Source: Mogibacterium sp. (GTDB lineage: Bacteria; Bacillota; Clostridia; Peptostreptococcales; Anaerovoracaceae). From it: DNA of 64,000 bases. The stretch spans positions 57,831 through 121,830 of the forward strand of contig JAFWMD010000027.1 of the NCBI GenBank assembly GCA_017510725.1, written 5' to 3'. Each line of letters opens with the position of its first letter. The first letter of the stretch is position 1. Shown piece by piece: positions 1 to 64,000 of this stretch. A program made the translations under genes and the position numbers. Below the pieces are notes generated by a model that made no database searches, was not told the DNA's origin, and saw nothing but the letters and a program-made list of their open reading frames with translations.

Positions 1-27
1 AATGATGTAATGAACCTTTTCGGTTAA
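1..27 (+). CDS. rseP: C-terminal end of probable RseP-type site-2 metalloprotease (partial)
   Basis: The window opens inside a reading frame that ends in NDVMNLFG and a TAA at 25-27, just before ispG. RseP/RasP proteases of Clostridia commonly end in a similar ND(I/V)xxLF string, and dxr-rseP-ispG-polC is a usual gene order in the class, so this is most likely the last eight codons of rseP. Only the tail is visible, and the call rests mainly on context. Its stop codon overlaps the ispG ribosome binding site, so the two genes are probably translated from one message. Confidence 0.5.
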   Translation, partial: NDVMNLFG

Positions 28-37
28 AGGAGACGGA

Positions 38-1105
38 ATGCCAAGATTGGTTTATTGCGGCGATGTCGCCATCGGAGGCGGGGCGCCGGTATCCATACAG
101 TCGATGACAAACGTCGACACAAGAGACACTGATTTACTTGTCAGACAGATAGATGAGCTCGCTGATGCGGGCTGCCAGATCGTGAGATGCGCCATACCTG
201 ACATGGAGGCTGCGGAGTCTTTCGGCAGGGCAAAAAAGCTTGTCAGAGTTCCTCTGGTAGCTGACATACATTTCGACTACAGACTCGCCATTGCTGCGAT
301 CGATGCCGGAGCAGATAAAATAAGGATCAATCCGGGCAATATCGGCAGTGTAGAAAGAGTCAGAGCCGTAGTTGATAAAGCAAGGGAACACGACATTCCG
401 ATCCGTGTAGGAGTCAATTCGGGCTCGCTTCAGAAGGATCTGATAGAGAAGTACGGCGGAGTTACAGCAGATGCTCTTGCTGAGAGCGGAGCAGGCATGC
501 TGAGGTACATCGAAGAACTCGGATATGACAAGCTGGTCGTTTCCATAAAATCTTCGAATGTGCGCATGAACTACGATGCGCATCTGAAACTAAGAGAGCT
601 GACAGATGCACCGATCCACATCGGCATTACAGAGTCTGGAACCCCGCGAAACGGAGAACTGAAGTCGGCAATAGGCATCGGTGCGCTCCTGCTCGCAGGG
701 ATCGGAGACACCATGAGAGTATCTCTCACTGATGATCCGGTTAAGGAGGTTCTCTTTGCACGGCGCATACTGGAGACTATTGGCATGCGTGAGAAGGCAA
801 TTGACGTGGTATCATGCCCAACATGCGGAAGAACTGAGATAGACCTGATCGGACTGGCAAACGAAGCTGAGGACAGACTGATGCCTATAGCACAGAAGCG
901 TGCGGATGCGGGCCTCAGGCCTCTTAAGATCGCAGTCATGGGCTGCGCGGTCAACGGTCCGGGAGAGAGCAGGGAAGCTGACTACGGCATTGCAGGCGGA
1001 AAGGGCGAAGGTCTCGTGTTTAGTCACGGCGAGATACTTGAAAAAGTTTCAGAAGACAGGCTCATAGACAGGCTCATAGAGCTTGTAGAGGCTGACGGTG
1101 AATAA
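38..1105 (+). CDS. ispG: 4-hydroxy-3-methylbut-2-en-1-yl diphosphate synthase (flavodoxin)
   Basis: IspG (GcpE) makes HMBPP from methylerythritol cyclodiphosphate, the penultimate step of the MEP isoprenoid pathway, in the cytoplasm. The 355 residues match the short bacterial form: an N-terminal TIM barrel (SIQSMTNVDTRDT near residue 20, ADIHFDYRLA near 75, INPGNIG near 97), then the iron-sulfur domain. C260 and C263 (SCPTCGR) and C303 (MGCAVNGPGE) are the three cluster cysteines; E310 is the expected fourth ligand. AAAGGAG at 26-32 sets the start. It lies between a probable rseP and polC with short gaps, the usual clostridial order. Nothing is odd in the sequence. Confidence 0.96.
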   Translation: MPRLVYCGDVAIGGGAPVSIQSMTNVDTRDTDLLVRQIDELADAGCQIVRCAIPDMEAAESFGRAKKLVRVPLVADIHFDYRLAIAAIDAGADKIRINPGNIGSVERVRAVVDKAREHDIPIRVGVNSGSLQKDLIEKYGGVTADALAESGAGMLRYIEELGYDKLVVSIKSSNVRMNYDAHLKLRELTDAPIHIGITESGTPRNGELKSAIGIGALLLAGIGDTMRVSLTDDPVKEVLFARRILETIGMREKAIDVVSCPTCGRTEIDLIGLANEAEDRLMPIAQKRADAGLRPLKIAVMGCAVNGPGESREADYGIAGGKGEGLVFSHGEILEKVSEDRLIDRLIELVEADGE

Positions 1106-1114
1106 ACAGGCAAA

Positions 1115-4100
1115 ATGATAAAAATCTCTGAGGACATACTGACTGCCGATGAGCTTAAAGAGGCGAGCGGCAGGGACATCAAGGACATAGACATAGAGAT
1201 AACGAACGTGGCTGTGTCAAAGGTGAACGGAGGATCGAGCGTGGCGTTGAACATCGACGCCAAGCTCAATTTTGTGATGCCAAAAAAGACAGAGAATCTC
1301 ATGAAGAAGAGGATCGCGGCAAGGATCGCTTCAGCTGAGAGAGTGAGATTCAATTACACATATACCGGAGTGATGATCCCGAAGAGGGCGGACTACGACG
1401 AAATGCCTGCAGAACAGTCATCCGGAAACGGTGGCTATAACGGCGGAAACCGCTACAGGCAAAGCAAGAAGGATAAGCCTGCCTTCACCAATTCCAGAGG
1501 GGAACTGGTGCTTTTAGGGGATGATTTCAACGGGGAATCAGTACCTTACTCCGAGCTTGAAGGACTTGTAGGCAGCAAGGAGAAGCCGGTAATAGAGGGT
1601 GAGGTGTTCAGCATAGAATCGATGCCTATCAAGAGCGGACGTCAGCTGATAACCATACTCATTGCCTCTGAGATCCGTACGTTCGGACTCAAGGCGTTCA
1701 TTTCGGAAGACAAGCTCAAGGAGATCCAGGACAATCTCTCGCAGGGCGACATGATAAAAGCCCGCGGCAGCATCGAATACGATACATACGAACATCAGAA
1801 CCTCATGATGGTCAATTCCATCAGAAAGGTAGAGAAAAAGCTCAAGGAAGACACATATCCGAACGGCAGGAGGGTAGAACTCCACTGCCACACCAAGATG
1901 AGCGATAACGACGGTTTCAACGAGGTGAAGGATATTGTGAAAAAGGCCGCTTACTGGGGCCAGCCTGCCGTTGCCATCACAGACCACGGCGTTGTACAGG
2001 CATTCCCGGATGCCGCAAAGGAAGCTGCCAAACAGGCCAAGAGCGGAAGGAACATAAAGATAATATACGGTGTCGAAGGATATCTGTATCCTGACGAGGA
2101 CGCGACGGAAGCTGACGGCACCATCGACATCAGGAAGAACCGGACTTATCACATAATCATTCTGGCGAAGAACCAGACGGGACTCAAAAACATATACAAG
2201 CTCGTCAGTACTTCGCACATCGATTACTTCTATAAGCGTCCGAGGATACCACGCTCCGTACTGCAGGCTCATAGAGAGGGGCTGATAATAGGCTCCGCCT
2301 GCGAGGCAGGCGAGCTTTACCAGGCAGTGATCAGGGGCGCAGATGACGATGAACTGGACAGGATCGCGTCCTTCTATGACTACATGGAAATACAGCCTTT
2401 AGGCAATAACCGCTTCATGATAGAAGACGGCATCGCGAGGGATGATAACGATCTTATAGCCAATAACATGAAGATCATTGCAACTGCCGACAGGCTCGGA
2501 AAGATGACCGTAGCCACTACAGACTCGCATTATCCGACTAAGGAGGCATCTATATACCGCAACATCATCATGGCAGGCATCGGCTTCCGTGATACACCGT
2601 CAGATTCGCTCTATCTGCGAACGACGGACGAGATGATGAAGGAGTTCGAATATCTCGGAGACAGGGCAGAGGAAATAGTCATTACCAATACCAACAAAAT
2701 CGCCGACATGGTTGAAGAGGTGCTGCCTGTCCCTAAGGGCAAATTCCCGCCTAAAATCGAAGGTGCCGAAGATAAGCTCAGGGAGAGCTGCTACAGCAAG
2801 GCGAAATCCATTTACGGCGATCCGCTGCCTCCTGAAATTGAGGAAAGGCTCGAGACTGAGCTTAGCTCCATCATCGGAAACGGATATGCCGTGATGTATA
2901 TAGCTGCACAGATGCTCGTTCATAAGTCGAACAAGGACGGATATCTGGTAGGATCCAGAGGCTCGGTAGGATCTTCATTTGCCGCTACCATGGCGGGTAT
3001 CACAGAGGTAAATCCTCTTGCACCTCACTATATCTGTCCGGAGTGCAAGCACTTTGAGTGGTCGGACGAACCGGGCAAATACGATGTAGGCTATGATATG
3101 CCGGAGAAGGCATGTCCGGAGTGCGGCGCACGCATGAAGAAAGAGGGCCTCAACATCCCGTTCGCTACCTTCCTCGGGTTCAAAGGCGACAAGGAGCCTG
3201 ATATCGACCTTAATTTTGCGGGTGAATATCAGCCGGTCGCACACAGATACGTAGGCGAGATCTTCGGTGAAAAGAATGTATATAAGGCCGGAACGGTAGC
3301 TACAATCGCCGACAAGACTGCCTTCGGATATGTAAAGCACTACGTCGAAGACAATCATATAAACGCCAACAAATACGACATAGACTATCTTGTGAAGGGA
3401 TGCACGGGCGTCAAGAGAACAACCGGACAGCATCCGGGAGGAATCATCGTCGTTCCGGATGATCACGAGATATATGAGTTCTGTCCTATACAGAAACCTG
3501 CCAACAAGAGGGACACTGACGTAATAACGACTCACTTCGATTATCACAAGATCGATGAGAACCTTCTGAAGCTGGATATTCTCGGACACGATGTGCCTCA
3601 GCTGATAAGACACCTTCAGGTAATGACGGGAGTCGACCCTATGAACATCCCGCTGGATGACAGGGAGACTCTGAGCATATTTACATCACTGGACGCACTT
3701 AAGATAAAGAATGAGAATTACAGGTTCACGCACGGTACATACGCAATACCTGAGTTCGGCACCAGCTTTACCCGGGGCATGCTCGATGACATCCATCCGA
3801 CTACGGTTTCGGCGCTGATCAAGATGTCGGGATTCTCCCACGGAACTGCAGTATGGACAGGAAACGCGCAGGACCTTCTCAGAAACGGGACTGCGACCAT
3901 CGACGAAGTCATTTCGTGCCGTGACGATATCATGAACTTCCTCATCAAAAAGGGCCTTCCGAACGGAGACGCGTTCAAGATCATGGAGATCGTAAGAAAG
4001 AACCGCGTGCTCAGTGAGGAACAGCTCAACATGATGAAGGATCACGGAGTGCCTGACTGGTACATATGGTCATGCGAGACGCTGCAGTACATGTTCCCGC

Positions 4101-4624
4101 GTGCACACGCAGCGGCATACGTAATGATGTCAATAAGAATGGCCTGGTTCAAAGTCAACTATCCGGAAGCTTTCTATGCTGCATGGTTCAGTTCGAAGGT
4201 AGATAACTTCGATGCCGACATCATCGGCCTGGGCATACCGGGGGTAGAGAAGAGGATGGACGAGATAGAAAAGCTCGGTAATACCGCTACTGCCAAGCAA
4301 AAGGAACAGCTGACGGTATATGAAGTAATGTACGAAGCATTCTCGAGAGGATTCACTTTTGCAGAGCCTGAACTGGGAGTTGCAGAGCCTTGCAGGTTCT
4401 CGGTCGTAGACGGAAAGATAATGCTGCCGTTCAATGCGGTAAGCGGTATCGGAGACACTGCTGCTGAATCACTCGCAGCTGCATATGCTGAGAAGCCGTT
4501 CAATACTCTCGATGATGTAAGATCAAGAACAAAGCTCACCGGCACCAACATAGACGACCTTAAGAAACACGGACTGTTTAAAGGTCTGCCAGAATCCGCA
4601 CAGATAAGCATATTCGATCTGTAG
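1115..4624 (+). CDS. polC: DNA polymerase III PolC-type alpha subunit lacking the exonuclease domain
   Basis: Replicative polymerase of Gram-positive bacteria. At 1169 residues it is well below the usual ~1430. Order seen: short N-terminal region, OB domain (about 160-235), PHP domain (about 252-475), polymerase core. Core marks are the PolC zinc site C641/C644/C667/C670, catalytic PDIDLNF (D696, D698) and the SRGSVGSS motif. The PHP domain is normally split by a ~180-residue DnaQ-like exonuclease. Here E321 and H346, which flank the insertion point, are only 25 residues apart and no exonuclease motif occurs. All nine expected PHP metal ligands are present: H257, H259, D266, H291, E321, H346, C396, D470, H472. 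The frame is intact, so this is not a frameshift. Start is ATG 1115, nine bases after ispG, with a weak ribosome site. Confidence 0.95.
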   Translation: MIKISEDILTADELKEASGRDIKDIDIEITNVAVSKVNGGSSVALNIDAKLNFVMPKKTENLMKKRIAARIASAERVRFNYTYTGVMIPKRADYDEMPAEQSSGNGGYNGGNRYRQSKKDKPAFTNSRGELVLLGDDFNGESVPYSELEGLVGSKEKPVIEGEVFSIESMPIKSGRQLITILIASEIRTFGLKAFISEDKLKEIQDNLSQGDMIKARGSIEYDTYEHQNLMMVNSIRKVEKKLKEDTYPNGRRVELHCHTKMSDNDGFNEVKDIVKKAAYWGQPAVAITDHGVVQAFPDAAKEAAKQAKSGRNIKIIYGVEGYLYPDEDATEADGTIDIRKNRTYHIIILAKNQTGLKNIYKLVSTSHIDYFYKRPRIPRSVLQAHREGLIIGSACEAGELYQAVIRGADDDELDRIASFYDYMEIQPLGNNRFMIEDGIARDDNDLIANNMKIIATADRLGKMTVATTDSHYPTKEASIYRNIIMAGIGFRDTPSDSLYLRTTDEMMKEFEYLGDRAEEIVITNTNKIADMVEEVLPVPKGKFPPKIEGAEDKLRESCYSKAKSIYGDPLPPEIEERLETELSSIIGNGYAVMYIAAQMLVHKSNKDGYLVGSRGSVGSSFAATMAGITEVNPLAPHYICPECKHFEWSDEPGKYDVGYDMPEKACPECGARMKKEGLNIPFATFLGFKGDKEPDIDLNFAGEYQPVAHRYVGEIFGEKNVYKAGTVATIADKTAFGYVKHYVEDNHINANKYDIDYLVKGCTGVKRTTGQHPGGIIVVPDDHEIYEFCPIQKPANKRDTDVITTHFDYHKIDENLLKLDILGHDVPQLIRHLQVMTGVDPMNIPLDDRETLSIFTSLDALKIKNENYRFTHGTYAIPEFGTSFTRGMLDDIHPTTVSALIKMSGFSHGTAVWTGNAQDLLRNGTATIDEVISCRDDIMNFLIKKGLPNGDAFKIMEIVRKNRVLSEEQLNMMKDHGVPDWYIWSCETLQYMFPRAHAAAYVMMSIRMAWFKVNYPEAFYAAWFSSKVDNFDADIIGLGIPGVEKRMDEIEKLGNTATAKQKEQLTVYEVMYEAFSRGFTFAEPELGVAEPCRFSVVDGKIMLPFNAVSGIGDTAAESLAAAYAEKPFNTLDDVRSRTKLTGTNIDDLKKHGLFKGLPESAQISIFDL

Positions 4625-4629
4625 GGGGA

Positions 4630-4887
4630 TCACGCACTGCGCTCGATCTCCCAGCGGCATTCACGGTAGAAGTAGAGCAGCTGATAGTTGACGCGGCGGC
4701 CCTCATTGATCGTACAGCAATCATAGACGATGCGTGATACACCGCCTGCGCCGAAGTATTCGATATTCTTAATGTCCGTTACTCTGACCGTCTTTTTTAT
4801 GCCGAACTCCACCACCTTGAATCTGATAGGGCGGGGAGACATCGCGCCTACATCAAAAACGGCCAGAACATCAACTGCCTGTCTCAT
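4630..4887 (-). CDS. Small conserved hypothetical protein
   Basis: An 85-residue reverse-strand frame convergent with polC, whose stop is five bases away. It looks real: GGAG lies seven bases before the ATG, and a good promoter (TTGATT, 17 bp, TATTAT) sits upstream at 4915-4943. The protein has no signal peptide or membrane segment. It looks like one small beta-rich domain: VLAVFDVGAMSPRPIRFKV, then a GIKKTVRVTDIKNIEYF block, and a YFYRECRWEIE end. The pattern resembles an unnamed family of ~85-residue clostridial proteins of unknown function. No catalytic motif is evident and I assign no role. Confidence 0.7.
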   Translation of the reverse strand: MRQAVDVLAVFDVGAMSPRPIRFKVVEFGIKKTVRVTDIKNIEYFGAGGVSRIVYDCCTINEGRRVNYQLLYFYRECRWEIERSA

Positions 4888-4914
4888 AATACTCCATTGT
4901 GTCCCGGCAGTATA

Positions 4915-4943
4915 ATAATACCGAACAAATGTTCTATAATCAA
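4915..4943 (-). promoter_or_regulatory. Promoter of the small reverse gene
   Basis: Reading the reverse strand, TTGATT (4943-4938) and TATTAT (4920-4915) are separated by 17 bp. The -10 lies about 28 bases before the start codon at 4887. It overlaps a forward TATAAT, making a compact divergent region. Confidence 0.6.
4935..4940 (+). promoter_or_regulatory. Candidate -10 box for butyrate kinase 1
   Basis: A perfect TATAAT lies 44 bases before the kinase start. I see no good -35 at the right distance, so this is weaker than the reverse promoter it overlaps. Confidence 0.4.
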
Positions 4944-4983
4944 TATCGGAAGTTGTATTTACTTGTATAAAAACAGAAACGAC

Positions 4984-6090
4984 ATGAGCTACAGGATATT
5001 CGTCATAAATCCCGGATCAACATCCACAAAACTCGCATATTTCGAAGACGAGAAGAAACTTTACGAAGAGAACGTCTTTCATGATTCATCTGAACTCGCA
5101 GGATTTGCGAGCGCTTACGATCAGCTGGATTTCAGGAAGCAGATGATACTTGAATTCCTCGATGAGAACGGGATAGATCTTCATGGCGTGGACGCGATAG
5201 TAGGCCGCGGCGGAAGCACCGCCCCTATAAACAGCGGAGTCTATCGGATCAATGATAAGCTGCTGGAGGATACCAGAAACATGGTGACCGGAGTTGATCA
5301 CCCAGCAAACCTCGGAGTGCCGCTCGCAGCAGAACTTGCCGCTGAATACGGCGGTCTGGCCCTGATGGTGGACGGCCCTAAAGTGGATGAGTTCATAGAT
5401 GAGGCCAGGATCACCGGCATGGCCGGGCTTTACAGAGGTGCCAGCCTGCATGTGCTCAATCTCGTGGGCACGGCGAGGATGCACTGCAGGGATCACGGCA
5501 TGGATTACAGGAAGTCGAATCTCATCGTCTGCCACATAGACGGAGGCATGTCGATATCCGCACATTATCACGGACGCATGATAGACGGCACCAACAATGC
5601 CTGGGGTGAAGGTCCCTTCACGCCTACGCGCACAGGAGCGCTGCCTGCACAGCTCGCTGTCGAATACTTCAGGGAAGGGGGAGCATGTTCGGATATACCT
5701 ATCCGTGACGCATGCACAAGAGCGGGCGGCTTTGTAAGCCACTTCGGCACATCCAATTCAGACAAGGTGCACGGCATGGTCGAAGCCGGAGATCCTAAGG
5801 CAGTACGTGTCTGGAATGCGATGCTCTACAACATATGCAAGGCAATCGGAGAAATGGCGGTAGTGCTGTCGGGCGAAGTCGATGCGATAATATGCGGAGG
5901 AGGGCTTCTGAGATTCGACGACCTCTGCGATTACATAACAAAGCGCTGCAGCTGGATAGCACCGGTTTATTTCTATCCGGGAGAGGTCGAGCATGAAGCC
6001 ATGGCCGCAGGAGCGTTGAGAGTGCTCAGGGGCGAGGAGGAACCGCAGGTCTACACGGGCATACCGGTATGGACCGGCTTCAAAGACTGA
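4984..6090 (+). CDS. buk: Butyrate kinase (copy 1)
   Basis: Converts butyryl phosphate and ADP to butyrate and ATP (or the reverse) as a cytosolic ASKHA-fold acyl kinase. The 368 residues fit the ~355-residue family. The family start RIFVINPGSTSTKLA gives the first phosphate loop. Other blocks are VGRGGSTAPINSG, CHIDGGMSISAH, GEGPFTPTRTGALP, GGFVSHFGTSNSD and ICGGGLLRF. ATG 4984 is chosen because conserved sequence begins two residues later; the frame is open further upstream, but that part is unlike the family. The ribosome site is poor. A second copy lies at 52001. No phosphotransbutyrylase (ptb) gene is next to either copy. Branched-chain acyl or propionyl substrates are possible alternatives. 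Confidence 0.92.
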   Translation: MSYRIFVINPGSTSTKLAYFEDEKKLYEENVFHDSSELAGFASAYDQLDFRKQMILEFLDENGIDLHGVDAIVGRGGSTAPINSGVYRINDKLLEDTRNMVTGVDHPANLGVPLAAELAAEYGGLALMVDGPKVDEFIDEARITGMAGLYRGASLHVLNLVGTARMHCRDHGMDYRKSNLIVCHIDGGMSISAHYHGRMIDGTNNAWGEGPFTPTRTGALPAQLAVEYFREGGACSDIPIRDACTRAGGFVSHFGTSNSDKVHGMVEAGDPKAVRVWNAMLYNICKAIGEMAVVLSGEVDAIICGGGLLRFDDLCDYITKRCSWIAPVYFYPGEVEHEAMAAGALRVLRGEEEPQVYTGIPVWTGFKD

Positions 6091-6111
6091 AAAATTATTT
6101 CCTGATAGGGC

Positions 6112-6139
6112 TTGACTTATAATGAACATATGCTAATAT
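6112..6139 (+). promoter_or_regulatory. Promoter of the metal-efflux operon
   Basis: TTGACT (6112-6117), 16 bp, TAATAT (6134-6139), the latter preceded by TGC (extended -10). It is 50 bases upstream of the arsR-family start and is the only promoter seen before the three-gene operon. Confidence 0.7.
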
Positions 6140-6151
6140 ATTCATATGAAT
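6140..6151 (+). promoter_or_regulatory. Probable ArsR/SmtB-type operator
   Basis: ATTCATATGAAT is a perfect 12-bp palindrome directly after the -10 box, with partial symmetry for three more positions after one mismatch (6136-6138 with 6153-6155). ATGAA at 6122-6126 adds another half-site. AT-rich TGAA/TTCA repeats over the promoter are typical of SmtB/CzrA operators, so autorepression by the next gene is likely. Confidence 0.6.
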
Positions 6152-6189
6152 GTATCGGCATATGTTTTTTCTTATGAAAGGAACAACAG

Positions 6190-6501
6190 ATGACAGAAAA
6201 TGACTACATGATAAAAGATCTCGGCGAAGAGGAACTGCTGGAGCTTGCTGAGCTCTTCAAGATGTTCGCGGATTCGACACGTATCAAGATCCTCTACGAT
6301 CTCTTTGACGGTGAAAAGAACGTCAGCGAGATATGCGAAGACATCGAAATGAACCAGTCCGCAGTATCGCACCAGCTCAAGGCTCTTAAGACGGGCAAAC
6401 TCATTAAAAGCCGCCGCGAGGGAAAGGCCATATACTATTCCCTTGACGACGATCACGTAAAGACCATCATCGAGATGGGTAAGGAACACATCGAAGAATA
6501 G
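6190..6501 (+). CDS. ArsR/SmtB-family metal-responsive repressor
   Basis: A 103-residue winged-helix repressor that releases DNA when it binds metal. Helix-turn-helix: NVSEICEDIEMNQSAVSHQLKALK (about 44-67), written here as a span around residues S57-H61. The end of the protein holds D87-x-H89, ten residues, H100-x2-E103. This reproduces the alpha-5 zinc site of CzrA/SmtB (Asp, His, His, then His or Glu). The CadC/ArsR cysteine site is missing; the only cysteine is C49. Zinc or cobalt sensing is therefore the likely role. GAAAGGA precedes the start. The gene leads an operon with an HMA protein and a P1B ATPase, behind a promoter with a palindromic operator. Confidence 0.9.
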   Translation: MTENDYMIKDLGEEELLELAELFKMFADSTRIKILYDLFDGEKNVSEICEDIEMNQSAVSHQLKALKTGKLIKSRREGKAIYYSLDDDHVKTIIEMGKEHIEE

Positions 6502-6518
6502 CAAAGGAGAACAGACAA

Positions 6519-6737
6519 ATGAAAAAGAAATTCAAACTCATCGACCTCGACTGCGCAAACTGTGCTGCAAAGATGGAAGAAGCAATTAAGAAAATCGACG
6601 GAGTTACAGACGCTTCAGTGAGCTTCATGACTCAGAAGATGATGATCGAGGCTGATGATGCTGTGTTCGATAAAGTCGTTGAAGAAGCGGTTAAATGCAT
6701 CGCCAAGGTTGAGCCTGACTGCCAGGTAGTACTGTAA
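6519..6737 (+). CDS. Free-standing heavy-metal-associated (HMA) domain protein
   Basis: A 72-residue ferredoxin-like HMA domain that binds a metal ion through the CxxC loop DCANCAAK (C12, C15). Such domains are usually fused to the N-terminus of P1B ATPases or act as metal chaperones. Here the domain is a separate protein just before an ATPase that has none, so it probably passes metal to the pump or works as its detached sensor domain. AAAGGAG gives a strong start. Its stop codon TAA shares its last A with the ATG of the ATPase, so the two are translationally coupled. The metal cannot be read from CxxC alone; the D before C12 and the neighbours favour zinc or cadmium over copper. Confidence 0.88.
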   Translation: MKKKFKLIDLDCANCAAKMEEAIKKIDGVTDASVSFMTQKMMIEADDAVFDKVVEEAVKCIAKVEPDCQVVL

Positions 6738-8668
6738 TGGAAAGATTCACAAAAAAGCAGAAAAAAGAATTAAGGAACATAGGAATATCCCTCGTGCTGT
6801 TTGTGATCCTCATGATTGCTGAGCACATGGGGCTGTTTCCTGATACTGTGGGCGGCACTGTCATTGAGCTGCTGCTGTACCTTGTCCCGTACTTCATTGT
6901 AGGGCATGATGTTGTACGCAAGTGTCTTATAGGTATAAAGAACCGCCAGCTTTTCGATGAGAGCTTTCTCATGACTCTTGCTACAATTGGCGCATTCGGA
7001 TGCCGGGAGTTCGGTGAAGCTGTTGCCGTAATGCTGTTCTATCAGGTGGGAGAGTTCTTCCAGGGATATGCTGTAGGCAAGTCCAGAGGATCCATAGCGG
7101 ACCTCATGAGCATGGCTCCTGACTTTGCCAACCGTGAAGCAGAGGACGGCAGTGTTGAAGTCATAGATCCCGATGATATTGAAGTCGGAGACATTCTGGT
7201 CATAAAGCCGGGTGAGAAGGTGCCTACAGACGGAATAATCATAGAAGGAAGCGGCTTTGTAAACACCTCGGCACTTACCGGTGAATCACTCCCGAGACTT
7301 GTAAGCGAGGGAGAGCAGGTAATATCCGGCTGCATCAATGGTGAAACGCTGCTCAGAATAAGAGCGGAGAAGGAATTCGATGACTGCACGGTATCTCAGA
7401 TACTTGAGCTCGTAGAGGAGGCATCGTCACGTAAGTCAGTGACTGAGAACTTCATCACGAGGTTCGCACACTACTACACTCCTGCGGTTGTCATCGCAGC
7501 GGTAATACTCGCATTCCTGCCGCCGCTGATATCTGGACATTTTGCTGCTGAATTCGGAAAGTGGGTGCTCAGGGCATGCACATTCCTGGTAATATCATGT
7601 CCCTGCGCTCTTGTCATATCCGTGCCTCTCGCATTCTTCGGAGGCATAGGCGCCGCTTCATCAAAGGGTGTACTTGTAAAGGGTTCAAACTATCTTGAAC
7701 TCCTTGCTAACCTGGATACGGTTGTATCAGACAAGACGGGTACGCTTACAGAAGGAAAGTTCAGAGTGGCCATGGTTGAAGCTGCAGAAGGCCATGATAC
7801 CGATGAGGTAATAAGATATGCTGCCGCTGCCGAGGCCGGATCCACGCATCCTATCGCAGCAGCAATACTGGAAGCCTGCGAAAAGCCTATCGCACAGTCT
7901 AAGATAAAGGATGTAAGAAACGTAGCCGGCAAGGGAATAACCGCAAAAGCCGGACGTGATACCATAACTGTCGGCAACAGGGGCTTCTTCGATGAAGAGG
8001 GTATCGACCTGCCTGAAATGGCTGCTGAAGTAAGCGGTACAAACTGCTATGTAGCAAAGAACGGAAAGTATATTGGTACTGTCATAGTTGCGGACATTCC
8101 TAAAAAAGGAGCCAAAGAAGCGATAAGCGAAATGCTGAAAGCCGGTGTGAGATCCGTGATAATGCTCACGGGTGACTCTGAGAAGGTCGCCTCTGCTGTA
8201 GCTGCTGAGCTGGGAATAACAGATTACCATGCTGAGCTTTTGCCACAGGATAAAGTGAGTGTCGTAGAGAATCTGCTGGATGGCCTCAGGAGTAAAGCCG
8301 GCGCTGGTGAGAATGCTGATAAAAAACGTGGAAGGCTCGCGTTCATAGGAGACGGCATCAACGATGCTCCTGTGCTCTCAGTTGCAGATGTCGGCATAGC
8401 AATGGGATCTCTCGGATCTGATGCGGCAATCGAAGCTGCAGATGTAGTCATAATGGATGACGACATCGGAAGAATACCGGCTGTCATGAAAATAGCCCGC
8501 AAGACACTCGGCATATCGAAGCAGAACATTGCGTTTGCGCTGTTCGTCAAGTTCGCCTGCCTCCTGCTGGGAGCAATTGGCATAGCCAACATGTGGGTTG
8601 CTGTATTTGCCGATGTAGGCGTCGCAGTGATATGCATACTGAATTCCATGCGTATGCTTAAAAAATAA
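6737..8668 (+). CDS. cadA: P1B-type heavy-metal translocating ATPase (zinc/cadmium/cobalt type)
   Basis: Membrane pump exporting divalent soft metals at the cost of ATP; 643 residues. Seen in order: N-terminal membrane helices (about 13-110), actuator domain with TGES (near 185), transmembrane metal site C288-P289-C290, phosphorylated D332 in DKTGTLTEG, H371 in the STHP motif, hinge GDGINDAP near 538, and two final helices. CPCALVISVPL plus the late FADVGVAV aspartate matches the P1B-2 (Zn/Cd/Pb) signature. There is no N-terminal HMA domain; that part is supplied by the preceding gene, which overlaps by one base. Regulation is most likely by the ArsR-type repressor at the head of the operon. 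The symbol is family-level (CadA/ZntA). Confidence 0.93.
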   Translation: MERFTKKQKKELRNIGISLVLFVILMIAEHMGLFPDTVGGTVIELLLYLVPYFIVGHDVVRKCLIGIKNRQLFDESFLMTLATIGAFGCREFGEAVAVMLFYQVGEFFQGYAVGKSRGSIADLMSMAPDFANREAEDGSVEVIDPDDIEVGDILVIKPGEKVPTDGIIIEGSGFVNTSALTGESLPRLVSEGEQVISGCINGETLLRIRAEKEFDDCTVSQILELVEEASSRKSVTENFITRFAHYYTPAVVIAAVILAFLPPLISGHFAAEFGKWVLRACTFLVISCPCALVISVPLAFFGGIGAASSKGVLVKGSNYLELLANLDTVVSDKTGTLTEGKFRVAMVEAAEGHDTDEVIRYAAAAEAGSTHPIAAAILEACEKPIAQSKIKDVRNVAGKGITAKAGRDTITVGNRGFFDEEGIDLPEMAAEVSGTNCYVAKNGKYIGTVIVADIPKKGAKEAISEMLKAGVRSVIMLTGDSEKVASAVAAELGITDYHAELLPQDKVSVVENLLDGLRSKAGAGENADKKRGRLAFIGDGINDAPVLSVADVGIAMGSLGSDAAIEAADVVIMDDDIGRIPAVMKIARKTLGISKQNIAFALFVKFACLLLGAIGIANMWVAVFADVGVAVICILNSMRMLKK

Positions 8669-8670
8669 CG

Positions 8671-8679
8671 TGCTATAAT
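8671..8679 (+). promoter_or_regulatory. Extended -10 promoter positioned for a leaderless transcript
   Basis: TGCTATAAT is a perfect extended -10. Its last base is only seven bases before the A of the next start codon (8686), so transcription would begin at or within a base or two of the ATG. Confidence 0.6.
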
Positions 8680-8685
8680 CAGTAT

Positions 8686-9519
8686 ATGAAAATACATGTA
8701 CTGAACTGCGGTTACATAAGAATATCGGAAAATCTGATCGAAACAGGCGGCATGATGAGTGATCTGCGCCACGCGGTCCTGACACCGGACCATAAGCGCG
8801 TTGAACTTCCCGTGCACGCCTTTTTGATTGAACACAGGAATGGGTTGTTTCTCATAGATACCGGGCTGAGCAGGGACATAAGTCCTGCGGGAGAATACGA
8901 TAAGAAAGCATCTGAGAAGGTGCTCACAAAGCATCTGGCTGCGGTATACCATCCGTATGTGCCGGCAGGAATGGCCGTGCATGAACAGCTTGCATCGATG
9001 GGCATAAGCCCTGCGGAGCTGGAAGCGGTGATAATAACCAACTTTGACATCGACCATGTGTCCGGACTGAAGCATGTGTCGGACGCAGGGAGGATCATAG
9101 TACCTGAGGACGAGGCCTATTGGTCTGTAAGAACGAAATACAGGATAAGACAGAACAGGGAACTCTGGGAACCATATAAAATAGAAAGGCTGTTCTTCAG
9201 GGGTTATCTTACCGGCCCCATGAATAAGGCAATCGACGTTCTCGGTGATGGAAGCCTGATGATGGTAAGCATCCCGGGATATACTGACGGTCAGGCCGGT
9301 GTGAAGGTATCGGAAAAGGGCAGATATGCTTTCATAGCTTCAGACGCAGCCTTTTCTCCGGACAGCTGGAAATACATGAAAGCTCCGGGCCTTGGAGCCA
9401 ATGAGGCGCTGCAGCTCAGGACCATGAGGTGGCTTGCAAAGACAGCTGAGGATCCTGCATGTGCAGGCATACTCTGTACTCATGATCCTGCACTTAACCA
9501 TAAAGTCATTGAAATGTAG
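8686..9519 (+). CDS. Metallo-beta-lactamase-fold hydrolase, divergent metal site
   Basis: A 277-residue cytoplasmic protein with the MBL fold, closest in layout to the AHL-lactonase-like branch. Seen: HAFLIEHRNGLFLIDTGLS (about 44-62), the metal loop, IPGYTDGQAGV (near 204), a SDAAFSP aspartate, and a late CTHDP histidine. The metal loop is N119-F-D-I-D-H124 where HxHxDH is usual, so two of three histidines are replaced. The PGHTPG histidine is also replaced, by tyrosine. D123 and H124 remain. Similar NxDxDH loops occur in some Firmicute relatives, so this is probably a real subfamily and not decay. No Shine-Dalgarno is present, and the promoter is placed for a leaderless message. The substrate is unknown; I would not call it a quorum-quenching enzyme. 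Confidence 0.82.
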   Translation: MKIHVLNCGYIRISENLIETGGMMSDLRHAVLTPDHKRVELPVHAFLIEHRNGLFLIDTGLSRDISPAGEYDKKASEKVLTKHLAAVYHPYVPAGMAVHEQLASMGISPAELEAVIITNFDIDHVSGLKHVSDAGRIIVPEDEAYWSVRTKYRIRQNRELWEPYKIERLFFRGYLTGPMNKAIDVLGDGSLMMVSIPGYTDGQAGVKVSEKGRYAFIASDAAFSPDSWKYMKAPGLGANEALQLRTMRWLAKTAEDPACAGILCTHDPALNHKVIEM

Positions 9520-9566
9520 CATAATTGTTACCTTAATACATCTTAATCTAAATATAGCGTCATATA

Positions 9567-9597
9567 TTGATATAAAGACAACATTTTGTGCTAAAAT
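9567..9597 (+). promoter_or_regulatory. Probable promoter of the penicillin-binding protein gene
   Basis: TTGATA (9567-9572) and TAAAAT (9592-9597) with TGC before the latter. The 19-bp spacing is long, so activity would lean on the extended -10. The next start codon is at 9670. Confidence 0.45.
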
Positions 9598-9598
9598 G

Positions 9599-9626
9599 GT
9601 GCGGAACTAAGATTACCGCACTTTTT
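9599..9626 (+). terminator. Rho-independent terminator-like hairpin
   Basis: GTGCGG (9599-9604) pairs with CCGCAC (9616-9621) across an 11-base loop, followed directly by TTTTT. It ends the metallo-hydrolase transcript. Its left arm falls between the -10 and the expected start point of the next promoter, so it need not act on the downstream message. Confidence 0.6.
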
Positions 9627-9669
9627 GTATTTAAAAGTGAAAATGATAAATATACTGTTGGAGAAAAAG

Positions 9670-12600
9670 ATGACACCAGATCAGTTCGACAACAACAATA
9701 ATAATAACGAAAAGGTCAGAGAGATAACACAGGACCGCCGTAATGTTTCTGCAAACATGGGCAGAAAACAGGAACCGGCGAGCCTTTCGTTTGAATTTGA
9801 CAACAGGCCTGCAGATCCGGAAGGCTTTAACTTCGATTTCGACAACAAGCCAGTTACTCCGGTACAGGATACGGCACCTGAAGCGGTCCCTGCAGAAGAA
9901 CCTGCTCATGAAAAGGGTCCTGAAGAAACGCCTGCTCCTGAGAAGTCTTCGGAGGAAGAACCTGTTCCTGAAAAGGCTCAGGAAGAAGAAACTGCTTCTG
10001 AAGCAAACGCTTCTGTAGAGAAAACTCCTGAAGCGCCAAAGAAACAGTACGGTCTGCCTGAAGATTACAGCAGGCCGCAGGAACCGAAGCCGCTGCAAAC
10101 AGCAGCGCCTCAGGGACAGTCTGAGTTTTCAAAGAAGCTTGGCTCAGCTAAAACTGCATTAAAGAAAAAGATAGCTGCGCAGCAGGACGCACGCAGGGCA
10201 GCCAGGGCTGCTGAAGCGGAGAGACAGAGACTGCTTGCCAGGGAAGAAGAAATCAGGAAAGCCGAGGCTGCCAGACAGGAAGAACTCAGAAAAGCCGAAG
10301 AGGCCAGACTGGCTGAGGAGGCTGCGAAGAGGGCTGAAGAAGCAAGACATAAAGCTGAGCATGAGGCTAAACTTGAAGCAGCGATCCTTGCTGAAATGGA
10401 GGCTGCAAAAGGAAAGAAGGCCGTGAAACCAGCAAAAACCGTAAAGAAGGGTGCTTCCGGAAAAGTCAGGCCGGAAAGCAAGAGCCTTAAAGAAAAGAAA
10501 GCTGTTGTAAATAAAAAAGCTGCAGCGAAAAAGGAAGCAGAAGAAAAAGCAGCAAAACAGGCCGCTGATGCCGCGAAACCATCCGGAAAGAAAAAAGGCG
10601 GAAAGAAAAAGAAAAAGGTCAAAAAGAAAAAAGGCTTCTTTGGATGGCTGCTGGCTATCATAGAGATAATGATAGCTCTGGGAATCGTGGGAGGCATTGC
10701 CGGCGGAGCATACGCTGCGATAACTATTGCTCATGCAGACACGATCCATCCTGAACAGATATACAACACTCTCGAAGTAAGTACTCATATATATGATGAT
10801 AAGGGCAATCTGACTGACGATATCTATCTGTCAGAAAACCGCGAGATAGCCAAGTATGAAGAACTTCCTGAGAATCTGAAGAATGCGTTCATAGCGATCG
10901 AAGACAAGACTTTCTGGACACATAAGGGGTTCAACTTCAAGAGAATCTTCGGGGCCATTTGGAACTCTGTTTCGGGAGGCGGGGAAATAAGCGGTACGAG
11001 TACTATAACTCAGCAGCTTGCACGCAACATATTCCTGCCTGAAGAAAAGAGCGTCAGATCTATAAAGCGTAAGATCATCGAGATGTATTACGCTCATGAG
11101 ATCGAAGAGACTCTGAGTAAGGAAGAGATACTGGCAGCATACCTGAACACGATATATCTTGGTTATGGTTGCTACGGTGTTGATACAGCAGCCAAGAAAT
11201 ACTTTGGTACGGATGTTGAGGACCTCACTCTCGAGGAATGTGCGGCACTTGCTTCACTGCCTCAGGCACCTGGAGTATATGAACTGCTGATGACTGAGGA
11301 CGACGAAGCAGAGACGACAACTAAGGTAGAAAAGGGCCTTTATGCTAACGACATATCCCGCGACAGACGTTATCTGGTTCTCGACCTGATGGCTGAACAG
11401 GGATACATAACACAGGAAGAAGCCGATGCAGCAAAGAAGCCTCTGGAAGAATTCATTAATCCGGGCGGAGCAAGCATGAGTTCAAGCTCTTCATTCAAGG
11501 ATTACCTGCTTGATACCGTTAAGCATGATCTGATGGAGCAGTACGATCTCAGCGATGAGCAGGCTGAAAAACTGATATACACCAAGGGACTGAACATTTA
11601 CTCGACTCTTGATTCCCAGGCTCAGAAAATTATCACCAAGGAATTCAAGAAGAAAGAAAACTTCCCAAGTGCCGTGCGCGATGACGCAAAGGTTGAAGGT
11701 GCCATGGTCATAGTAAAAGTCGGCACCGGCGAGATCAAAGCGATGGCAGGTACCAGACGCGTAAACGGAGAGAAGCTCTTCAACAGAGCTGTAAGCCCGC
11801 GTCAGCCGGGATCGTCGATCAAGCCTATTGCCGTATATGCTCCGGCTCTTCAGAAGAGCTACGAGTACCAGAAAGACGGAAAGCTCTTCAAGTTCAAGAA
11901 TACCGGCTATGATAACCAGGGAACAAGATTCTGGGGCAATTACATAACCGCGAGCTCCGGTGTAACTGACGAAGTGATGAAGGTCAACGGAAAAACATGG
12001 CCAAAGAACTTCAGCAGATCGTACAGCGGATACAAGACTTTCAGACAGGCGATACAGCAGTCGATCAATACATGCGCAGTAAAGATATTGGCACAGATAG
12101 GGACCGATTACTCGATGGAGATGGTAAAGAAGTTCGGTATAAGCACAGCCATCGATGACACGAGTGAGGCATATAACGATGTCAACCTCGCCGCCCTGGG
12201 TCTGGGAGCCATGACAGAAGGCGTTACGCCGCTTGATATGGCGCTTGCATACGCAGTATTCCCGAACGGAGGAGTCTACAATTCCGGAATCTGTTACACA
12301 AAGGTAACAGACAGCGACGGCAAGATCCTTCTCGAAGGAAAGTCGGAAGAGTCCAGAGTCCTTAACAAGGGCGTTGCATATATCATGACCGACGTGCTCC
12401 AGTCGGTAGTGTCAGACGGAATCGCATATGATGCCGCGATCTCCGGAGAAAAAGTAGGAGGAAAGACCGGAACGACAGATGAAACATGGGACATCTGGTT
12501 CGACGGATTTACACCAAAGTATGCGGCAGCACTCTGGATCGGTACTGACAACAACGTAGAGCTCAACACTACTTCAGCAACAGCTGCAAAACTGTGGAGC

Positions 12601-12837
12601 AGGATAATGAGCCAGGTAAAGAGGGCCAAGGGAGGAGAGTATAAATCCAGACCGGATAACGTCATAGTCAAGAACGGTGAGTACTATACCAATGGAACTC
12701 AGCCGCCTGATCCACCACCGGAAGAAAAGAAGGATAAAGATAAAGATAAAGACAAGGCTAAAGACGCTAAGGATGACGCTAAACAGGCAGCTCCGAATGC
12801 AAATCCTGAATCGGATAAAAAGGACAAAAAGAATTAG
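9670..12837 (+). CDS. Class A penicillin-binding protein (PBP1A-like) with long cytoplasmic tail
   Basis: Bifunctional peptidoglycan synthase of 1055 residues. About 320 N-terminal residues are cytoplasmic and low complexity: an Asn run, acidic Glu/Pro repeats, an Ala/Glu/Arg coiled-coil-like part, then a Lys-rich block. One membrane segment follows (about 321-355). The outer part has a GT51 transglycosylase (IEDKTFW glutamate near 410, TITQQLARNIF) and a transpeptidase with SSIK (near 714), SIN (near 797) and KTGTT (near 931). The C-terminal tail is Lys/Asp-rich. ATG 9670 is chosen because GGAG lies seven bases upstream; the frame stays open to a TTG at 9625. Class A PBPs usually have cytoplasmic tails of tens of residues, so this one is unusually long. 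Confidence 0.93.
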   Translation: MTPDQFDNNNNNNEKVREITQDRRNVSANMGRKQEPASLSFEFDNRPADPEGFNFDFDNKPVTPVQDTAPEAVPAEEPAHEKGPEETPAPEKSSEEEPVPEKAQEEETASEANASVEKTPEAPKKQYGLPEDYSRPQEPKPLQTAAPQGQSEFSKKLGSAKTALKKKIAAQQDARRAARAAEAERQRLLAREEEIRKAEAARQEELRKAEEARLAEEAAKRAEEARHKAEHEAKLEAAILAEMEAAKGKKAVKPAKTVKKGASGKVRPESKSLKEKKAVVNKKAAAKKEAEEKAAKQAADAAKPSGKKKGGKKKKKVKKKKGFFGWLLAIIEIMIALGIVGGIAGGAYAAITIAHADTIHPEQIYNTLEVSTHIYDDKGNLTDDIYLSENREIAKYEELPENLKNAFIAIEDKTFWTHKGFNFKRIFGAIWNSVSGGGEISGTSTITQQLARNIFLPEEKSVRSIKRKIIEMYYAHEIEETLSKEEILAAYLNTIYLGYGCYGVDTAAKKYFGTDVEDLTLEECAALASLPQAPGVYELLMTEDDEAETTTKVEKGLYANDISRDRRYLVLDLMAEQGYITQEEADAAKKPLEEFINPGGASMSSSSSFKDYLLDTVKHDLMEQYDLSDEQAEKLIYTKGLNIYSTLDSQAQKIITKEFKKKENFPSAVRDDAKVEGAMVIVKVGTGEIKAMAGTRRVNGEKLFNRAVSPRQPGSSIKPIAVYAPALQKSYEYQKDGKLFKFKNTGYDNQGTRFWGNYITASSGVTDEVMKVNGKTWPKNFSRSYSGYKTFRQAIQQSINTCAVKILAQIGTDYSMEMVKKFGISTAIDDTSEAYNDVNLAALGLGAMTEGVTPLDMALAYAVFPNGGVYNSGICYTKVTDSDGKILLEGKSEESRVLNKGVAYIMTDVLQSVVSDGIAYDAAISGEKVGGKTGTTDETWDIWFDGFTPKYAAALWIGTDNNVELNTTSATAAKLWSRIMSQVKRAKGGEYKSRPDNVIVKNGEYYTNGTQPPDPPPEEKKDKDKDKDKAKDAKDDAKQAAPNANPESDKKDKKN

Positions 12838-12864
12838 CTGCAAAGCGCCTTTAGCAAAAAAACC

Positions 12865-12893
12865 TTGCAATTACATAACTTTGGTGGTATAAG
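12865..12893 (+). promoter_or_regulatory. Promoter of the rimP-nusA-infB operon
   Basis: TTGCAA (12865-12870), 17 bp, TATAAG (12888-12893). A start near 12900 places the next perfect hairpin in the 5' leader of the operon. Confidence 0.6.
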
Positions 12894-12914
12894 TGCAAAG
12901 TAAGCTAACGTTTC

Positions 12915-12940
12915 GAAAGAGTGGGGACTCCCACTCTTTC
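12915..12940 (+). promoter_or_regulatory. Perfect leader hairpin upstream of rimP
   Basis: GAAAGAGTGGG (12915-12925) pairs base for base with CCCACTCTTTC (12930-12940) around a GACT loop. It lies between the operon promoter and the rimP start. It is followed by CACTTATG and later TTTTT at 12954-12958, too far for a classic terminator. Comparable GTGGG/CCCAC hairpins are common before rimP in Clostridia, as I recall. A regulatory leader or antiterminator role is inference. Confidence 0.55.
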
Positions 12941-12971
12941 ACTTATGTTTGGATTTTTCTACGGTGAAGAC

Positions 12972-13448
12972 ATGGCAAAAGAGGATATCAGCAGAAGAGT
13001 AACTGAGATGCTGATGCCGTTCCTTGAAGAGAACGGACTGGACATCTACAAAGTCGAGTATAAGAAGGAAGGACCTGCATGGGTACTCAGGGTATGCCTT
13101 GATAAACCGGCTGATGCAGAATCCGAGTATGTCAGCATAGATGACTGTGAAAAAGTAAATGTCTGGCTGAGTGAAGCGCTTGATAAGAATGACATCATAG
13201 ATCGCAGCTACAATCTCGAAGTAAGCTCGGCGGGTCTCGACAGGGAGCTCCTGAAGGAATCCGACTATGTGCGCTTTGCCGGAAGAGAAGTAGAAGTAAA
13301 GACGTATGAGCAGATTAACGGCAGCAAGTCACACGAGGGAATCCTCAAAGGCAAGGAGAACGGTATCGTGACGATAGACACGGGAGCAGGAGAACTTGCC
13401 ATCTCTGCCGATAAAATAGCAAAGATAAATTTAGCAGTAGTTTTCTAA
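12972..13448 (+). CDS. rimP: Ribosome maturation factor RimP
   Basis: Needed for late assembly of the 30S subunit; it binds S12. The 158 residues have the two-domain layout: ENGLDIYKVEYKKEG with WVLRVCLD in the N-domain, the YNLEVSSAGLDRELL signature (about residues 78-92), then the Sm-like C-domain (VEVKTYEQ to KINLAV). ATG 12972 is chosen because GGTGA lies just upstream and MAKEDIS fits family starts; an earlier in-frame codon (12921) would fall inside the leader hairpin. It is first in the nusA-infB operon, the usual order. Confidence 0.92.
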   Translation: MAKEDISRRVTEMLMPFLEENGLDIYKVEYKKEGPAWVLRVCLDKPADAESEYVSIDDCEKVNVWLSEALDKNDIIDRSYNLEVSSAGLDRELLKESDYVRFAGREVEVKTYEQINGSKSHEGILKGKENGIVTIDTGAGELAISADKIAKINLAVVF

Positions 13449-13468
13449 AAGGGAATCAGGAGGAAACA

Positions 13469-14587
13469 ATGAGCAAGGAATTTCTAGATGCATTTGCAGA
13501 TCTCAAAAAAGAGAAAAATCTTTCAGAAGAAGAGATCATCGGAGCTATTAAGGACTCTATCGAAAATGCATACAGGAAGAATTACGGAGCATCCAATGTA
13601 AGAGTCGATGTAGACATGACTGAAGGCAACGTCACTGTTTACATGGGTATGGAAGTAGTTGAGGAAGTCGAAGACTATCTGACTCAGATATCGATCGAGG
13701 ATGCTAAGGAGATATACGACGGTTACGAGATAGGCGATATAGTAGAATACGAGATCGATCCGAGAGATTTCAACAGGATCGCAGCACAGGGCGCCAAGCA
13801 GGTCTTCGTACAGAAGAACAGGGAAGCTGAGCGCACAAACTCCTATAACGAATTCATCGAGAAAAAGGGAACCATCGTTACCGGTAAGGTAGAAAGGATC
13901 TCCAACGGCACAATGCTCATCTCACTCGGCCGCACTGAGGGCCGTGTTCCTGCTTCAGAACAGGTAAGGACAGAGAGCTTCAAGCCGGGTGACCGCATCA
14001 AGGTCTATGTAATGGATGTCAAGAAAGAGAACAAGGGACCTCAGGTGCTCCTTTCAAGATCGCATCCGGGACTCGTAAGAGGCCTGTTTGAACTCGAAAT
14101 CCCTGAGATCGCAGACGGAACTGTAGAAATCAAGGGTACAGCCCGTGAATCCGGATCCCGTACGAAGATCGCCGTTTACTCGCATGATCCTAACGTTGAT
14201 CCTGTAGGAGCATGTGTAGGAAACAGGGGAGCAAGAGTACAGAACATCGCGGACGAACTCTTCGGAGAGAAGATCGATATTATCGTCTGGGATGAGGATC
14301 CTGCAGTACTCATCAGCAACGTGCTGAGACCTGCGATCGTAGAAGGTGTTTACATCAACGAAGAAGAGAAGTCTGCTACGGCAGTAGTGCCTGAACAGCA
14401 GCTGTCGCTCGCTATCGGACGCGAGGGCCAGAATGTAAGACTCGCTGCAAGAGTCAGCGGATGGAAGATCGACATCAAGAGCAATGATCAGCTCAAGGAG
14501 ATGGGCTTCGCATTCGATGAATATGAAGATTCCGATGTAGAAGAAGCCGGAAAGGTCACTGAAATTGAGGAGACACAAAACAACTAA
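13469..14587 (+). CDS. nusA: Transcription termination/antitermination factor NusA
   Basis: Binds RNA polymerase and nascent RNA, controlling pausing, termination and antitermination. The 372 residues match the short Firmicute form without C-terminal acidic repeats. Order: N-terminal polymerase-binding domain (1-125), S1 domain (about 135-200, GTIVTGKVERISNGTMLI), KH1 (VDPVGACVGNRGARVQNI) and KH2 (LSLAIGREGQNVRLAAR). AGGAGG precedes the ATG. The C-terminal end overlaps the most likely ylxR start, pointing to coupled translation. Confidence 0.96.
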   Translation: MSKEFLDAFADLKKEKNLSEEEIIGAIKDSIENAYRKNYGASNVRVDVDMTEGNVTVYMGMEVVEEVEDYLTQISIEDAKEIYDGYEIGDIVEYEIDPRDFNRIAAQGAKQVFVQKNREAERTNSYNEFIEKKGTIVTGKVERISNGTMLISLGRTEGRVPASEQVRTESFKPGDRIKVYVMDVKKENKGPQVLLSRSHPGLVRGLFELEIPEIADGTVEIKGTARESGSRTKIAVYSHDPNVDPVGACVGNRGARVQNIADELFGEKIDIIVWDEDPAVLISNVLRPAIVEGVYINEEEKSATAVVPEQQLSLAIGREGQNVRLAARVSGWKIDIKSNDQLKEMGFAFDEYEDSDVEEAGKVTEIEETQNN

Positions 14588-14864
14588 ACCGATGCGAAGA
14601 TGCATTGCATGCAGGGAGTCGAAGCCTCAGGACGAGCTTATAAGATTCGTACTGAAAGGTCAGGATCCTGTCATGGATATAGACGGCAGGGCGGAAGGAA
14701 GAGGCTTTTATCTATGCAGAAGCGCGGATTGCGTAAAAGCTGCGGTAAAGAAGAAAGCATTCAACCGTGTATGCAAGCGAAATCTGGATGAGAAGGAAAT
14801 CAATAGACTGATCGGGCCGGTGCCCGATAGCTATCAAGGAGGTATGGATGTCAAAGAAAGTTAG
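14565..14864 (+). CDS. ylxR: YlxR family RNA-binding/nucleoid protein
   Basis: Small basic protein (99 residues if started at TTG 14565), always found beside nusA and infB. The core has [10 protein letters not shown], a DELIRFV strand, and a [16 protein letters not shown] loop as in the YlxR fold. An AAAGG nine bases before the TTG supports that start; ATG 14592 is the alternative and would leave only PMRRC ahead of the core. Related proteins have been reported to influence gene expression and RNase P activity in other bacteria. Most Firmicutes carry ylxQ between this gene and infB; here it is absent and ylxR overlaps infB by 17 bases. Confidence 0.88.
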
Positions 14865-17760
14865 CGAACTTATCAAAGATCTTGACATAAGTATACAGGA
14901 ATTAAAGGGATACGCGGATAAGCTGGGTATCGCCATCAGTTCTGCAAGATCCACGATCGAAGATCAGGCTGCAGAGAGACTGACGAGATCTATAAACATG
15001 ATGAGAGGAACTTCCTCCGGATCCAAGGCCGGCGGAAACAAGCCTAAGATCAAAGCCATCCCTGTAGTGCATAAAGAAGGAGCCAGACCTAAGCCGCCTA
15101 TCGGAAAGCCGGTAATCCCAAAGAAGCCTGCAGAGCCTAAAAAGGAAGAACCTGCTGAAGAGATCCCTGCTGAGGAAAAGGCAGAAGCAGTCGCCGAACC
15201 TGCAGTCGAAGAGACTGAAGTTAAGGCAGCTGAGGTTCCTGTTGCTGTAAAAGAGCCGGAAGAACCAAAGCCGGCAGCAGAAGAACCGGAGATTTCTGAT
15301 ACGCCTGCAGCACCTGAAAAAGAAGAACCTGCTGAAGAGAAGGCAGATGCTGAGAAGGAACCTGCGGCCGAAAAGACTGAGGAAAAAGCAGAAGAAAAAC
15401 CTGCTGATGTTCCTGCTGAAGAAAAGGCGCCGGATAAGGAAACTCCTAAGGAAACTCCTAAAGAAGAGACGGCAAAGCCTGAACCTGAAAAGGAAGAGGA
15501 GTATGTAAATGCTCCTGGTAAGCCTATGCGCTTCAAGAAGATCTCTGATGCAGAGACTGAAAGGAAAAAGGCAGAGGAGCAGAAGAAGCTTCAGCGCGAG
15601 AGGAGAGCCCAGAACAAGGCTTCGGATGGAGACAGGAAGAAATCCCCGAAAAACAAAGGCGAAGGCGGAAAGGACCGTCAGGATCGTTCTGACCGTAAAG
15701 ACCGTCAGGACCGCAAGGAGCGTACAGAACGTCAGGATCGTCCGAGAAAGCCACAGGGTGACAGACCTGCACCTGCAGCACCGGCAGCAGGCGGAGGCAA
15801 AGCGGCCAAGGGCAAGAGCAAGAAGTTCTTCGATAACCGCGACAGAGACAAGCAGTCCAGATTTGACAGGCGTGAAGATGGCCCGGGCGGACGCAGAAAT
15901 ACCACCAATAATATCTATGATGAGGCTGCTCTTGAGAAGCAGGAGCGTCATAAGAGAAAATACAAGACCAAGGTAGTTGAAGAACCTACGGTTGAGGAAC
16001 TTCTGCCTGAAGGAACAATAGCAGTGACAGTTCCGATCACCGTAGCAGGTCTTTCCGAGCAGGCTGAGATCAGCGTCAGCAAGATCATCATGGCAATGAT
16101 GCAGATGGGAGTTATGGCGACTATCAACCAGACTCTCGATAAGGATGCTGTTGAGATGCTTGCTGAGGATCTCGGACTCCAGATCGTCGTAACTGAAGAA
16201 GAGCCTGAAATCGAAGAGCCGGGTATCGACATGCATGAAGACGCCGAGAGCGAACTCAAGCCTCGTCCTCCTATCATCACTGTAATGGGACACGTCGACC
16301 ATGGTAAGACTTCACTGCTCGATGCAATCAGAAACACAAATGTTACTGCAGGAGAATCCGGCGGAATCACACAGCATATCGGTGCTTCTGAGGTAACGAT
16401 CAACGGAAGAAGGATCGTATTCCTTGATACACCGGGTCACGAAGCGTTTACTACGATGCGTGCCAGAGGTGCGCAGGTTACGGATATCGCTGTACTCGTA
16501 GTAGCTGCAGACGACGGCGTAATGCCGCAGACCATAGAGTCCATAAGCCACGCAAAGGCTGCGAATGTTCCTATCATCGTTGCCATCAATAAGATGGATA
16601 AGCCTGGTGCCAATCCGGACAGGGTAAAACAGGAACTCATGGAGCACGGCGTGCTTGTAGAAGACTGGGGCGGCGATGTCATTTCTGTTCCGGTATCTGC
16701 AAAGAAGGGCGAGGGCATTACAGATCTTCTGGAGATGATACTTCTGCAGGCAGACATGCTCGAGCTCAGGGCAAATCCTGATAGACTGGCTCTCGGAACC
16801 GTTATCGAGGCAAGGCTTGATAAGGCCAAAGGTCCTGTTGCGACTCTCCTCGTTTCAAACGGTACACTCAAGACCGGGCAGAGCGTTGTAGCCGGAACAA
16901 CATCCGGTAAGATCCGTGTCATGACAGACGACAAGGGCAAGACCATCCGCAAGGCCGGTCCGGCCACGGCTGTAGAGATCCTCGGACTTTCAGACGTTCC
17001 TGATGCAGGTGATGCATTCAATGCAGTAAGGGATGACAAGACTGCGCGCGAGATAGCCGCAAACCGTAAGGAGAAGATGAGAGAAGAAGTCCTGGCCAAG
17101 AATGCCAGCATGACTCTTGAAAAGCTCTTCAGTCAGATTCAGGAAGGCGAAGCCAAGGAGCTCAACCTTATCGTCAAGGCTGACGTGCAGGGATCTGTCG
17201 GAGCTATCATTACTTCACTCGAGAAACTCGAGACTCCTGAGGTCAAGATCAATGTCATCCACAGCGGCGTAGGTACTATCAACGAGTCTGACGTAATGCT
17301 CGCTGAAACATCGAACGCCATCATAATCGGATTCAACGTAAGACCTACGACTGCAGTTACCAATCAGGCTCAGGCTGCCGATGTCGAGATCAGACTCTAC
17401 AGAGTCATCTACGATATCATCGACGAGATCCAGGATGCCATGAAGGGCATGCTCGATCCTGAGTATAAGGAAGAAGTACTCGGCAAGGCCGTCGTCAGAG
17501 ACACGTTCAAGGTTCCTGGCGTCGGAATCATCGCCGGCTGCTATGTCAACGAGGGCATCGTAAAGAGAAACGCCCAGGTCAGACTGGTAAGAGACGGCAT
17601 AGTCATCCATGAAGGCGTTATCAGCTCACTCAGAAGATTCAAGGACGACGTCAGGGAAGTCAATGCAGGATACGAGTGCGGACTCGGTATCGAGAAGTAC
17701 AACGACGTTAAGCCTGACGACGTGATCGAATGCTTCAACATGGTTGAAGTAGCACGTTAA
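14848..17760 (+). CDS. infB: Translation initiation factor IF-2
   Basis: GTPase that places initiator tRNA on the 30S subunit. It has 970 residues. The N-terminal IF2 helix domain ([12 protein letters not shown]) is followed by a long disordered stretch (about 60-380) rich in Glu, Pro, Ala and Lys, including Asp-Arg repeats near 275-300. A second IF2-N domain ([17 protein letters not shown]) comes next. The G domain has GHVDHGKT (about 481-488), DTPGHE and NKMDKP, then domains II-IV. AAGGAGG at 14836-14842 fixes the start, overlapping ylxR. The linker is compositionally like the tail of the penicillin-binding protein upstream. Confidence 0.97.
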
Positions 17761-17773
17761 TAACGGAGAAAAA

Positions 17774-18148
17774 ATGGCTAAATACAGACAGGGAAGGCTC
17801 AGTGAAGAGATAAAGAAAAGCGTAAGCGGTTTTCTCATCAACGGAGCCAAGGACCCGGCACTTACTTCAAGAATAATAAGCATAACAGGCGTTGACGTGA
17901 CACGTGACTTAAGCTATGCCACGATCTACGTTTCGCCTGTATGCCTTTCGGATGAGGACAAGGAAATGGTGTACTCCGGTGTTCTCGCCGGCTTTGAGCG
18001 CGCAAAAGGCGCCATCAGGGGCCAGGTGTCGAGAGACATCAAGCTGAGACATACACCTGAGCTTATCTTTAAACTTGATTCATCACAGGACTACGGAAGA
18101 CATATCGATTCCATAATCGACAGTCTTACATACAGCAACGAGGAATGA
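17774..18148 (+). CDS. rbfA: Ribosome-binding factor A
   Basis: KH-fold 30S assembly factor acting on the 5' helix of 16S rRNA, needed for growth in the cold. The 124 residues show the usual start (YRQGRLSEEIKKSVS), ITGVDVTRDLSYATIYVS and the LRHTPELIFKLDSS signature. CGGAGA lies before the ATG, 13 bases after infB. Its stop overlaps the next ATG (ATGA), so nrnA is translationally coupled. Confidence 0.95.
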   Translation: MAKYRQGRLSEEIKKSVSGFLINGAKDPALTSRIISITGVDVTRDLSYATIYVSPVCLSDEDKEMVYSGVLAGFERAKGAIRGQVSRDIKLRHTPELIFKLDSSQDYGRHIDSIIDSLTYSNEE

Positions 18149-19119
18149 ACGATACAATTAAAAGCATCGCAACAATAATGAAGGATCTTGACGGCATACT
18201 GCTGTTCCCGCACACTAACATGGACGGGGATGCGCTGGGCTCATGCACGGCTCTTTGTCTTGCGCTGAGAAGCCTCGGAAAAAAGGCTTATGTCATGATC
18301 AACGAACCGGTGCCAAAGAATCTTGATTTCCTCGAGTGCGGATGCACTACAACTGATGACAGCGTTCTCGACGATGTGCAGCTTTCGCTCATGATAGACT
18401 GCAACGGCATGAACCGTATCACAGGCAGGGAAAAGGCCTGGGAAAGAGGACGCCTTAAGGGCTGCTTCGACCATCACGCTACCAAGGCCAAGGATATCAG
18501 ATACGATTTTTCAAGGATCGAGCCAAAGTCCGCAGCGGTGGGTGAGATCGTATATAACGTGATAAGAGCTCTCGGTGTCGAGATATCTCTCGATATTGCC
18601 AACTGCATATTCACTGCCATCACTACGGATACCGGCAACTTCCAGCACAGCAACACTACGAGCCGCTCGCATGAGATAGCGGGACATCTGTACAAGATCG
18701 AAGGCTTCAATTCAAAGATCATCTCTGCGCTCATCTATGACCGCAGATCCAAGGAAGCGCTCAAAATGGAAAGCGAGGTCATCTCGTCCCTTAGGTTTTA
18801 CGCTGACGGCAAGCTTGCTGTCGGAAAGGTAACGCAGAAGCTGCTTAAGGAAAACGGCTGTACCCTGGATGAGGCAGATGGCATCATACAGAAGATGATG
18901 AGTATCGACGGAGTTGAGGGGGCCTGCCTTTTCAAGGAGACCGAGACAAACGTAAGGGCCAGCCTGAGGGGAAGGACTTATGCAAACATGGCCTCAGCTG
19001 CATCCAAGTTCGGCGGCGGCGGTCATACACTGGCAGCCGGCTGCACGTTCTTCATGCCTCTTGAGGAGGCTGAAAAGCTGTTTATACCGGTGCTCATAGA
19101 TACCGTGAATGCCCACTGA
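18145..19119 (+). CDS. nrnA: DHH/DHHA1 phosphoesterase, oligoribonuclease NrnA-like
   Basis: Degrades nanoRNAs and/or dephosphorylates pAp in the cytoplasm. The 324 residues carry NMDGDALGS (near 22-30), IDCNG (near 83), the DHH motif CFDHHA (near 108), TDTGNFQHSN and the DHHA1 end GGGGHTLAAGC. All metal ligands appear present. It overlaps rbfA by four bases, as in many Firmicutes where nrnA sits between rbfA and truB. A cyclic-dinucleotide phosphodiesterase role (GdpP type) is unlikely because there are no membrane or PAS parts. Confidence 0.92.
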   Translation: MNDTIKSIATIMKDLDGILLFPHTNMDGDALGSCTALCLALRSLGKKAYVMINEPVPKNLDFLECGCTTTDDSVLDDVQLSLMIDCNGMNRITGREKAWERGRLKGCFDHHATKAKDIRYDFSRIEPKSAAVGEIVYNVIRALGVEISLDIANCIFTAITTDTGNFQHSNTTSRSHEIAGHLYKIEGFNSKIISALIYDRRSKEALKMESEVISSLRFYADGKLAVGKVTQKLLKENGCTLDEADGIIQKMMSIDGVEGACLFKETETNVRASLRGRTYANMASAASKFGGGGHTLAAGCTFFMPLEEAEKLFIPVLIDTVNAH

Positions 19120-19124
19120 CTGAA

Positions 19125-20069
19125 ATGACAGACGGAATCATAAATGTAAACAAGCCGGCCGGATGGACATCACAGGATGTCTGCTCAAAACTCAGGCACG
19201 TGCTTCATATAAAGAAAATAGGACACACAGGAACGCTCGACCCGATGGCTACGGGCGTTTTGCCTGTCTGTATGGGTAATGCAACGCGCATAATCGAATA
19301 CTATGATAAGGATACAAAGTCATATCACGCTTCGATGAAGCTTGGAGTTGTGACCGATACTCTTGATATAACGGGCAAAGTACTTGAAACGTCCGGATAT
19401 TCAGATGTCGCTGAAAAAGCCGTTACAGAGGCATTTACAGCCTATACAGGCCATGTGCTTCAGATACCTCCGAAGTACTCGGCACTGAAGATCAACGGCA
19501 AAAGAGCATATGATCTCGCGCGCGAAGGAAAAGACTTTCAGATAAAACCGCGGGAGATAACTGTTTATGAAAACAGGATCACACGCTTTGACCCTGAAAG
19601 AGGAGAGATCGAGTTCGATATCACATGCTCAAAGGGAACGTACATACGCACGGTATGTGACGATATAGGCCGCACACTGGGCTGCGGAGCCGTGATGACG
19701 GCATTGACGCGGACTGCATCCGGGTACTTCAGGATAGAAGATGCGCATACGATCGAAGAGATAATCGATGCAGCAGAACAGAACAGTGCTGGCGGCGAAA
19801 GCAGCGAAGAATCTCTCCGTAAAATGATCATCCCGGCTGATGTTACGCTTGAAAAGCTGGGTAAGATACTACTTAACGATAATAGGATTACCGCCTTTCT
19901 GAACGGGAACAGTTCCTGGGGAAACGGATTCAGGATAACGGAACGTTCGCTTTTTGACGGACTGTACCGGGTATATGCCAGAAACACCGTAAATGGCCGG
20001 GATACTTCTTTCCTGGGGGTAGCTGTAATTGAAAACGGCTCACTTGTGCCAAGAAAGGTCATCCGGTAA
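19125..20069 (+). CDS. truB: tRNA pseudouridine(55) synthase
   Basis: Makes pseudouridine 55 in the T loop of tRNA. The 314 residues start with INVNKPAGWTSQDV and hold the catalytic aspartate in GHTGTLDPMATGVLP. Later blocks are PPKYSALKINGKRAYDLAR and CSKGTYIRTVCDDIG. The C-terminal part (from about 230) is PUA-like but diverged. No clear ribosome site is seen; the start lies six bases after the nrnA stop, so re-initiation is likely. Confidence 0.95.
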   Translation: MTDGIINVNKPAGWTSQDVCSKLRHVLHIKKIGHTGTLDPMATGVLPVCMGNATRIIEYYDKDTKSYHASMKLGVVTDTLDITGKVLETSGYSDVAEKAVTEAFTAYTGHVLQIPPKYSALKINGKRAYDLAREGKDFQIKPREITVYENRITRFDPERGEIEFDITCSKGTYIRTVCDDIGRTLGCGAVMTALTRTASGYFRIEDAHTIEEIIDAAEQNSAGGESSEESLRKMIIPADVTLEKLGKILLNDNRITAFLNGNSSWGNGFRITERSLFDGLYRVYARNTVNGRDTSFLGVAVIENGSLVPRKVIR

Positions 20070-20104
20070 TATATCAGATCAATAAATACATCGCTTTATA
20101 AGAA

Positions 20105-21049
20105 ATGCAAATCATTACATGCCTAGATCAGTTAAATTTAAAAAAGAAGACTTCCGTAGCACTTGGAAACTTTGACGGTATACATACAGGACACAGGGAG
20201 ATCTTCCGCGCAGCCCTTGATGCTGCAGAAAAGCAGGGACTTGATTCTCTCTGTTTTACATTTTCAAACCACCCATTCAACTTTATTCTCAGGCGCGATG
20301 ACGGCGATCCGGACGCGGTAAAGCTCATATGCACAGAAGATGAAAAGATAGCTCTCATAGAGGACATGGGCTTCGACATTCTCGTGAACGTTCCGTTTGA
20401 TGAACATATCATGGTAATGCAGGCACACGATTTCTTCTCTGATATCGTAAGGGACAAGCTGAATGCAGGATATGTCTCTGTAGGGTTCAACTATACCTAC
20501 GGCGCAAGGGCAATGGGCAGACCAGATACTCTGCGCAGGGAATGTGCAGAAGCCGGGATCGGAGTGAGCATACATGATGCGGTAATAGTGGACGGCGAAG
20601 TTGTCAGCTCTACACTCATACGTGAGATGATTGCTACCGGAAACATGGAAATGACTGCAAAGCTGCTGGGAAGACCGTATTCTTTCACCGGCACTGTCTC
20701 ACATGGCAAAAGGCTTGGGACCCGTATGGGCATTCCGACCATCAATATTCCTGCACCTGGTAGGCAGATGCTGCCTCCTAACGGAGTTTACTTCAGCCGT
20801 ATCCTCATAGGCGGTGTCACATATAACAGTGTATCAAATATCGGAATGAATCCGACCGTAAATGCGGACAGCATGCGAAAGACGATAGAGACCAATATCT
20901 TCGATTATGATGATGATGCCTACGGACAGGAAATAACCGTTTATTTTGATCATTTTTCGCGCGGAGAAAGGAAGTTCAGGAACAAGGAAGAGCTTTTTGC
21001 ACAGATCGCGCGCGACTGCGAAAACGCCCGGAATTATCGAAAAAAGTAA
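20105..21049 (+). CDS. ribF: Bifunctional riboflavin kinase / FAD synthetase
   Basis: Turns riboflavin into FMN and FMN into FAD. The 314 residues have an N-terminal nucleotidyltransferase domain (VALGNFDGIHTGHREIF near 19-35, VGFNYTYGARAMG, a VSSTLIREMI motif near 175) and a C-terminal flavokinase domain (SGTV-type start VSHGKRLGTRMGIPTINI, GMNPTV, ETNIFDYD). No FMN riboswitch is seen upstream; the 35-base gap to truB suggests operon expression. Position between truB and rpsO is usual in Firmicutes. Confidence 0.95.
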   Translation: MQIITCLDQLNLKKKTSVALGNFDGIHTGHREIFRAALDAAEKQGLDSLCFTFSNHPFNFILRRDDGDPDAVKLICTEDEKIALIEDMGFDILVNVPFDEHIMVMQAHDFFSDIVRDKLNAGYVSVGFNYTYGARAMGRPDTLRRECAEAGIGVSIHDAVIVDGEVVSSTLIREMIATGNMEMTAKLLGRPYSFTGTVSHGKRLGTRMGIPTINIPAPGRQMLPPNGVYFSRILIGGVTYNSVSNIGMNPTVNADSMRKTIETNIFDYDDDAYGQEITVYFDHFSRGERKFRNKEELFAQIARDCENARNYRKK

Positions 21050-21078
21050 TAGACATCACGTTTCATTCGTGTTAATAT
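21050..21078 (+). promoter_or_regulatory. Promoter of rpsO-pnp
   Basis: TAGACA (21050-21055), 17 bp, TAATAT (21073-21078), with TGT before the -10. Transcription would start near 21085 and include the structured rpsO leader. Confidence 0.6.
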
Positions 21079-21105
21079 ACCAACGTTGTAAATCAATTCA
21101 ATATA

Positions 21106-21150
21106 CCCGCGCCGCAGTGGTTCGCATCTCCGACGGCCACGCAGAGCGGG
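21106..21150 (+). promoter_or_regulatory. Structured rpsO leader, probable S15 autoregulatory element
   Basis: CCCGC (21106-21110) pairs with GCGGG (21146-21150). Inside it, GTGG (21117-21120) pairs with CCAC (21137-21140), and TCG (21122-21124) with CGA (21131-21133). A multi-helix leader just before the rpsO ribosome site fits the known habit of S15 to bind and repress its own mRNA. The exact S15 contacts are not proven by this reading. Confidence 0.55.
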
Positions 21151-21177
21151 CGAACTAAAGAAAAGGAGTTTATTTTT

Positions 21178-21444
21178 ATGCTTACAAAAGAGAAAAAACA
21201 GGAAATTATTAAAGAGTATGCCATCAAGGAAGGTGACACAGGTTCCCCTGAAGTTCAGGTAGCTATCCTTACTTTCAGAATCAACGACCTCAATGAGCAC
21301 CTTAAGGAGCATCATAAAGACCACCACTCCAGAAGAGGTCTTCTGAAGATGGTAGGACAGAGAAGAAACCTTCTCAAGTACCTCAGAGAGACAGATATCG
21401 ACAGATACAGAAGCCTGATCGCTCGTCTCGGACTGAGAAAATAA
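21178..21444 (+). CDS. rpsO: Small ribosomal subunit protein S15
   Basis: Primary 16S rRNA-binding protein of the 30S platform. The 88 residues match the universal length and show [51 protein letters not shown] and [21 protein letters not shown] precedes the start. It has its own promoter and a structured leader, and is followed by a hairpin before pnp, so pnp expression depends on read-through. Confidence 0.98.
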
Positions 21445-21456
21445 TATCTGACAACG

Positions 21457-21489
21457 AAGCGGGAGCACGCCTCCCGCTTTGTATGTATT
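21457..21489 (+). terminator. Hairpin between rpsO and pnp
   Basis: AAGCGGGAG (21457-21465) pairs with CTCCCGCTT (21471-21479) across CACGC, followed by a broken T-rich tract. It probably acts as a partial terminator or RNA processing site between rpsO and pnp, as reported for this gene pair in other bacteria. Confidence 0.7.
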
Positions 21490-21540
21490 TAGTTAATGCC
21501 CATAGGAAAAGAAAGATTAACAGGAAGGAGTTGTTAATAA

Positions 21541-23688
21541 ATGGGTAGATTTGAAGATTACAGAACATTCAGGACAGCACTTGGCGGAAGACTTCTCGAA
21601 GTCGAGATCGGCAAGCTTGCTGAGCAGGCAAACGGACAGGCTACGGTCAGATACGGAGATACGGTCGTAAGCTGCACGGTCTGCGCAAGCAAGGAGCCAA
21701 AGCAGGACGTTGATTTCTTCCCGCTTACATGCAATTTTGAAGAAAAACTTTACGCGGTAGGCAAAATCCCGGGCGGATATATCAAGAGAGAGGGACGTCC
21801 GAGTGATAAGGCAACTCTCACTTCGAGACTGATCGACAGACCGCTCAGACCGCTCTTCCCAAAGGGATACAGAAATGACGTAGTAGTAACGGCAACCGCT
21901 CTGTCGGTAGACCACGACTGCTCACCTGAGGTAGCATCACTGATCGGTACTTCGACAGCGATAGCAATCTCTGACATCCCATGGGACGGTCCTACAGCAG
22001 GCGTTGTCGTAGGCAGAGTTGACGGAGATTTCGTTATCAACCCTACATTCGAGCAGAGACAGGTATCCGACCTTAACCTTACAGTCTGCGGTACCGAAGA
22101 AGCCATCATGATGGTAGAGGCAGGAGCTAATGAGCTTCCAGAAGACCAGATGCTCGAGGCTATCCTTACAGGTCACGAAGAGATCAAGAACATCTGCAGA
22201 TTCATCAAGGAGATCGTTGCAGAAGTAGGTAAGGAAAAGCAGGATTACGTAGTATTCAAGGCAGGCGAAGATGTAGACGCAGCTGTCAGGGAATACGCTA
22301 CACAGAAGATGGTAGATGCCATCTACACATTTGACAAGCAGGAGAGACTTGCCAACATGGACGCTGTCGCAGTCGATGCAAAGGAACACTTTGCAGAGGA
22401 ATTCGAAGACAGAATGGCTGAAGTTGACGAGGTTCTCTACAACATCAAGAAGGAAGAAGTCAGACGCCGTATACTCGAAGAGGGCGTACGTCCTGACAAC
22501 AGAAGACCTGACGAGATCAGACCGCTCTGGAGCGAGACCGGTTATCTTCCGAGAACACACGGATCCGGACTCTTCAAGAGAGGACAGACTCAGGTACTCT
22601 CCGTTTGCACACTCGCACCGCTTTCAGAGGCTCAGTACCTCGATGGTATCGATGACGACGTGACACGCAAGAGATACATGCATCAGTACAACTTCCCTGG
22701 ATACTGCACGGGCGAGGCTAAGCCTAGCAGATCACCTGGAAGAAGAGAGATCGGACACGGAGCTCTCGCAGAAAGAGCGCTGCTGCCTGTACTCCCTAGC
22801 GAAGAGGAATTCCCATATGCCATCAGAGTCGTCTCCGAGGTAATGTCCTCGAACGGTTCCTCCTCGATGGCATCTACATGCGGATCCACACTTGCACTGA
22901 TGGACGCAGGCGTTCCTATCAGGAAACCGGTTTCCGGTATTGCAATGGGACTCATCGAAGGATTCAATGAGGACGGATCGAGCAAGTTCGCCATCCTCTC
23001 AGACATCCAGGGAATGGAAGACTTCCTGGGCGATATGGACTTCAAGGTCACAGGTACTCCTGACGGCGTAACAGCTCTCCAGATGGATATCAAGGTTCAC
23101 GGCCTCAACAGAGAGATCCTCGAACAGGCTCTTGAACAGGCTAAGATCGGCAGGGCAAAAATCCTCGAGAACATGCTTGAAGAGATCCCTGAGCCAAGAG
23201 CAGAGCTCAGCAAATATGCTCCTAGATTCATCAGCATGAGAGTTGACCCTGACAAGATCAGACTGGTCATCGGACCGGGAGGAAAGACTGTCAACAGGAT
23301 CGTCGATGAAACAGGTGCAAAGATCGATATCTCTGATGAAGATGTCGGATTCATCGCTATCTATGCAGTCGATCAGGAAAGCGCTGAGGCTGCAAAGAGA
23401 GAGATCGAGCTCATCACAAAGGAAGTGGAAGTAGGTGAGACTTACGAAGGTAAGGTTACAAGGATCATGAACTTCGGAGCATTCCTTGAGATCCTTCCGG
23501 GCAAGGAAGGCCTGCTGCACATCTCCAAGATGGCTGACCACAGGGTAGCTAAGGTCGAGGATGTAATGAACATCGGTGATGTTGTAAAGGTAAAGGTCAC
23601 TGAGATCGACAGCCAGAACCGCATCAATCTTGAACGTCCTGACGTTAAACGTTCTGACGCTAAGCGTTCTGACACTAAGAGAAAATAA
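21541..23688 (+). CDS. pnp: Polyribonucleotide nucleotidyltransferase (PNPase)
   Basis: Phosphorolytic 3'-5' exoribonuclease and RNA tailing enzyme of the degradosome. The 715 residues run through the first RNase PH domain ([13 protein letters not shown]), the alpha domain, the catalytic second PH domain (about 310-545; [25 protein letters not shown]), the KH domain ([16 protein letters not shown] near 578) and the S1 domain ([26 protein letters not shown]). The extreme C-terminus is a basic three-unit repeat coded by 15-bp tandem repeats. AAGGAG precedes the start. Unusually, ppk follows with no gap. Confidence 0.97.
23641..23685 (+). repeat. Three imperfect 15-bp tandem repeats at the 3' end of pnp
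   Basis: Units at 23641-23655, 23656-23670 and 23671-23685 each begin GAC and read Asp-(Val/Ala/Thr)-Lys-Arg-(Ser/Lys). They add a basic tail after the S1 domain and end at the stop codon, one base before ppk begins. Confidence 0.75.
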
Positions 23689-25686
23689 ATGCTATACGAA
23701 GAAGGCTTCACGCAGAATAGAGAAATCTCATGGCTGAGATACAATGAGCGTGTGCTCGAAGAGGCGCTGGATGATTCAGTGCCTCTTTTTGAACGCCTTC
23801 GTTTTATCGCCATCTTCGTTTCCAATCTTGAGGAGTTTTTCAGGGTAAGGGTAGGCAGCCTGCTCGGAGAAGACGATGAGGGTGATGATATTATTGACGA
23901 AAAGTCCGGCATGACAGCTGCTGACCAGCTCAGACGCATACTCGATCTGGTGCCGGGCCTTCTGATGAAAAAAGACATGGCTTACGGACTGGTTGAAAGC
24001 AAGCTGGCTGAAGCCGGAGTCATAAGACTGGAACCGTGGCAGCTCAACGATGAAGAGAGAGGCAGATGCTTTGATTTCTTCAGGGACGATATTAAAGACA
24101 ATCTGATTATAAGGGTACTGGATGCTGATGAGCCAATGCCTTTGATAGATGAAGAGAAGCCGTATATAATCGCTGCTCTTGATTCTGAGCTGGAAGACAG
24201 GTTCGGGTTCATCGACATCCCCCGCTCACTGCCGCTCATTAAGACTCTTCCGGGAGAGGGCTTCAGATATGTTCTGACTGAAGACATCATCAGGATGTTC
24301 GCAGATACCCTGTTTGTTCCGTTTGTTCCGCTCGATCTTCATGTAATAGATATTGCGCGCAATGCTGAAGCATCAGGCGGGACAGATTCGGCGAACACGG
24401 CCGTAGAAATGCGCGATGCGCTTAAGCGAAGAAAGCACGGCCCCGCTGATAAGCTCATTTCTGACGGACGGCCGGGTAAGGCACTCAGAGCTTACTTCGC
24501 CAGGACGCTTGGCCTTGATGAACGGCAGATGTTCACAACAACGAGGATAGACTTCTCGTATGTAGATGAACTCGAAAGACGGCTGCCTCCTGAGATAAAA
24601 CCAAAGATCACATATGAGCCGCATGTCCCTGTGGACCAGACAAAAGGCATGCGTGGTAATATAATTGATATGGTAAAGAAGAAGGACCTGCTTTCTTCCT
24701 ACCCGCAGGATTCCATGGATCTTTTCCTGGGACTGCTTCGCGAGGCATCCTTTTCACCTGATGTGAGCGAAATACGAATTACTGTCTACCGGCTGGCGTC
24801 GAACCCTAAAATCGCAGACTACCTGATATATGCCGCAAGGACGGGCAAAAGAGTTAGAGTAGTACTGGAGCTGCGTGCAAGATTCGATGAGGAAAGGAAT
24901 CTTGCATGGGCTGAAAAGCTCTCTGCGGCCGGATGCAAAGTATACTATGGCACGGATAAGTACAAGGTCCATTCCAAGATGTGCCAGATAGTATTCGAAA
25001 GAACCGCTAAGGACGGAAGCACTGAAAAGAACTACATCACTCAGATTTCTACCGGCAATTACAACGAAAAAACAGCAAGGCTTTATACCGATCTTTCGAT
25101 TATCACGTATGACCGTGAGATTGGAAAGGCAGCGTCAAGGCTCTTCAGGGATATCTGCAAGGGCAGGGTTACAGAAAAGGGACGCAGTTACGCACCTCTG
25201 GCCGTTGCGCCTTTGAGCCTGCGCAGTGAGCTCCTCAGAATGATCCGGCGCGAGACAAAAAAGGGAAAGTCCGGAAAGATTTTCTTTAAGGTTAACTCAC
25301 TTACAGACGAAGAGATCATAGAGGCGCTGATGGAGGCATCGTGCGCCGGCTGTCAGGTGCGCATGATAGTACGGGGGATCTGCTGTTTGCTGCCGGGAAT
25401 AGAAAGCTGCACTGAAAACGTATGCATAGTGAACAAAGTCGGAAGGTTTCTGGAGCATTCCAGAGTATACATTTTTGGCGCAGGGATAGACGAAGTCATG
25501 TATATATCTTCTGCGGATCTAATGAAGCGGAATCTCGACAGAAGGGTGGAAGTGGCATGCCCTGTAAAAAGCGGCAAAATAAGAGACCGCATCAGGGATA
25601 TCATGTATGACGTATACTGCGACATGGAAAAGGGACGCGTCATGCTGCCTGACGGTACATATGCGGTCAAACCAGAGATGAAATAG
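23689..25686 (+). CDS. ppk: Polyphosphate kinase 1
   Basis: Reversibly builds polyphosphate from ATP. The 665 residues show the N-terminal domain (NREISWLRYNERVLEEA, SNLEEFFRVRVG), head domain, and two C-terminal PLD-like domains. Catalytic H428 lies in YKVHSKM and the second active-site histidine H590 in LEHSRVYIF. Also seen: STGNYNEKTARLYTDLS and SSADLMKRNLDRRVEV. The ATG directly follows the pnp stop, with no evident ribosome site, so translation is probably coupled to pnp. The pairing with pnp is uncommon and suggests phosphate-linked co-expression (inference). A bidirectional terminator follows. Confidence 0.94.
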   Translation: MLYEEGFTQNREISWLRYNERVLEEALDDSVPLFERLRFIAIFVSNLEEFFRVRVGSLLGEDDEGDDIIDEKSGMTAADQLRRILDLVPGLLMKKDMAYGLVESKLAEAGVIRLEPWQLNDEERGRCFDFFRDDIKDNLIIRVLDADEPMPLIDEEKPYIIAALDSELEDRFGFIDIPRSLPLIKTLPGEGFRYVLTEDIIRMFADTLFVPFVPLDLHVIDIARNAEASGGTDSANTAVEMRDALKRRKHGPADKLISDGRPGKALRAYFARTLGLDERQMFTTTRIDFSYVDELERRLPPEIKPKITYEPHVPVDQTKGMRGNIIDMVKKKDLLSSYPQDSMDLFLGLLREASFSPDVSEIRITVYRLASNPKIADYLIYAARTGKRVRVVLELRARFDEERNLAWAEKLSAAGCKVYYGTDKYKVHSKMCQIVFERTAKDGSTEKNYITQISTGNYNEKTARLYTDLSIITYDREIGKAASRLFRDICKGRVTEKGRSYAPLAVAPLSLRSELLRMIRRETKKGKSGKIFFKVNSLTDEEIIEALMEASCAGCQVRMIVRGICCLLPGIESCTENVCIVNKVGRFLEHSRVYIFGAGIDEVMYISSADLMKRNLDRRVEVACPVKSGKIRDRIRDIMYDVYCDMEKGRVMLPDGTYAVKPEMK

Positions 25687-25688
25687 AA

Positions 25689-25714
25689 AAGCCGGTCAGC
25701 GACCGGCTTATTTT
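25689..25714. terminator. Bidirectional terminator between ppk and the reverse gene
   Basis: AAGCCGGTC (25689-25697) pairs with GACCGGCTT (25701-25709) over a three-base loop. A T-rich tract follows on the forward strand (to 25714) and on the reverse strand (toward 25680), so it can serve both convergent genes. Confidence 0.8.
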
Positions 25715-26019
25715 CAATGAATGTTTCTTTTTCTCTTTTCGACTTCCGCATCATCCGGGAAGTGCAGGGTGTGTCCGTCTTCGTCGCGGTATTTTGCGTT
25801 GATATCATCGGATTCCGAAGTTTCTCCTTCATCGTCATCCATGACAGTGTAATTAGCACCTTTTTTCATCTGATCAAGTTTTTCATCGATCTTTTCAAAG
25901 ACATGCGGATACCGCTCGCGAACGGTGCGAGTATCGACTTCCTCGCTCTGTCCTCTTCTTGCCAGAGCATAGATAACTATTCCTATAACGACCAATAGTC
26001 CCAGAATGATAAGCGGCAT
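25714..26019 (-). CDS. Small single-pass membrane protein, unknown function
   Basis: A 101-residue reverse-strand protein. Residues 2-20 (PLIILGLLVVIGIVIYALA) form one membrane helix followed by RR, so the rest should lie in the cytoplasm. The soluble part is short, charged and probably partly disordered, with a RERYPHVFEKIDEKLDQMKKG helix and a very acidic middle. GGAG lies before the start, and a good promoter (TTGACC, 17 bp, TAGAAT) is at 26044-26072, so the gene looks real. I do not recognise a family. It is convergent with ppk and divergent from ileS. Confidence 0.7.
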   Translation of the reverse strand: MPLIILGLLVVIGIVIYALARRGQSEEVDTRTVRERYPHVFEKIDEKLDQMKKGANYTVMDDDEGETSESDDINAKYRDEDGHTLHFPDDAEVEKRKRNIH

Positions 26020-26043
26020 GTATAACTCCTTTTTGATGCAATT

Positions 26044-26072
26044 ATTCTATACTGCAATCAGGCGGGGGTCAA
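26044..26072 (-). promoter_or_regulatory. Promoter of the small membrane protein gene
   Basis: On the reverse strand, TTGACC (26072-26067), 17 bp, TAGAAT (26049-26044), about 24 bases before the start codon. Confidence 0.7.
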
Positions 26073-26136
26073 TGGCATCTTAAACCATATAATGCTCAAA
26101 AGTATGGAAAAACAGGCATTTATTTAGCTAAAAGAG

Positions 26137-26166
26137 TTTAAAACCAGAGCGGCATTATGGTAGAAT
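26137..26166 (+). promoter_or_regulatory. Promoter of ileS
   Basis: TAGAAT (26161-26166) preceded by TGG (extended -10), with a weak TTTAAA at 26137-26142. The leader would be only about 35 bases, too short for a T-box. Confidence 0.5.
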
Positions 26167-26205
26167 AGTCAAGTTATGAAATCATGAAACAGGAGACATA
26201 AAAAC

Positions 26206-29200
26206 ATGTTTGAAAACCTTTCGGATAAGCCTGTTGCTGTATATCAGGCAGAACAGGTAAAAAAATGGAACGAGCTCGATATGCTCAATCTTTGTGTCAA
26301 GGCCAGAGAGGGTGCTCCATCATTCATATTCTATGAAGGACCTCCGACAGCAAACGGCAAGCCGGGAATCCATCATATGATGGCAAGGACGCTCAAGGAC
26401 TCTGTCAACAGATACAAAACGATGAGAGGTTTCCAGGTAAAGCGCAAAGGCGGCTGGGACACTCACGGATTGCCTGTAGAAATCGAAGTAGAAAAGCAGC
26501 TCGGATTCAGCGGAAAGCAGAATATCGAAAAGTACGGTATCAAAGAGTTCAACGAGAAGTGCCGCGAATCAGTATTCAAGTACACACAGATGTGGACTGA
26601 CATGTCTGAGAAAATGGCTTACCTCGCTGACATGGAAGATCCGTATATCACATATAAGAACGACTATATCGAAACCGGCTGGTGGATCATCAAGAACGCT
26701 TTTGACAAGGGCCTTGTTTACGAAGGATACAAGATCCTTCCTTACTGCCCGCGCTGCGGAACAGGCCTTGCTTCACACGAGGTAGCTCAGGGTTACAAGG
26801 ACGTTAAGGTAAACACCCTTACATGCAAGTTCAGAAGAACCGGCGTCGATCATGACAACGAGTACTTCCTCGCATGGACAACAACACCTTGGACACTCGC
26901 GTCCAACATCGCGCTGACAGTCGGCCCTGACGTAGATTACGTAAAGTGTCTCATGAAGTCAGGAGAGAACGAAGGCAACCTCCTTTGGGTCGCTGAGGCT
27001 CTCGCAGACAAGACATTCGGCAAGGACGAGTATGAGGTAGTCGAGAAGGTAAAGGGCTCCGACATGGAGTACTGGACTTACGAACAGCTCGAACCGTTCG
27101 TCGTTCCTGAAAAAGGCAAGAATGCATTCATCGTTACATGCATGGACTACGTATCGACAGAAGACGGTACCGGAATCGTTCATACAGCACCTGCATTCGG
27201 TGAAGACGACTACAACTGCGGACGTAAGTATAACCTCGCAGTAATGCAGCCGGTAGACGAGAGAGGATGCTACACTGAGACACCTTGGGCAGGCAGATTC
27301 GTCATGGAAGACGGCCTTGATGTAGATATTATCAAGTATCTTGCTCAGGACGACAAGATCTACGCCAAGCAGAAGCTCGAGCACGCATACCCGCACTGCT
27401 GGAGATGCGGAACACCGCTCGTATACTATGCAAACAAGTCGTGGTACATCGAGATGACAAAGCTCAGAGATGAGCTCGTTGCCAACAACAACACAGTCAA
27501 CTGGTTCCCGCCATATGTAGGCGAGAAGAGATTCGGAAACTGGCTCGAGGACGTTAAGGACTGGGCTATCTCGAGATCGAGATACTGGGGAACACCTATC
27601 CCGATCTGGAAGTGTGAGTGCGGTCATCTGCACTGCGTAGGCTCAAGAGAGCAGCTCATCGCAGATGCTGAACAGACCATCGACATGAGCATTGAGCTCC
27701 ACAGACCGTACGTTGATGACGTAACCATCAAGTGTCCTGAATGCGGAAAGAGCATGCACAGGATCCCTGAAGTCATGGACTGCTGGTTCGACTCCGGAGC
27801 AATGCCGTTCGCACAGTGGCACTATCCGTTTGAGAACAAAGAAAGATTTGATGAGGAACTGTTCCCTGCAGACTTCATCTGCGAGGGTATCGACCAGACC
27901 AGAGGATGGTTCTACTCACTCATGGCCATATCGACCATCGTAAAGGGTTGCGCTCCATACAAAAACGTACTCGTAAACGACCTCATCCTCGACAAGAACG
28001 GCAAAAAGATGTCGAAACACGTCGGCAACACAGTCAATCCGTTCGAGATGATGGACAAATACGGCACAGACGCAGTCAGATGGTATCTGCTTTACGGATC
28101 GCCTGCATGGACTCCGACCAAGTTTGACGAGGACGGTATAAGAGAAGTCATCAGCAAGGTGTTCAGCACTCTCAGAAACACATACAACTTCTTCTGCCTC
28201 TATGCGAACATCGACAAGGTAGAGAAGAAGCACCTAGACGTGCCGTATGATGAAAGACCTGAGCTCGACAGATGGATCATCTCGAAGTACAACAGACTCA
28301 TCAAGACAACCATAGAAGCTATGGATGAGTACGATCACATGAGAACTGTCAGGGCTATCGGCGAATTTATCGATGGCGACCTCTCCAACTGGTACATCAG
28401 AAGAGCCAGAAGAAGATTCTTCGCAGAAGGCGAAGGCGACGGAATGTCAGTTGATAAGAGAGCTGCATACGCAACTACTTACGAAGTGCTGACAGGCCTT
28501 GCCAAGATGATGGCTCCGATCGCTCCGTTCATCTCTGATGAGATCTACACAAAGCTGACAGGTGAAAGTACAGTCCACGTTGCTTACTATCCTGAAGCAG
28601 ATGACAGCCTTATCGACGACAGGACGGAGGAGAGAATGGACCTCGTAAAGGTTCTTGTAAACCTCGGACGCAGCACGAGAGAGCAGGAGAAGCTCAAGGT
28701 TCGTCAGCCGCTCAGCAAAGTTATTGTTGACGGAAGCTACAGAGACGTTATCAGCGACCTCACAGACCTCATCAAGGAAGAACTCAACGTTCACGATGTG
28801 CAGTTCGAGGACGAACTCGACAAGTACATGGACTTCAGCATAAAGCCGAACTTCAGAGCCGCTGGCCCTGTTCTCGGAAAGAATGTCAAGGAGTTCGGAG
28901 GCAAGCTCGCACAGTCCAATGCAAAGGAAATGATCGCAGCTCTCAACGAGGGACCTGTGACAATGAACCTCGGCGGACAGGATTACGAGATTACAAAGGA
29001 CCTCGTCGACGTAAGGATCTCCTCAAAGGAAGGATTCGTCGTAGGCATGGACAACAACGTATTCACCATCCTCGACACAACACTCACACCGGAACTCATC
29101 GAACAGGGTTACGTGCGTGAGGTCATCTCCAAGATACAGCAGCTCCGTAAGCTGGCTGACTTCCAGATGATGGACGAGATCAAAATCTACATGACTGCAG

Positions 29201-29346
29201 ATGATGAGATCAAGGCAGCAGTTGATGCCGCCAAGGATTTCATCATGGATGAGACTATCGCGGTTGCTATCGAAGAAAAGGAAGATCTCCAGATATTTGA
29301 TATCAACGGACACAAGACAGGCCTCGCAGTAGAGAGAATCAAATAG
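26206..29346 (+). CDS. ileS: Isoleucyl-tRNA synthetase, eukaryote-like type 2 with swapped HIGH motif
   Basis: Charges tRNA-Ile. At 1046 residues, with FYEGPPTANGKP and GWDTHGLPVEIEVEKQLG, it belongs to the type 2 (eukaryote-like) branch. The class I HIGH signature, normally HxGH, reads G54-I55-H56-H57, so the first and third residues are exchanged. The KMSKS loop is KKMSKH (near 600). The CP1 editing domain (TTPWTLASNIAL near 225) and zinc cysteines (CPRCGTG, CWRCGTP, CECGH) are present. AGGAG precedes the ATG. Type 2 enzymes are known to resist mupirocin, and the swapped motif has been tied to extreme resistance. There is no T-box leader. A strong terminator follows. Confidence 0.96.
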   Translation: MFENLSDKPVAVYQAEQVKKWNELDMLNLCVKAREGAPSFIFYEGPPTANGKPGIHHMMARTLKDSVNRYKTMRGFQVKRKGGWDTHGLPVEIEVEKQLGFSGKQNIEKYGIKEFNEKCRESVFKYTQMWTDMSEKMAYLADMEDPYITYKNDYIETGWWIIKNAFDKGLVYEGYKILPYCPRCGTGLASHEVAQGYKDVKVNTLTCKFRRTGVDHDNEYFLAWTTTPWTLASNIALTVGPDVDYVKCLMKSGENEGNLLWVAEALADKTFGKDEYEVVEKVKGSDMEYWTYEQLEPFVVPEKGKNAFIVTCMDYVSTEDGTGIVHTAPAFGEDDYNCGRKYNLAVMQPVDERGCYTETPWAGRFVMEDGLDVDIIKYLAQDDKIYAKQKLEHAYPHCWRCGTPLVYYANKSWYIEMTKLRDELVANNNTVNWFPPYVGEKRFGNWLEDVKDWAISRSRYWGTPIPIWKCECGHLHCVGSREQLIADAEQTIDMSIELHRPYVDDVTIKCPECGKSMHRIPEVMDCWFDSGAMPFAQWHYPFENKERFDEELFPADFICEGIDQTRGWFYSLMAISTIVKGCAPYKNVLVNDLILDKNGKKMSKHVGNTVNPFEMMDKYGTDAVRWYLLYGSPAWTPTKFDEDGIREVISKVFSTLRNTYNFFCLYANIDKVEKKHLDVPYDERPELDRWIISKYNRLIKTTIEAMDEYDHMRTVRAIGEFIDGDLSNWYIRRARRRFFAEGEGDGMSVDKRAAYATTYEVLTGLAKMMAPIAPFISDEIYTKLTGESTVHVAYYPEADDSLIDDRTEERMDLVKVLVNLGRSTREQEKLKVRQPLSKVIVDGSYRDVISDLTDLIKEELNVHDVQFEDELDKYMDFSIKPNFRAAGPVLGKNVKEFGGKLAQSNAKEMIAALNEGPVTMNLGGQDYEITKDLVDVRISSKEGFVVGMDNNVFTILDTTLTPELIEQGYVREVISKIQQLRKLADFQMMDEIKIYMTADDEIKAAVDAAKDFIMDETIAVAIEEKEDLQIFDINGHKTGLAVERIK

Positions 29347-29357
29347 CAAACAGCATC

Positions 29358-29399
29358 GTTGCCTGCGGAGAATCGATAAGCCGCAGGCAACAACTTTTT
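29358..29399 (+). terminator. Terminator of ileS
   Basis: GTTGCCTGCGG (29358-29368) pairs perfectly with CCGCAGGCAAC (29381-29391) over a 12-base loop, followed by AAC and TTTTT (29395-29399). The T-run ends only seven bases before the rlmN start codon. Confidence 0.85.
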
Positions 29400-29406
29400 G
29401 AAAAGC

Positions 29407-30447
29407 ATGGAAACAGAAGCACGCAAAGAAAACATCCTTAATTATCTGCCTGAAGAACTGGAAACTGTCATTACTGAACTCGGAGAAAAGAAGTTCAGAG
29501 CGACACAGCTTTTTGGCTGGCTTGCGAAGGGCGTATCAGACTTTGACGACATGAAAAACGTGCCTGCCGCACTGAGGACAAGGCTTGCTGAAAGCTATTA
29601 TATTGGCCTGCCTGAAGTGGTCAGAAAGCAGCAGTCGAAGGATGGTACGGTGAAGTGCCTGTTCAGATTTTATGACGGTGCTGAGGTGGAGTCGGTGTTC
29701 ATGAAATATGAGTACGGCAATTCCATCTGCATTTCATCGCAGGTAGGCTGCCGCATGGGATGTACCTTTTGCGCTTCAACCATGGATGGGCTTGAGCGCA
29801 GCCTCACTGGCGGCGAGATGCTCGGACAGGTACTTGCAATGAGAAATCTGACCGGTGAGGAAATCGGTCATGTAGTCGTGATGGGCATGGGTGAGCCTTT
29901 CGATAACTACGAAGCGCTTTCGGGATTCATCAGACTTATTCATGAAAAGAAGGGATACGATCTTGGTCTCCGCAACATTACGGTATCAACCTGCGGACTG
30001 ATACCAATGATCAGGAGATTCGCTATTGACTTCCCTCAGGTGAACCTGGCAGTATCGCTGCATGCTCCGAATCAGGAACTGAGAGAACGCACAATGCCGG
30101 TCGCAAGGAAATATAATTACGATGACCTCATGAAAGCATGCAGGGAATATACAGAGCTTACCGGAAGACGCATCACATTCGAGTATGCCGTGATAGATGG
30201 TGTGAATGACAGCGCTGCCTGCGCCAGAGAGCTCGCATCAGGATTGAAAGGATGGCTTACGCATGTTAATCTCATACCTCTGAACGAGGTGAAGGGCCGG
30301 GAGTACAAAACCGCAAACGGCAGGAGTGTAGCCGCCTTTAAACAGATACTTGAAAGCAGCGGAGTGGCGGTCACCGTAAGAAGAACTCTCGGAAGTGACA
30401 TAGATGCTGCATGCGGCCAGCTCAGAAGAAAAAAACAGTGTGACTAG
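29407..30447 (+). CDS. rlmN: Dual-specificity 23S rRNA/tRNA (adenine C2) methyltransferase
   Basis: Radical-SAM enzyme that methylates A2503 of 23S rRNA and A37 of some tRNAs. The 346 residues hold the cluster motif GCRMGCTFC (CxxxCxxC, near residues 114-121), GMGEPFDNY, and a late DIDAACGQL cysteine that forms the methyl-carrying intermediate. ATG 29407 is chosen; the frame also opens with TTG 29398 inside the terminator T-run. No good ribosome site is visible. No separate promoter is evident, so rlmN may depend on read-through of the ileS terminator. rlmN is often upstream of the PASTA kinase genes in Firmicutes; here a transposon remnant follows. Confidence 0.94.
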   Translation: METEARKENILNYLPEELETVITELGEKKFRATQLFGWLAKGVSDFDDMKNVPAALRTRLAESYYIGLPEVVRKQQSKDGTVKCLFRFYDGAEVESVFMKYEYGNSICISSQVGCRMGCTFCASTMDGLERSLTGGEMLGQVLAMRNLTGEEIGHVVVMGMGEPFDNYEALSGFIRLIHEKKGYDLGLRNITVSTCGLIPMIRRFAIDFPQVNLAVSLHAPNQELRERTMPVARKYNYDDLMKACREYTELTGRRITFEYAVIDGVNDSAACARELASGLKGWLTHVNLIPLNEVKGREYKTANGRSVAAFKQILESSGVAVTVRRTLGSDIDAACGQLRRKKQCD

Positions 30448-30496
30448 AGGACGGTTATTAATGCTGCATTGACTAGTAACGAAAATGAGACAAAAT

Positions 30497-30505
30497 TGCT
30501 ATATT
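30497..30505 (+). promoter_or_regulatory. Extended -10 of a short transcription unit
   Basis: TGC followed by TATATT, in the same style as other promoters here. A TTGACT lies at 30469-30474, but 25 bp away, too far for a normal pair. Transcription would begin near 30512. Confidence 0.35.
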
Positions 30506-30539
30506 GTATATTTGTAAAAAGCTTAAGATAAGGTGATAC

Positions 30540-30617
30540 ATGCAGCAACGAAAAGCAAGGGTTCATGCTACGTATATGTATTTGCACAAAACGGCATTTA
30601 CAATAAAATCAAGGTAA
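30540..30617 (+). CDS. Possible 25-codon basic micro-ORF
   Basis: ATG 30540 follows AAGGTG four bases upstream and reads 25 codons to TAA 30615-30617, beginning MQQRKARVHATYMY. It is basic and lies between an extended -10 and a terminator. It could be a leader peptide, a small protein, or chance inside a small RNA. No family is recognised. Confidence 0.25.
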   Translation: MQQRKARVHATYMYLHKTAFTIKSR

Positions 30618-30652
30618 CCATCAAATAACTGCACCTATGGAATGCGGCTTCT

Positions 30653-30681
30653 GAGGCTCCTTATCAGGAGCCTCATTTCTT
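30653..30681 (+). terminator. Intrinsic terminator of the short unit
   Basis: GAGGCTCC (30653-30660) pairs perfectly with GGAGCCTC (30667-30674) over TTATCA, followed by ATTTCTTT. No coding gene ends just before it, which suggests the message starting near 30512 is a small RNA or micro-ORF transcript. Confidence 0.7.
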
Positions 30682-30818
30682 TGGCGTAATAAAAGAATAT
30701 CTGAATAGCAGCTACCATATTGATGGGCCTCTCCTTGTGACTGAGATGAATCGCTCAAACTTATATAAAGTGAGGAGGAAGTCCAAACAGACTAAACAAG
30801 GGCAAAGACTAAAAGGGA

Positions 30819-31103
30819 ATGGTGAAGAACCACAGACTGGCAAAGTCTATATCTGATGCTTCGTGGAGTGAGTTCAGCCGCAAACTCGAATACAAGATGG
30901 CAGATCATGGAGGAATACTTGTCAAGGTCCCGGTAACATATCCGTCGAGCCAGAGATGCAGCTGCTGCGGGAGACAGGAGCACATGGTAAAAGACCTCTC
31001 AGTAAGGAGATGGAGATGCCCGGCGTGCGGGACAGAACATGACCGTGATGTGAATGCCGCAATCAACATACTGAGTAAAGGCCTTGAGATGCTTGCATCT
31101 TAG
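30819..31103 (+). pseudogene. tnpB: TnpB (OrfB) C-terminal fragment
   Basis: Full TnpB is an RNA-guided nuclease of ~370-400 residues. Only 94 remain. Present: MVKNHRLAKSISDASW, the zinc ribbon C47/C50 and C67/C70, and the last RuvC motif DRDVNAAINIL. The first two RuvC motifs and the DNA-recognition half are gone. In frame, KG precedes the ATG, as in intact relatives (KGMVKN), then comes TAA at 30810-30812, so the fragment is the end of a longer gene. A one-base change around 30815-30819 would join it to the open frame upstream, whose sequence does not look like TnpB. It cannot be a working nuclease. No good ribosome site. Confidence 0.85.
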
Positions 31104-31255
31104 AATAGATACGCTAAAAGAAATACCGTGGGTCGCACGGGAATCTACGCCTGTGGAGAGAATGTAAGACGTTGTCTCTTAGGAGAGAACGCAGTTCTCG
31201 CTGAAGCAGGAATCCCCCACCTTAAGTCGTTAGACTAGGTGGCAGGAGAGTTCAA
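31104..31255 (+). ncRNA. Omega-RNA (reRNA) scaffold and IS605-type right end
   Basis: Downstream of tnpB lies the layout of a TnpB guide RNA: CGCCTGTGGAGA, then a hairpin GAGAAC/GTTCTC (31185-31190 with 31194-31199), CTGAAGCAGGAATC, and the end hairpin CCACCT (31217-31222) with AGGTGG (31237-31242), which has AGTC/GACT nested inside. It closes with GGAGAG and TTCAA at 31251-31255. In this family the guide is the sequence directly after, here starting at 31256. The scaffold looks complete although tnpB is not. RNA ends and expression are not shown by sequence alone; the true 5' end may lie inside tnpB. Confidence 0.65.
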
Positions 31256-31298
31256 ATTGTGTACATCAGGAAAATCAGGAGCCGACGAGGTTATTTTA

Positions 31299-31307
31299 TG
31301 ATATAAT
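31299..31307 (+). promoter_or_regulatory. Promoter of plsX operon
   Basis: TATAAT (31302-31307) with TG at 31299-31300 (extended -10), about 75 bases before plsX and 44 bases after the end of the mobile element. No clear -35. It would drive plsX-rnc-smc-ftsY-der-plsY-gpsA-miaB. Confidence 0.55.
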
Positions 31308-31379
31308 ACATTGATTATTTATGATTTGATAGATAACTATGTGCATTTGCACTGAAAATAGGGCTTTCGGAGGTTACTT

Positions 31380-32402
31380 ATGAAGATCTTGATAGATGGA
31401 ATGGGCGGCGATTACGCCCCGGAAGAAATAGTAAAAGGCGCGATCAGGGCTGCGACAGAGATAAGCGAAACTGTCGTTATTATCGGGCCTGAAGAAGCCA
31501 TTAACGAGCAGCTGCATGCTCACAGATGGAAAGGTGAAAACATCGAGGTCGTAGATGCTACAGAAGTAATTACAAATGAAGAGCATCCTGCCATGGCAGT
31601 CAGAAAGAAAAAGGACTCCACGATAGTCAAGGGCATGAACATGCTTAAGACCGGTGAGGCAGACATCTTTATCTCGGGCGGAAGCACGGGAGCTCTTCTG
31701 GCCGGGGGACTTGTAACTCTTGGACGAATCAAGGGAATCAAGAGACCTGCAATTGCCGCATGGTTCCCGCGTGCAGGCAGGGATGGAGTGACACTGCTCC
31801 TCGACTGCGGTGCAAGCGTTGAAGCGAAGCCTGAATACATCTACCAGTACGGGATCATGGGAAGCATTTTCGTAAAGGGCATAACCGGAAACGAAGCTCC
31901 TGTTGTAAGGCTGCTGAATGTCGGAGCAGAAGAAGGAAAGGGTGATGACCTGCATAAGACCGCTTTCGATATGCTAAAGGCGAGCAACCTCAACTTCATG
32001 GGAAACATCGAGGCGCGTGATGTTATCTTCGGCGAGACTGACGTAGTGGTAACCGACGGTTTCAGCGGAAACATTTACCTCAAGAGCAGCGAAGGAATGA
32101 GCCTTGCCATAATGGGTGAATTCAAGCACAAGCTGACAGAGGGATTCATAGCGAAGGCAGGAGCGATGCTTGCATACAGCAAGATCAAGGAAATCAAGGA
32201 AGTCTTTGACTATTCTGACGCAGGTGGTGCACCGATACTAGGACTTAAGGGCGCAGTGCTCAAGATACACGGTAATTCAAAGGCTACCGAAGTCTACTAC
32301 GCTATTCACAGGGCGGTGGACTATGTTGACAACGATATCACGGGAATGATCGCCGAAGCGATCAGAAACAGCGAAGAATTTGCTGACAAAGGAGATGAAT
32401 AA
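31380..32402 (+). CDS. plsX: Phosphate acyltransferase PlsX
   Basis: Makes acyl phosphate from acyl-ACP, the first step of the PlsX-PlsY-PlsC route to phosphatidic acid, at the membrane surface. The 340 residues start ILIDGMGGDYAPEEIVKGA. Later blocks are ISGGSTGALLAGG, FMGNIEARDV and VVTDGFSGN, then a late GAPILGLKGAVLKIHGNS. GGAGG lies before the ATG. Its stop shares one base with the rnc ATG. In many Firmicutes rpmF precedes and fabD/fabG/acpP follow plsX; here none does. The next enzyme, plsY, is encoded 6.5 kb downstream in the same run of genes. Confidence 0.95.
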   Translation: MKILIDGMGGDYAPEEIVKGAIRAATEISETVVIIGPEEAINEQLHAHRWKGENIEVVDATEVITNEEHPAMAVRKKKDSTIVKGMNMLKTGEADIFISGGSTGALLAGGLVTLGRIKGIKRPAIAAWFPRAGRDGVTLLLDCGASVEAKPEYIYQYGIMGSIFVKGITGNEAPVVRLLNVGAEEGKGDDLHKTAFDMLKASNLNFMGNIEARDVIFGETDVVVTDGFSGNIYLKSSEGMSLAIMGEFKHKLTEGFIAKAGAMLAYSKIKEIKEVFDYSDAGGAPILGLKGAVLKIHGNSKATEVYYAIHRAVDYVDNDITGMIAEAIRNSEEFADKGDE

Positions 32403-33100
32403 TGGCGCAGGCCGTTGATTTTGAAAAACTATACAGATTGACCGGATACCGGTTCAGGAATGAAAAACTCGTTAAGACTGCCCTTACTCACAGTTCATAC
32501 GCATCAGAGCACAAGCTCGGATATGAGCGGAACAATGAGAGACTGGAGTTCATAGGAGACGCATATGTTGACGCGGTCGTCGGAGCACGGCTGTTTGAGA
32601 TTATGGGATCTGCTCATGAGGGGATACTGTCAAGATGCAGGGCAGACGTAGTATGTGAAGATTCTCTCGCAGGTACAGCATCTGAGATGGGACTCGGAGA
32701 ATTCCTGTACCTCGGCAAAGGAGAGGAAGCCAGCGGCGGCAGAGAAAAGGCATCCATACTTGCGGATGCATTCGAAGCACTGGTAGGCGCGATCATTCTT
32801 GACGGCGGATATGAGGCAGGACGTGAGACTATACTCAGACTGCTTAACGAACGCATTATCCTTGGAGCTCAGGGAAAGCTAAACAAGGACTTTAAAACAA
32901 AGCTTCAGGAGAAGCTTCAGGAAGCAGATCACAATGTAAAGATCGAATACCGTAAGGTTGCTGAGTCCGGACCGGATCATAACAAGACTTTTACGATCGA
33001 GGTGGAGATAAACGGAAAGACTGCCGGCATAGGCACGGGGCAGAGCAAGGCAAAAGCTGAGCAGGCGGCAGCAGAAGACGCACTTTCGAAGGGAGTATAG
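32402..33100 (+). CDS. rnc: Ribonuclease III
   Basis: Double-strand RNA endonuclease for rRNA processing and antisense decay. The 232 residues have the RNase III domain with NERLEFIGDAYVDAVVG (about 41-57) and the second acidic site ILADAFEALVGAIILDGG, then a double-strand RNA-binding domain (about 160-230: FKTKLQEKLQEA, KAKAEQAAAEDAL). It overlaps plsX by one base, with GGAGATG as ribosome site. smc follows four bases later, the usual partner in Firmicutes. Confidence 0.96.
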   Translation: MAQAVDFEKLYRLTGYRFRNEKLVKTALTHSSYASEHKLGYERNNERLEFIGDAYVDAVVGARLFEIMGSAHEGILSRCRADVVCEDSLAGTASEMGLGEFLYLGKGEEASGGREKASILADAFEALVGAIILDGGYEAGRETILRLLNERIILGAQGKLNKDFKTKLQEKLQEADHNVKIEYRKVAESGPDHNKTFTIEVEINGKTAGIGTGQSKAKAEQAAAEDALSKGV

Positions 33101-33103
33101 CAT

Positions 33104-36100
33104 TTGTATTTTAAAAGGATCGAAATGCAGGGTTTCAAATCTTTTGCAGACCCTGTAACCATAGAATTTAATGATGGCGTGACCTGCATAATAGGCCCGA
33201 ACGGAAGCGGAAAGAGCAACATCTCCGACGCTCTCAGATGGGTACTGGGAGAGCAGAGCTCCAAGCAGCTCCGCGGCTCCAAGATGCAGGACGTTATTTT
33301 TGCGGGTACCGCGACCAGAAAGCCGAAAGGCATGGCTGAAGTAACGCTGGTGATCGACAATTCAAACGGAATACTGCCGCTTGAATATAACGAAGTTGCG
33401 GTCACAAGGCGCATGTTCCGCTCCGGGGAGAGCGAGTATCTTATCAATGGAAAACAGTGCAGACTGAGAGACATCCGTGAGCTTTTCATGGATACCGGTA
33501 TCGGTGTCGAGGGATATTCGATCATCGGTCAGGGTAAGATAGCTGACATAGTAAGTACAAGACCGGAAAACAGAAGGCAGATTTTCGAAGAGGCCGCCGG
33601 AGTAGTGCTCTACAAGACCAGAAAGGCTGAAGCTGAGAATAAACTCAAGGCTGCGACTGTAGATCTTGACAGAGTAAGGGACATCATCGCTGAGATAGAA
33701 GGCCGCATCGGAGGTCTGAAGGAAGATTCAGAGAAGGCTACGGAGTACATTGGACTCAGAGACAGATACAGGGTTCTGGGAATCAACATAATACTTCACA
33801 ATCTCGAAAATCTCGAGGTCAATGTACGTGAAGGGAAGGAAGAACTTGAAGCCCTGCAGGCAAAGCTTGATCTCACAACAGCCAGGATCGCTGATTCGGA
33901 GGAGAAGCTGGAAGCTCTAAGAGACAGCGAATCAGACCTCAACGAGGAATTCGGAAGCACGAATGCAAGACTCCTCGAGGCCATTGACGAGCTTGCAGAT
34001 ATCACAAGCGGCGGAAAACTTAACAAGGAACGTCTGGCTAATATAGAGAAAGAACTTGCAAGGCTCGAAGAAGAACTCTCCTCTGCAAATGAGAGGCTGG
34101 GAACCGAAAGAGCAGAACTTGCAAGGCTTGAAGAAGGCGAAAAGGCGATGAACCGCGATATGGACAAGCTCAGGAATGAGCTGCAGCAAGCGGTGATGAA
34201 GTTCAGCGAAGATTCCCGCAGATCTTCCTCGATATCTATGCAGACAGAGGAAATCAAGGGCAGGCTTATCGATATAAACCATCGCAATGTCACCAGAAAC
34301 GCAGAAATAAAGACTCTGAGCAACTATAAAACTACTCTCGAGGAGCGCAGAGAGACTCTTAAGGAAGAGTTCGAGACCAGAGACAGAACGGATACCGAAA
34401 ACAGGGAAAATCTGAAGCTGATAGAGCAGAAAATCAGTGAAAATGAGACAGCTCTTAAAGCAAAAAAAGATGATCTTGACAACGTTAACGATAAGATAGT
34501 TACTGTAGCTTCGGAAATAGAGAAAAACATAAAGTCCATTGATGAGATCTCCGTCAGATGCAATCAGGCAATCGCACGCCGCAGCACCATCGAGGAGATG
34601 GAAGCAAACTACGAAGGCTATAACAATGCTGTAAGATCGGTCATGAATGCAGGACGCCAGGGAATTATAGGCACTGTTTCTGACATAATCGAAGTTCCTC
34701 ACGGATTTGAGACTGCAATTGAGACAGCTCTTGGCAATGCACTTCAGAACATCGTATGCGAAGACGATGCTTCCGCTAAAAGCACCATTGAATGGCTCAA
34801 GCAGACGGGCCTTGGAAGAGCCACTTTCCTTCCGGTAAGGTCTGTAAGAGCAGACAGAATAAGAGTGAACGGCAGTGTCAGTTCCGCCTCCGGCTACGTA
34901 GGAATAGCTTCGGAAATGGTAAAATGCGATGACAGGTACCGTGAGATAGCCGATTATCTGCTCTGCAGAGTGATCATTGCAGAAGACATGGAAAGAGCCA
35001 TACGTATATCCAAGATGGATATCGGAGGCTTCAGGATAGTCACCAGAGATGGAGAAGTAATAAATGCATTCGGTGCTATCACGGGCGGAAGGTACAAAAA
35101 CAGAACCGCGAATCTGCTCGACCGCAAAAAGGAGATAAGCACTCTTAAAGCAAAGATCGCCGATTACAACAAAATGACAGCTGAACTTAACAGCTCCAGA
35201 GAGAAACTTGACGGGAAGAGAAATAAACTCAGAGCGGAACGTGACACTCTGCGGGCTGAGATCACAGAGCTTGATATCGCCGGAAACGTGCTCAGGGCCG
35301 ACAGGGATCACGCGGAATCTCTTGTCAGGGAAGACGAAGGCGCAGCAGAAAGATTCAGATCCAGCATGGAAACCCTCGCATCGGATATTGAAAGAGCTGA
35401 TACCATGATCCTTGGTCATAAGAAGAGCATAGAAGAGGCAGAAAAAGAGTATGCCGAAGCTGAAGCAAAGGCAGAGGAACTCATGAAAGAGGCGGAGACA
35501 CTCAGGCCTTTGATCGAGCAGGATAATGAAGCAATCGTGGCTCTCAAGGTAAGGATCGGAGAAAGCGAATCCAGAATGCTTGCCGATAACGAGATGATAG
35601 AGCGCGTGCGTGACGATGTAACCGAGCTCGAGGCAGCAGTCGAAGACAATCTTGCTCTTCAGGAAGAACTGAGTGCTGACAAGGAAAAACTGACCACTTC
35701 AAATGAGAAATCCGGAGACATTGAACGCGCTCTCAGCCAGGAGAAAGCAGAACTCGAAGAAAAGATCGCAGACATAACCTCAAGACTTGAAGACGGACGC
35801 AGCAGAAGCGATATGCTCATGGCATCCCAGAAGAAGGACAGGGAGGAACTCGAATCCGTGCGCGATGAGAGGTACAGACTCGAGGTAAGGACTGCCAGAA
35901 ATGAGACCCTTCTCGATACACAGAAAGACAAACTGTGGGATGAATTCGAAGTATCATATGCTGAAGCCCTTGACATGAGAGATGAAAACTTCGCGATCAC
36001 TGCCGGAAACCGCGAGTCAAGAGAGATAAGACTTCGCCTTGCAGAACTTGGCGACGTAAATGTCGGAGCAATCGAAGAATACAAAGCCGTCAGCAAGAGG

Positions 36101-36664
36101 TATGATTTCATGACGGCTCAGGAAGCAGATCTCACTAAGGCCATGAACGAGCTTAATGAGATCATCTCGAACATGGACAAAACCATAAGGATAAAGTTTA
36201 AGGAGAATTTCGACCGGGTAGTCGTTAATTTCGAAGAATCGTTCAAAGAACTTTTCGGCGGAGGGTATGCCGAGCTCAGGCTCGAAGATGAAACAAAGCC
36301 TCTTGAGTCAGGCATAGAGATCACCGCTCAGCCGCCGGGCAAAAAACTCAAGAACATCAATCTGCTCTCCGGAGGAGAAAAGACTCTTACCGCAATAGCG
36401 CTGATGTTCGCGGTCCTGAAGGCCAAACCTACTCCGTTTGTAATTCTGGACGAAGTGGAAGCGGCACTCGACGAAGTGAACATTGAGAGAGTCTCGGATT
36501 ACCTGAAGAATTTCGGAAACATCCAGTTTGCACTTATAACTCACCAGAAGGCGACAATGGAGCACGCAGATGTGCTTTACGGCGTAACGATGCCTGAACA
36601 GGGTATCTCACGCATGCTGTCACTCAAACTGGGAGATGAATTCGATCCGGAAGGGCTTGAATAA
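33104..36664 (+). CDS. smc: Chromosome segregation ATPase SMC
   Basis: Condensin core protein that loads at origins and organises the chromosome with ScpA/ScpB. The 1186 residues show Walker A GPNGSGKSN (31-39), a first coiled coil (about 165-500), hinge (about 505-670, GRQGIIGTVSD to FGAITGGRYKN), a second coil, then LSGGEKTLTAIALMFA and Walker B FVILDEVEAALD near the end. The start is TTG at 33104: the family begins M(Y/F)(L/F)KRIExxGFKSFA, exactly from here, and GGGAG lies upstream. The rare start may hold down expression (inference). Confidence 0.97.
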   Translation: MYFKRIEMQGFKSFADPVTIEFNDGVTCIIGPNGSGKSNISDALRWVLGEQSSKQLRGSKMQDVIFAGTATRKPKGMAEVTLVIDNSNGILPLEYNEVAVTRRMFRSGESEYLINGKQCRLRDIRELFMDTGIGVEGYSIIGQGKIADIVSTRPENRRQIFEEAAGVVLYKTRKAEAENKLKAATVDLDRVRDIIAEIEGRIGGLKEDSEKATEYIGLRDRYRVLGINIILHNLENLEVNVREGKEELEALQAKLDLTTARIADSEEKLEALRDSESDLNEEFGSTNARLLEAIDELADITSGGKLNKERLANIEKELARLEEELSSANERLGTERAELARLEEGEKAMNRDMDKLRNELQQAVMKFSEDSRRSSSISMQTEEIKGRLIDINHRNVTRNAEIKTLSNYKTTLEERRETLKEEFETRDRTDTENRENLKLIEQKISENETALKAKKDDLDNVNDKIVTVASEIEKNIKSIDEISVRCNQAIARRSTIEEMEANYEGYNNAVRSVMNAGRQGIIGTVSDIIEVPHGFETAIETALGNALQNIVCEDDASAKSTIEWLKQTGLGRATFLPVRSVRADRIRVNGSVSSASGYVGIASEMVKCDDRYREIADYLLCRVIIAEDMERAIRISKMDIGGFRIVTRDGEVINAFGAITGGRYKNRTANLLDRKKEISTLKAKIADYNKMTAELNSSREKLDGKRNKLRAERDTLRAEITELDIAGNVLRADRDHAESLVREDEGAAERFRSSMETLASDIERADTMILGHKKSIEEAEKEYAEAEAKAEELMKEAETLRPLIEQDNEAIVALKVRIGESESRMLADNEMIERVRDDVTELEAAVEDNLALQEELSADKEKLTTSNEKSGDIERALSQEKAELEEKIADITSRLEDGRSRSDMLMASQKKDREELESVRDERYRLEVRTARNETLLDTQKDKLWDEFEVSYAEALDMRDENFAITAGNRESREIRLRLAELGDVNVGAIEEYKAVSKRYDFMTAQEADLTKAMNELNEIISNMDKTIRIKFKENFDRVVVNFEESFKELFGGGYAELRLEDETKPLESGIEITAQPPGKKLKNINLLSGGEKTLTAIALMFAVLKAKPTPFVILDEVEAALDEVNIERVSDYLKNFGNIQFALITHQKATMEHADVLYGVTMPEQGISRMLSLKLGDEFDPEGLE

Positions 36665-36684
36665 TATTAGAAGGAGGCCGATAA

Positions 36685-37584
36685 ATGGCACTATTTGAAA
36701 AGAAATCCGTATTCCGCAAATTCATCGATTCAATTACGATGGCGGTCTATGATAATCCTGAACTCGGACCGGAGTTCCTCGATCAGCTCGAGGAGTCACT
36801 TGTTATGGCCGATGTCGGAATTGATACATCAGCCAAGATAATTGAGGAACTGAATAAGGCGATAAACTATAAGTACATCACCAGGGAACGCGAGATCAAA
36901 AAAGAACTTTCACGCATACTCGAGGAACTCATGGATAAAGGAGAGCGTAACCTCATGAAAAATGAGTATCCGCTCGTCATCCTCATGATAGGCATCAACG
37001 GAGGCGGAAAGACCACTACTATCGCAAAGCTCGCCAACATGTACATACAGCAGGGCAAAACAGTAATGCTGGCGGCTGCTGACACTTTCCGTGCTGCAGC
37101 GGCAGAGCAGCTTGAGCTTTGGGGACAGAGAGTAGGAGTTGAAAAAGTCATCAGGAGAGAAGAGGGCGCAGATCCGACGGCAGTCATATATGATGCGATA
37201 CAGTCGGCAAAAGCCAATAATGTTGACGTTCTCATATGCGATACAGCCGGCAGACTTCAGAACAAGACAAATCTCATGAAGGAGCTCGAAAAGATGAGCA
37301 GGGTCATTTCCAGAGAATGGCCTGAAGCAACAAGAGAGAATCTTCTGGTAGTAGACGCTACTTCAGGGAAGAATGCCGTAAATCAGGCTGAAGAATTCAA
37401 TAATATAGCTGACATTACAGGAATCGTTCTTACTAAGATGGACGGAACTGCAAGAGGAGGCATAACGGTAACCATCACTGATGAGTTTGACATGCCTATA
37501 AAGTTTATTGGTGTTGGTGAGAAAATGACTGATCTGCAGCCGTTTAATGCACATGATTTTGTGGAGGGAATATTCGATGAGTAA
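36685..37584 (+). CDS. ftsY: Signal recognition particle receptor FtsY
   Basis: GTPase that docks SRP-ribosome complexes at the membrane. The 299 residues lack a long acidic N-terminal domain, as in many Firmicutes. N-domain (1-95), then the G domain with GINGGGKT (103-110), ADTFRAAAAEQL, DTAGRLQNK and TKMDGTARGG. AAGGAGG precedes the ATG. The last codons overlap der by eight bases. ffh, a frequent neighbour, is not in the window. Confidence 0.96.
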   Translation: MALFEKKSVFRKFIDSITMAVYDNPELGPEFLDQLEESLVMADVGIDTSAKIIEELNKAINYKYITREREIKKELSRILEELMDKGERNLMKNEYPLVILMIGINGGGKTTTIAKLANMYIQQGKTVMLAAADTFRAAAAEQLELWGQRVGVEKVIRREEGADPTAVIYDAIQSAKANNVDVLICDTAGRLQNKTNLMKELEKMSRVISREWPEATRENLLVVDATSGKNAVNQAEEFNNIADITGIVLTKMDGTARGGITVTITDEFDMPIKFIGVGEKMTDLQPFNAHDFVEGIFDE

Positions 37585-38902
37585 ACCCATTCTCGCAATT
37601 GTAGGAAGACCGAATGTCGGTAAATCGACATTCTTCAACAGGCTTATAGGTGAAAGACGTGCAATAGTTGAAGACGTACCGGGAGTCACACGTGACAGAA
37701 TCTATGCCGAGACTGAATGGAACGGCAAGGAATTCGCTGTTATCGATACCGGCGGAATCGAAGTGCGTACTGATGACACCATCCGTTCACAGATGAGAGA
37801 CCAGGCCATCATGGCTATGGACATGGCAGATGTCATCTGCTTTATGGTGGACGGAAAAGAAGGCCTTACGACAGCGGACAGGGAGGTTGCAGATCTTCTG
37901 AGACGCACGGGAAAGGAAGTCATCCTTGTAGTGAACAAGGTGGACTCACCGTCAAAAGCTTATGAGATCATCCTTGATTTTTATGAGCTGGGATTCGGAG
38001 AGCCGGTTCCTATAAGTGCGGCAAACATGACCAACATAGGCGATCTGCTCGACAGAATAGTCGAAGGTTTCCCTGAAGACTCTTTCGGTAGGGTGGATGA
38101 AGGCGTTCACATTGCGATCATAGGAAAGCCAAATGTAGGAAAGTCCTCTCTTGTAAATGCACTCACTCAGCAGAAGAGAGTCATCGTTTCGCCTATTGCC
38201 GGAACCACGCGCGACACCATAGATACTCCTTTCACTTATAAGGACAGGGAGTACACTCTTATAGATACAGCAGGCCTGCGAAAAAAGAGCAAGGTAAACG
38301 ACTCCATTGAAAAGTTCAGCGTAGTCAGAGCTATCGCCGCAATAGAGCGCTGCGACATATGCGTTCTCATGCTGGACGCCGTTGAAGGCCTTACTGAGCA
38401 GGATAAAAAGATTGCAGGATACGCGCATGAGGCGGGCAAGGGTCTGCTCATTGTTGTCAACAAGTGGGATCTTATAGAAAAAGAGACCAATACCATGCGT
38501 GATTACGAGAGAAAGATCAAGGCAGAAATGCTCTTTGCATCATATGCACCTGTAGTATTCACATCGGTACTCAACAAACAGAGGATATTTGACATAATTG
38601 AAAGATGCTCACGTATCGCTGATGCCAGAAGCGTCCGCATAACGACGGGCAAGCTCAACAGCATAATAGAAGATGCAGTCATGATGAGGCAGCCGCCTTC
38701 AGACAAGGGACGCAGGCTAAAAATCTATTACGCAACGCAGATAGGTACAAAGCCGCCTCTGTTCTCGTTCAGCATTAACGACAGGGAACTCATGCATTTC
38801 TCATATGCAAGATATCTTGAAAACAAAATACGTGAAGCCTTCGATTTTGAAGGCACTTCGATCAAATTTGTCTGGAGCGAAAGAAGAGGTGAACGGAAGT
38901 GA
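37577..38902 (+). CDS. der: GTPase Der (EngA)
   Basis: Double-GTPase factor for 50S ribosome assembly. The 441 residues have G1 motifs GRPNVGKS (10-17) and GKPNVGKS (183-190), NKVD (120-123) and a second NKWD, and a KH-like end. ATG 37577 is set by GGAGG nine bases upstream and by the family start KPILAIVGRPNVGK; the frame is open further back inside ftsY. It overlaps ftsY by eight bases and plsY by four. Confidence 0.96.
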   Translation: MSKPILAIVGRPNVGKSTFFNRLIGERRAIVEDVPGVTRDRIYAETEWNGKEFAVIDTGGIEVRTDDTIRSQMRDQAIMAMDMADVICFMVDGKEGLTTADREVADLLRRTGKEVILVVNKVDSPSKAYEIILDFYELGFGEPVPISAANMTNIGDLLDRIVEGFPEDSFGRVDEGVHIAIIGKPNVGKSSLVNALTQQKRVIVSPIAGTTRDTIDTPFTYKDREYTLIDTAGLRKKSKVNDSIEKFSVVRAIAAIERCDICVLMLDAVEGLTEQDKKIAGYAHEAGKGLLIVVNKWDLIEKETNTMRDYERKIKAEMLFASYAPVVFTSVLNKQRIFDIIERCSRIADARSVRITTGKLNSIIEDAVMMRQPPSDKGRRLKIYYATQIGTKPPLFSFSINDRELMHFSYARYLENKIREAFDFEGTSIKFVWSERRGERK

Positions 38903-39525
38903 GCAGTACAGCATTAAGGCTCATCATCATAGGACTCGCTGCTTATGCCCTGGGGAACATAAATCCTTCGATCATCATAGGAAAGCTGAAGGGGATCGAT
39001 ATCCGTAAGGAAGGCAGCGGGAATGCCGGCATGACAAACACTATCAGAGTGATGGGAATGGGAGCAGGCATTACTGTCTTCATAGTTGATGTTCTGAAAG
39101 CTTTCATTGCGGTGAGGATAGGCATCAGCTTCGGCGGAAAATACGGAGCGATGGTTGCCTTTGCCTGCGTGATACTTGGACATTGTTTCCCTGCAGTCTT
39201 TGGGTTCAAAGGCGGCAAAGGCGTAGCTTCGGCTTTCGGTGCTGCACTGGCACTCAACTGGGCAAGCGCCCTGATAGCGATCCTTATTGCAGGAGTGCTT
39301 TTCGGTATCACACGAAGGATGTCGATTGCATCTCTTTGTGCGGCACTGGCTTATCCATTGCTGATATGGCACTTTGCACCTGAGTATCTTTATTTTTCGA
39401 TAGGAGCTGCAGCATTTCTTATGATCATGCACATGGCTAACATCAAAAGGATCGCAAAAGGTGAAGAAAAACCACTCACCATCGGAGGCAGCGGTAAATC
39501 AGACGAAAAGGAGCAGACGAAATGA
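38899..39525 (+). CDS. plsY: Glycerol-3-phosphate acyltransferase PlsY
   Basis: Integral membrane enzyme moving the acyl group from acyl phosphate (made by PlsX) to glycerol 3-phosphate. The 208 residues form about five membrane segments and keep the three loop motifs: GSGNAGMTNTIRVMG, GHCFPAVFGFKGGKGVAS, and a later LLIWHFAPEYL part. The GTG start overlaps the der stop (GTGA). The tail from about residue 180 is polar. Its stop overlaps gpsA, which supplies the glycerol 3-phosphate acceptor, so phospholipid genes are grouped. Confidence 0.94.
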   Translation: MSSTALRLIIIGLAAYALGNINPSIIIGKLKGIDIRKEGSGNAGMTNTIRVMGMGAGITVFIVDVLKAFIAVRIGISFGGKYGAMVAFACVILGHCFPAVFGFKGGKGVASAFGAALALNWASALIAILIAGVLFGITRRMSIASLCAALAYPLLIWHFAPEYLYFSIGAAAFLMIMHMANIKRIAKGEEKPLTIGGSGKSDEKEQTK

Positions 39526-40571
39526 AAGCAATAGACTATTATGCCGGAGTCAGCATACCTGACCTTGGCGATAAATCACTTAGTGTAGCTGTAATCGGAA
39601 GCGGTTCTTTCGGTACGGCAATGGCCAATCTCATAGTACATAACGGCCACAAAGTGACGCTTTACGGACGCAATAAGGCTGCTCTTGATGCAATGAAGGA
39701 GACCCGTGTCAACAGCAGATATCTTCCGGATGCAATTCTGAGCGACAGACTGGAGTATACAAATGACCTGGGTGAAGCTGTCAGAAACAAGGATATCGTG
39801 GTTTTCGCAGTTCCTGCACAGACTTTCAGACAGGTATCTGCGGATGCTTCAAAGCATCTTGAAGAAGGCACCATCGTCGTAAACCTCGCAAAGGGTATCG
39901 AAAAGAATACTCTCAAGAGAATGAGCGAGGTAGCTGCAGAAACCATACCGCAGGCCAGATACGTAGCATTGTCGGGACCTACTCACGCAGAGGAGATCGT
40001 AATGAATGCTCCTGCAGGTATTGTAGCTGCGTCCGCAGATCCTGAAGCAGCAAAGGCTGTTCAGGACGCTTTCATGTCCGAACAGCTGCGCATTTATACG
40101 CAGGATGACATGGTAGGGGTAGAGATCGCAGGAGCGGTAAAGAATGTCATCGCGATTGCTACCGGTATTTCGGATGGAATGAAGCTGGGAAGCAATGCCA
40201 GGGCAGCGCTGATGACACGATCTGTGCATGAGATAAAAAGACTGGGTCTCAAGCTTGGTGCAAATGCAGAGACATTCTCGGGACTTGCCGGTATCGGTGA
40301 TCTTATAGTTACTTGTGCTACCGATCTTTCAAGAAACAGACGCTGCGGTCTGATGATAGGACAGGGACTCAAGGCTGAAGAAGCAGTCGAAAAAGTAGGT
40401 TCAGTCGTTGAGGGATACTATACAGCTGATGCAGTTTTTGACCTGGCCGGAAAACTCGGCGTTGAGATGCCGGTTTGCATGGCTACCAGAGCTGTTCTGA
40501 AGGGAGAGCTCGATCCCGGAAAGGCAGTCAGGATGCTGATGTCAAGAGACAAGAAAGACGAGATTCAATGA
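39522..40571 (+). CDS. gpsA: Glycerol-3-phosphate dehydrogenase [NAD(P)+]
   Basis: Reduces dihydroxyacetone phosphate to glycerol 3-phosphate for lipid synthesis. The 349 residues have a short N-terminal extension, a Rossmann motif VIGSGSFGTAMANLI (about 25-39), the ALSGPTHAEEI block, catalytic GAVKNVIAIATGISDG, and the LAGIGDLIVTC and SRNRRCG motifs. It overlaps plsY (ATGA) and its own stop overlaps miaB (ATGA), so all three are coupled. Confidence 0.96.
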   Translation: MKAIDYYAGVSIPDLGDKSLSVAVIGSGSFGTAMANLIVHNGHKVTLYGRNKAALDAMKETRVNSRYLPDAILSDRLEYTNDLGEAVRNKDIVVFAVPAQTFRQVSADASKHLEEGTIVVNLAKGIEKNTLKRMSEVAAETIPQARYVALSGPTHAEEIVMNAPAGIVAASADPEAAKAVQDAFMSEQLRIYTQDDMVGVEIAGAVKNVIAIATGISDGMKLGSNARAALMTRSVHEIKRLGLKLGANAETFSGLAGIGDLIVTCATDLSRNRRCGLMIGQGLKAEEAVEKVGSVVEGYYTADAVFDLAGKLGVEMPVCMATRAVLKGELDPGKAVRMLMSRDKKDEIQ

Positions 40572-41893
40572 AAAAGTATCATATTATCACTTACGGATGT
40601 CAGATGAACGAACATGATTCGGAAAACATCGCGGGTCTGCTCGAAGCCCTGGGTTACGAGCATATCGATGATCCGTACAAGGCAGACGTAACAGTCATAA
40701 ATACCTGCAGCGTAAGGGAGAATGCCGACAAGAGATTCTTCGGAACACTCGGGCAGTTCAAGAAGGTCAGAAAAAACAACCCGGATTTCGTGCTGGCGGT
40801 CTGCGGATGCATGCCGCAGCAGCCAAGAGTTGTGGCTGAGATCAACAAGCGTTTTTCATGGGTAGATATAGTATTTGGTACGCAGAACATCGCACAGTTT
40901 CCGGAACTCCTTGAAGAAAGGCTTAAAACCGGTCGCCGCATGCGCGCCATAATAGCGAACAATCCTGACATAAGTGAGGAAGGCATGAAGCCGGTCAGGA
41001 TGCACAGGCATAAGGCTCTTGTCAATATCACTTATGGCTGCAACAACTTCTGCACATACTGCATCGTCCCATACACGAGAGGACGTGAGAAGAGCCGCAT
41101 GCTTACAGATGTCTGCACCGAGATAAGAAGACTTGCAGCAGACGGAGTAATAGAGGTGATGCTTCTTGGCCAGAATGTAGATTCATACAGGGATGCTGAG
41201 GGGCACAGTTTTGCGGATCTCATAAAAGCCGTCAACGATATAGAAGGCATAGAGCGCATCAGGTTCATGACTTCGCATCCGAAGGATATATCCGACGAGA
41301 TGATTGAATGCTTCATAACATGCGACAAACTCTGCCACAACATACATCTTCCGGTACAGTCCGGAAGCGACAGGATACTCAAACGAATGAACCGTCACTA
41401 TGACAGGGCTTCATATCTCGAAATAGTAGACAAACTCAGAAAGACCGCTCCTGATATAACGATATCCACGGATATAATCGTGGGCTTTCCGGGTGAGACC
41501 GATGAGGACTTTGAAGAGACTCTCGACATAGCAAAAAGAGTTGAATACGATTCTGCTTTCACTTTCATTTATTCGCCGCGTGAAGGGACTCCTGCTGCGA
41601 AATTTACCGATCAGGTACCGGATGAAGTATGCCATGAGAGATTCGACAGGCTTGTAGATGTCATGAATGAGATCAGCCTCAGGAAAAACATGGCATATAA
41701 GGGAAGAATATGCGAAGTAATAGCAGAAGGCGTTAGCCGCAGTGACGACAACGTGCTGGCCGGCAGGACCGACGGGTTCAAGCTTGTGAACTTCACATCC
41801 GTAAAAAGTCCCGAACAGCTCATGGGCCGCAAGGTCATGGTTGAGATCACCGAAAGCAAAACATTCAGCCTGGAAGGAAGAGAAGTCGAATGA
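40568..41893 (+). CDS. miaB: tRNA-2-methylthio-N6-dimethylallyladenosine synthase
   Basis: Radical-SAM methylthiotransferase acting on A37 of tRNAs. The 441 residues hold the UPF0004 cysteines (YGCQMNEHD, INTCSVRENA, CGCMPQ), the radical-SAM cluster CNNFCTYC (CxxxCxxC near 158-165), LGQNVDSY, and a C-terminal TRAM domain (about 378-440). ATG 40568 overlaps the gpsA stop and begins the family motif KKYHIITYGCQMN; an open frame upstream is within gpsA and not part of the gene. Confidence 0.96.
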   Translation: MKKYHIITYGCQMNEHDSENIAGLLEALGYEHIDDPYKADVTVINTCSVRENADKRFFGTLGQFKKVRKNNPDFVLAVCGCMPQQPRVVAEINKRFSWVDIVFGTQNIAQFPELLEERLKTGRRMRAIIANNPDISEEGMKPVRMHRHKALVNITYGCNNFCTYCIVPYTRGREKSRMLTDVCTEIRRLAADGVIEVMLLGQNVDSYRDAEGHSFADLIKAVNDIEGIERIRFMTSHPKDISDEMIECFITCDKLCHNIHLPVQSGSDRILKRMNRHYDRASYLEIVDKLRKTAPDITISTDIIVGFPGETDEDFEETLDIAKRVEYDSAFTFIYSPREGTPAAKFTDQVPDEVCHERFDRLVDVMNEISLRKNMAYKGRICEVIAEGVSRSDDNVLAGRTDGFKLVNFTSVKSPEQLMGRKVMVEITESKTFSLEGREVE

Positions 41894-41938
41894 CAGCAGG
41901 CAAACGATCAATATATATATACAGAAAGGAACGCTCAA

Positions 41939-42559
41939 TTGAACGCTGACATGATAATCACGAAAATTCTGATGCTTCCGGGCATCATAATCGGGCTCAG
42001 TTTCCACGAGTTTGCTCACGCATGGGTATCCGATAAACTGGGGGATCCGACACCGAGAAGGCAGGGGAGAGTCACCATTAACCCGCTTGCTCACATAGAC
42101 TGGATGGGATTTCTGGCGCTGCTCCTGGTAGGATTTGGCTGGGGAAAACCTGTTCAGATAGACCCGGGATATTACAAGCACAGAAGAAGAGATGAATTTC
42201 TGGTTGGCATAGCTGGAGTTACAATGAACCTTCTTCTTGCCATCATATTCGCCATACCGGCAAGGGCAATGGTAAGAGCTTTCAGCGGAGTTGCTGCATC
42301 TGACCTTGTATACAACATTTACCTGATGCTTTTCTACATCGTCAGTATCAATGTGGTGCTGATGATTTTCAATCTGATACCGTGTCCTCCGCTGGATGGC
42401 TGGGGAATTATAACTCAGATTTTCAGGCTCGACAGATACAGCTGGTGGTATAAGGTATATCAGTACGGTACATGGATATTGCTTGCACTTATAATACTCA
42501 ATGTAACCGACCTGATACTGACACCTCTTGTATCACTGATAGTAGGAGTGCTTTTATAA
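41939..42559 (+). CDS. M50-family intramembrane (site-2-like) metalloprotease
   Basis: A 206-residue membrane protein of the short YwhC/M50B branch with no PDZ domain. The zinc motif SFHEFAHAW (HExxH) lies in the first membrane segment, and NLIPCPPLDGW supplies the third ligand region. Four or five hydrophobic segments. The TTG start at 41939 fits AAAGGA about ten bases upstream; ATG 41951 would be too far from it. The substrate is unknown. It follows miaB after 45 bases and is ended by a terminator. Confidence 0.9.
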   Translation: MNADMIITKILMLPGIIIGLSFHEFAHAWVSDKLGDPTPRRQGRVTINPLAHIDWMGFLALLLVGFGWGKPVQIDPGYYKHRRRDEFLVGIAGVTMNLLLAIIFAIPARAMVRAFSGVAASDLVYNIYLMLFYIVSINVVLMIFNLIPCPPLDGWGIITQIFRLDRYSWWYKVYQYGTWILLALIILNVTDLILTPLVSLIVGVLL

Positions 42560-42570
42560 GGAATTTATGT

Positions 42571-42597
42571 GGCAGCAGCATTACGCAGCTGCCTTTT
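42571..42597 (+). terminator. Terminator between the M50 protease gene and nth
   Basis: GGCAGC (42571-42576) pairs with GCTGCC (42588-42593), with an inner GC/GC, then TTTT. Moderate strength. Confidence 0.55.
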
Positions 42598-42615
42598 GAT
42601 GTATGAGGAAAAAAT

Positions 42616-43266
42616 ATGAAAAACCTGATTTCTGATGAAAACATTTCTGTAATAATGGAAAAGCTGGAGATCATGCATCCGGAAGCCGCATGTGCACTTG
42701 ATTTCGGTACTCGTTTTCAGCTGCTTTCGGCGGTTATGCTGTCTGCACAGACGACTGATGTATCCGTAAACAAGGTTACGCCGATACTTTTCGCTAAGTA
42801 TCCGACGCCTGAAGCAATGGCGGAGGCTGATCCGCTCGAAGTACAGGAGATAATAAAGACAATAGGTCTATATAAGAACAAGTCAAAGAACATAGTTGCT
42901 CTTGCAAAAATGCTGGTTTCGGACTTCGGAGGCGAGGTACCGGGAAATTTCGATGATCTCGTAAAACTTCCCGGGGTAGGCCGCAAGACAGCTAATGTAG
43001 TGCTTGCCGAGGGCTTCGGAGAAGCCCGTATAGCAGTAGATACACATGTTTTCAGGGTCTCCAACCGTATAGGCCTTACCTGCGCAAAGGATCCTGAAGG
43101 AGTAGAGAGAATGCTCATGGAAAGACTGCCGGAGGACCAGTGGTCAAGGGCACATCATCTGCTGATCTTCCATGGCAGAAAGGTATGCCATGCGCGCAGG
43201 CCTGACTGCGACAACTGCCTTCTGGCGGGTCAGTGCCTTCATCATGAAAGCATGGCAGCGGAATGA
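42616..43266 (+). CDS. nth: Endonuclease III
   Basis: Base-excision repair glycosylase/AP lyase for oxidised pyrimidines. The 216 residues carry LSAQTTDVSVNKV, the helix-hairpin-helix LPGVGRKTANVVLAEGF with the catalytic lysine, VDTHVFRVSNRIGL with the catalytic aspartate, and a C-terminal [4Fe-4S] loop C-x6-C-x2-C-x5-C (CHARRPDCDNC then C). It comes before sbcDC with a 25-base gap, giving a small DNA-repair group. Confidence 0.96.
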   Translation: MKNLISDENISVIMEKLEIMHPEAACALDFGTRFQLLSAVMLSAQTTDVSVNKVTPILFAKYPTPEAMAEADPLEVQEIIKTIGLYKNKSKNIVALAKMLVSDFGGEVPGNFDDLVKLPGVGRKTANVVLAEGFGEARIAVDTHVFRVSNRIGLTCAKDPEGVERMLMERLPEDQWSRAHHLLIFHGRKVCHARRPDCDNCLLAGQCLHHESMAAE

Positions 43267-43291
43267 TATCCATCAGTAAGGAAGTATAGAC

Positions 43292-44446
43292 ATGAAAATA
43301 ATACATTTAGGTGATCTGCACCTTGGAAAGACTTTGGGAGAGTACAGTCTGATCAGGGATCAGGAATACATACTGAATCAGGTGCTGGACATCATCAGAG
43401 AAAAAGATGTAGATGCTGTAGTGATAGCAGGTGATGTTTATGACCGGAGCCTTCCTTCGGAAGCTGCAGTAAATCTGCTGGATGGTTTTATCAGCAAGCT
43501 CGCAGACATGTGCATCAAAACATATATTATCAGCGGGAATCATGACTCGGAAGACAGACTTGAGTACGGAAGCAGGCTGTTTTCGAGCAGAGGAATATAT
43601 ATCGCGTCAGTATTCAATGGCGAGCTGGTAAAAATTCCTGCTGAAGATGAATTCGGAAAAATAAACTTCTACATGCTGCCATTTGTCAAAGCTTCACAGG
43701 TAAGGCATTATTGTCAAAACAGCTCAATAGAGACTTATGAAGATGCGGTGAGAACAGTGATCAGTCAGGCAGACATAGACTGGTCAGCAAGAAATATTCT
43801 TATTGCTCATCAGTTTGTTACGGGCAGTACGGCACCACAGATCGCCGGATCAGAAGGTGCCTCTGTTCAGAATGTCGGGCTTGTCGAGCAGATAAGCAGT
43901 GAGATATTCAAAGACTTTGACTATGTGGCTCTGGGACATCTTCATTCTCCGCAAAGCGTAGGTTACGATCATATCAGATATCCGGGTTCTATTCTCAAGT
44001 ATTCACTGAATGAAGCTGTCAGCAGCAAATCTGTTCCTCTGATAAGTATCGGAGAAAAGGGATCAGTAGAGATTGAGCTGCTCCCGCTAAGTCCGGTGAG
44101 GGATCTCAGACATATCACAGGAAGACTGGATCAGCTGCTTAAGGCAGAGAATATAGTTGATCCGGATGACTATATGTATGTAACTCTGACGGATGAAGAG
44201 ATCATAAACGATGTTATGGGAATAGTGCAGCAGTATTATCCGAATACGGTAAAAATCGACTATCAGAACTCTCATACGATGGAAATTGAGAATTTTGACA
44301 TCGGAGAAATAGTAAGCGACAAATCATTTGAAGAAATCATTACGGACTTCTATCTGAAAATGTACGGAACTGATATCAGTGATGAGGAACTTGATGTAAT
44401 GATGTCTGTGGCAAGAGAGGCGGGGGTGATCAATGAAGCCGATTAA
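43292..44446 (+). CDS. sbcD: Exonuclease SbcD (Mre11-like nuclease)
   Basis: Nuclease subunit of SbcCD, which opens DNA hairpins and protein-blocked ends. The 384 residues show the phosphoesterase motifs GDLHLGKT, IAGDVYDR, ISGNHDSEDRL and LGHLHSP, all with metal ligands in place. AAGGAAG lies before the start. It overlaps sbcC by 14 bases, so the two subunits are coupled. Confidence 0.96.
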   Translation: MKIIHLGDLHLGKTLGEYSLIRDQEYILNQVLDIIREKDVDAVVIAGDVYDRSLPSEAAVNLLDGFISKLADMCIKTYIISGNHDSEDRLEYGSRLFSSRGIYIASVFNGELVKIPAEDEFGKINFYMLPFVKASQVRHYCQNSSIETYEDAVRTVISQADIDWSARNILIAHQFVTGSTAPQIAGSEGASVQNVGLVEQISSEIFKDFDYVALGHLHSPQSVGYDHIRYPGSILKYSLNEAVSSKSVPLISIGEKGSVEIELLPLSPVRDLRHITGRLDQLLKAENIVDPDDYMYVTLTDEEIINDVMGIVQQYYPNTVKIDYQNSHTMEIENFDIGEIVSDKSFEEIITDFYLKMYGTDISDEELDVMMSVAREAGVINEAD

Positions 44447-47400
44447 GCTTAAAATAAGTGCCTTCGGTCCATATGCAGGAGAGATCCCTGAAATACGATT
44501 TGATCAGTTTGAAGAAAGAGGACTGTTTCTTATATCAGGAGATACGGGAGCCGGAAAGACGACTATTTTTGATGCTATCTGCTATGCACTGTATGGTTCT
44601 GTCAGCGGCCGCTATCGTGATACTAAAAACCTGAGGAGCGAATACGCAGCCCCGGAATGCGAAAGCTATGTTGATTTTTATTTTTCGCATCAGGGCAGGA
44701 ACTATCATGTCCTCAGAAAACCTTCCTATGAAAGAAAGAAGCTGCGCGGAGAAGGAACTGTCCAGCAACAGGAAACAGCAGTGTTTTATGAAGAAGATAA
44801 AGCACCTGTCGAAGGTCTTAAACCGGTAGAAAACGCTGTGAAAAATCTCCTCCACATAGACGAAAAGCAGTTCAAGCAGATTGCCATGATAGCTCAGGGA
44901 GAGTTCAGAGATCTGCTGTTTGCCAAAACGGAACAAAGGACAGAGATTCTTCGCACTATCTTCATGACGGAAAACTACAAGAACATTGAGTACAGACTCA
45001 AGGAACGTCTGGATGCCAGCAGTAAGGAGAAGGCCCGGACTGAAAACAGTATCGTACAGTATTTCGGCGATGCTTCCGCTCCGGAAGGTTCTGACCTTGA
45101 GAATGAACTGGCTGAGCTTCAGAGAAAAGCAATATCAAGCGGAAGTGCCTGGAATGCTGAAGCGTTTATTGATGTTATTGAAAGAATCATCAAAAGTGAT
45201 GAAGAGTCTTCAGAGGCAATCAATGAACAGATCGAAGCAGAAGACAGGGTGCTTGACGTACTCAAGGAAAAACTTGCTACTGCAGAGATAAACAACAGCT
45301 TCATCACCAGACTGAATGAACTGAAAGAACAAAAGAAAAATCTGGATGAAAAGAAGCCAGAAATGGATCTTCTTGGACAGAAGCTCTTAAAACAGAAAGC
45401 AGCTTCATATAATATAGCGCCTGCTTTCAACAGCTGGACTGCAAAATGCAGGGAAAAAACTGATGCGGAAAAGGATATCAGTGACAGTGATGAACAGCTG
45501 ATCAGGCTTACTGAAGAAGCTGAAAAAGCAGCGGAAAAGTTAAAAGCTGCAGAAGAAAAGCGGCCGCAGGCTGATGAGCTGACCAAAGAAGCCGAAGCTA
45601 TTGCAGGACAGAAACAGAATTACATAAGACGCGATGAGCTCAGGGCAGAAATCAGTGAACTGAACGAGAAGAATGAAGCCTTAAAAACAAAACAAAAAGA
45701 GATAGAAGAAAAAGAGAAAAAGCTGAAAGAGAGCATCAAAAGCTATAAGAGCACGATCGAATCACTTAAAGATAAGCCGAACGAACTTAACTCGCTGAAC
45801 AATCTGGAAAACTCACTTAAAGCACTGAGAAAAGACATTCAGAGTATACTTGGAGAAAAACAGAAAGACTGGATAATCCACTCAGAAAATCTGAAAAAAG
45901 AACAGGAGACATTTGAACAGGCAGACAAAGAATATGATGCGGCACTGAATGCAAGACGTAATGCTGAACGAATATATGAACAGAACCAGGCTGGCATTCT
46001 GGCAAAAGGTCTTGAAGAAGGAAGGAAGTGTCCTGTATGCGGATCGACGCATCATCCGGAACCGGCTAAGCTGCCTGAAGACAGCGTTTCCGAAGAGAAA
46101 CTCAATCAGCTGAGAAAAACAGAAGATGATACCCGTGAATCGAAAGATGCTGTGCTTCTGAATGTAACTACTGAAAGAACTGCTCTCAGGGCTGCGGAAA
46201 ATAATATCAGAGAAGCCGCCTCTGAGTGCTTCAATAATGAATTGATTTCCGTAAGTATAAGTTCAGATAATATCAGTGATATTTTAGACGGGATAAAAAA
46301 TGCAGAAAGAAGTGTTGAGCAGCTTATAAGCGATAATGAGAAACGGAAAGCCCGGGCTGAGAACGACTGTGTCAGACTTGAGGATACCCGAAAACTTCTT
46401 GAAAAAGCTCAGGGGGAGGATATCGATTCAGTCAGTGAGCAAAGTAAGATTATTGCTGCGGACATGCAGAGTGTGTCATTGAAACTGACAGAAGCGAGCA
46501 CTTCTCTCAAAAACATGGGAGAGCTTGCTTTTGATACCTGGGAAAAAGCTGAAGAAAGGAAAAAGGAAGCAGAGGAAAAAGCGAAGGAACTGATAGATTC
46601 TATAAAAACAGCAGACGAAAACAAAAAGGCTGCAGAGACCGCGGTTGCCGAAAAAAAGGCTTCTATCGAAACCCTGAAGGATAGTCTGGAACGTTTAAAG
46701 AAAGATGAAAATGAACTTGAGAACAGCCTGAAGATAAAACTGAAGGAATATGGCTTTGATGATGTAGATACGATGAAGCAGTTTATCGTCGCCGAAGAAG
46801 TTATCACGGCGGCGGATAAGGAAATCAAGGACTACGAGACCAGTGTCAAACTCAATAAAACACAGCTGACTCAGGCAGAGAAGGATGCAGAAGGCAAGAT
46901 TCTTACAGATGTCGGTGTTCTGAAGGAAGAAGCGGACAGGCAGCAGGATACAGTAAATGCATCAAGAAACAGGAAGACTGAAATAGACCTCCGGATCAGA
47001 ACGAACTCTGACAAGAAGACAAATATAGAAAACCAGACAGAGAAGCTGGAAAATGTCAGAAAGAACAACACCATAATGAAGACACTGTATGATCTTGTGA
47101 AAGGGCAGACCAGGAACGGAAAGATCACACTTGAACAATACATACAGGCGACAGGGTTTGATGGAATCATACATGCTGCAAACAAACGCCTGCTTCCGAT
47201 GAGTGACGGGCAGTTCGAACTGTTCAGACAGGAAGATTCCCTGGGGAAAAGAAGCAACACATTCCTGGACCTCGAAGTGCTGGACAATCATACAGGACAC
47301 AGAAGGCCTGTTGGCAATCTTTCAGGAGGAGAAAGCTTCAAGGCATCACTGAGTCTTGCCCTTGGACTCTCAGATACCGTTTCGACTAATGTCGGCGGGA

Positions 47401-47615
47401 TTCAGATGGATGCGCTGTTCATTGATGAAGGCTTCGGCACGCTCGACCGGAAATCTATCGAGAATGCAATGGACATACTGCTGAATCTTTCAAGCACTAA
47501 CAAGCTCGTTGGCATCATAAGCCATAGAGAAGAGCTTAAGGAAAACATTCCTCAGCAAATAAAGGTGACAAAAACAAGAGAAGGCAGTCTGATAGATATA
47601 GATTTAGGTGTGTGA
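44433..47615 (+). CDS. sbcC: Exonuclease SbcC (Rad50-like ATPase)
   Basis: SMC-like ATPase subunit of SbcCD; 1060 residues. Walker A GDTGAGKT (36-43), QIAMIAQGEFRDLLFA, a long coiled coil (about 190-860) broken by the zinc hook CPVCGSTHH (near 530), then LSGGESFKASLSLALGLSD and Walker B DALFIDEGFGTLD near the end. The coil is very rich in Lys and Glu. After it, 140 bases hold the pgk promoter. Confidence 0.96.
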   Translation: MKPIKLKISAFGPYAGEIPEIRFDQFEERGLFLISGDTGAGKTTIFDAICYALYGSVSGRYRDTKNLRSEYAAPECESYVDFYFSHQGRNYHVLRKPSYERKKLRGEGTVQQQETAVFYEEDKAPVEGLKPVENAVKNLLHIDEKQFKQIAMIAQGEFRDLLFAKTEQRTEILRTIFMTENYKNIEYRLKERLDASSKEKARTENSIVQYFGDASAPEGSDLENELAELQRKAISSGSAWNAEAFIDVIERIIKSDEESSEAINEQIEAEDRVLDVLKEKLATAEINNSFITRLNELKEQKKNLDEKKPEMDLLGQKLLKQKAASYNIAPAFNSWTAKCREKTDAEKDISDSDEQLIRLTEEAEKAAEKLKAAEEKRPQADELTKEAEAIAGQKQNYIRRDELRAEISELNEKNEALKTKQKEIEEKEKKLKESIKSYKSTIESLKDKPNELNSLNNLENSLKALRKDIQSILGEKQKDWIIHSENLKKEQETFEQADKEYDAALNARRNAERIYEQNQAGILAKGLEEGRKCPVCGSTHHPEPAKLPEDSVSEEKLNQLRKTEDDTRESKDAVLLNVTTERTALRAAENNIREAASECFNNELISVSISSDNISDILDGIKNAERSVEQLISDNEKRKARAENDCVRLEDTRKLLEKAQGEDIDSVSEQSKIIAADMQSVSLKLTEASTSLKNMGELAFDTWEKAEERKKEAEEKAKELIDSIKTADENKKAAETAVAEKKASIETLKDSLERLKKDENELENSLKIKLKEYGFDDVDTMKQFIVAEEVITAADKEIKDYETSVKLNKTQLTQAEKDAEGKILTDVGVLKEEADRQQDTVNASRNRKTEIDLRIRTNSDKKTNIENQTEKLENVRKNNTIMKTLYDLVKGQTRNGKITLEQYIQATGFDGIIHAANKRLLPMSDGQFELFRQEDSLGKRSNTFLDLEVLDNHTGHRRPVGNLSGGESFKASLSLALGLSDTVSTNVGGIQMDALFIDEGFGTLDRKSIENAMDILLNLSSTNKLVGIISHREELKENIPQQIKVTKTREGSLIDIDLGV

Positions 47616-47641
47616 TCACGGCAACCATTGTTATTTAACAC

Positions 47642-47670
47642 TTTAAACGTGTGATGCAATTTGATAAAAT
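47642..47670 (+). promoter_or_regulatory. Promoter of pgk-tpiA
   Basis: TTTAAA (47642-47647), 17 bp, TAAAAT (47665-47670), preceded by TTGA. The leader (~80 bases) contains a small GGCAG/CTGCC hairpin near 47696 and an A-run before the ribosome site. Confidence 0.5.
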
Positions 47671-47757
47671 CAAAAGGTAAAGGTGCTATTCCCAGGGCAG
47701 TTATCTGCCAGTAACAAAAGATAGTGTTTCCTGTAACAAAAAAAAAGGAGAGCCATA

Positions 47758-48942
47758 ATGAAAAAGACTATTAAAGACATCGACTGGGCCGGCAAGCAAG
47801 CAGTAATGAGATGCGACTTCAATGTTCCGCTAGACGGCGACACCATTACTGATGACATCCGTATCAGAGCAGCTCTTCCGAGCATCGAGTATCTTCTCGA
47901 GAACGGAGCGTCTGTAGTGCTCATGTCACATCTGGGCAGACCTAAGGGTGAGCCAAAGCCTGAGTTCAGCCTTGCCCCTGTTGCAAAGAGACTTGCTGAG
48001 CTTACCGGAAAGGAAGTCAAGTTCGTTCCTTCTGATGTAGTTGTGGACGACAACGTAAAAGCTGCGGCAAAAGACCTGAAGGCAGGTGAGATGCTGCTCA
48101 TCGAGAACGTCAGATACAAAGCAGGAGAAACAAAGAACGATCCTGAATTCGCAAAGGAACTTTCCGAACTCGGCGATATCTTCGTTCAGGATGCTTTTGG
48201 ATCTGCACACAGAGCACACTCTTCAACAGCAGGCATAGCAGATTACATTCCTGCAGTTTCCGGATTCCTTATTGAAAAGGAACTCAAGTTCCTCGGAGAA
48301 GCAGTAAACAATCCGCAGAGACCATTCGCTGCCATCATGGGCGGTGCAAAGGTCAAGGATAAGATTCCTGTAATCACAAATCTGCTCGACAAGGTAGACA
48401 TCCTCATTATCGGCGGAGGAATGGCATATACATTCTTCAAGTCGCAGGGCTATTCCATCGGAAAATCACTCCTCGATGAAGAAGGCCTTGAACTTGCAGG
48501 AGAGATCCTTAAGAAAGCAGCAGAAAAGGGCGTTAATTTCATGCTCCCTGTAGATGTAGTGGCTGCTGACGAGTTCTCCAATGACTCGCCGTATGGCGTA
48601 TATGATGTGGATGAGATCCCTGATGACAGAATGGGCCTTGATATCGGACCAGAAACAATCAAGCTTTACACCGATACTCTCAAGACGGTAAAGACTGTTG
48701 TATGGAACGGTCCTATGGGCGTATTCGAGATGGACAACTTTGCAGTAGGTACAAAAGCAATAGCTGATTGCCTTGCAGAGATCGATGCCACAACTGTTAT
48801 CGGAGGCGGAGACAGTGCTGCTGCTGTTGCTAAATTCGGAGTAGCAGATAAAATGACACATATCAGCACCGGAGGCGGCGCAAGCCTTGAGTTCCTTGAA
48901 GGAAAAGAACTCCCGGGAATCGCAGTAATTGATGATAAATAA
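47758..48942 (+). CDS. pgk: Phosphoglycerate kinase
   Basis: Glycolytic kinase making ATP and 3-phosphoglycerate. The 394 residues hold [43 protein letters not shown], the hinge and nucleotide motif [10 protein letters not shown], and [22 protein letters not shown] precedes the start. tpiA follows after 16 bases. gap (GAPDH), the common upstream partner, is not here: sbcC precedes. Confidence 0.97.
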
Positions 48943-48958
48943 GAGAGGGTATAACATC

Positions 48959-49717
48959 ATGAAGAAATTTTTGATCGCAGGAAACTGGAAAATGAACAAG
49001 ACTTCAGCTGAAGCTGTTGCTTTTGCCGAAGAGCTCAAGGCAAAGAATCTTCCGAATGCAAAGGACGTATGCGTACTTGCACCATTTACTGCCATCGAGA
49101 AACTTGGTAAGGCTTTTGAGGGAACCGGCATCGGATTCGGTGCTCAGAACGTACATTTTGAGCCAAAGGGAGCTTTCACAGGAGAGGTTTCTGTAGCAAT
49201 GCTCCAGGAGTTCGGCATCGGATACTGTGTCATCGGACATTCTGAAAGAAGAGAATACTTTGCAGAGACCGATGAGACTGTTAACAAGAAGCTCAAGGTC
49301 CTCATTGAAGCCGGCATCACTCCGATTCTCTGCGTAGGTGAATCCCTCGAAGTCAGAGAGCAGGGCGGAGAGCAGGCATTCGTTGCAGGCCAGGTTGTCG
49401 CAGACTTTGCAGGCATTCCGGCTGCTGACGCTGCAAAAGTAGTTATTGCTTATGAGCCAATCTGGGCAATCGGCACAGGCAAGACCGCTACTCCGGAACA
49501 GGCAGAAGACATGTGTGCTTTCATCAGAGGAGTTGTTTCAGGCATCTATGACAATGAGACCGGTGACGGAATGCTCATCCTCTACGGCGGATCTATGAAA
49601 CCTTCCAACGCGAAGGAGCTCCTTGAGAAACCTGACATCAATGGCGGACTTATCGGAGGAGCAAGTCTCAAGGCTGATGACTTCGCTGCTATAGCTGAGG
49701 CTGCAGCTTCACTGTAA
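48959..49717 (+). CDS. tpiA: Triosephosphate isomerase
   Basis: Interconverts glyceraldehyde 3-phosphate and dihydroxyacetone phosphate. The 252 residues keep N9/K11 (AGNWKMN), catalytic H94 (IGHSERR) and E166 (AYEPIWAIGTG), and the phosphate loop LYGGSMKPSN. ATG 48959 is chosen because GAGAGGG lies just upstream and the family begins here; the frame extends back over the pgk end. It shares the pgk promoter. Confidence 0.97.
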   Translation: MKKFLIAGNWKMNKTSAEAVAFAEELKAKNLPNAKDVCVLAPFTAIEKLGKAFEGTGIGFGAQNVHFEPKGAFTGEVSVAMLQEFGIGYCVIGHSERREYFAETDETVNKKLKVLIEAGITPILCVGESLEVREQGGEQAFVAGQVVADFAGIPAADAAKVVIAYEPIWAIGTGKTATPEQAEDMCAFIRGVVSGIYDNETGDGMLILYGGSMKPSNAKELLEKPDINGGLIGGASLKADDFAAIAEAAASL

Positions 49718-49733
49718 AAGTAAGCTGATTTAT

Positions 49734-49762
49734 TTGACACGCAGTCATTGATTATGTTATTT
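49734..49762 (+). promoter_or_regulatory. Promoter of secG
   Basis: TTGACA (49734-49739), 17 bp, TTATTT (49757-49762) with TG before it. It starts 17 bases after the tpiA stop. Confidence 0.6.
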
Positions 49763-49765
49763 TTA

Positions 49766-49791
49766 GACGTTCGGATATTCATCCGGGCGTC
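49766..49791 (+). other. Hairpin in the tpiA-secG gap
   Basis: GACG (49766-49769) and CGGAT (49772-49776) pair with ATCCG (49781-49785) and CGTC (49788-49791) over ATTC. A weak T tract follows (TTATATTTC). It may end the pgk-tpiA message or sit at the very start of the secG message. Confidence 0.5.
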
Positions 49792-49822
49792 TTATATTTC
49801 AATTAAGTTTTTGGAGGACACA

Positions 49823-50056
49823 ATGCATACCGCTTTAATGGTAATCCTTTTGATTTCAAGTGTGGTGCTCATCGTGAGCATCCTTCTTCAGACAAGTAAG
49901 AGTGACGGACTCTCGGGTTCGATCGCAGGCGGAGCAGAACAGCTCTTCGGCAAAAGAAAGAGCAGGGGATATGACGCACTTCTCGCAAAGATCACTACAG
50001 TCTGTGCGATCGTATATATCGTCGTATCACTGGCGATCGTTGCTATTTTCAACTAA
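49823..50056 (+). CDS. secG: Preprotein translocase subunit SecG
   Basis: Small two-pass membrane subunit of SecYEG. The 77 residues have helix 1 (ALMVILLISSVVLIVSILLQ), the conserved loop SDGLSGSIAGGAEQLFGK, and helix 2 at the end. ATG 49823 follows GGAGGA; an open frame upstream crosses the promoter hairpin and is not coding. secG is often followed by rnr-smpB in Firmicutes; here a pyrophosphatase-like gene follows 44 bases later, after a CCGATC/GATCGG hairpin without a T-run, so the two are probably co-transcribed. Confidence 0.93.
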   Translation: MHTALMVILLISSVVLIVSILLQTSKSDGLSGSIAGGAEQLFGKRKSRGYDALLAKITTVCAIVYIVVSLAIVAIFN

Positions 50057-50100
50057 TTAACCGATCAGCACATGATCGGATACAGCCGGAGATCAATTAA

Positions 50101-51900
50101 ATGCTCAAGATTGTTACACTGATCTGCGCTCTGATAGGTCTCCTGACAGCTATATCGCTCGAGACCTGGCTCAGGAGCCGCATCGTCAGAAATGAAACTT
50201 CAGCAGAATCTTATGCTGAAGTCAAAAGCAGAAACTCAGAATTCTGGTCAATTCAATATGTGTCTCTACTACTGATAGTTGCACTGCTTGCAGTAGTTCT
50301 GTTTGTATTCGTAGGGCACCTGAATGCCGCTGTCTTTTTAGGGGGAGCGGCTCTTTGCTTTGTTTCTGTTGTTACCGGTGCCAGTACTGTAGTTACGGGA
50401 AGTATTGCATCTTCGTCCACAGCGGTATCCGGAGATATCAGAAATGCGCTCAAGACAGCATACAGATCATCAGCCGTGATGGGACTCAGCGTCTCTTCAA
50501 TAGCTCTGGTCGGGCTGGGAGTGCTGTTTTTCTTCCTGAAAAGAGACCAGCTTATCGATCTGGTCGCAAGCTTCGCTCTCGGGGCTTCGTTAGTTTCATT
50601 GATGATAGGCCTTTCAGGAACTGCCTTTTCCGGAGCGTATTCGCTATCGGTAAAGAGCAATGACTTTACTGACTACACGGGAATGTTTATCGGAAGCGGT
50701 GCCGACCATGTAGAGACTTATATTCTGTCCGCATGCTCTGCAGCTTTGCTGTCCGGCGTAGCTGTAGACACATCCGGCGTTATGTCGACATTCACCGCAA
50801 CATCAGCCGCAAGGTATCCGCTGATAGTAATGGCGGGAGGAATCATCGCTTCAATCATCGGAATAATGACATACAGAGGCTATGTCATTAAAAAACCGGC
50901 AGCAGGCCTCACGATAGGCAACATAATCGCGGCAGTGCTTATTGCTGCAGTTGCAGTATATTTCAGCAATGACCTGCTGCAGTCATATATATATGGAGTA
51001 TGCGTATCATTAGGTATTCTTGCTGCTCTTATTTCAGGAGAAGCATCAAAGGCATATTCGATAGACGGAGCTGTATTCAAACGCTTCCTTCCGGATGTAA
51101 AAAGTACCGGCGTCAGCCAGTCCATGATCTACAGCCTTTCAATAGGAATGATTTCGGTATTGATACCGGCAGTTTTCACAACTGCCGCAATGATACTTGC
51201 TTATAATTATGCCAGTTTCTACGGTATCGCTCTTGCTGCAGTCGGCATCAATTCAATGGCTGCAGTAAATTCCGCCGTAAGAGGTTTTTCTATCAACACG
51301 GCAAGCGCTTCAGAAATAGCTTCGGTGAGCGACCCTGAAGCCGAAAGTCCAAACCCTGCTGACGTTCTGCTGACTGCTTCAGTAAGAGCAGACTCCGTTG
51401 GTAAAACATATTCCGGTGTTGCCGCTTATGTAACACTGGTAGCGATGTATACGGCTCTTTCGGTAGTTGCGAATAACCCTGCGATCAACCTTCTGAGCAC
51501 CCCTGTTTTCACAGGAATTACGATCGGAGCGGTCATCGTTTTCGTATGCGCGGGATTGATAATCAGATCCATAAGGATCACAAGCCAGGTGCTTCGCGCA
51601 AGACTGAGTGATTCACATGACCCTGAGAAGCGAATAACAGCACTCAGAGGCCTTTCGCCGCTGTTTATTATAGCTTTTATAGCTCCGCTCACAGCAGGAG
51701 CTGCAGGAGGAGTTAACGGCCTCATATCTTTCTCATGTTCCGCATCGGTCACAGGAATGTGTGTCATCTTCGCGTTCAATAACGCAGGCAGGTATTTTGA
51801 CAGAATTGCGACCGAGACACTCGGCACTGTAATAAAGTTTATGCTGGCAGTAACACTTGTATTTGCACCGTTCTTTATGAAGTTCGGAGGCATCTTTTAG
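50101..51900 (+). CDS. Degenerate membrane pyrophosphatase (HppA) homologue, probably inactive
   Basis: A 599-residue membrane protein with about 14-16 helices that follows the H+/Na+-pyrophosphatase fold end to end. Matching blocks: AYRSSAVMGLS (120-130), FALGASLVSLM (158-168), GSGADHVETY (198-207), YPLIVMAGGIIASIIG (239-254), YGIALAAVG (374-382) and ASVTGMCVIFAFNNAGRYFD (548-567). The family's pyrophosphate sites are gone: the DVGADLVGKVE/DNVGDN loop is cut to a short linker at about 173-197; DAYGPISDNAGG is replaced near 383-405; the GDTVGDPFKD stretch is missing before the last helix (568-585). GGAG supports the start, and the frame is clean, so this is a maintained gene. Function unknown; pumping driven by pyrophosphate is unlikely. 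Confidence 0.85.
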   Translation: MLKIVTLICALIGLLTAISLETWLRSRIVRNETSAESYAEVKSRNSEFWSIQYVSLLLIVALLAVVLFVFVGHLNAAVFLGGAALCFVSVVTGASTVVTGSIASSSTAVSGDIRNALKTAYRSSAVMGLSVSSIALVGLGVLFFFLKRDQLIDLVASFALGASLVSLMIGLSGTAFSGAYSLSVKSNDFTDYTGMFIGSGADHVETYILSACSAALLSGVAVDTSGVMSTFTATSAARYPLIVMAGGIIASIIGIMTYRGYVIKKPAAGLTIGNIIAAVLIAAVAVYFSNDLLQSYIYGVCVSLGILAALISGEASKAYSIDGAVFKRFLPDVKSTGVSQSMIYSLSIGMISVLIPAVFTTAAMILAYNYASFYGIALAAVGINSMAAVNSAVRGFSINTASASEIASVSDPEAESPNPADVLLTASVRADSVGKTYSGVAAYVTLVAMYTALSVVANNPAINLLSTPVFTGITIGAVIVFVCAGLIIRSIRITSQVLRARLSDSHDPEKRITALRGLSPLFIIAFIAPLTAGAAGGVNGLISFSCSASVTGMCVIFAFNNAGRYFDRIATETLGTVIKFMLAVTLVFAPFFMKFGGIF

Positions 51901-51937
51901 TGCCTGACCGCAGAGCAAGTCTGTATCACTGAAAGAC

Positions 51938-51970
51938 ACGGCGGCTCTGCAGAAAGGCCGCCGTTATTTA
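51938..51970 (+). terminator. Terminator after the pyrophosphatase-like gene
   Basis: ACGGCGGC (51938-51945) pairs with GCCGCCGT (51957-51964) over an 11-base loop, followed by TATTTA. It separates this gene from butyrate kinase 2. Confidence 0.7.
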
Positions 51971-52000
51971 TTAGCAATAAGGAATTCAAAAGGGAAGATT

Positions 52001-53095
52001 ATGAAAAACAACAGATTCCGTATATTCGTGATCAATCCGGGCTCAACTTCGACTAAGCTTGCGCTTTTTGAGAACAATATCAAGATACTCCAGACATCAG
52101 TTACACACGATGCGGAGGTCCTTAATTCATTCCCGATGCCGAACGACCAGCTCGATTACAGAATGGGAGTTATCAGGGATTTTGTTGAAAATAACGATAT
52201 AGAGCTCGATAACATCGATGCTTTCGTCGGAAGAGGCGGCGGATGTTACCCTGTACCAAGCGGTACTTTCGAAGTGAACGAGCTCCTGCTGAACGACATC
52301 AGAAATAATGTAGGAAGAACCATCCATCCGTCCATACTCGGCGTGCAGCTTGCTTATGAGATGCAGCAGAAGTACGGCGGAAGGCTGTTCATGGTAGACC
52401 CGATATGTGTGGATGAGTATACGAACGTGGCAAGAGTTACCGGAGTAAAGGGACTTGAGCGCCGGGCAGAATCGCACGCTCTCAATCTGAGAGGAACCGC
52501 GATGAAGCACTGCAAGATCCATGGCATGGATTACAGAAAATCGAATCTCATCGTAGCTCATATCGATGGCGGTATCACTATTGCAGCACAGAAGAACGGC
52601 AAGCAGATCGACTGCAATCAGGGTGCAGGAGGCGAGGGACCTTTCACTGCTACACGAACAGGTTCTCTTCCTCTCATGGAAGTGCTCGACTACTTCAAGG
52701 ATCATACCGTTGAAGAGATGCGCCATCTTTGTACCGGCACCGGCGGATTTGTATCACACTTCGGCACATCAGATGCTGATGAGGTATACATGAGGGTGCT
52801 GGACGGAGATACTGAAGCCAGACTGGTATGGGAAGCACTTTGCTATAACATTGTAAAATACATCGGTTCGATGGCTATCGTCCTGAAAGGCAAGGTCGAC
52901 GGTATCCTGATAACCGGCCGTTATACCCGCTTCCGCGGACTTATAGACTATATAAGAGAATACACGGAGTGGATTGCTCCTATCTACATCTATGAAAACG
53001 AAGTGGAACAGGAGGCCATGTGTGCCGGAGCACTCAGAGTACTCCGCGGAGAAGAAGAAGCAAAGGTATATACCGGCAAAGGTATGGTAAGATAA
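52001..53095 (+). CDS. buk: Butyrate kinase (copy 2)
   Basis: Second acyl kinase of the butyrate kinase family; 364 residues. Shares with copy 1 the start RIFVINPGSTSTKLA, HGMDYRKSNLIV, a HIDGG loop, GEGPFTATRTGSLP, GGFVSHFGTSDAD and an end reading AGALRVLRGEEE. It differs at the substrate side: VGRGGGCYPVPSG here against VGRGGSTAPINSG in copy 1, and an ITGRYTRFRGL loop. The two may prefer different acyl groups or be differently regulated (inference). AAAGGGAAG precedes the start. It stands alone between a terminator and pheS, with no ptb partner. Confidence 0.92.
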   Translation: MKNNRFRIFVINPGSTSTKLALFENNIKILQTSVTHDAEVLNSFPMPNDQLDYRMGVIRDFVENNDIELDNIDAFVGRGGGCYPVPSGTFEVNELLLNDIRNNVGRTIHPSILGVQLAYEMQQKYGGRLFMVDPICVDEYTNVARVTGVKGLERRAESHALNLRGTAMKHCKIHGMDYRKSNLIVAHIDGGITIAAQKNGKQIDCNQGAGGEGPFTATRTGSLPLMEVLDYFKDHTVEEMRHLCTGTGGFVSHFGTSDADEVYMRVLDGDTEARLVWEALCYNIVKYIGSMAIVLKGKVDGILITGRYTRFRGLIDYIREYTEWIAPIYIYENEVEQEAMCAGALRVLRGEEEAKVYTGKGMVR

Positions 53096-53136
53096 CAAAT
53101 TAAAATTTCAGATACAAAGCTAAGGAGGGTAAAAAA

Positions 53137-54174
53137 ATGTTGGAAAAGCTGGAGAAGATCCGCGAGGAAGGATTCAGGCGCATAGCTGAATCAACGGATC
53201 CGGCCATGCTTGAGGCTGTCCGCAAGGAGCTTACAGGTAAAAAGAGCTCACTGCAGGAAGTTCTTAAAAGTCTTGGCGGTCTGGATCCTGATATGCGTAA
53301 GACCGTCGGAATGAAGGCGAATGAAGTAAAGAACCAGTTTGCAGAGAAAATCCAGATCCGTCAGGAAGAGCTGATAGCAGGAGCATCAGCGGCAGAAGGA
53401 GAAATAGACCTGACACTTCCGGGAACAGAGATCAGCGGAGGGGCGCTTCATCCTATAACCCAGATGTGTTACGACCTTAATGACGCCTTTAGATCACTTG
53501 GCTTTGAAATATACAGTGAAGACGATATCTCGAGTGAGAAATACGCTTTTGATAATCTTAACTTTGCTGCCGATCATCCGGCAAGAGCTTCAATGGATAC
53601 TTATTGGCTCGAAGGTACTGAAGACAAAAGGGGCAGCGACAGGCTCTGTCTCCGTCCGCATCTGACAGGCGGATCCGTAAGATATCTTCTTGAGCACGGT
53701 GCACCTGCAAGATTCGTGTATCCTGGAAGAGTTTACAGAAACGAGACTACAGATGCCCGTCACGAGAGAGCATTTTTCCAGTATGAAGCCCTCATCGTTG
53801 ACAAGGACATTTCGTTCAGCTCAGGCCGTGTAATGATTGAAGCCATCCTCGAGAAGGTTTTCGGACGCAAGGTAAACGTAAGGATGAGAGAGGGATTCTT
53901 CCCGTTTACAGAGCCTGGCTATGAAATAGACATGGAATGCCTGCTCTGCGGAGGAAAGGGCTGCAAGGCCTGCAACCATGCTGGCTGGATTGAAGTAATG
54001 CCGGGCGGAGTAATTCATCCGAACGTGCTCAGAGCAGCAAATCTCGATCCTGACGTATGGACCGGTTTCTATACAAACATCGGTCTCGACAGAATGGTAA
54101 TGATGCGCTACGGAGTAGACGACGTAAGGCTTTTCCACAGCGCTGATTTGAGATTCCTCAAGCAGTTCAAGTAA
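53137..54174 (+). CDS. pheS: Phenylalanyl-tRNA synthetase alpha subunit
   Basis: Catalytic subunit of the (alpha-beta)2 enzyme. The 345 residues have an N-terminal coiled coil (1-90), then class II motifs: HPITQMCYDLNDAF, LRPHLTGGSVRYL, FVYPGRVYRNETTDARHERAFFQ and a GLDRMVMMRYG end. CLLCGGKGCKACN (near 268-280) is a four-cysteine loop that may bind zinc, seen in some bacterial PheS. AAGGAGG precedes the start. pheT follows after 16 bases. The leader is short and there is no T-box. Confidence 0.96.
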   Translation: MLEKLEKIREEGFRRIAESTDPAMLEAVRKELTGKKSSLQEVLKSLGGLDPDMRKTVGMKANEVKNQFAEKIQIRQEELIAGASAAEGEIDLTLPGTEISGGALHPITQMCYDLNDAFRSLGFEIYSEDDISSEKYAFDNLNFAADHPARASMDTYWLEGTEDKRGSDRLCLRPHLTGGSVRYLLEHGAPARFVYPGRVYRNETTDARHERAFFQYEALIVDKDISFSSGRVMIEAILEKVFGRKVNVRMREGFFPFTEPGYEIDMECLLCGGKGCKACNHAGWIEVMPGGVIHPNVLRAANLDPDVWTGFYTNIGLDRMVMMRYGVDDVRLFHSADLRFLKQFK

Positions 54175-54190
54175 AAGAAGGAGGTAAGCT

Positions 54191-56611
54191 ATGAACATTT
54201 CGATGAAATTCATCAGCAGATATGTCGATCTGCCGGCAGATCTCACTTATGATCAGATAGCATATGACCTCACAATGAGAACTGTGGAGGTCGAAGACGT
54301 AATCGATACTGCAGCTAAGTTCCATGACATAGTTGTAGGAGAAATCAAGGAAGTTAAAGCACATCCGAATGCTGACGCTCTTAAAGTCTGCATTGTTGAT
54401 GTCGGAGAAGATGAACTCAAGCAGATCGTATGCGGAGGAAGCAATCTTACAGCCGGACACAAGGTCTGCGTAGCAAAGCCGGGTTCAGAAGTCGTATGGC
54501 ACGGTGAAGGAGAACCGGTAAAGCTCAAAGAGACTAAGCTGAGAGGCGTGTCTTCATACGGAATGATCTGCGGCTCCACAGAAGTCTACCTTGCTGATAT
54601 TTATCCGCCAAAGGACGAGAGAGAAATCGTAGACTTCACGGAGCTTGGAGTTGAATGCGAGGTCGGACAGTGTGTTGCAGCAGCAGCCGGACTCGACGAT
54701 GTGATCCTTGAGGTAGATAACAAATCGCTTTCCAACAGACCTGATCTCTGGGGACACTATGGAGTAGCCAGAGAACTGGCCGCCATCTACAAGGTGCCTT
54801 TCAATGAACTCAGCAGCGAGCTCCCTGAAGGCCTCCCTAAGTATCCGGTCGAGATCCGTGAGCCTGAAAGATGCAACAGGTTTACTGCAACAAAGATCGA
54901 TAATGTATATGTAAAGGAATCACCTGCGTGGATGAAGACTCTCATTACCAATGCCGGAATGAGACCGATCAATGCGCTGGTTGACATCACGAATTTCGTA
55001 CTGCTCGCAGTGGGAGCTCCACAGCATGCATATGACAGCACTCATGTCGAAGGCGAAGAGATCGTAGTCAGACTTGCAGAAGACGGCGAGAAGCTTCTTC
55101 TCCTTGATGAAAAGGACCTTGAGCTTACGCATGACCATCTTGTAATCTGCGATGCAAAGAAGCCTTTGAACCTGGCGGGCATAAAGGGCGGCAAGGATGA
55201 TTCTGTGCTTGATACGACGAATTCCGTCATTCTTGAATGTGCTGTATTCACAGCACCTGGAATCAGACGCACCACTGCTTACTTTAATGAAAAAACGGAT
55301 TCCGCGCTCAGATATGAAAAGGGCATAGACACACAGAGAGCAGACCTCGGTGTAGCAATGGCACTCTCGCTGTTTAAGGAAATCTATCCTGACTGCGTCT
55401 TCTCGGCATTTACTGACAATTATCCTGTTAAGACTGAGAAAGCTGTCATAGATATCACTCAGGACTTCCTTGACAGAAGACTGGGAGAGGTAATTGAAAG
55501 ATCTGAGATAGAAGATATCCTTAACAGACTCGGATATGAAGTTGAATTCGAAGACGGAACATATCACTGCAAAGCTCCTACATGGAGATCTACGGGTGAT
55601 GTATCCATTCATGATGACATACTCGGCGACATAGCAAGACTTATAGGATATGAGTACTTCAGGAAACAGCCGCTGCCTGTCAAGTTTGATGAAGCAATTC
55701 ATCAGGTAGATATGGATCTTGCGAGAAGACTCAGGGAATATCTCGCATTCAGATGCGGCATGAACGAGATCTTCACATACCCATGGATAGATGAGAAGTA
55801 CATCCGCGCAGCAGGAATCGATCTTGAAAACTCAGTCAGACTTGCAACACCTCCTGCTCCGGAACTCGGATTCCTCAGATCATCACTGATCCCGGGAATG
55901 CTCGAGACTATAGAGAAGAACCACAGATATTTCGATGAATTCGCTGTATTTGAGGCAGCTCAGGCATTCGAAAAGGGTGAATACAGCCCTTCAAGCGCTG
56001 ACGAAGTTCTGCCGGTGCACAAAAACCTGCTGAGTGGAGCGTTTGCTGGCAAAGATGCAAGGACTCTTTTCTTCAGGGCAAAGGGTGTTATTGAGAGCAT
56101 GCCGGGATACTGCCACTTCGGACCTTTCACTTTCAAGCAGAAAAACAAGCCGTCATGGGCTGATGAAAAAGTATGGCTTAATATAGTCGAAGATGGCAGG
56201 ATAGTCGGTTCCATAGGCCTTATCTCTGTGCAGGCTCTGACGGAATCCGGCATAAAGCTTATCAGCGCTGCTGCATTCGAAATTGATACTGCAATGCTTG
56301 ATCCATATCCTTCAAGGACGAATGAATTCAGGCATCTGCCGCAGTATCCGCTTGTAGAGCAGGATCTTTCACTCCTTGTTGATGAATCTATGACATGGGG
56401 CGAAATAAGCGAAGCAATCAAGTATATGGTAAAGGATCTGAAATTCGTTGAGGAATATCGCGGAAAACAGATTCCTGCAGGCAAGAAGTCGATCATGCTG
56501 AGTCTTAAAATCGGAAATGATGACTCAACAATGACTTCGAAGCAGATAGAGAAGAAAATGAACGGAATTATAAAGGTGCTCGGCAAAAAATGCGGTGCAC
56601 AGCTCCGTTAG
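54191..56611 (+). CDS. pheT: Phenylalanyl-tRNA synthetase beta subunit
   Basis: Editing and tRNA-binding subunit; 806 residues. N-terminal EMAP-like tRNA-binding domain (about 40-155, VGEIKEVKAHPNADALKVC), the B3/B4 editing domain (about 210-370), B5 (RRLGEVIERSEIEDILNRLGYE), the inactive class II domain, and the C-terminal FDX-ACB domain (about 712-806, RTNEFRHLPQYPLVEQDLSLL). AGGAGG precedes the ATG. It is directly followed by a pseudouridine synthase gene. Confidence 0.96.
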   Translation: MNISMKFISRYVDLPADLTYDQIAYDLTMRTVEVEDVIDTAAKFHDIVVGEIKEVKAHPNADALKVCIVDVGEDELKQIVCGGSNLTAGHKVCVAKPGSEVVWHGEGEPVKLKETKLRGVSSYGMICGSTEVYLADIYPPKDEREIVDFTELGVECEVGQCVAAAAGLDDVILEVDNKSLSNRPDLWGHYGVARELAAIYKVPFNELSSELPEGLPKYPVEIREPERCNRFTATKIDNVYVKESPAWMKTLITNAGMRPINALVDITNFVLLAVGAPQHAYDSTHVEGEEIVVRLAEDGEKLLLLDEKDLELTHDHLVICDAKKPLNLAGIKGGKDDSVLDTTNSVILECAVFTAPGIRRTTAYFNEKTDSALRYEKGIDTQRADLGVAMALSLFKEIYPDCVFSAFTDNYPVKTEKAVIDITQDFLDRRLGEVIERSEIEDILNRLGYEVEFEDGTYHCKAPTWRSTGDVSIHDDILGDIARLIGYEYFRKQPLPVKFDEAIHQVDMDLARRLREYLAFRCGMNEIFTYPWIDEKYIRAAGIDLENSVRLATPPAPELGFLRSSLIPGMLETIEKNHRYFDEFAVFEAAQAFEKGEYSPSSADEVLPVHKNLLSGAFAGKDARTLFFRAKGVIESMPGYCHFGPFTFKQKNKPSWADEKVWLNIVEDGRIVGSIGLISVQALTESGIKLISAAAFEIDTAMLDPYPSRTNEFRHLPQYPLVEQDLSLLVDESMTWGEISEAIKYMVKDLKFVEEYRGKQIPAGKKSIMLSLKIGNDDSTMTSKQIEKKMNGIIKVLGKKCGAQLR

Positions 56612-56614
56612 GGA

Positions 56615-57529
56615 ATGGCAAAATACGAACATACAGTTACAACTGAAGAATCAGGGATGACCATCAACCAGATCCTCAGGCAGAATTATAAATTCTCTGC
56701 CAGGTTCAGGACTAAGATGAAATATCAGTCTCTGGTTGACCTGAACGGAACACCGACTCCGGGCTATATAAAGCCCGGGGCCGGTGATATCATTGGCGTT
56801 AGGCTTCCTGATGAAACCAGTGATTTTGAACCGGAGGACATCCCTCTCGATATCATTTATGAGGATGACGATCTGATTCTTGTGAACAAGCAGCCGGGGG
56901 TCATAGTGCATCCTACGAAAGGCCATCCGCAGCATACCATTGCCAACGGTGTTATGAAGTACATGATCGACAGCGGGCAGTCATTCAAAGTCAGGTTTGC
57001 CAACCGCATCGACATGGATACTTCCGGAATCATAATCGTTGCAAAAAATGCAAATGCACAGAACGAACTGTCGTCACAGATGAGACGCAATACGGTCGTC
57101 AAAAAGTATTATGCACTCGTAGAGGGCAATGTCGAAGAAGACCATTTTAACATTGATCTTCCTGTAGGAAGGCCCGATCAGGTCTCGATCCGCCGCGAGG
57201 TAATGTACGAAGGCGGTAAGAATGCCCTGAGCGAAGTAAATGTGCTTGAACGCTTTGATTCCAAAGAGTACGGTGCATATACCCTGGTTGAGGTGATACT
57301 CCACACCGGACGTACTCACCAGATACGCGTGCATCTTTCACATATTGGTAACATCATCACCGGAGACATCCTCTATGGCGGAAGTACCCGGCTGATACAG
57401 CGGCAGGCGCTGCATGCCTACTACATAGAATTCGATCATCCCATGACAAAAGAGAGGGTGAGTTTCAGGACCGGTCTTCCCGGCGACATCAGAAATGCTA
57501 TAGACAAACTGAAAAACAGCGCTGAATAA
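56615..57529 (+). CDS. RluD-family 23S/tRNA pseudouridine synthase
   Basis: Pseudouridine synthase of the RluA/RluC/RluD family; 304 residues. An S4-like N-terminal domain (about 10-75) precedes the catalytic domain, with IIYEDDDLILVNKQPGVIVHP, the active-site aspartate in NRIDMDTSGIIIVAK, and LHTGRTHQIRVHLSHIG. The usual HRLD reads NRID here. The start is three bases after pheT, with only GGGA in front, so it probably relies on coupling. The exact uridines cannot be read from sequence. A strong terminator overlaps its stop. Confidence 0.9.
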   Translation: MAKYEHTVTTEESGMTINQILRQNYKFSARFRTKMKYQSLVDLNGTPTPGYIKPGAGDIIGVRLPDETSDFEPEDIPLDIIYEDDDLILVNKQPGVIVHPTKGHPQHTIANGVMKYMIDSGQSFKVRFANRIDMDTSGIIIVAKNANAQNELSSQMRRNTVVKKYYALVEGNVEEDHFNIDLPVGRPDQVSIRREVMYEGGKNALSEVNVLERFDSKEYGAYTLVEVILHTGRTHQIRVHLSHIGNIITGDILYGGSTRLIQRQALHAYYIEFDHPMTKERVSFRTGLPGDIRNAIDKLKNSAE

Positions 57530-57539
57530 GCGCTGTTTT
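57513..57539. terminator. Bidirectional terminator between the pseudouridine synthase gene and nadK
   Basis: AAAACAGCGCT (57513-57523) pairs with AGCGCTGTTTT (57529-57539) over GAATA. T-runs occur on both strands, so it can serve both converging genes. It includes the last codons of the forward gene. Confidence 0.8.
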
Positions 57540-57565
57540 GATTCATTGTACTATCAGTATATGTT

Positions 57566-58363
57566 TTAAAGAAGCTTGCTCGAAAGCAGACTCCAGTGAT
57601 CGTATGTCTTGGTACGGATTAAACTGATAGATTTATCCGAACGTGTGATGTTGATTTTCAGAACGCCGCCGAATTCGTGTGTGCGGCCGTCAAAAGAAAC
57701 TAGTACGGTGCCTCCTTCACATCTGCCGGTACCCGCAATTGAGATGACCTCACTTGACGGAAGAATGAGGCTGGACTTGAAGCATCTGTACGCGTTTGTG
57801 CTCATCGGCGCGATAGGGGTGAGCTGCAGTACGTCGAGATCAGGCGATATCAGCGATCCACCCAGGGAATAGTTGTATGCAGTGGAGCCTACAGGTGTTG
57901 AGATAATGATGCCATCACCGGAAAAGTCCTGTATCTTGGTGTTGTCGATAGATATTTCATAATGCGAGGCGTGAGAATATGGACCTCTGATAACTATCTC
58001 ATTCAGTCCTGTACGAAGGAACTCACCTCTGCGTGTAATAATTTTTGCCTGAACGGGACTGATGTGCTGAAGCTGGTATTCTCCCTTTGAAATATATTCC
58101 ATAGTTTCTTTGAGATCAGTAGGGAGGGCTTCCTGGAAGAAGCCGAGGTGGCCGGTATTTATACCGATAATAGGCACCTTCGGAAATCCGCATTTATGTA
58201 CGAAACTGAGGAATGTTCCGTCGCCTCCGATGCAGGCGAGAAGGTCTTCTTCGCCTGTAAACTCATCGACTACCTCATAGCCGAATTCCTTAACCAGGGG
58301 GATGAACTCATTGTAAGCCAATCTTGATCTGTCCTTCTGATTACAGAACACGTATATCTTCAT
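57566..58363 (-). CDS. nadK: NAD kinase
   Basis: Makes NADP from NAD and ATP. The 265 residues show GGDGTFLSFVHKCG (near 48-61), the GINTGHLGFFQE block, NEIVIRGPYSH and DGIIISTPVGSTAYNYSLGG. GGAGAG lies six bases before the ATG at 58363. The upstream gap to the divergent 58472 gene holds TTGACA on this strand (58429-58424) and a perfect palindrome. It is the only long reverse gene in this half of the window. Confidence 0.95.
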   Translation of the reverse strand: MKIYVFCNQKDRSRLAYNEFIPLVKEFGYEVVDEFTGEEDLLACIGGDGTFLSFVHKCGFPKVPIIGINTGHLGFFQEALPTDLKETMEYISKGEYQLQHISPVQAKIITRRGEFLRTGLNEIVIRGPYSHASHYEISIDNTKIQDFSGDGIIISTPVGSTAYNYSLGGSLISPDLDVLQLTPIAPMSTNAYRCFKSSLILPSSEVISIAGTGRCEGGTVLVSFDGRTHEFGGVLKINITRSDKSISLIRTKTYDHWSLLSSKLL

Positions 58364-58378
58364 TTTGCACTCTCCATA

Positions 58379-58387
58379 TGCTATAAT
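58379..58387 (+). promoter_or_regulatory. Extended -10 (TGCTATAAT) for the 58472-rpoD operon
   Basis: Perfect extended -10, identical to the one at 8671. A transcript from it would start near 58394 and have a leader of about 78 bases containing the palindrome at 58410-58423. Confidence 0.5.
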
Positions 58388-58409
58388 AGTCTGTCAGAAT
58401 GTAGAATTT

Positions 58410-58423
58410 GAGCAATATTGCTC
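58410..58423. promoter_or_regulatory. Perfect 14-bp palindrome, candidate operator
   Basis: GAGCAATATTGCTC lies midway between divergent nadK and the 58472 gene. It directly abuts the reverse TTGACA (58424-58429) and falls inside the forward leader. Position and symmetry suggest a dimeric repressor site; the protein is unknown. It does not match the LexA or NrdR boxes I know. Confidence 0.4.
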
Positions 58424-58471
58424 TGTCAATGTAATTATTATAACACTAGAATCAACGTATTTGAATTATAA

Positions 58472-59017
58472 ATGGACAAGGTCAGATTTTACCGCATACT
58501 TGATATAGATTCTGCTGATGAGTTTCAGTATTTTGAAAACCTTTCTGCTCTTCTTGAAGAAGACGAGTTCATAGAGGAAAACCTGATAAAGGATCTCATT
58601 CGCAATGTGGATAAGGAAAAGCTCGCAGAACACATGAATTCTTATTTTGATGGATTCCTGGATCACCTTCCTGACAATGAGACGGATCTTTATGTAATGG
58701 TAGAGTCCATGGGCAGGGTTTTTGACGGTCTTATCATGGATGACATGAGCGATGCCGACGTTGATGCGCTTGCCTCCGAGATATCGAAGTTCCGTAAATG
58801 GTATGTGCATGATCTAAATGCTTTTAATAAACTTACCGGCGAAGAAGAGAGTGTCAGGGACGCAAGATTTGGCCTTGCAGCTGCAAAGCTGCTCGGAGAA
58901 GATGCGGATTACGATTTCAGGCTGGCTCTTGATTATGATATAGACGGATTCGATGTGAGGATAGCTGACATGCTCGGCGCTTCCTATATGGCAGAAAACG
59001 ATACAAAAGATGAATAA
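58472..59017 (+). CDS. Acidic protein of unknown function upstream of dgt
   Basis: A 181-residue soluble, very acidic, mostly helical protein with no signal or membrane segment. It begins VRFYRILDIDSADEFQYFENL and contains a LPDNETDLYVMVESMGRVFDG helix and a SEISKFRKWYVHDLNAF helix. I recognise no family. Its last eight bases overlap dgt, so the two are translationally coupled; it heads the dgt-dnaG-rpoD-trmK run. No Shine-Dalgarno is visible before the ATG, and AT-rich TATAAA directly precedes it. A link to nucleotide metabolism or dgt control is only guilt by association. Confidence 0.75.
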   Translation: MDKVRFYRILDIDSADEFQYFENLSALLEEDEFIEENLIKDLIRNVDKEKLAEHMNSYFDGFLDHLPDNETDLYVMVESMGRVFDGLIMDDMSDADVDALASEISKFRKWYVHDLNAFNKLTGEEESVRDARFGLAAAKLLGEDADYDFRLALDYDIDGFDVRIADMLGASYMAENDTKDE

Positions 59018-60026
59018 CAGAGAGGCGATCGAAAAAAGAGAATATGAATTTCTTTCGCCGCTCGCGTGCAAGGCTGCAGAGTCAAAGGGAAGACGTTTTG
59101 ATGAGGAGCAGTGCGAATACAGAACGGACTTTCAGAGGGACAGGGACCGTATAGTTCACTCAAAGGCATTCAGAAGACTCATCCATAAGACACAGGTCTT
59201 TCTCGCACCGGAAGGCGATCACTACAGAACACGCCTGACTCATACCCTGGAGGTATCCCAGATAGCGCGCACGGTCGCAAGGATACTTGCCTACAATGAA
59301 GATCTTACAGAAGCCATCGCGCTTGGGCACGATCTTGGGCATACTCCATTCGGTCATGTGGGTGAAAAGGTCTTGAACAAGATCCATCCAGGCGGATTCA
59401 TTCACAATGAGCAGAGCCTCAGAACGGTCGACCTCATAGAAGATACCTCCAGAAGAAGAGGACTCAACCTTACATATGAAGTGAGAGACGGCATTCTCAA
59501 TCACCGCGGAAGCGTAATGCCGATGACGCTTGAAGGACAGATCGTTAAGATATGCGACCGCATAGCATATGTCAATCATGACATTGACGATGCCATCAGA
59601 AGTGGAGTAATCACATTTGAGCAGCTTCCGGAGCGTGAGATTGAGATACTCGGAAGCACTCATTCCGACCGCATAAACAATCTGATAATCGACCTTTGCA
59701 AAAACAGCGAAGGCAAGGCCGTGATAGCTCTTTCACCTGAGTTCGCCGACTCGCTTGGAAGGCTGAGAGCATTCATGTTCAGAAACGTTTATAACTCCAG
59801 CGAAGTCAGGGGAGTGTCCGATCTCGACAAGGTTGAGCGCATAATCAGCTCACTTTACAAATACTACATCGATCATTCCGATGAGATACCGGGTATTTAT
59901 AAGCAGATAGAAAAAGAAGAGGGTACGGAAGTCGCTGTCAAAGATCTCATTTCAGGAATGACAGACAGATACGCTCTCAATCTCTACGAAAAACTATTTG
60001 TTCCGCAGGGCTGGAGGCAATTGTGA
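59010..60026 (+). CDS. dgt: Deoxyguanosinetriphosphate triphosphohydrolase-like HD protein
   Basis: HD-domain dNTPase that removes triphosphate from deoxynucleotides. The 338 residues show RLIHKTQVF, the metal histidine in RTRLTHTLEVSQIAR, the HD pair in ALGHDLGHTPFGHVGE (near 107-122), and a DRIAYVNHDIDDA aspartate. It is of the short type 2 form usual in Firmicutes. Placed directly before dnaG, as often in Clostridia, suggesting dNTP control tied to replication. Starts inside the end of the acidic unknown gene. Confidence 0.93.
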   Translation: MNNREAIEKREYEFLSPLACKAAESKGRRFDEEQCEYRTDFQRDRDRIVHSKAFRRLIHKTQVFLAPEGDHYRTRLTHTLEVSQIARTVARILAYNEDLTEAIALGHDLGHTPFGHVGEKVLNKIHPGGFIHNEQSLRTVDLIEDTSRRRGLNLTYEVRDGILNHRGSVMPMTLEGQIVKICDRIAYVNHDIDDAIRSGVITFEQLPEREIEILGSTHSDRINNLIIDLCKNSEGKAVIALSPEFADSLGRLRAFMFRNVYNSSEVRGVSDLDKVERIISSLYKYYIDHSDEIPGIYKQIEKEEGTEVAVKDLISGMTDRYALNLYEKLFVPQGWRQL

Positions 60027-60029
60027 TCC

Positions 60030-61829
60030 ATGGCTTACGACAACTTTACAGATGAACTCAAGGCTCAGCTTAATATAGTTGATGTTATAGGCCGTGAAGT
60101 GACGCTTAAAAGATCGGGATCCAACTACATGGGGCTTTGCCCGTTTCATGGAGAAAAGACGCCTTCATTCAGCGTAAATGAGGCCAAGCAGTTTTACCAC
60201 TGCTTTGGCTGCGGCAAGTCGGGAGATGTTATCGGATTTGTTCAGGAGTATTACAAGCTTCCTTTCATTGAAGCTGTTGAGAAGCTCGCAAGGGAGAACG
60301 GTATCAGACTGCCGGAGCGAAGAAGCAGCGGTCCGAAAATCGATTACGACAAGTATCATGGTATCAATGCGAAAGCCGCCAGATTCTTCTATAATTCGCT
60401 CGGAACAAGAGGAAATAAAGGTCTGGCATATCTGAAGAAGCGCGGACTCAGCAAGGAGACGATAACTTCGTTCGGACTGGGATATGCCCCTGCCTCAGGC
60501 CATGCTCTTGTTGATCACCTCAGGAGCGAGGGCGTTTCCGATGATGACATGCTTAAGCTCGGTCTGGCCAATAAAGGCAATGATGGCATTTACGACAAGT
60601 TCCGTGACAGGGTGATTTTTCCTATCATCAACACACAGGATAAAGTCATAGGTTTTGGGGGTCGCGCAATAGGAGATTATAAACCGAAATATCTCAACTC
60701 TCCTGAAAGCGAGATTTTCCTGAAGAAGAATAACCTTTTCGGCCTCAATCTCACAAAGAAGGAGATAGACAGGGAGCAGCGTGCAATAATAGTCGAAGGA
60801 TACATGGACATGATCTCCCTGTATCAGAATGGAGTGCGGAACGTGGCAGCATCGCTCGGGACAGCACTTACGCTAAATCAGGCCAGACTCCTTTGCAGGT
60901 ATTCCAAAAACATCGTTCTTTCTTATGACTCTGACTCCGCAGGCATAAATGCTGCACTGAGAGGAATAGATGTCATAAATGCCGCAGGCGGCAAGCCAAG
61001 GGTGATGAACGTCACTGACGGCAAGGATCCCGATGATTTTGTCAAAGCCCACGGAAAGGAAGCTTTTCTGAAGCTCGCAGATAACGCGGTACCTGCGACG
61101 GATTATAAACTGAGGCTTGCAAGACGGGGATACGATCTCAGAAACGACAGGGACGTATTAGACTATATAGACAGAGTAGTACCTATACTCAGGGACCTTG
61201 GTCCTGTGGAGCAGGATATATATGTACGCAAGCTCTCATCGGAGTTCGGTATATCCGAAAGCGCCATACACATGGCTGTGAGAGCAAGTGGCGATAATAA
61301 TAAATTGGTCAACAATGTGGTAAGCAATGCCGGCAGAGAAAGGGCTGTAAGAGATACGGTCAGAAAATCCCAGAACAGAGGTTATTATGACCGTTTCGAG
61401 ATGGCATTCGTCATACTGGCTATGCAAGATCCAAGATATATCAAGCGTTTCCGTGAAGACGGCATCGTTTTCGGCAGCGCGCTTGCGAATAAGATATTGC
61501 TCGTAGAAGAATCGCTCTGCAATGATTCGCAGACAGCGGTCCGCGGGATAAGTAAGGAAAAGATATTCGAAGCGCTCGATCCGGATGAAGAAGCTGAATT
61601 CGCAAAACAGCTTGAATCCATACAAGTGGGACCCGATGATGAGGCCATTTATAAAGAGACAAAGGCAGGGTACCTGGCCGGTAAATACCGGGATGAAAAA
61701 GCCGAGGTCACAAACAACATAGCGGTAGCCGAAAAAATGGGCAGGGCCGATGAAATCGAAAGACTCGTGACGAGGCTTATGGAGCTCGATTCACTCATCA
61801 GTAAATTAATGGAGGATAGTAATGCCTGA
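60030..61829 (+). CDS. dnaG: DNA primase
   Basis: Makes RNA primers at the fork. The 599 residues have the CHC2 zinc finger ([13 protein letters not shown] to [10 protein letters not shown], about 39-66), a catalytic core with [11 protein letters not shown], the TOPRIM motifs [12 protein letters not shown] and [12 protein letters not shown] (near 304-312), and a C-terminal helicase-binding domain that is helical and diverged. The ATG is three bases after dgt, with a weak ribosome site. It overlaps rpoD by eight bases. Confidence 0.96.
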
Positions 61830-63072
61830 GAACATCAAAAGCAAAATCAAAGATTTTAATGACATCTATGCTGATGACGACAACGATGAACACTTCGAGA
61901 CAAGCAAGACCGAAGAAGCAGCAAACATTATCGTTGAAGCCGCAAAGATGACCGGCAATGAGATCACTTACAGTGAAATCAACGCCATGCTTGCAGATTC
62001 AAACTTTGACAAGGACGCTCTCGAAGATATTTATGATATGGTTGAGAGCAAAAACGTCAGCATAATAGAAACAAGAGAGCCTAATGCCAGCGAACTCGAG
62101 GACGATGATGTTGACGATGATGAGATCCTTGAGCTTGAAATGGAAGAAGACGATCTGCTCGATGACGAAGAGGATGAGAAGAAGAGCGGCGTTATCATCA
62201 AGTCATCAGGAGAAATCGAAGTAAGCGATTCTGCAAAGAACATCCCTACAGACGACCCTGTCAGGATGTACTTCAAGGAAATCGGAAAGGTTCCTCTGCT
62301 CACAGCTGATGAGGAAAGGGATCTGGCTATCAGGATCGAACAGGGTGATGAAGAAGCAAAGAAAAAACTCTGTGAATCCAACCTCAGACTTGTAGTAAGC
62401 ATCGCTCGCAGATATCTCAACAGAGGACTTTCTTTCCTCGATCTCATTCAGGAGGGAAATCTGGGCCTTATCAAGGCTGTTGAGAAGTTCGACTATACAA
62501 AGGGATACAAGTTCTCAACCTATGCGACATGGTGGATAAGACAGGCAATCACAAGATCGATCGCTGATCAGGCCCGCACTATCCGTATCCCGGTGCACAT
62601 GGTTGAGACTATCAACAAGCTGATAAGGATCTCCAGACAGCTTCTGCAGGAGTACGGACGTGAACCGACCAGCGAAGAAATCGCTAAGGAAATGGGAATC
62701 TCTGTAGAAAAAGTCAGAGAGATCAAGAAAATCAGCCAGGACCCTGTATCGCTCGAAACACCGATTGGCGAAGAAGAAGACAGCCACCTCGGAGACTTCA
62801 TTCCTGATGAGGACATTCCTTCACCTGTGGATGCAGCAGCTTACTCAATGCTTCAGAAGCAGCTCCGCGAGGTGCTTGATACACTCAGCGAGAGAGAAAA
62901 GAAAGTTCTTATCCTCAGATTCGGACTTGACGACGGACGTCCTCGTACACTTGAAGAAGTAGGCAGAGAGTTCAACGTAACACGTGAAAGAATACGTCAG
63001 ATTGAGGCTAAGGCTCTCCGCAAGCTCAAACACCCTAGCCGCAGCAAAAAACTGCGCGATTATCTGGAGTAA
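61822..63072 (+). CDS. rpoD: RNA polymerase primary sigma factor (sigma-A/RpoD)
   Basis: Housekeeping sigma factor; 416 residues. Region 1.1 (about 1-85), a highly acidic linker (about 90-120), region 1.2 ([16 protein letters not shown]), regions 2.1-2.4 ([42 protein letters not shown]), region 3 and region 4.2 ([24 protein letters not shown]). GGAGG before the ATG lies in the dnaG end. The extended -10 promoters seen throughout this window are what this factor would read. Confidence 0.97.
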
Positions 63073-63803
63073 TGAGACTCAGTAAAAGAATATATGCACT
63101 GGCAGACAAAGTAATAGACGGCGACAGTGTTGCCGATATAGGGACGGATCACGGATACGTCCCTATGCTTTTAGTTAAACACGGCAGATCTCCGCATGTA
63201 ATAATGTCGGATATAAGTGAAGATTCTCTCGCAAAGGCAAGGGAGACTTTTGAAGCCTGCCGCCTTGATGATAAAGTCCTGGAATCTGACTTCCGCGTAG
63301 GCGACGGCCTGCAGACTATAGGCCCCGGAGAGGTTGACGAACTTATTATTGCCGGTCTCGGCGGTCATACTATAAAGAACATACTTGCGGATGACGAAGC
63401 AAAGAGCAAAAGCTTCAGCAGGCTTATCCTTCAGCCGAGAAAGCATTCCGGCACCCTGAGATATTATCTGTATACTCATGGATGGGACATTGAAAGCGAA
63501 AATCTTGCAGAAGAAGGAAAGTTTGCGTGTGAGATAATCACAGCAATACCTGCTGCTTTGGAAAAAAGGGAAAACCCTTATCCGGAAGACGATATCCGCT
63601 GGAAATATCCGGAAGATATCGTAAATGCAGACCCGGAGCTGGCTCTTAACAGGATACGCTGGAAGCTGGGCAGCCTTGAAGAACAGGAAGCTAATCTTAA
63701 CTCGGGGACAGGCCACGGAACCATATTTGAAAAGATCAGAAATGATCATGAATACCTTATAAAACTTGAAGAAAAAGCACTCAACGCGTTGAAAACTTTC
63801 TGA
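63072..63803 (+). CDS. trmK: tRNA (adenine(22)-N1)-methyltransferase
   Basis: SAM-dependent methyltransferase for A22 of tRNA, typical of Gram-positive bacteria. The 243 residues have LSKRIYALADKVIDGDSVADIGTDHGY-type start with motif I DIGTDHGYVP (near 22-31), the SDISEDSLAKAR block, AGLGGHTIKNIL (near 96) and LQPRKHSGTLR. Its ATG shares a base with the rpoD stop (TAATG). Its last codons overlap the rnpB promoter. Confidence 0.93.
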   Translation: MRLSKRIYALADKVIDGDSVADIGTDHGYVPMLLVKHGRSPHVIMSDISEDSLAKARETFEACRLDDKVLESDFRVGDGLQTIGPGEVDELIIAGLGGHTIKNILADDEAKSKSFSRLILQPRKHSGTLRYYLYTHGWDIESENLAEEGKFACEIITAIPAALEKRENPYPEDDIRWKYPEDIVNADPELALNRIRWKLGSLEEQEANLNSGTGHGTIFEKIRNDHEYLIKLEEKALNALKTF

Positions 63804-63816
63804 ACTTGATTATAAT
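63789..63816 (+). promoter_or_regulatory. Promoter of rnpB
   Basis: TTGAAA (63789-63794), 16 bp, TATAAT (63811-63816). The -35 lies within the end of trmK. Transcription should begin near 63823. Confidence 0.7.
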
Positions 63817-63822
63817 AAAGCA

Positions 63823-64000
63823 GTATTTTGGGCAGACCAGACGATCGCGTGCTTACGCATGAGGAAAGTCCGGGCTCCGCAGGGCAGGGATGACGGATAA
63901 CGTCCGCCGCAGGTAACTGTAGGGAAAGTGCAACAGAAACATTCCGCCGAAACGGGTAATGCCGTGGTAAGGTTGAAATGGTGAGGTAAGAGCTCACCGG
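63823..64000 (+). ncRNA. rnpB: RNase P RNA, class A (5' part; runs off the window)
   Basis: Catalytic RNA that matures tRNA 5' ends. The universally conserved GAGGAAAGTCCGGGCTCC (63859-63876), GGTAACT, AGGGAAAGTGCAACAGAAA (63922-63940), CCGCC and GGTAAGGTTGAAA with GGTAAGAGCTCACC are all present in order, fitting the class A form. The start (about 63823) is estimated from the promoter. The 3' part lies beyond the window. Confidence 0.95.

Follow-up and report, generated by a model that had tools for sequence, protein, structure and literature searches.

A probable non-catalytic descendant of the pyrophosphate-driven ion pump gene hppA, kept at its ancestral locus in Mogibacterium

Membrane pyrophosphatases (mPPases) have been studied as single-protein primary pumps. 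A gene of the gut bacterium Mogibacterium sp. raises the question of what is left of such a pump, and what it could be for, once the residues that hydrolyse pyrophosphate (PPi) have gone. The gene lies in a 64,000-nucleotide stretch of contig JAFWMD010000027.1 (hereafter the window), which belongs to an assembly of 2.4 Mb in 91 contigs, 84.5% complete and 5.7% contaminated. A first-pass annotation of the window had described the product as a maintained mPPase homologue stripped of its active site, and had suggested that it could be a regulator, a partner of an active PPase, or a channel or transporter. We found no specific report of catalytically stripped mPPases or of Mogibacterium pyrophosphatases in the open-licence literature, and nothing specific there on secG together with a translocating pyrophosphatase.

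Results

The stripped gene occupies positions 50101-51900 of the window on the forward strand, as do all features given below with coordinates. It starts with ATG and encodes 599 amino acids, and a Shine-Dalgarno-like CCGGAG (50086-50091, read from the sequence) lies nine bases 5' of the start codon, in agreement with the open frame and ribosome site noted earlier. The protein matches the Pfam family H_PPase (PF03030) with 148 bits (E 5e-43; cut-off 29.7), the family against which a profile search had been proposed. A 22-row family profile, compared with the PDB, matched the PPases of Vigna radiata (V. radiata; E 1.5e-72) and T. maritima (E 3.4e-68, over profile positions 16-568). Homology to mPPases covers most of the length of the protein, and the blocks that the first-pass annotation had quoted as marks of the H_PPase fold align with those of the family. 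Averaged hydropathy predicts 16 hydrophobic, putatively transmembrane (TM) segments in the window protein and likewise in active relatives, consistent with the proposed 16-helix scaffold. The 11 NCBIfam PPase equivalog models that match the protein all do so far under their cut-offs; the best of them gives 167.3 bits (cut-off 546) and scores the intact protein of a congener at 981.6 bits.

For the hydrolytic centre we used a list of 16 residues from the available sections of PMC6882861, with the residue numbering verified against its Table 3; taking N12.53 as N534 is our own placement. When aligned with 58 active-type proteins, the window protein proved ∼20 residues shorter in loop 5-6 and ∼33 shorter in loop 15-16, and the DNAGGIAEM motif of loop 11-12 was overwritten; among the cytoplasmic loops of the hydrolytic centre, 5-6, 13-14 and 15-16 are cut and 11-12 is overwritten. 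The remnant of loop 5-6 (residues 177-196; 50629-50688) lacks V. radiata positions 257-273 and keeps D6.39 (D191), the overwritten loop 11-12 corresponds to residues 399-430 (51295-51390), and residues 563-574 (51787-51822) are what remains of loop 15-16. Because of these changes at most 2 of the 16 residues are left, D6.39 and, depending on the alignment, D15.61. The earlier description of three substrate loops lost or replaced thus holds, with 14 to 15 of the 16 residues gone, and at the ligand positions, where contrary evidence had been looked for, the alignment predicts no intact Asp/Lys pocket. The funnel residues R5.50 and D11.50 are also replaced. The same is seen across the set, each of 37 near-full-length stripped proteins keeping 1-4 of the 16 residues, as against all 16 in 57 of the 58 active-type proteins in which catalytic residues were checked (the remaining catalytic-type matches rest on score). 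The one exception, with gaps at the C-terminal sites, is apparently L002, truncated where its contig ends.

Since some acids persist near the old site (D191, D567), one could suppose that the protein is still a pyrophosphatase with relocated catalytic residues. We regard this as extremely improbable: in nearly all stripped copies the loop deletions have removed lysines 15.64 and 16.38 along with most of the acids that bind Mg, K5.58 is replaced in the window protein, and of the 29 positions at which at least 97% of 33 main-clade rows agree, just two, R122 and D191, are charged. Two divergent copies, in G198 and G197 (L122:3971-5467 and L084:3971-5767), lack ∼32 residues near loop 9-10/TM10. 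The former is down to 499 amino acids, and the latter has a loop 5-6 of nearly full length with most of its ligands replaced.

A stripped copy is present in 41 of the 47 genomes of the genus, 37 near full length, three cut by contig ends (G209, G223, G238) and one broken (G219). Four genomes have catalytic-type hppA only (G082, 99% complete; G237, 80%; G215, 65%; G217, 68%), and two gave no H_PPase match at E 0.001 (G199, 92%; G211, 59%). G199 still has a family II pyrophosphatase domain. Among the matches listed from 349 genomes of the family and 391 of the class, the stripped form appears confined to this genus: no frame of ∼600 amino acids spanning the profile was listed outside the genus in the family, the window's copy was the only such frame listed in the class, and shorter listed frames outside the genus (e.g. 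G729; G983, G1087, G1001, G807) cover part of the profile only. Because the matches listed are the stronger ones, a weak second copy elsewhere could escape. In the listed family matches, long-coverage stripped copies reach 554-864 bits and the best active protein 505, with lower values for the cut or divergent copies of G209, G197 and G198. Seventeen loci from named records, 63-89% identical, come from MAGs of Mogibacterium sp. (goat, sheep, horse) or uncultured Clostridiales. A search of viral contigs gave two mPPase loci, and plasmid records one 23% match.

The immediate neighbourhood of the gene points to its origin. Upstream lies secG (49823-50056), which ends 44 bases before the ATG, and downstream a butyrate kinase gene (52001-53095). 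At every one of the 39 stripped loci whose upstream sequence is available, 38 retrieved ones and the window's own, secG lies directly upstream. From the match lists we selected, in genomes that lack a stripped copy, 11 annotated loci of the intact 670-amino-acid type (G082, G237, G076, G131, G160, G065, G032, G060, G174, G083, G165), two of them congeners and nine of other genera, and in all 11 the intact hppA directly follows secG. The secG linkage is therefore ancestral, and, because this slot holds intact hppA in congeners and other genera, the stripped gene is best read as the ancestral pump gene in place. The linkage, in which the first-pass annotation had found a probable co-transcription unexplained, is accordingly inherited; in view of this ancestral synteny we reject a functional link to secG and see in the linkage no clue to the new role. 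A twelfth genome without a stripped copy, G217, has the 705-amino-acid type away from secG, and none of six annotated loci of that catalytic type (G135, G169, G204, G197, G216, G217) lies beside secG; a gene of 876-880 amino acids precedes hppA in three of the six, and the product of the one that was tested proved to be pyruvate phosphate dikinase (PPDK). In G198, G200 and G201 a 670-amino-acid-type hppA lies away from secG.

Of the 40 stripped loci whose downstream sequence is available, 38 have butyrate kinase between the stripped gene and pheS, and at none of the 11 annotated intact loci does it directly follow hppA; the arrangement may reflect either one shared insertion or a functional link. 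As to the proposed co-transcription with secG, a weak sigma-70-like site (10/12 matches by pattern scan) lies upstream of secG at 49734-49763, one such site being fewer than the mean of 3.8 in shuffles. It is directly followed by a terminator-like stem (49765-49792), and a weak one lies at the 3' end of secG (50018-50037). The good terminator proposed earlier for the stripped gene stands in part: there is a G+C-rich hairpin followed by a T-rich tail at 51938-51964 (z = -3.37), but the pattern scan gave no terminator there.

We also asked how often the stripped state arose. A first four-gene tree asked for two changes to it, and several independent strippings were considered; the AU test (44 rows; G223, G238, G212, G231, G219 and G227 left out) did not reject one origin (p-AU 0.687), so one origin is the simpler reading rather than a demonstrated one. 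The protein tree, which left out L115 and L118, cannot root the stripped clade because of its long branches. G219 and G227 were joined in the four-gene tree, yet their stripped proteins fall in different groups, and either assembly is possibly chimeric or contaminated.

These results lead us to conclude that the gene at 50101-51900 is very probably an in-place, non-catalytic descendant of the ancestral hppA gene for a PPi-driven Na+/H+ pump, a sequence-based reading; for descent together with the loss of catalysis we put the probability at about 0.93. With the hppA mPPases (PF03030; V. radiata 4a01, T. maritima 4av3) the window protein shares homology, the 16 hydrophobic segments, part of the ion gate (D6.50, E6.53, S/T6.54, K16.50) and the chromosomal slot of the family's hppA. 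It differs from them in the loss of the hydrolytic centre with loops 5-6 and 15-16, in being ∼70 residues shorter, in the replaced R5.50 and D11.50, and in scoring under every matching NCBIfam PPase cut-off.

A gene stripped to this extent might be a slowly decaying, functionless relic of the pump. We calculated NG86 dN/dS for 11 of 40 copies, each against the window gene, and obtained 0.048-0.063 in six pairs (86-89% identity) and 0.070-0.115 in five more distant pairs; these values are approximate because dS is at least 1.0 throughout for the stripped gene. They are far under 1 and indicate that the stripped protein is under purifying selection, far from neutral. The values in the six close pairs do exceed those of the neighbours pgk, tpi, buk, pheS and pheT in the same pairs (0.010-0.054), as expected of a relic, although in one distant pair (L093) pheT, at 0.113, lies above the stripped gene. 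Decay would also fit the disappearance of two loops, the further reduction of the G198 copy and the broken copy of G219 (L152, G219:C155; frame 505-2175). In this last copy the opening residues, start included, are out of frame with the remaining 557, which begin near position 45, and a frameshifting deletion falls between about residues 27 and 45; the break may be genuine, or it may stem from faulty assembly (180 contigs). Against this, 40 of the 41 copies show no break, three of these being cut by contig ends, and one loop has gained relative constraint (see below). Presence in 41 of the 47 genomes together with low dN/dS speaks against simple decay, with G219 as the counter-example, and we consider the relic reading disfavoured and quite improbable. 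The earlier view of the gene as maintained is borne out with the same exception; absence from close relatives with neutral decay, which would have spoken against it, was not what we observed.

Could the stripped protein instead be a pseudoenzyme partner that hetero-oligomerises with, or regulates, a catalytic mPPase encoded elsewhere? The available sections of PMC6530997 describe mPPases as homodimers with subunit asymmetry, and a catalytic-type hppA is found elsewhere in the genome in 36 of the 41 carriers, the survey result for which the first-pass annotation had called. No catalytic hppA was found in the carriers G196 (96% complete), G206 (71%), G232 (82%), G235 (93%) and G238 (74%). In G232 and G235 the PPDK locus, the site of hppA in some other species, is assembled without hppA; the G196 contig ends right after the dikinase gene, and no dikinase match was found in the incomplete G206 and G238. 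Because hppA does not always occupy one position (in G204 it lies away from the dikinase gene), the evidence from this locus is suggestive, not proof. It nevertheless weakens an obligate form of the partner role proposed earlier, since G232 and G235 carry the stripped gene, and on these two genomes we set a strict partner of catalytic hppA aside. The catalytic copy is moreover of two kinds across carriers, the 705-amino-acid type in most and the 670-amino-acid type in G198, G200 and G201, and the stripped set shows no special conservation of the interface helices TM10 and TM13. Overall we consider a partner role unlikely. In the window's own assembly (G000) there are two closely similar catalytic-type hppA copies, perhaps a strain mixture, one (C48:271-2304) on a 3.7-kb contig and the other (C1:3-1868 with C90:1-60) seemingly divided by a contig break. 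DHHA2, the domain of family II pyrophosphatases, occurs in 42 of the 47 genus genomes, and family I pyrophosphatase was found in none of the 47.

We next considered what the stripped set has kept of the ion gate. According to the available sections of PMC6530997 and PMC6882861, Na+ is bound in mPPases by positions 6.50, 6.53, 6.54 and 16.46. Of the gate set D6.50, E6.53/6.57, S6.54, D/N16.46 and K16.50, four of five are kept or conservatively changed in the window protein and 16.46 is lost. On TM6 it retains D202 (6.50), E205 (6.53) and T206 (6.54) at 50704-50718 (roles of the positions from the same sections of PMC6530997), and the alignment places the gate lysine K579 (16.50) at 51835-51837. 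Across the stripped copies there is an acid at 6.50 in 41/41, D6.39 in 39/41, K16.50 in 36/40, S or T at 6.54 in 37/41, E6.53 in 31/41 plus one D, and N or D at 16.46 in 5/40. E6.53 is lost in nine of 41 copies, together with K16.50 in G196/G214 and G200/G201 and alone in G220/G231 and G218/G223/G238. The gate is thus not intact in the stripped set, with the 16.46 ligand mostly lost, and the joint disappearance of E6.53 and K16.50 in two groups is not what one would expect of a conserved ion path through this gate.

We compared conservation by rank only, because the active proteins come from many genera and the stripped ones from a single genus, and excluded from the counts three rows truncated at the end of a contig or stretch (L114, L115, L118) as well as the row with the frameshift (L121, G219). 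The largest gain relative to active relatives falls on extracytoplasmic loop 6-7 (residues 220-235, VAVDTSGVMSTFTATS; 50758-50805), the most shifted of 584 16-residue windows, its mean rank being 0.69 for the 33 stripped rows and 0.21 for the 31 active relatives. Among hand-drawn segments of the stripped set, this loop, TM6 and TM11 have the highest mean conservation; TM1 and residues 283-298 gained relative rank as well. The loop motif is SGVxSTFT; counted by eye, STF occurs in all but one of 37 stripped loops and in three of the 31 active loops. Codon differences in the loop among 12 close relatives are 88 synonymous to 16 replacement (whole gene, 2926 to 1101), so the constraint acts on the protein. 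In TmPPase the same loop, directly after gate helix TM6, is the element beta1-2, described in the available sections of PMC6530997 as an extension of the gate helix with control over the exit channel; by our own count from D6.50 = D243, which assumes no gap, Tm 268-277 falls on window residues 227-236. Whereas this element varies widely among active mPPases (those sections of PMC6530997; our 31 relatives), it is nearly invariant in the stripped set.

Discussion

Our results suggest that the leftover membrane scaffold, kept at the original locus in most of the genus genomes examined, has a new role. Because the PPi site is gone, the protein would not pump by hydrolysis. The reading we tentatively prefer, while holding it to be somewhat short of an even chance, is that it may be an uncoupled, passive or secondary pathway for cations (Na+/H+), or a close derivative of one, a reading favoured because selection kept acids on the pore helix together with the exit loop. 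Cations would enter the now-open cytoplasmic vestibule, pass the retained TM6 acids D191, D202 and E205 opposite K579 on TM16, and exit at the outer face, where loop 6-7, as the counterpart of beta1-2, would close or tune the mouth. In this scheme PPi would be hydrolysed by the product of the second hppA and by the soluble pyrophosphatase of family II. Slightly more speculative is the full conversion, in which a primary ion pump has become, without leaving its locus, a non-catalytic ion pathway or a gated channel whose outer gate loop is newly and strongly selected.

A close rival to the cation pathway is an extracytoplasmic sensor, receptor or membrane scaffold, which would move no ions and would use the loop 6-7 motif to bind a ligand or a partner protein. 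The constraint gained by this loop fits a binding or partner surface equally well, its rank being low in active relatives and high in the stripped set, and the loss of E6.53 in four groups of copies agrees with such a role. The buried TM6 acids, however, persist in nearly every copy and are not obviously needed by a pure scaffold, and none of the conserved neighbours (secG, butyrate kinase, pheS) points to a partner; we judge this reading rather doubtful, if less so than the pseudoenzyme partner.

Among soluble-family pseudoenzymes, the T. brucei AdoMetDC prozyme (available sections of PMC5201418) is likewise a dead paralogue kept beside an active one. The stripped mPPase differs in being an integral membrane pump homologue, with the dead copy at the ancestral locus and the catalytic copy elsewhere, and an activator role would here be hypothetical.

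For annotation, the window protein is a warning that a Pfam H_PPase match over the cut-off need not mean PPi hydrolysis. A natural mPPase without its hydrolytic centre, with gate and exit partly kept and selected in ∼40 genomes of a single genus, would allow the pumping half to be studied apart from the chemistry and would show what a pump scaffold can become. If the conversion to an ion pathway is true, these proteins would form a genus-wide class derived from mPPases.
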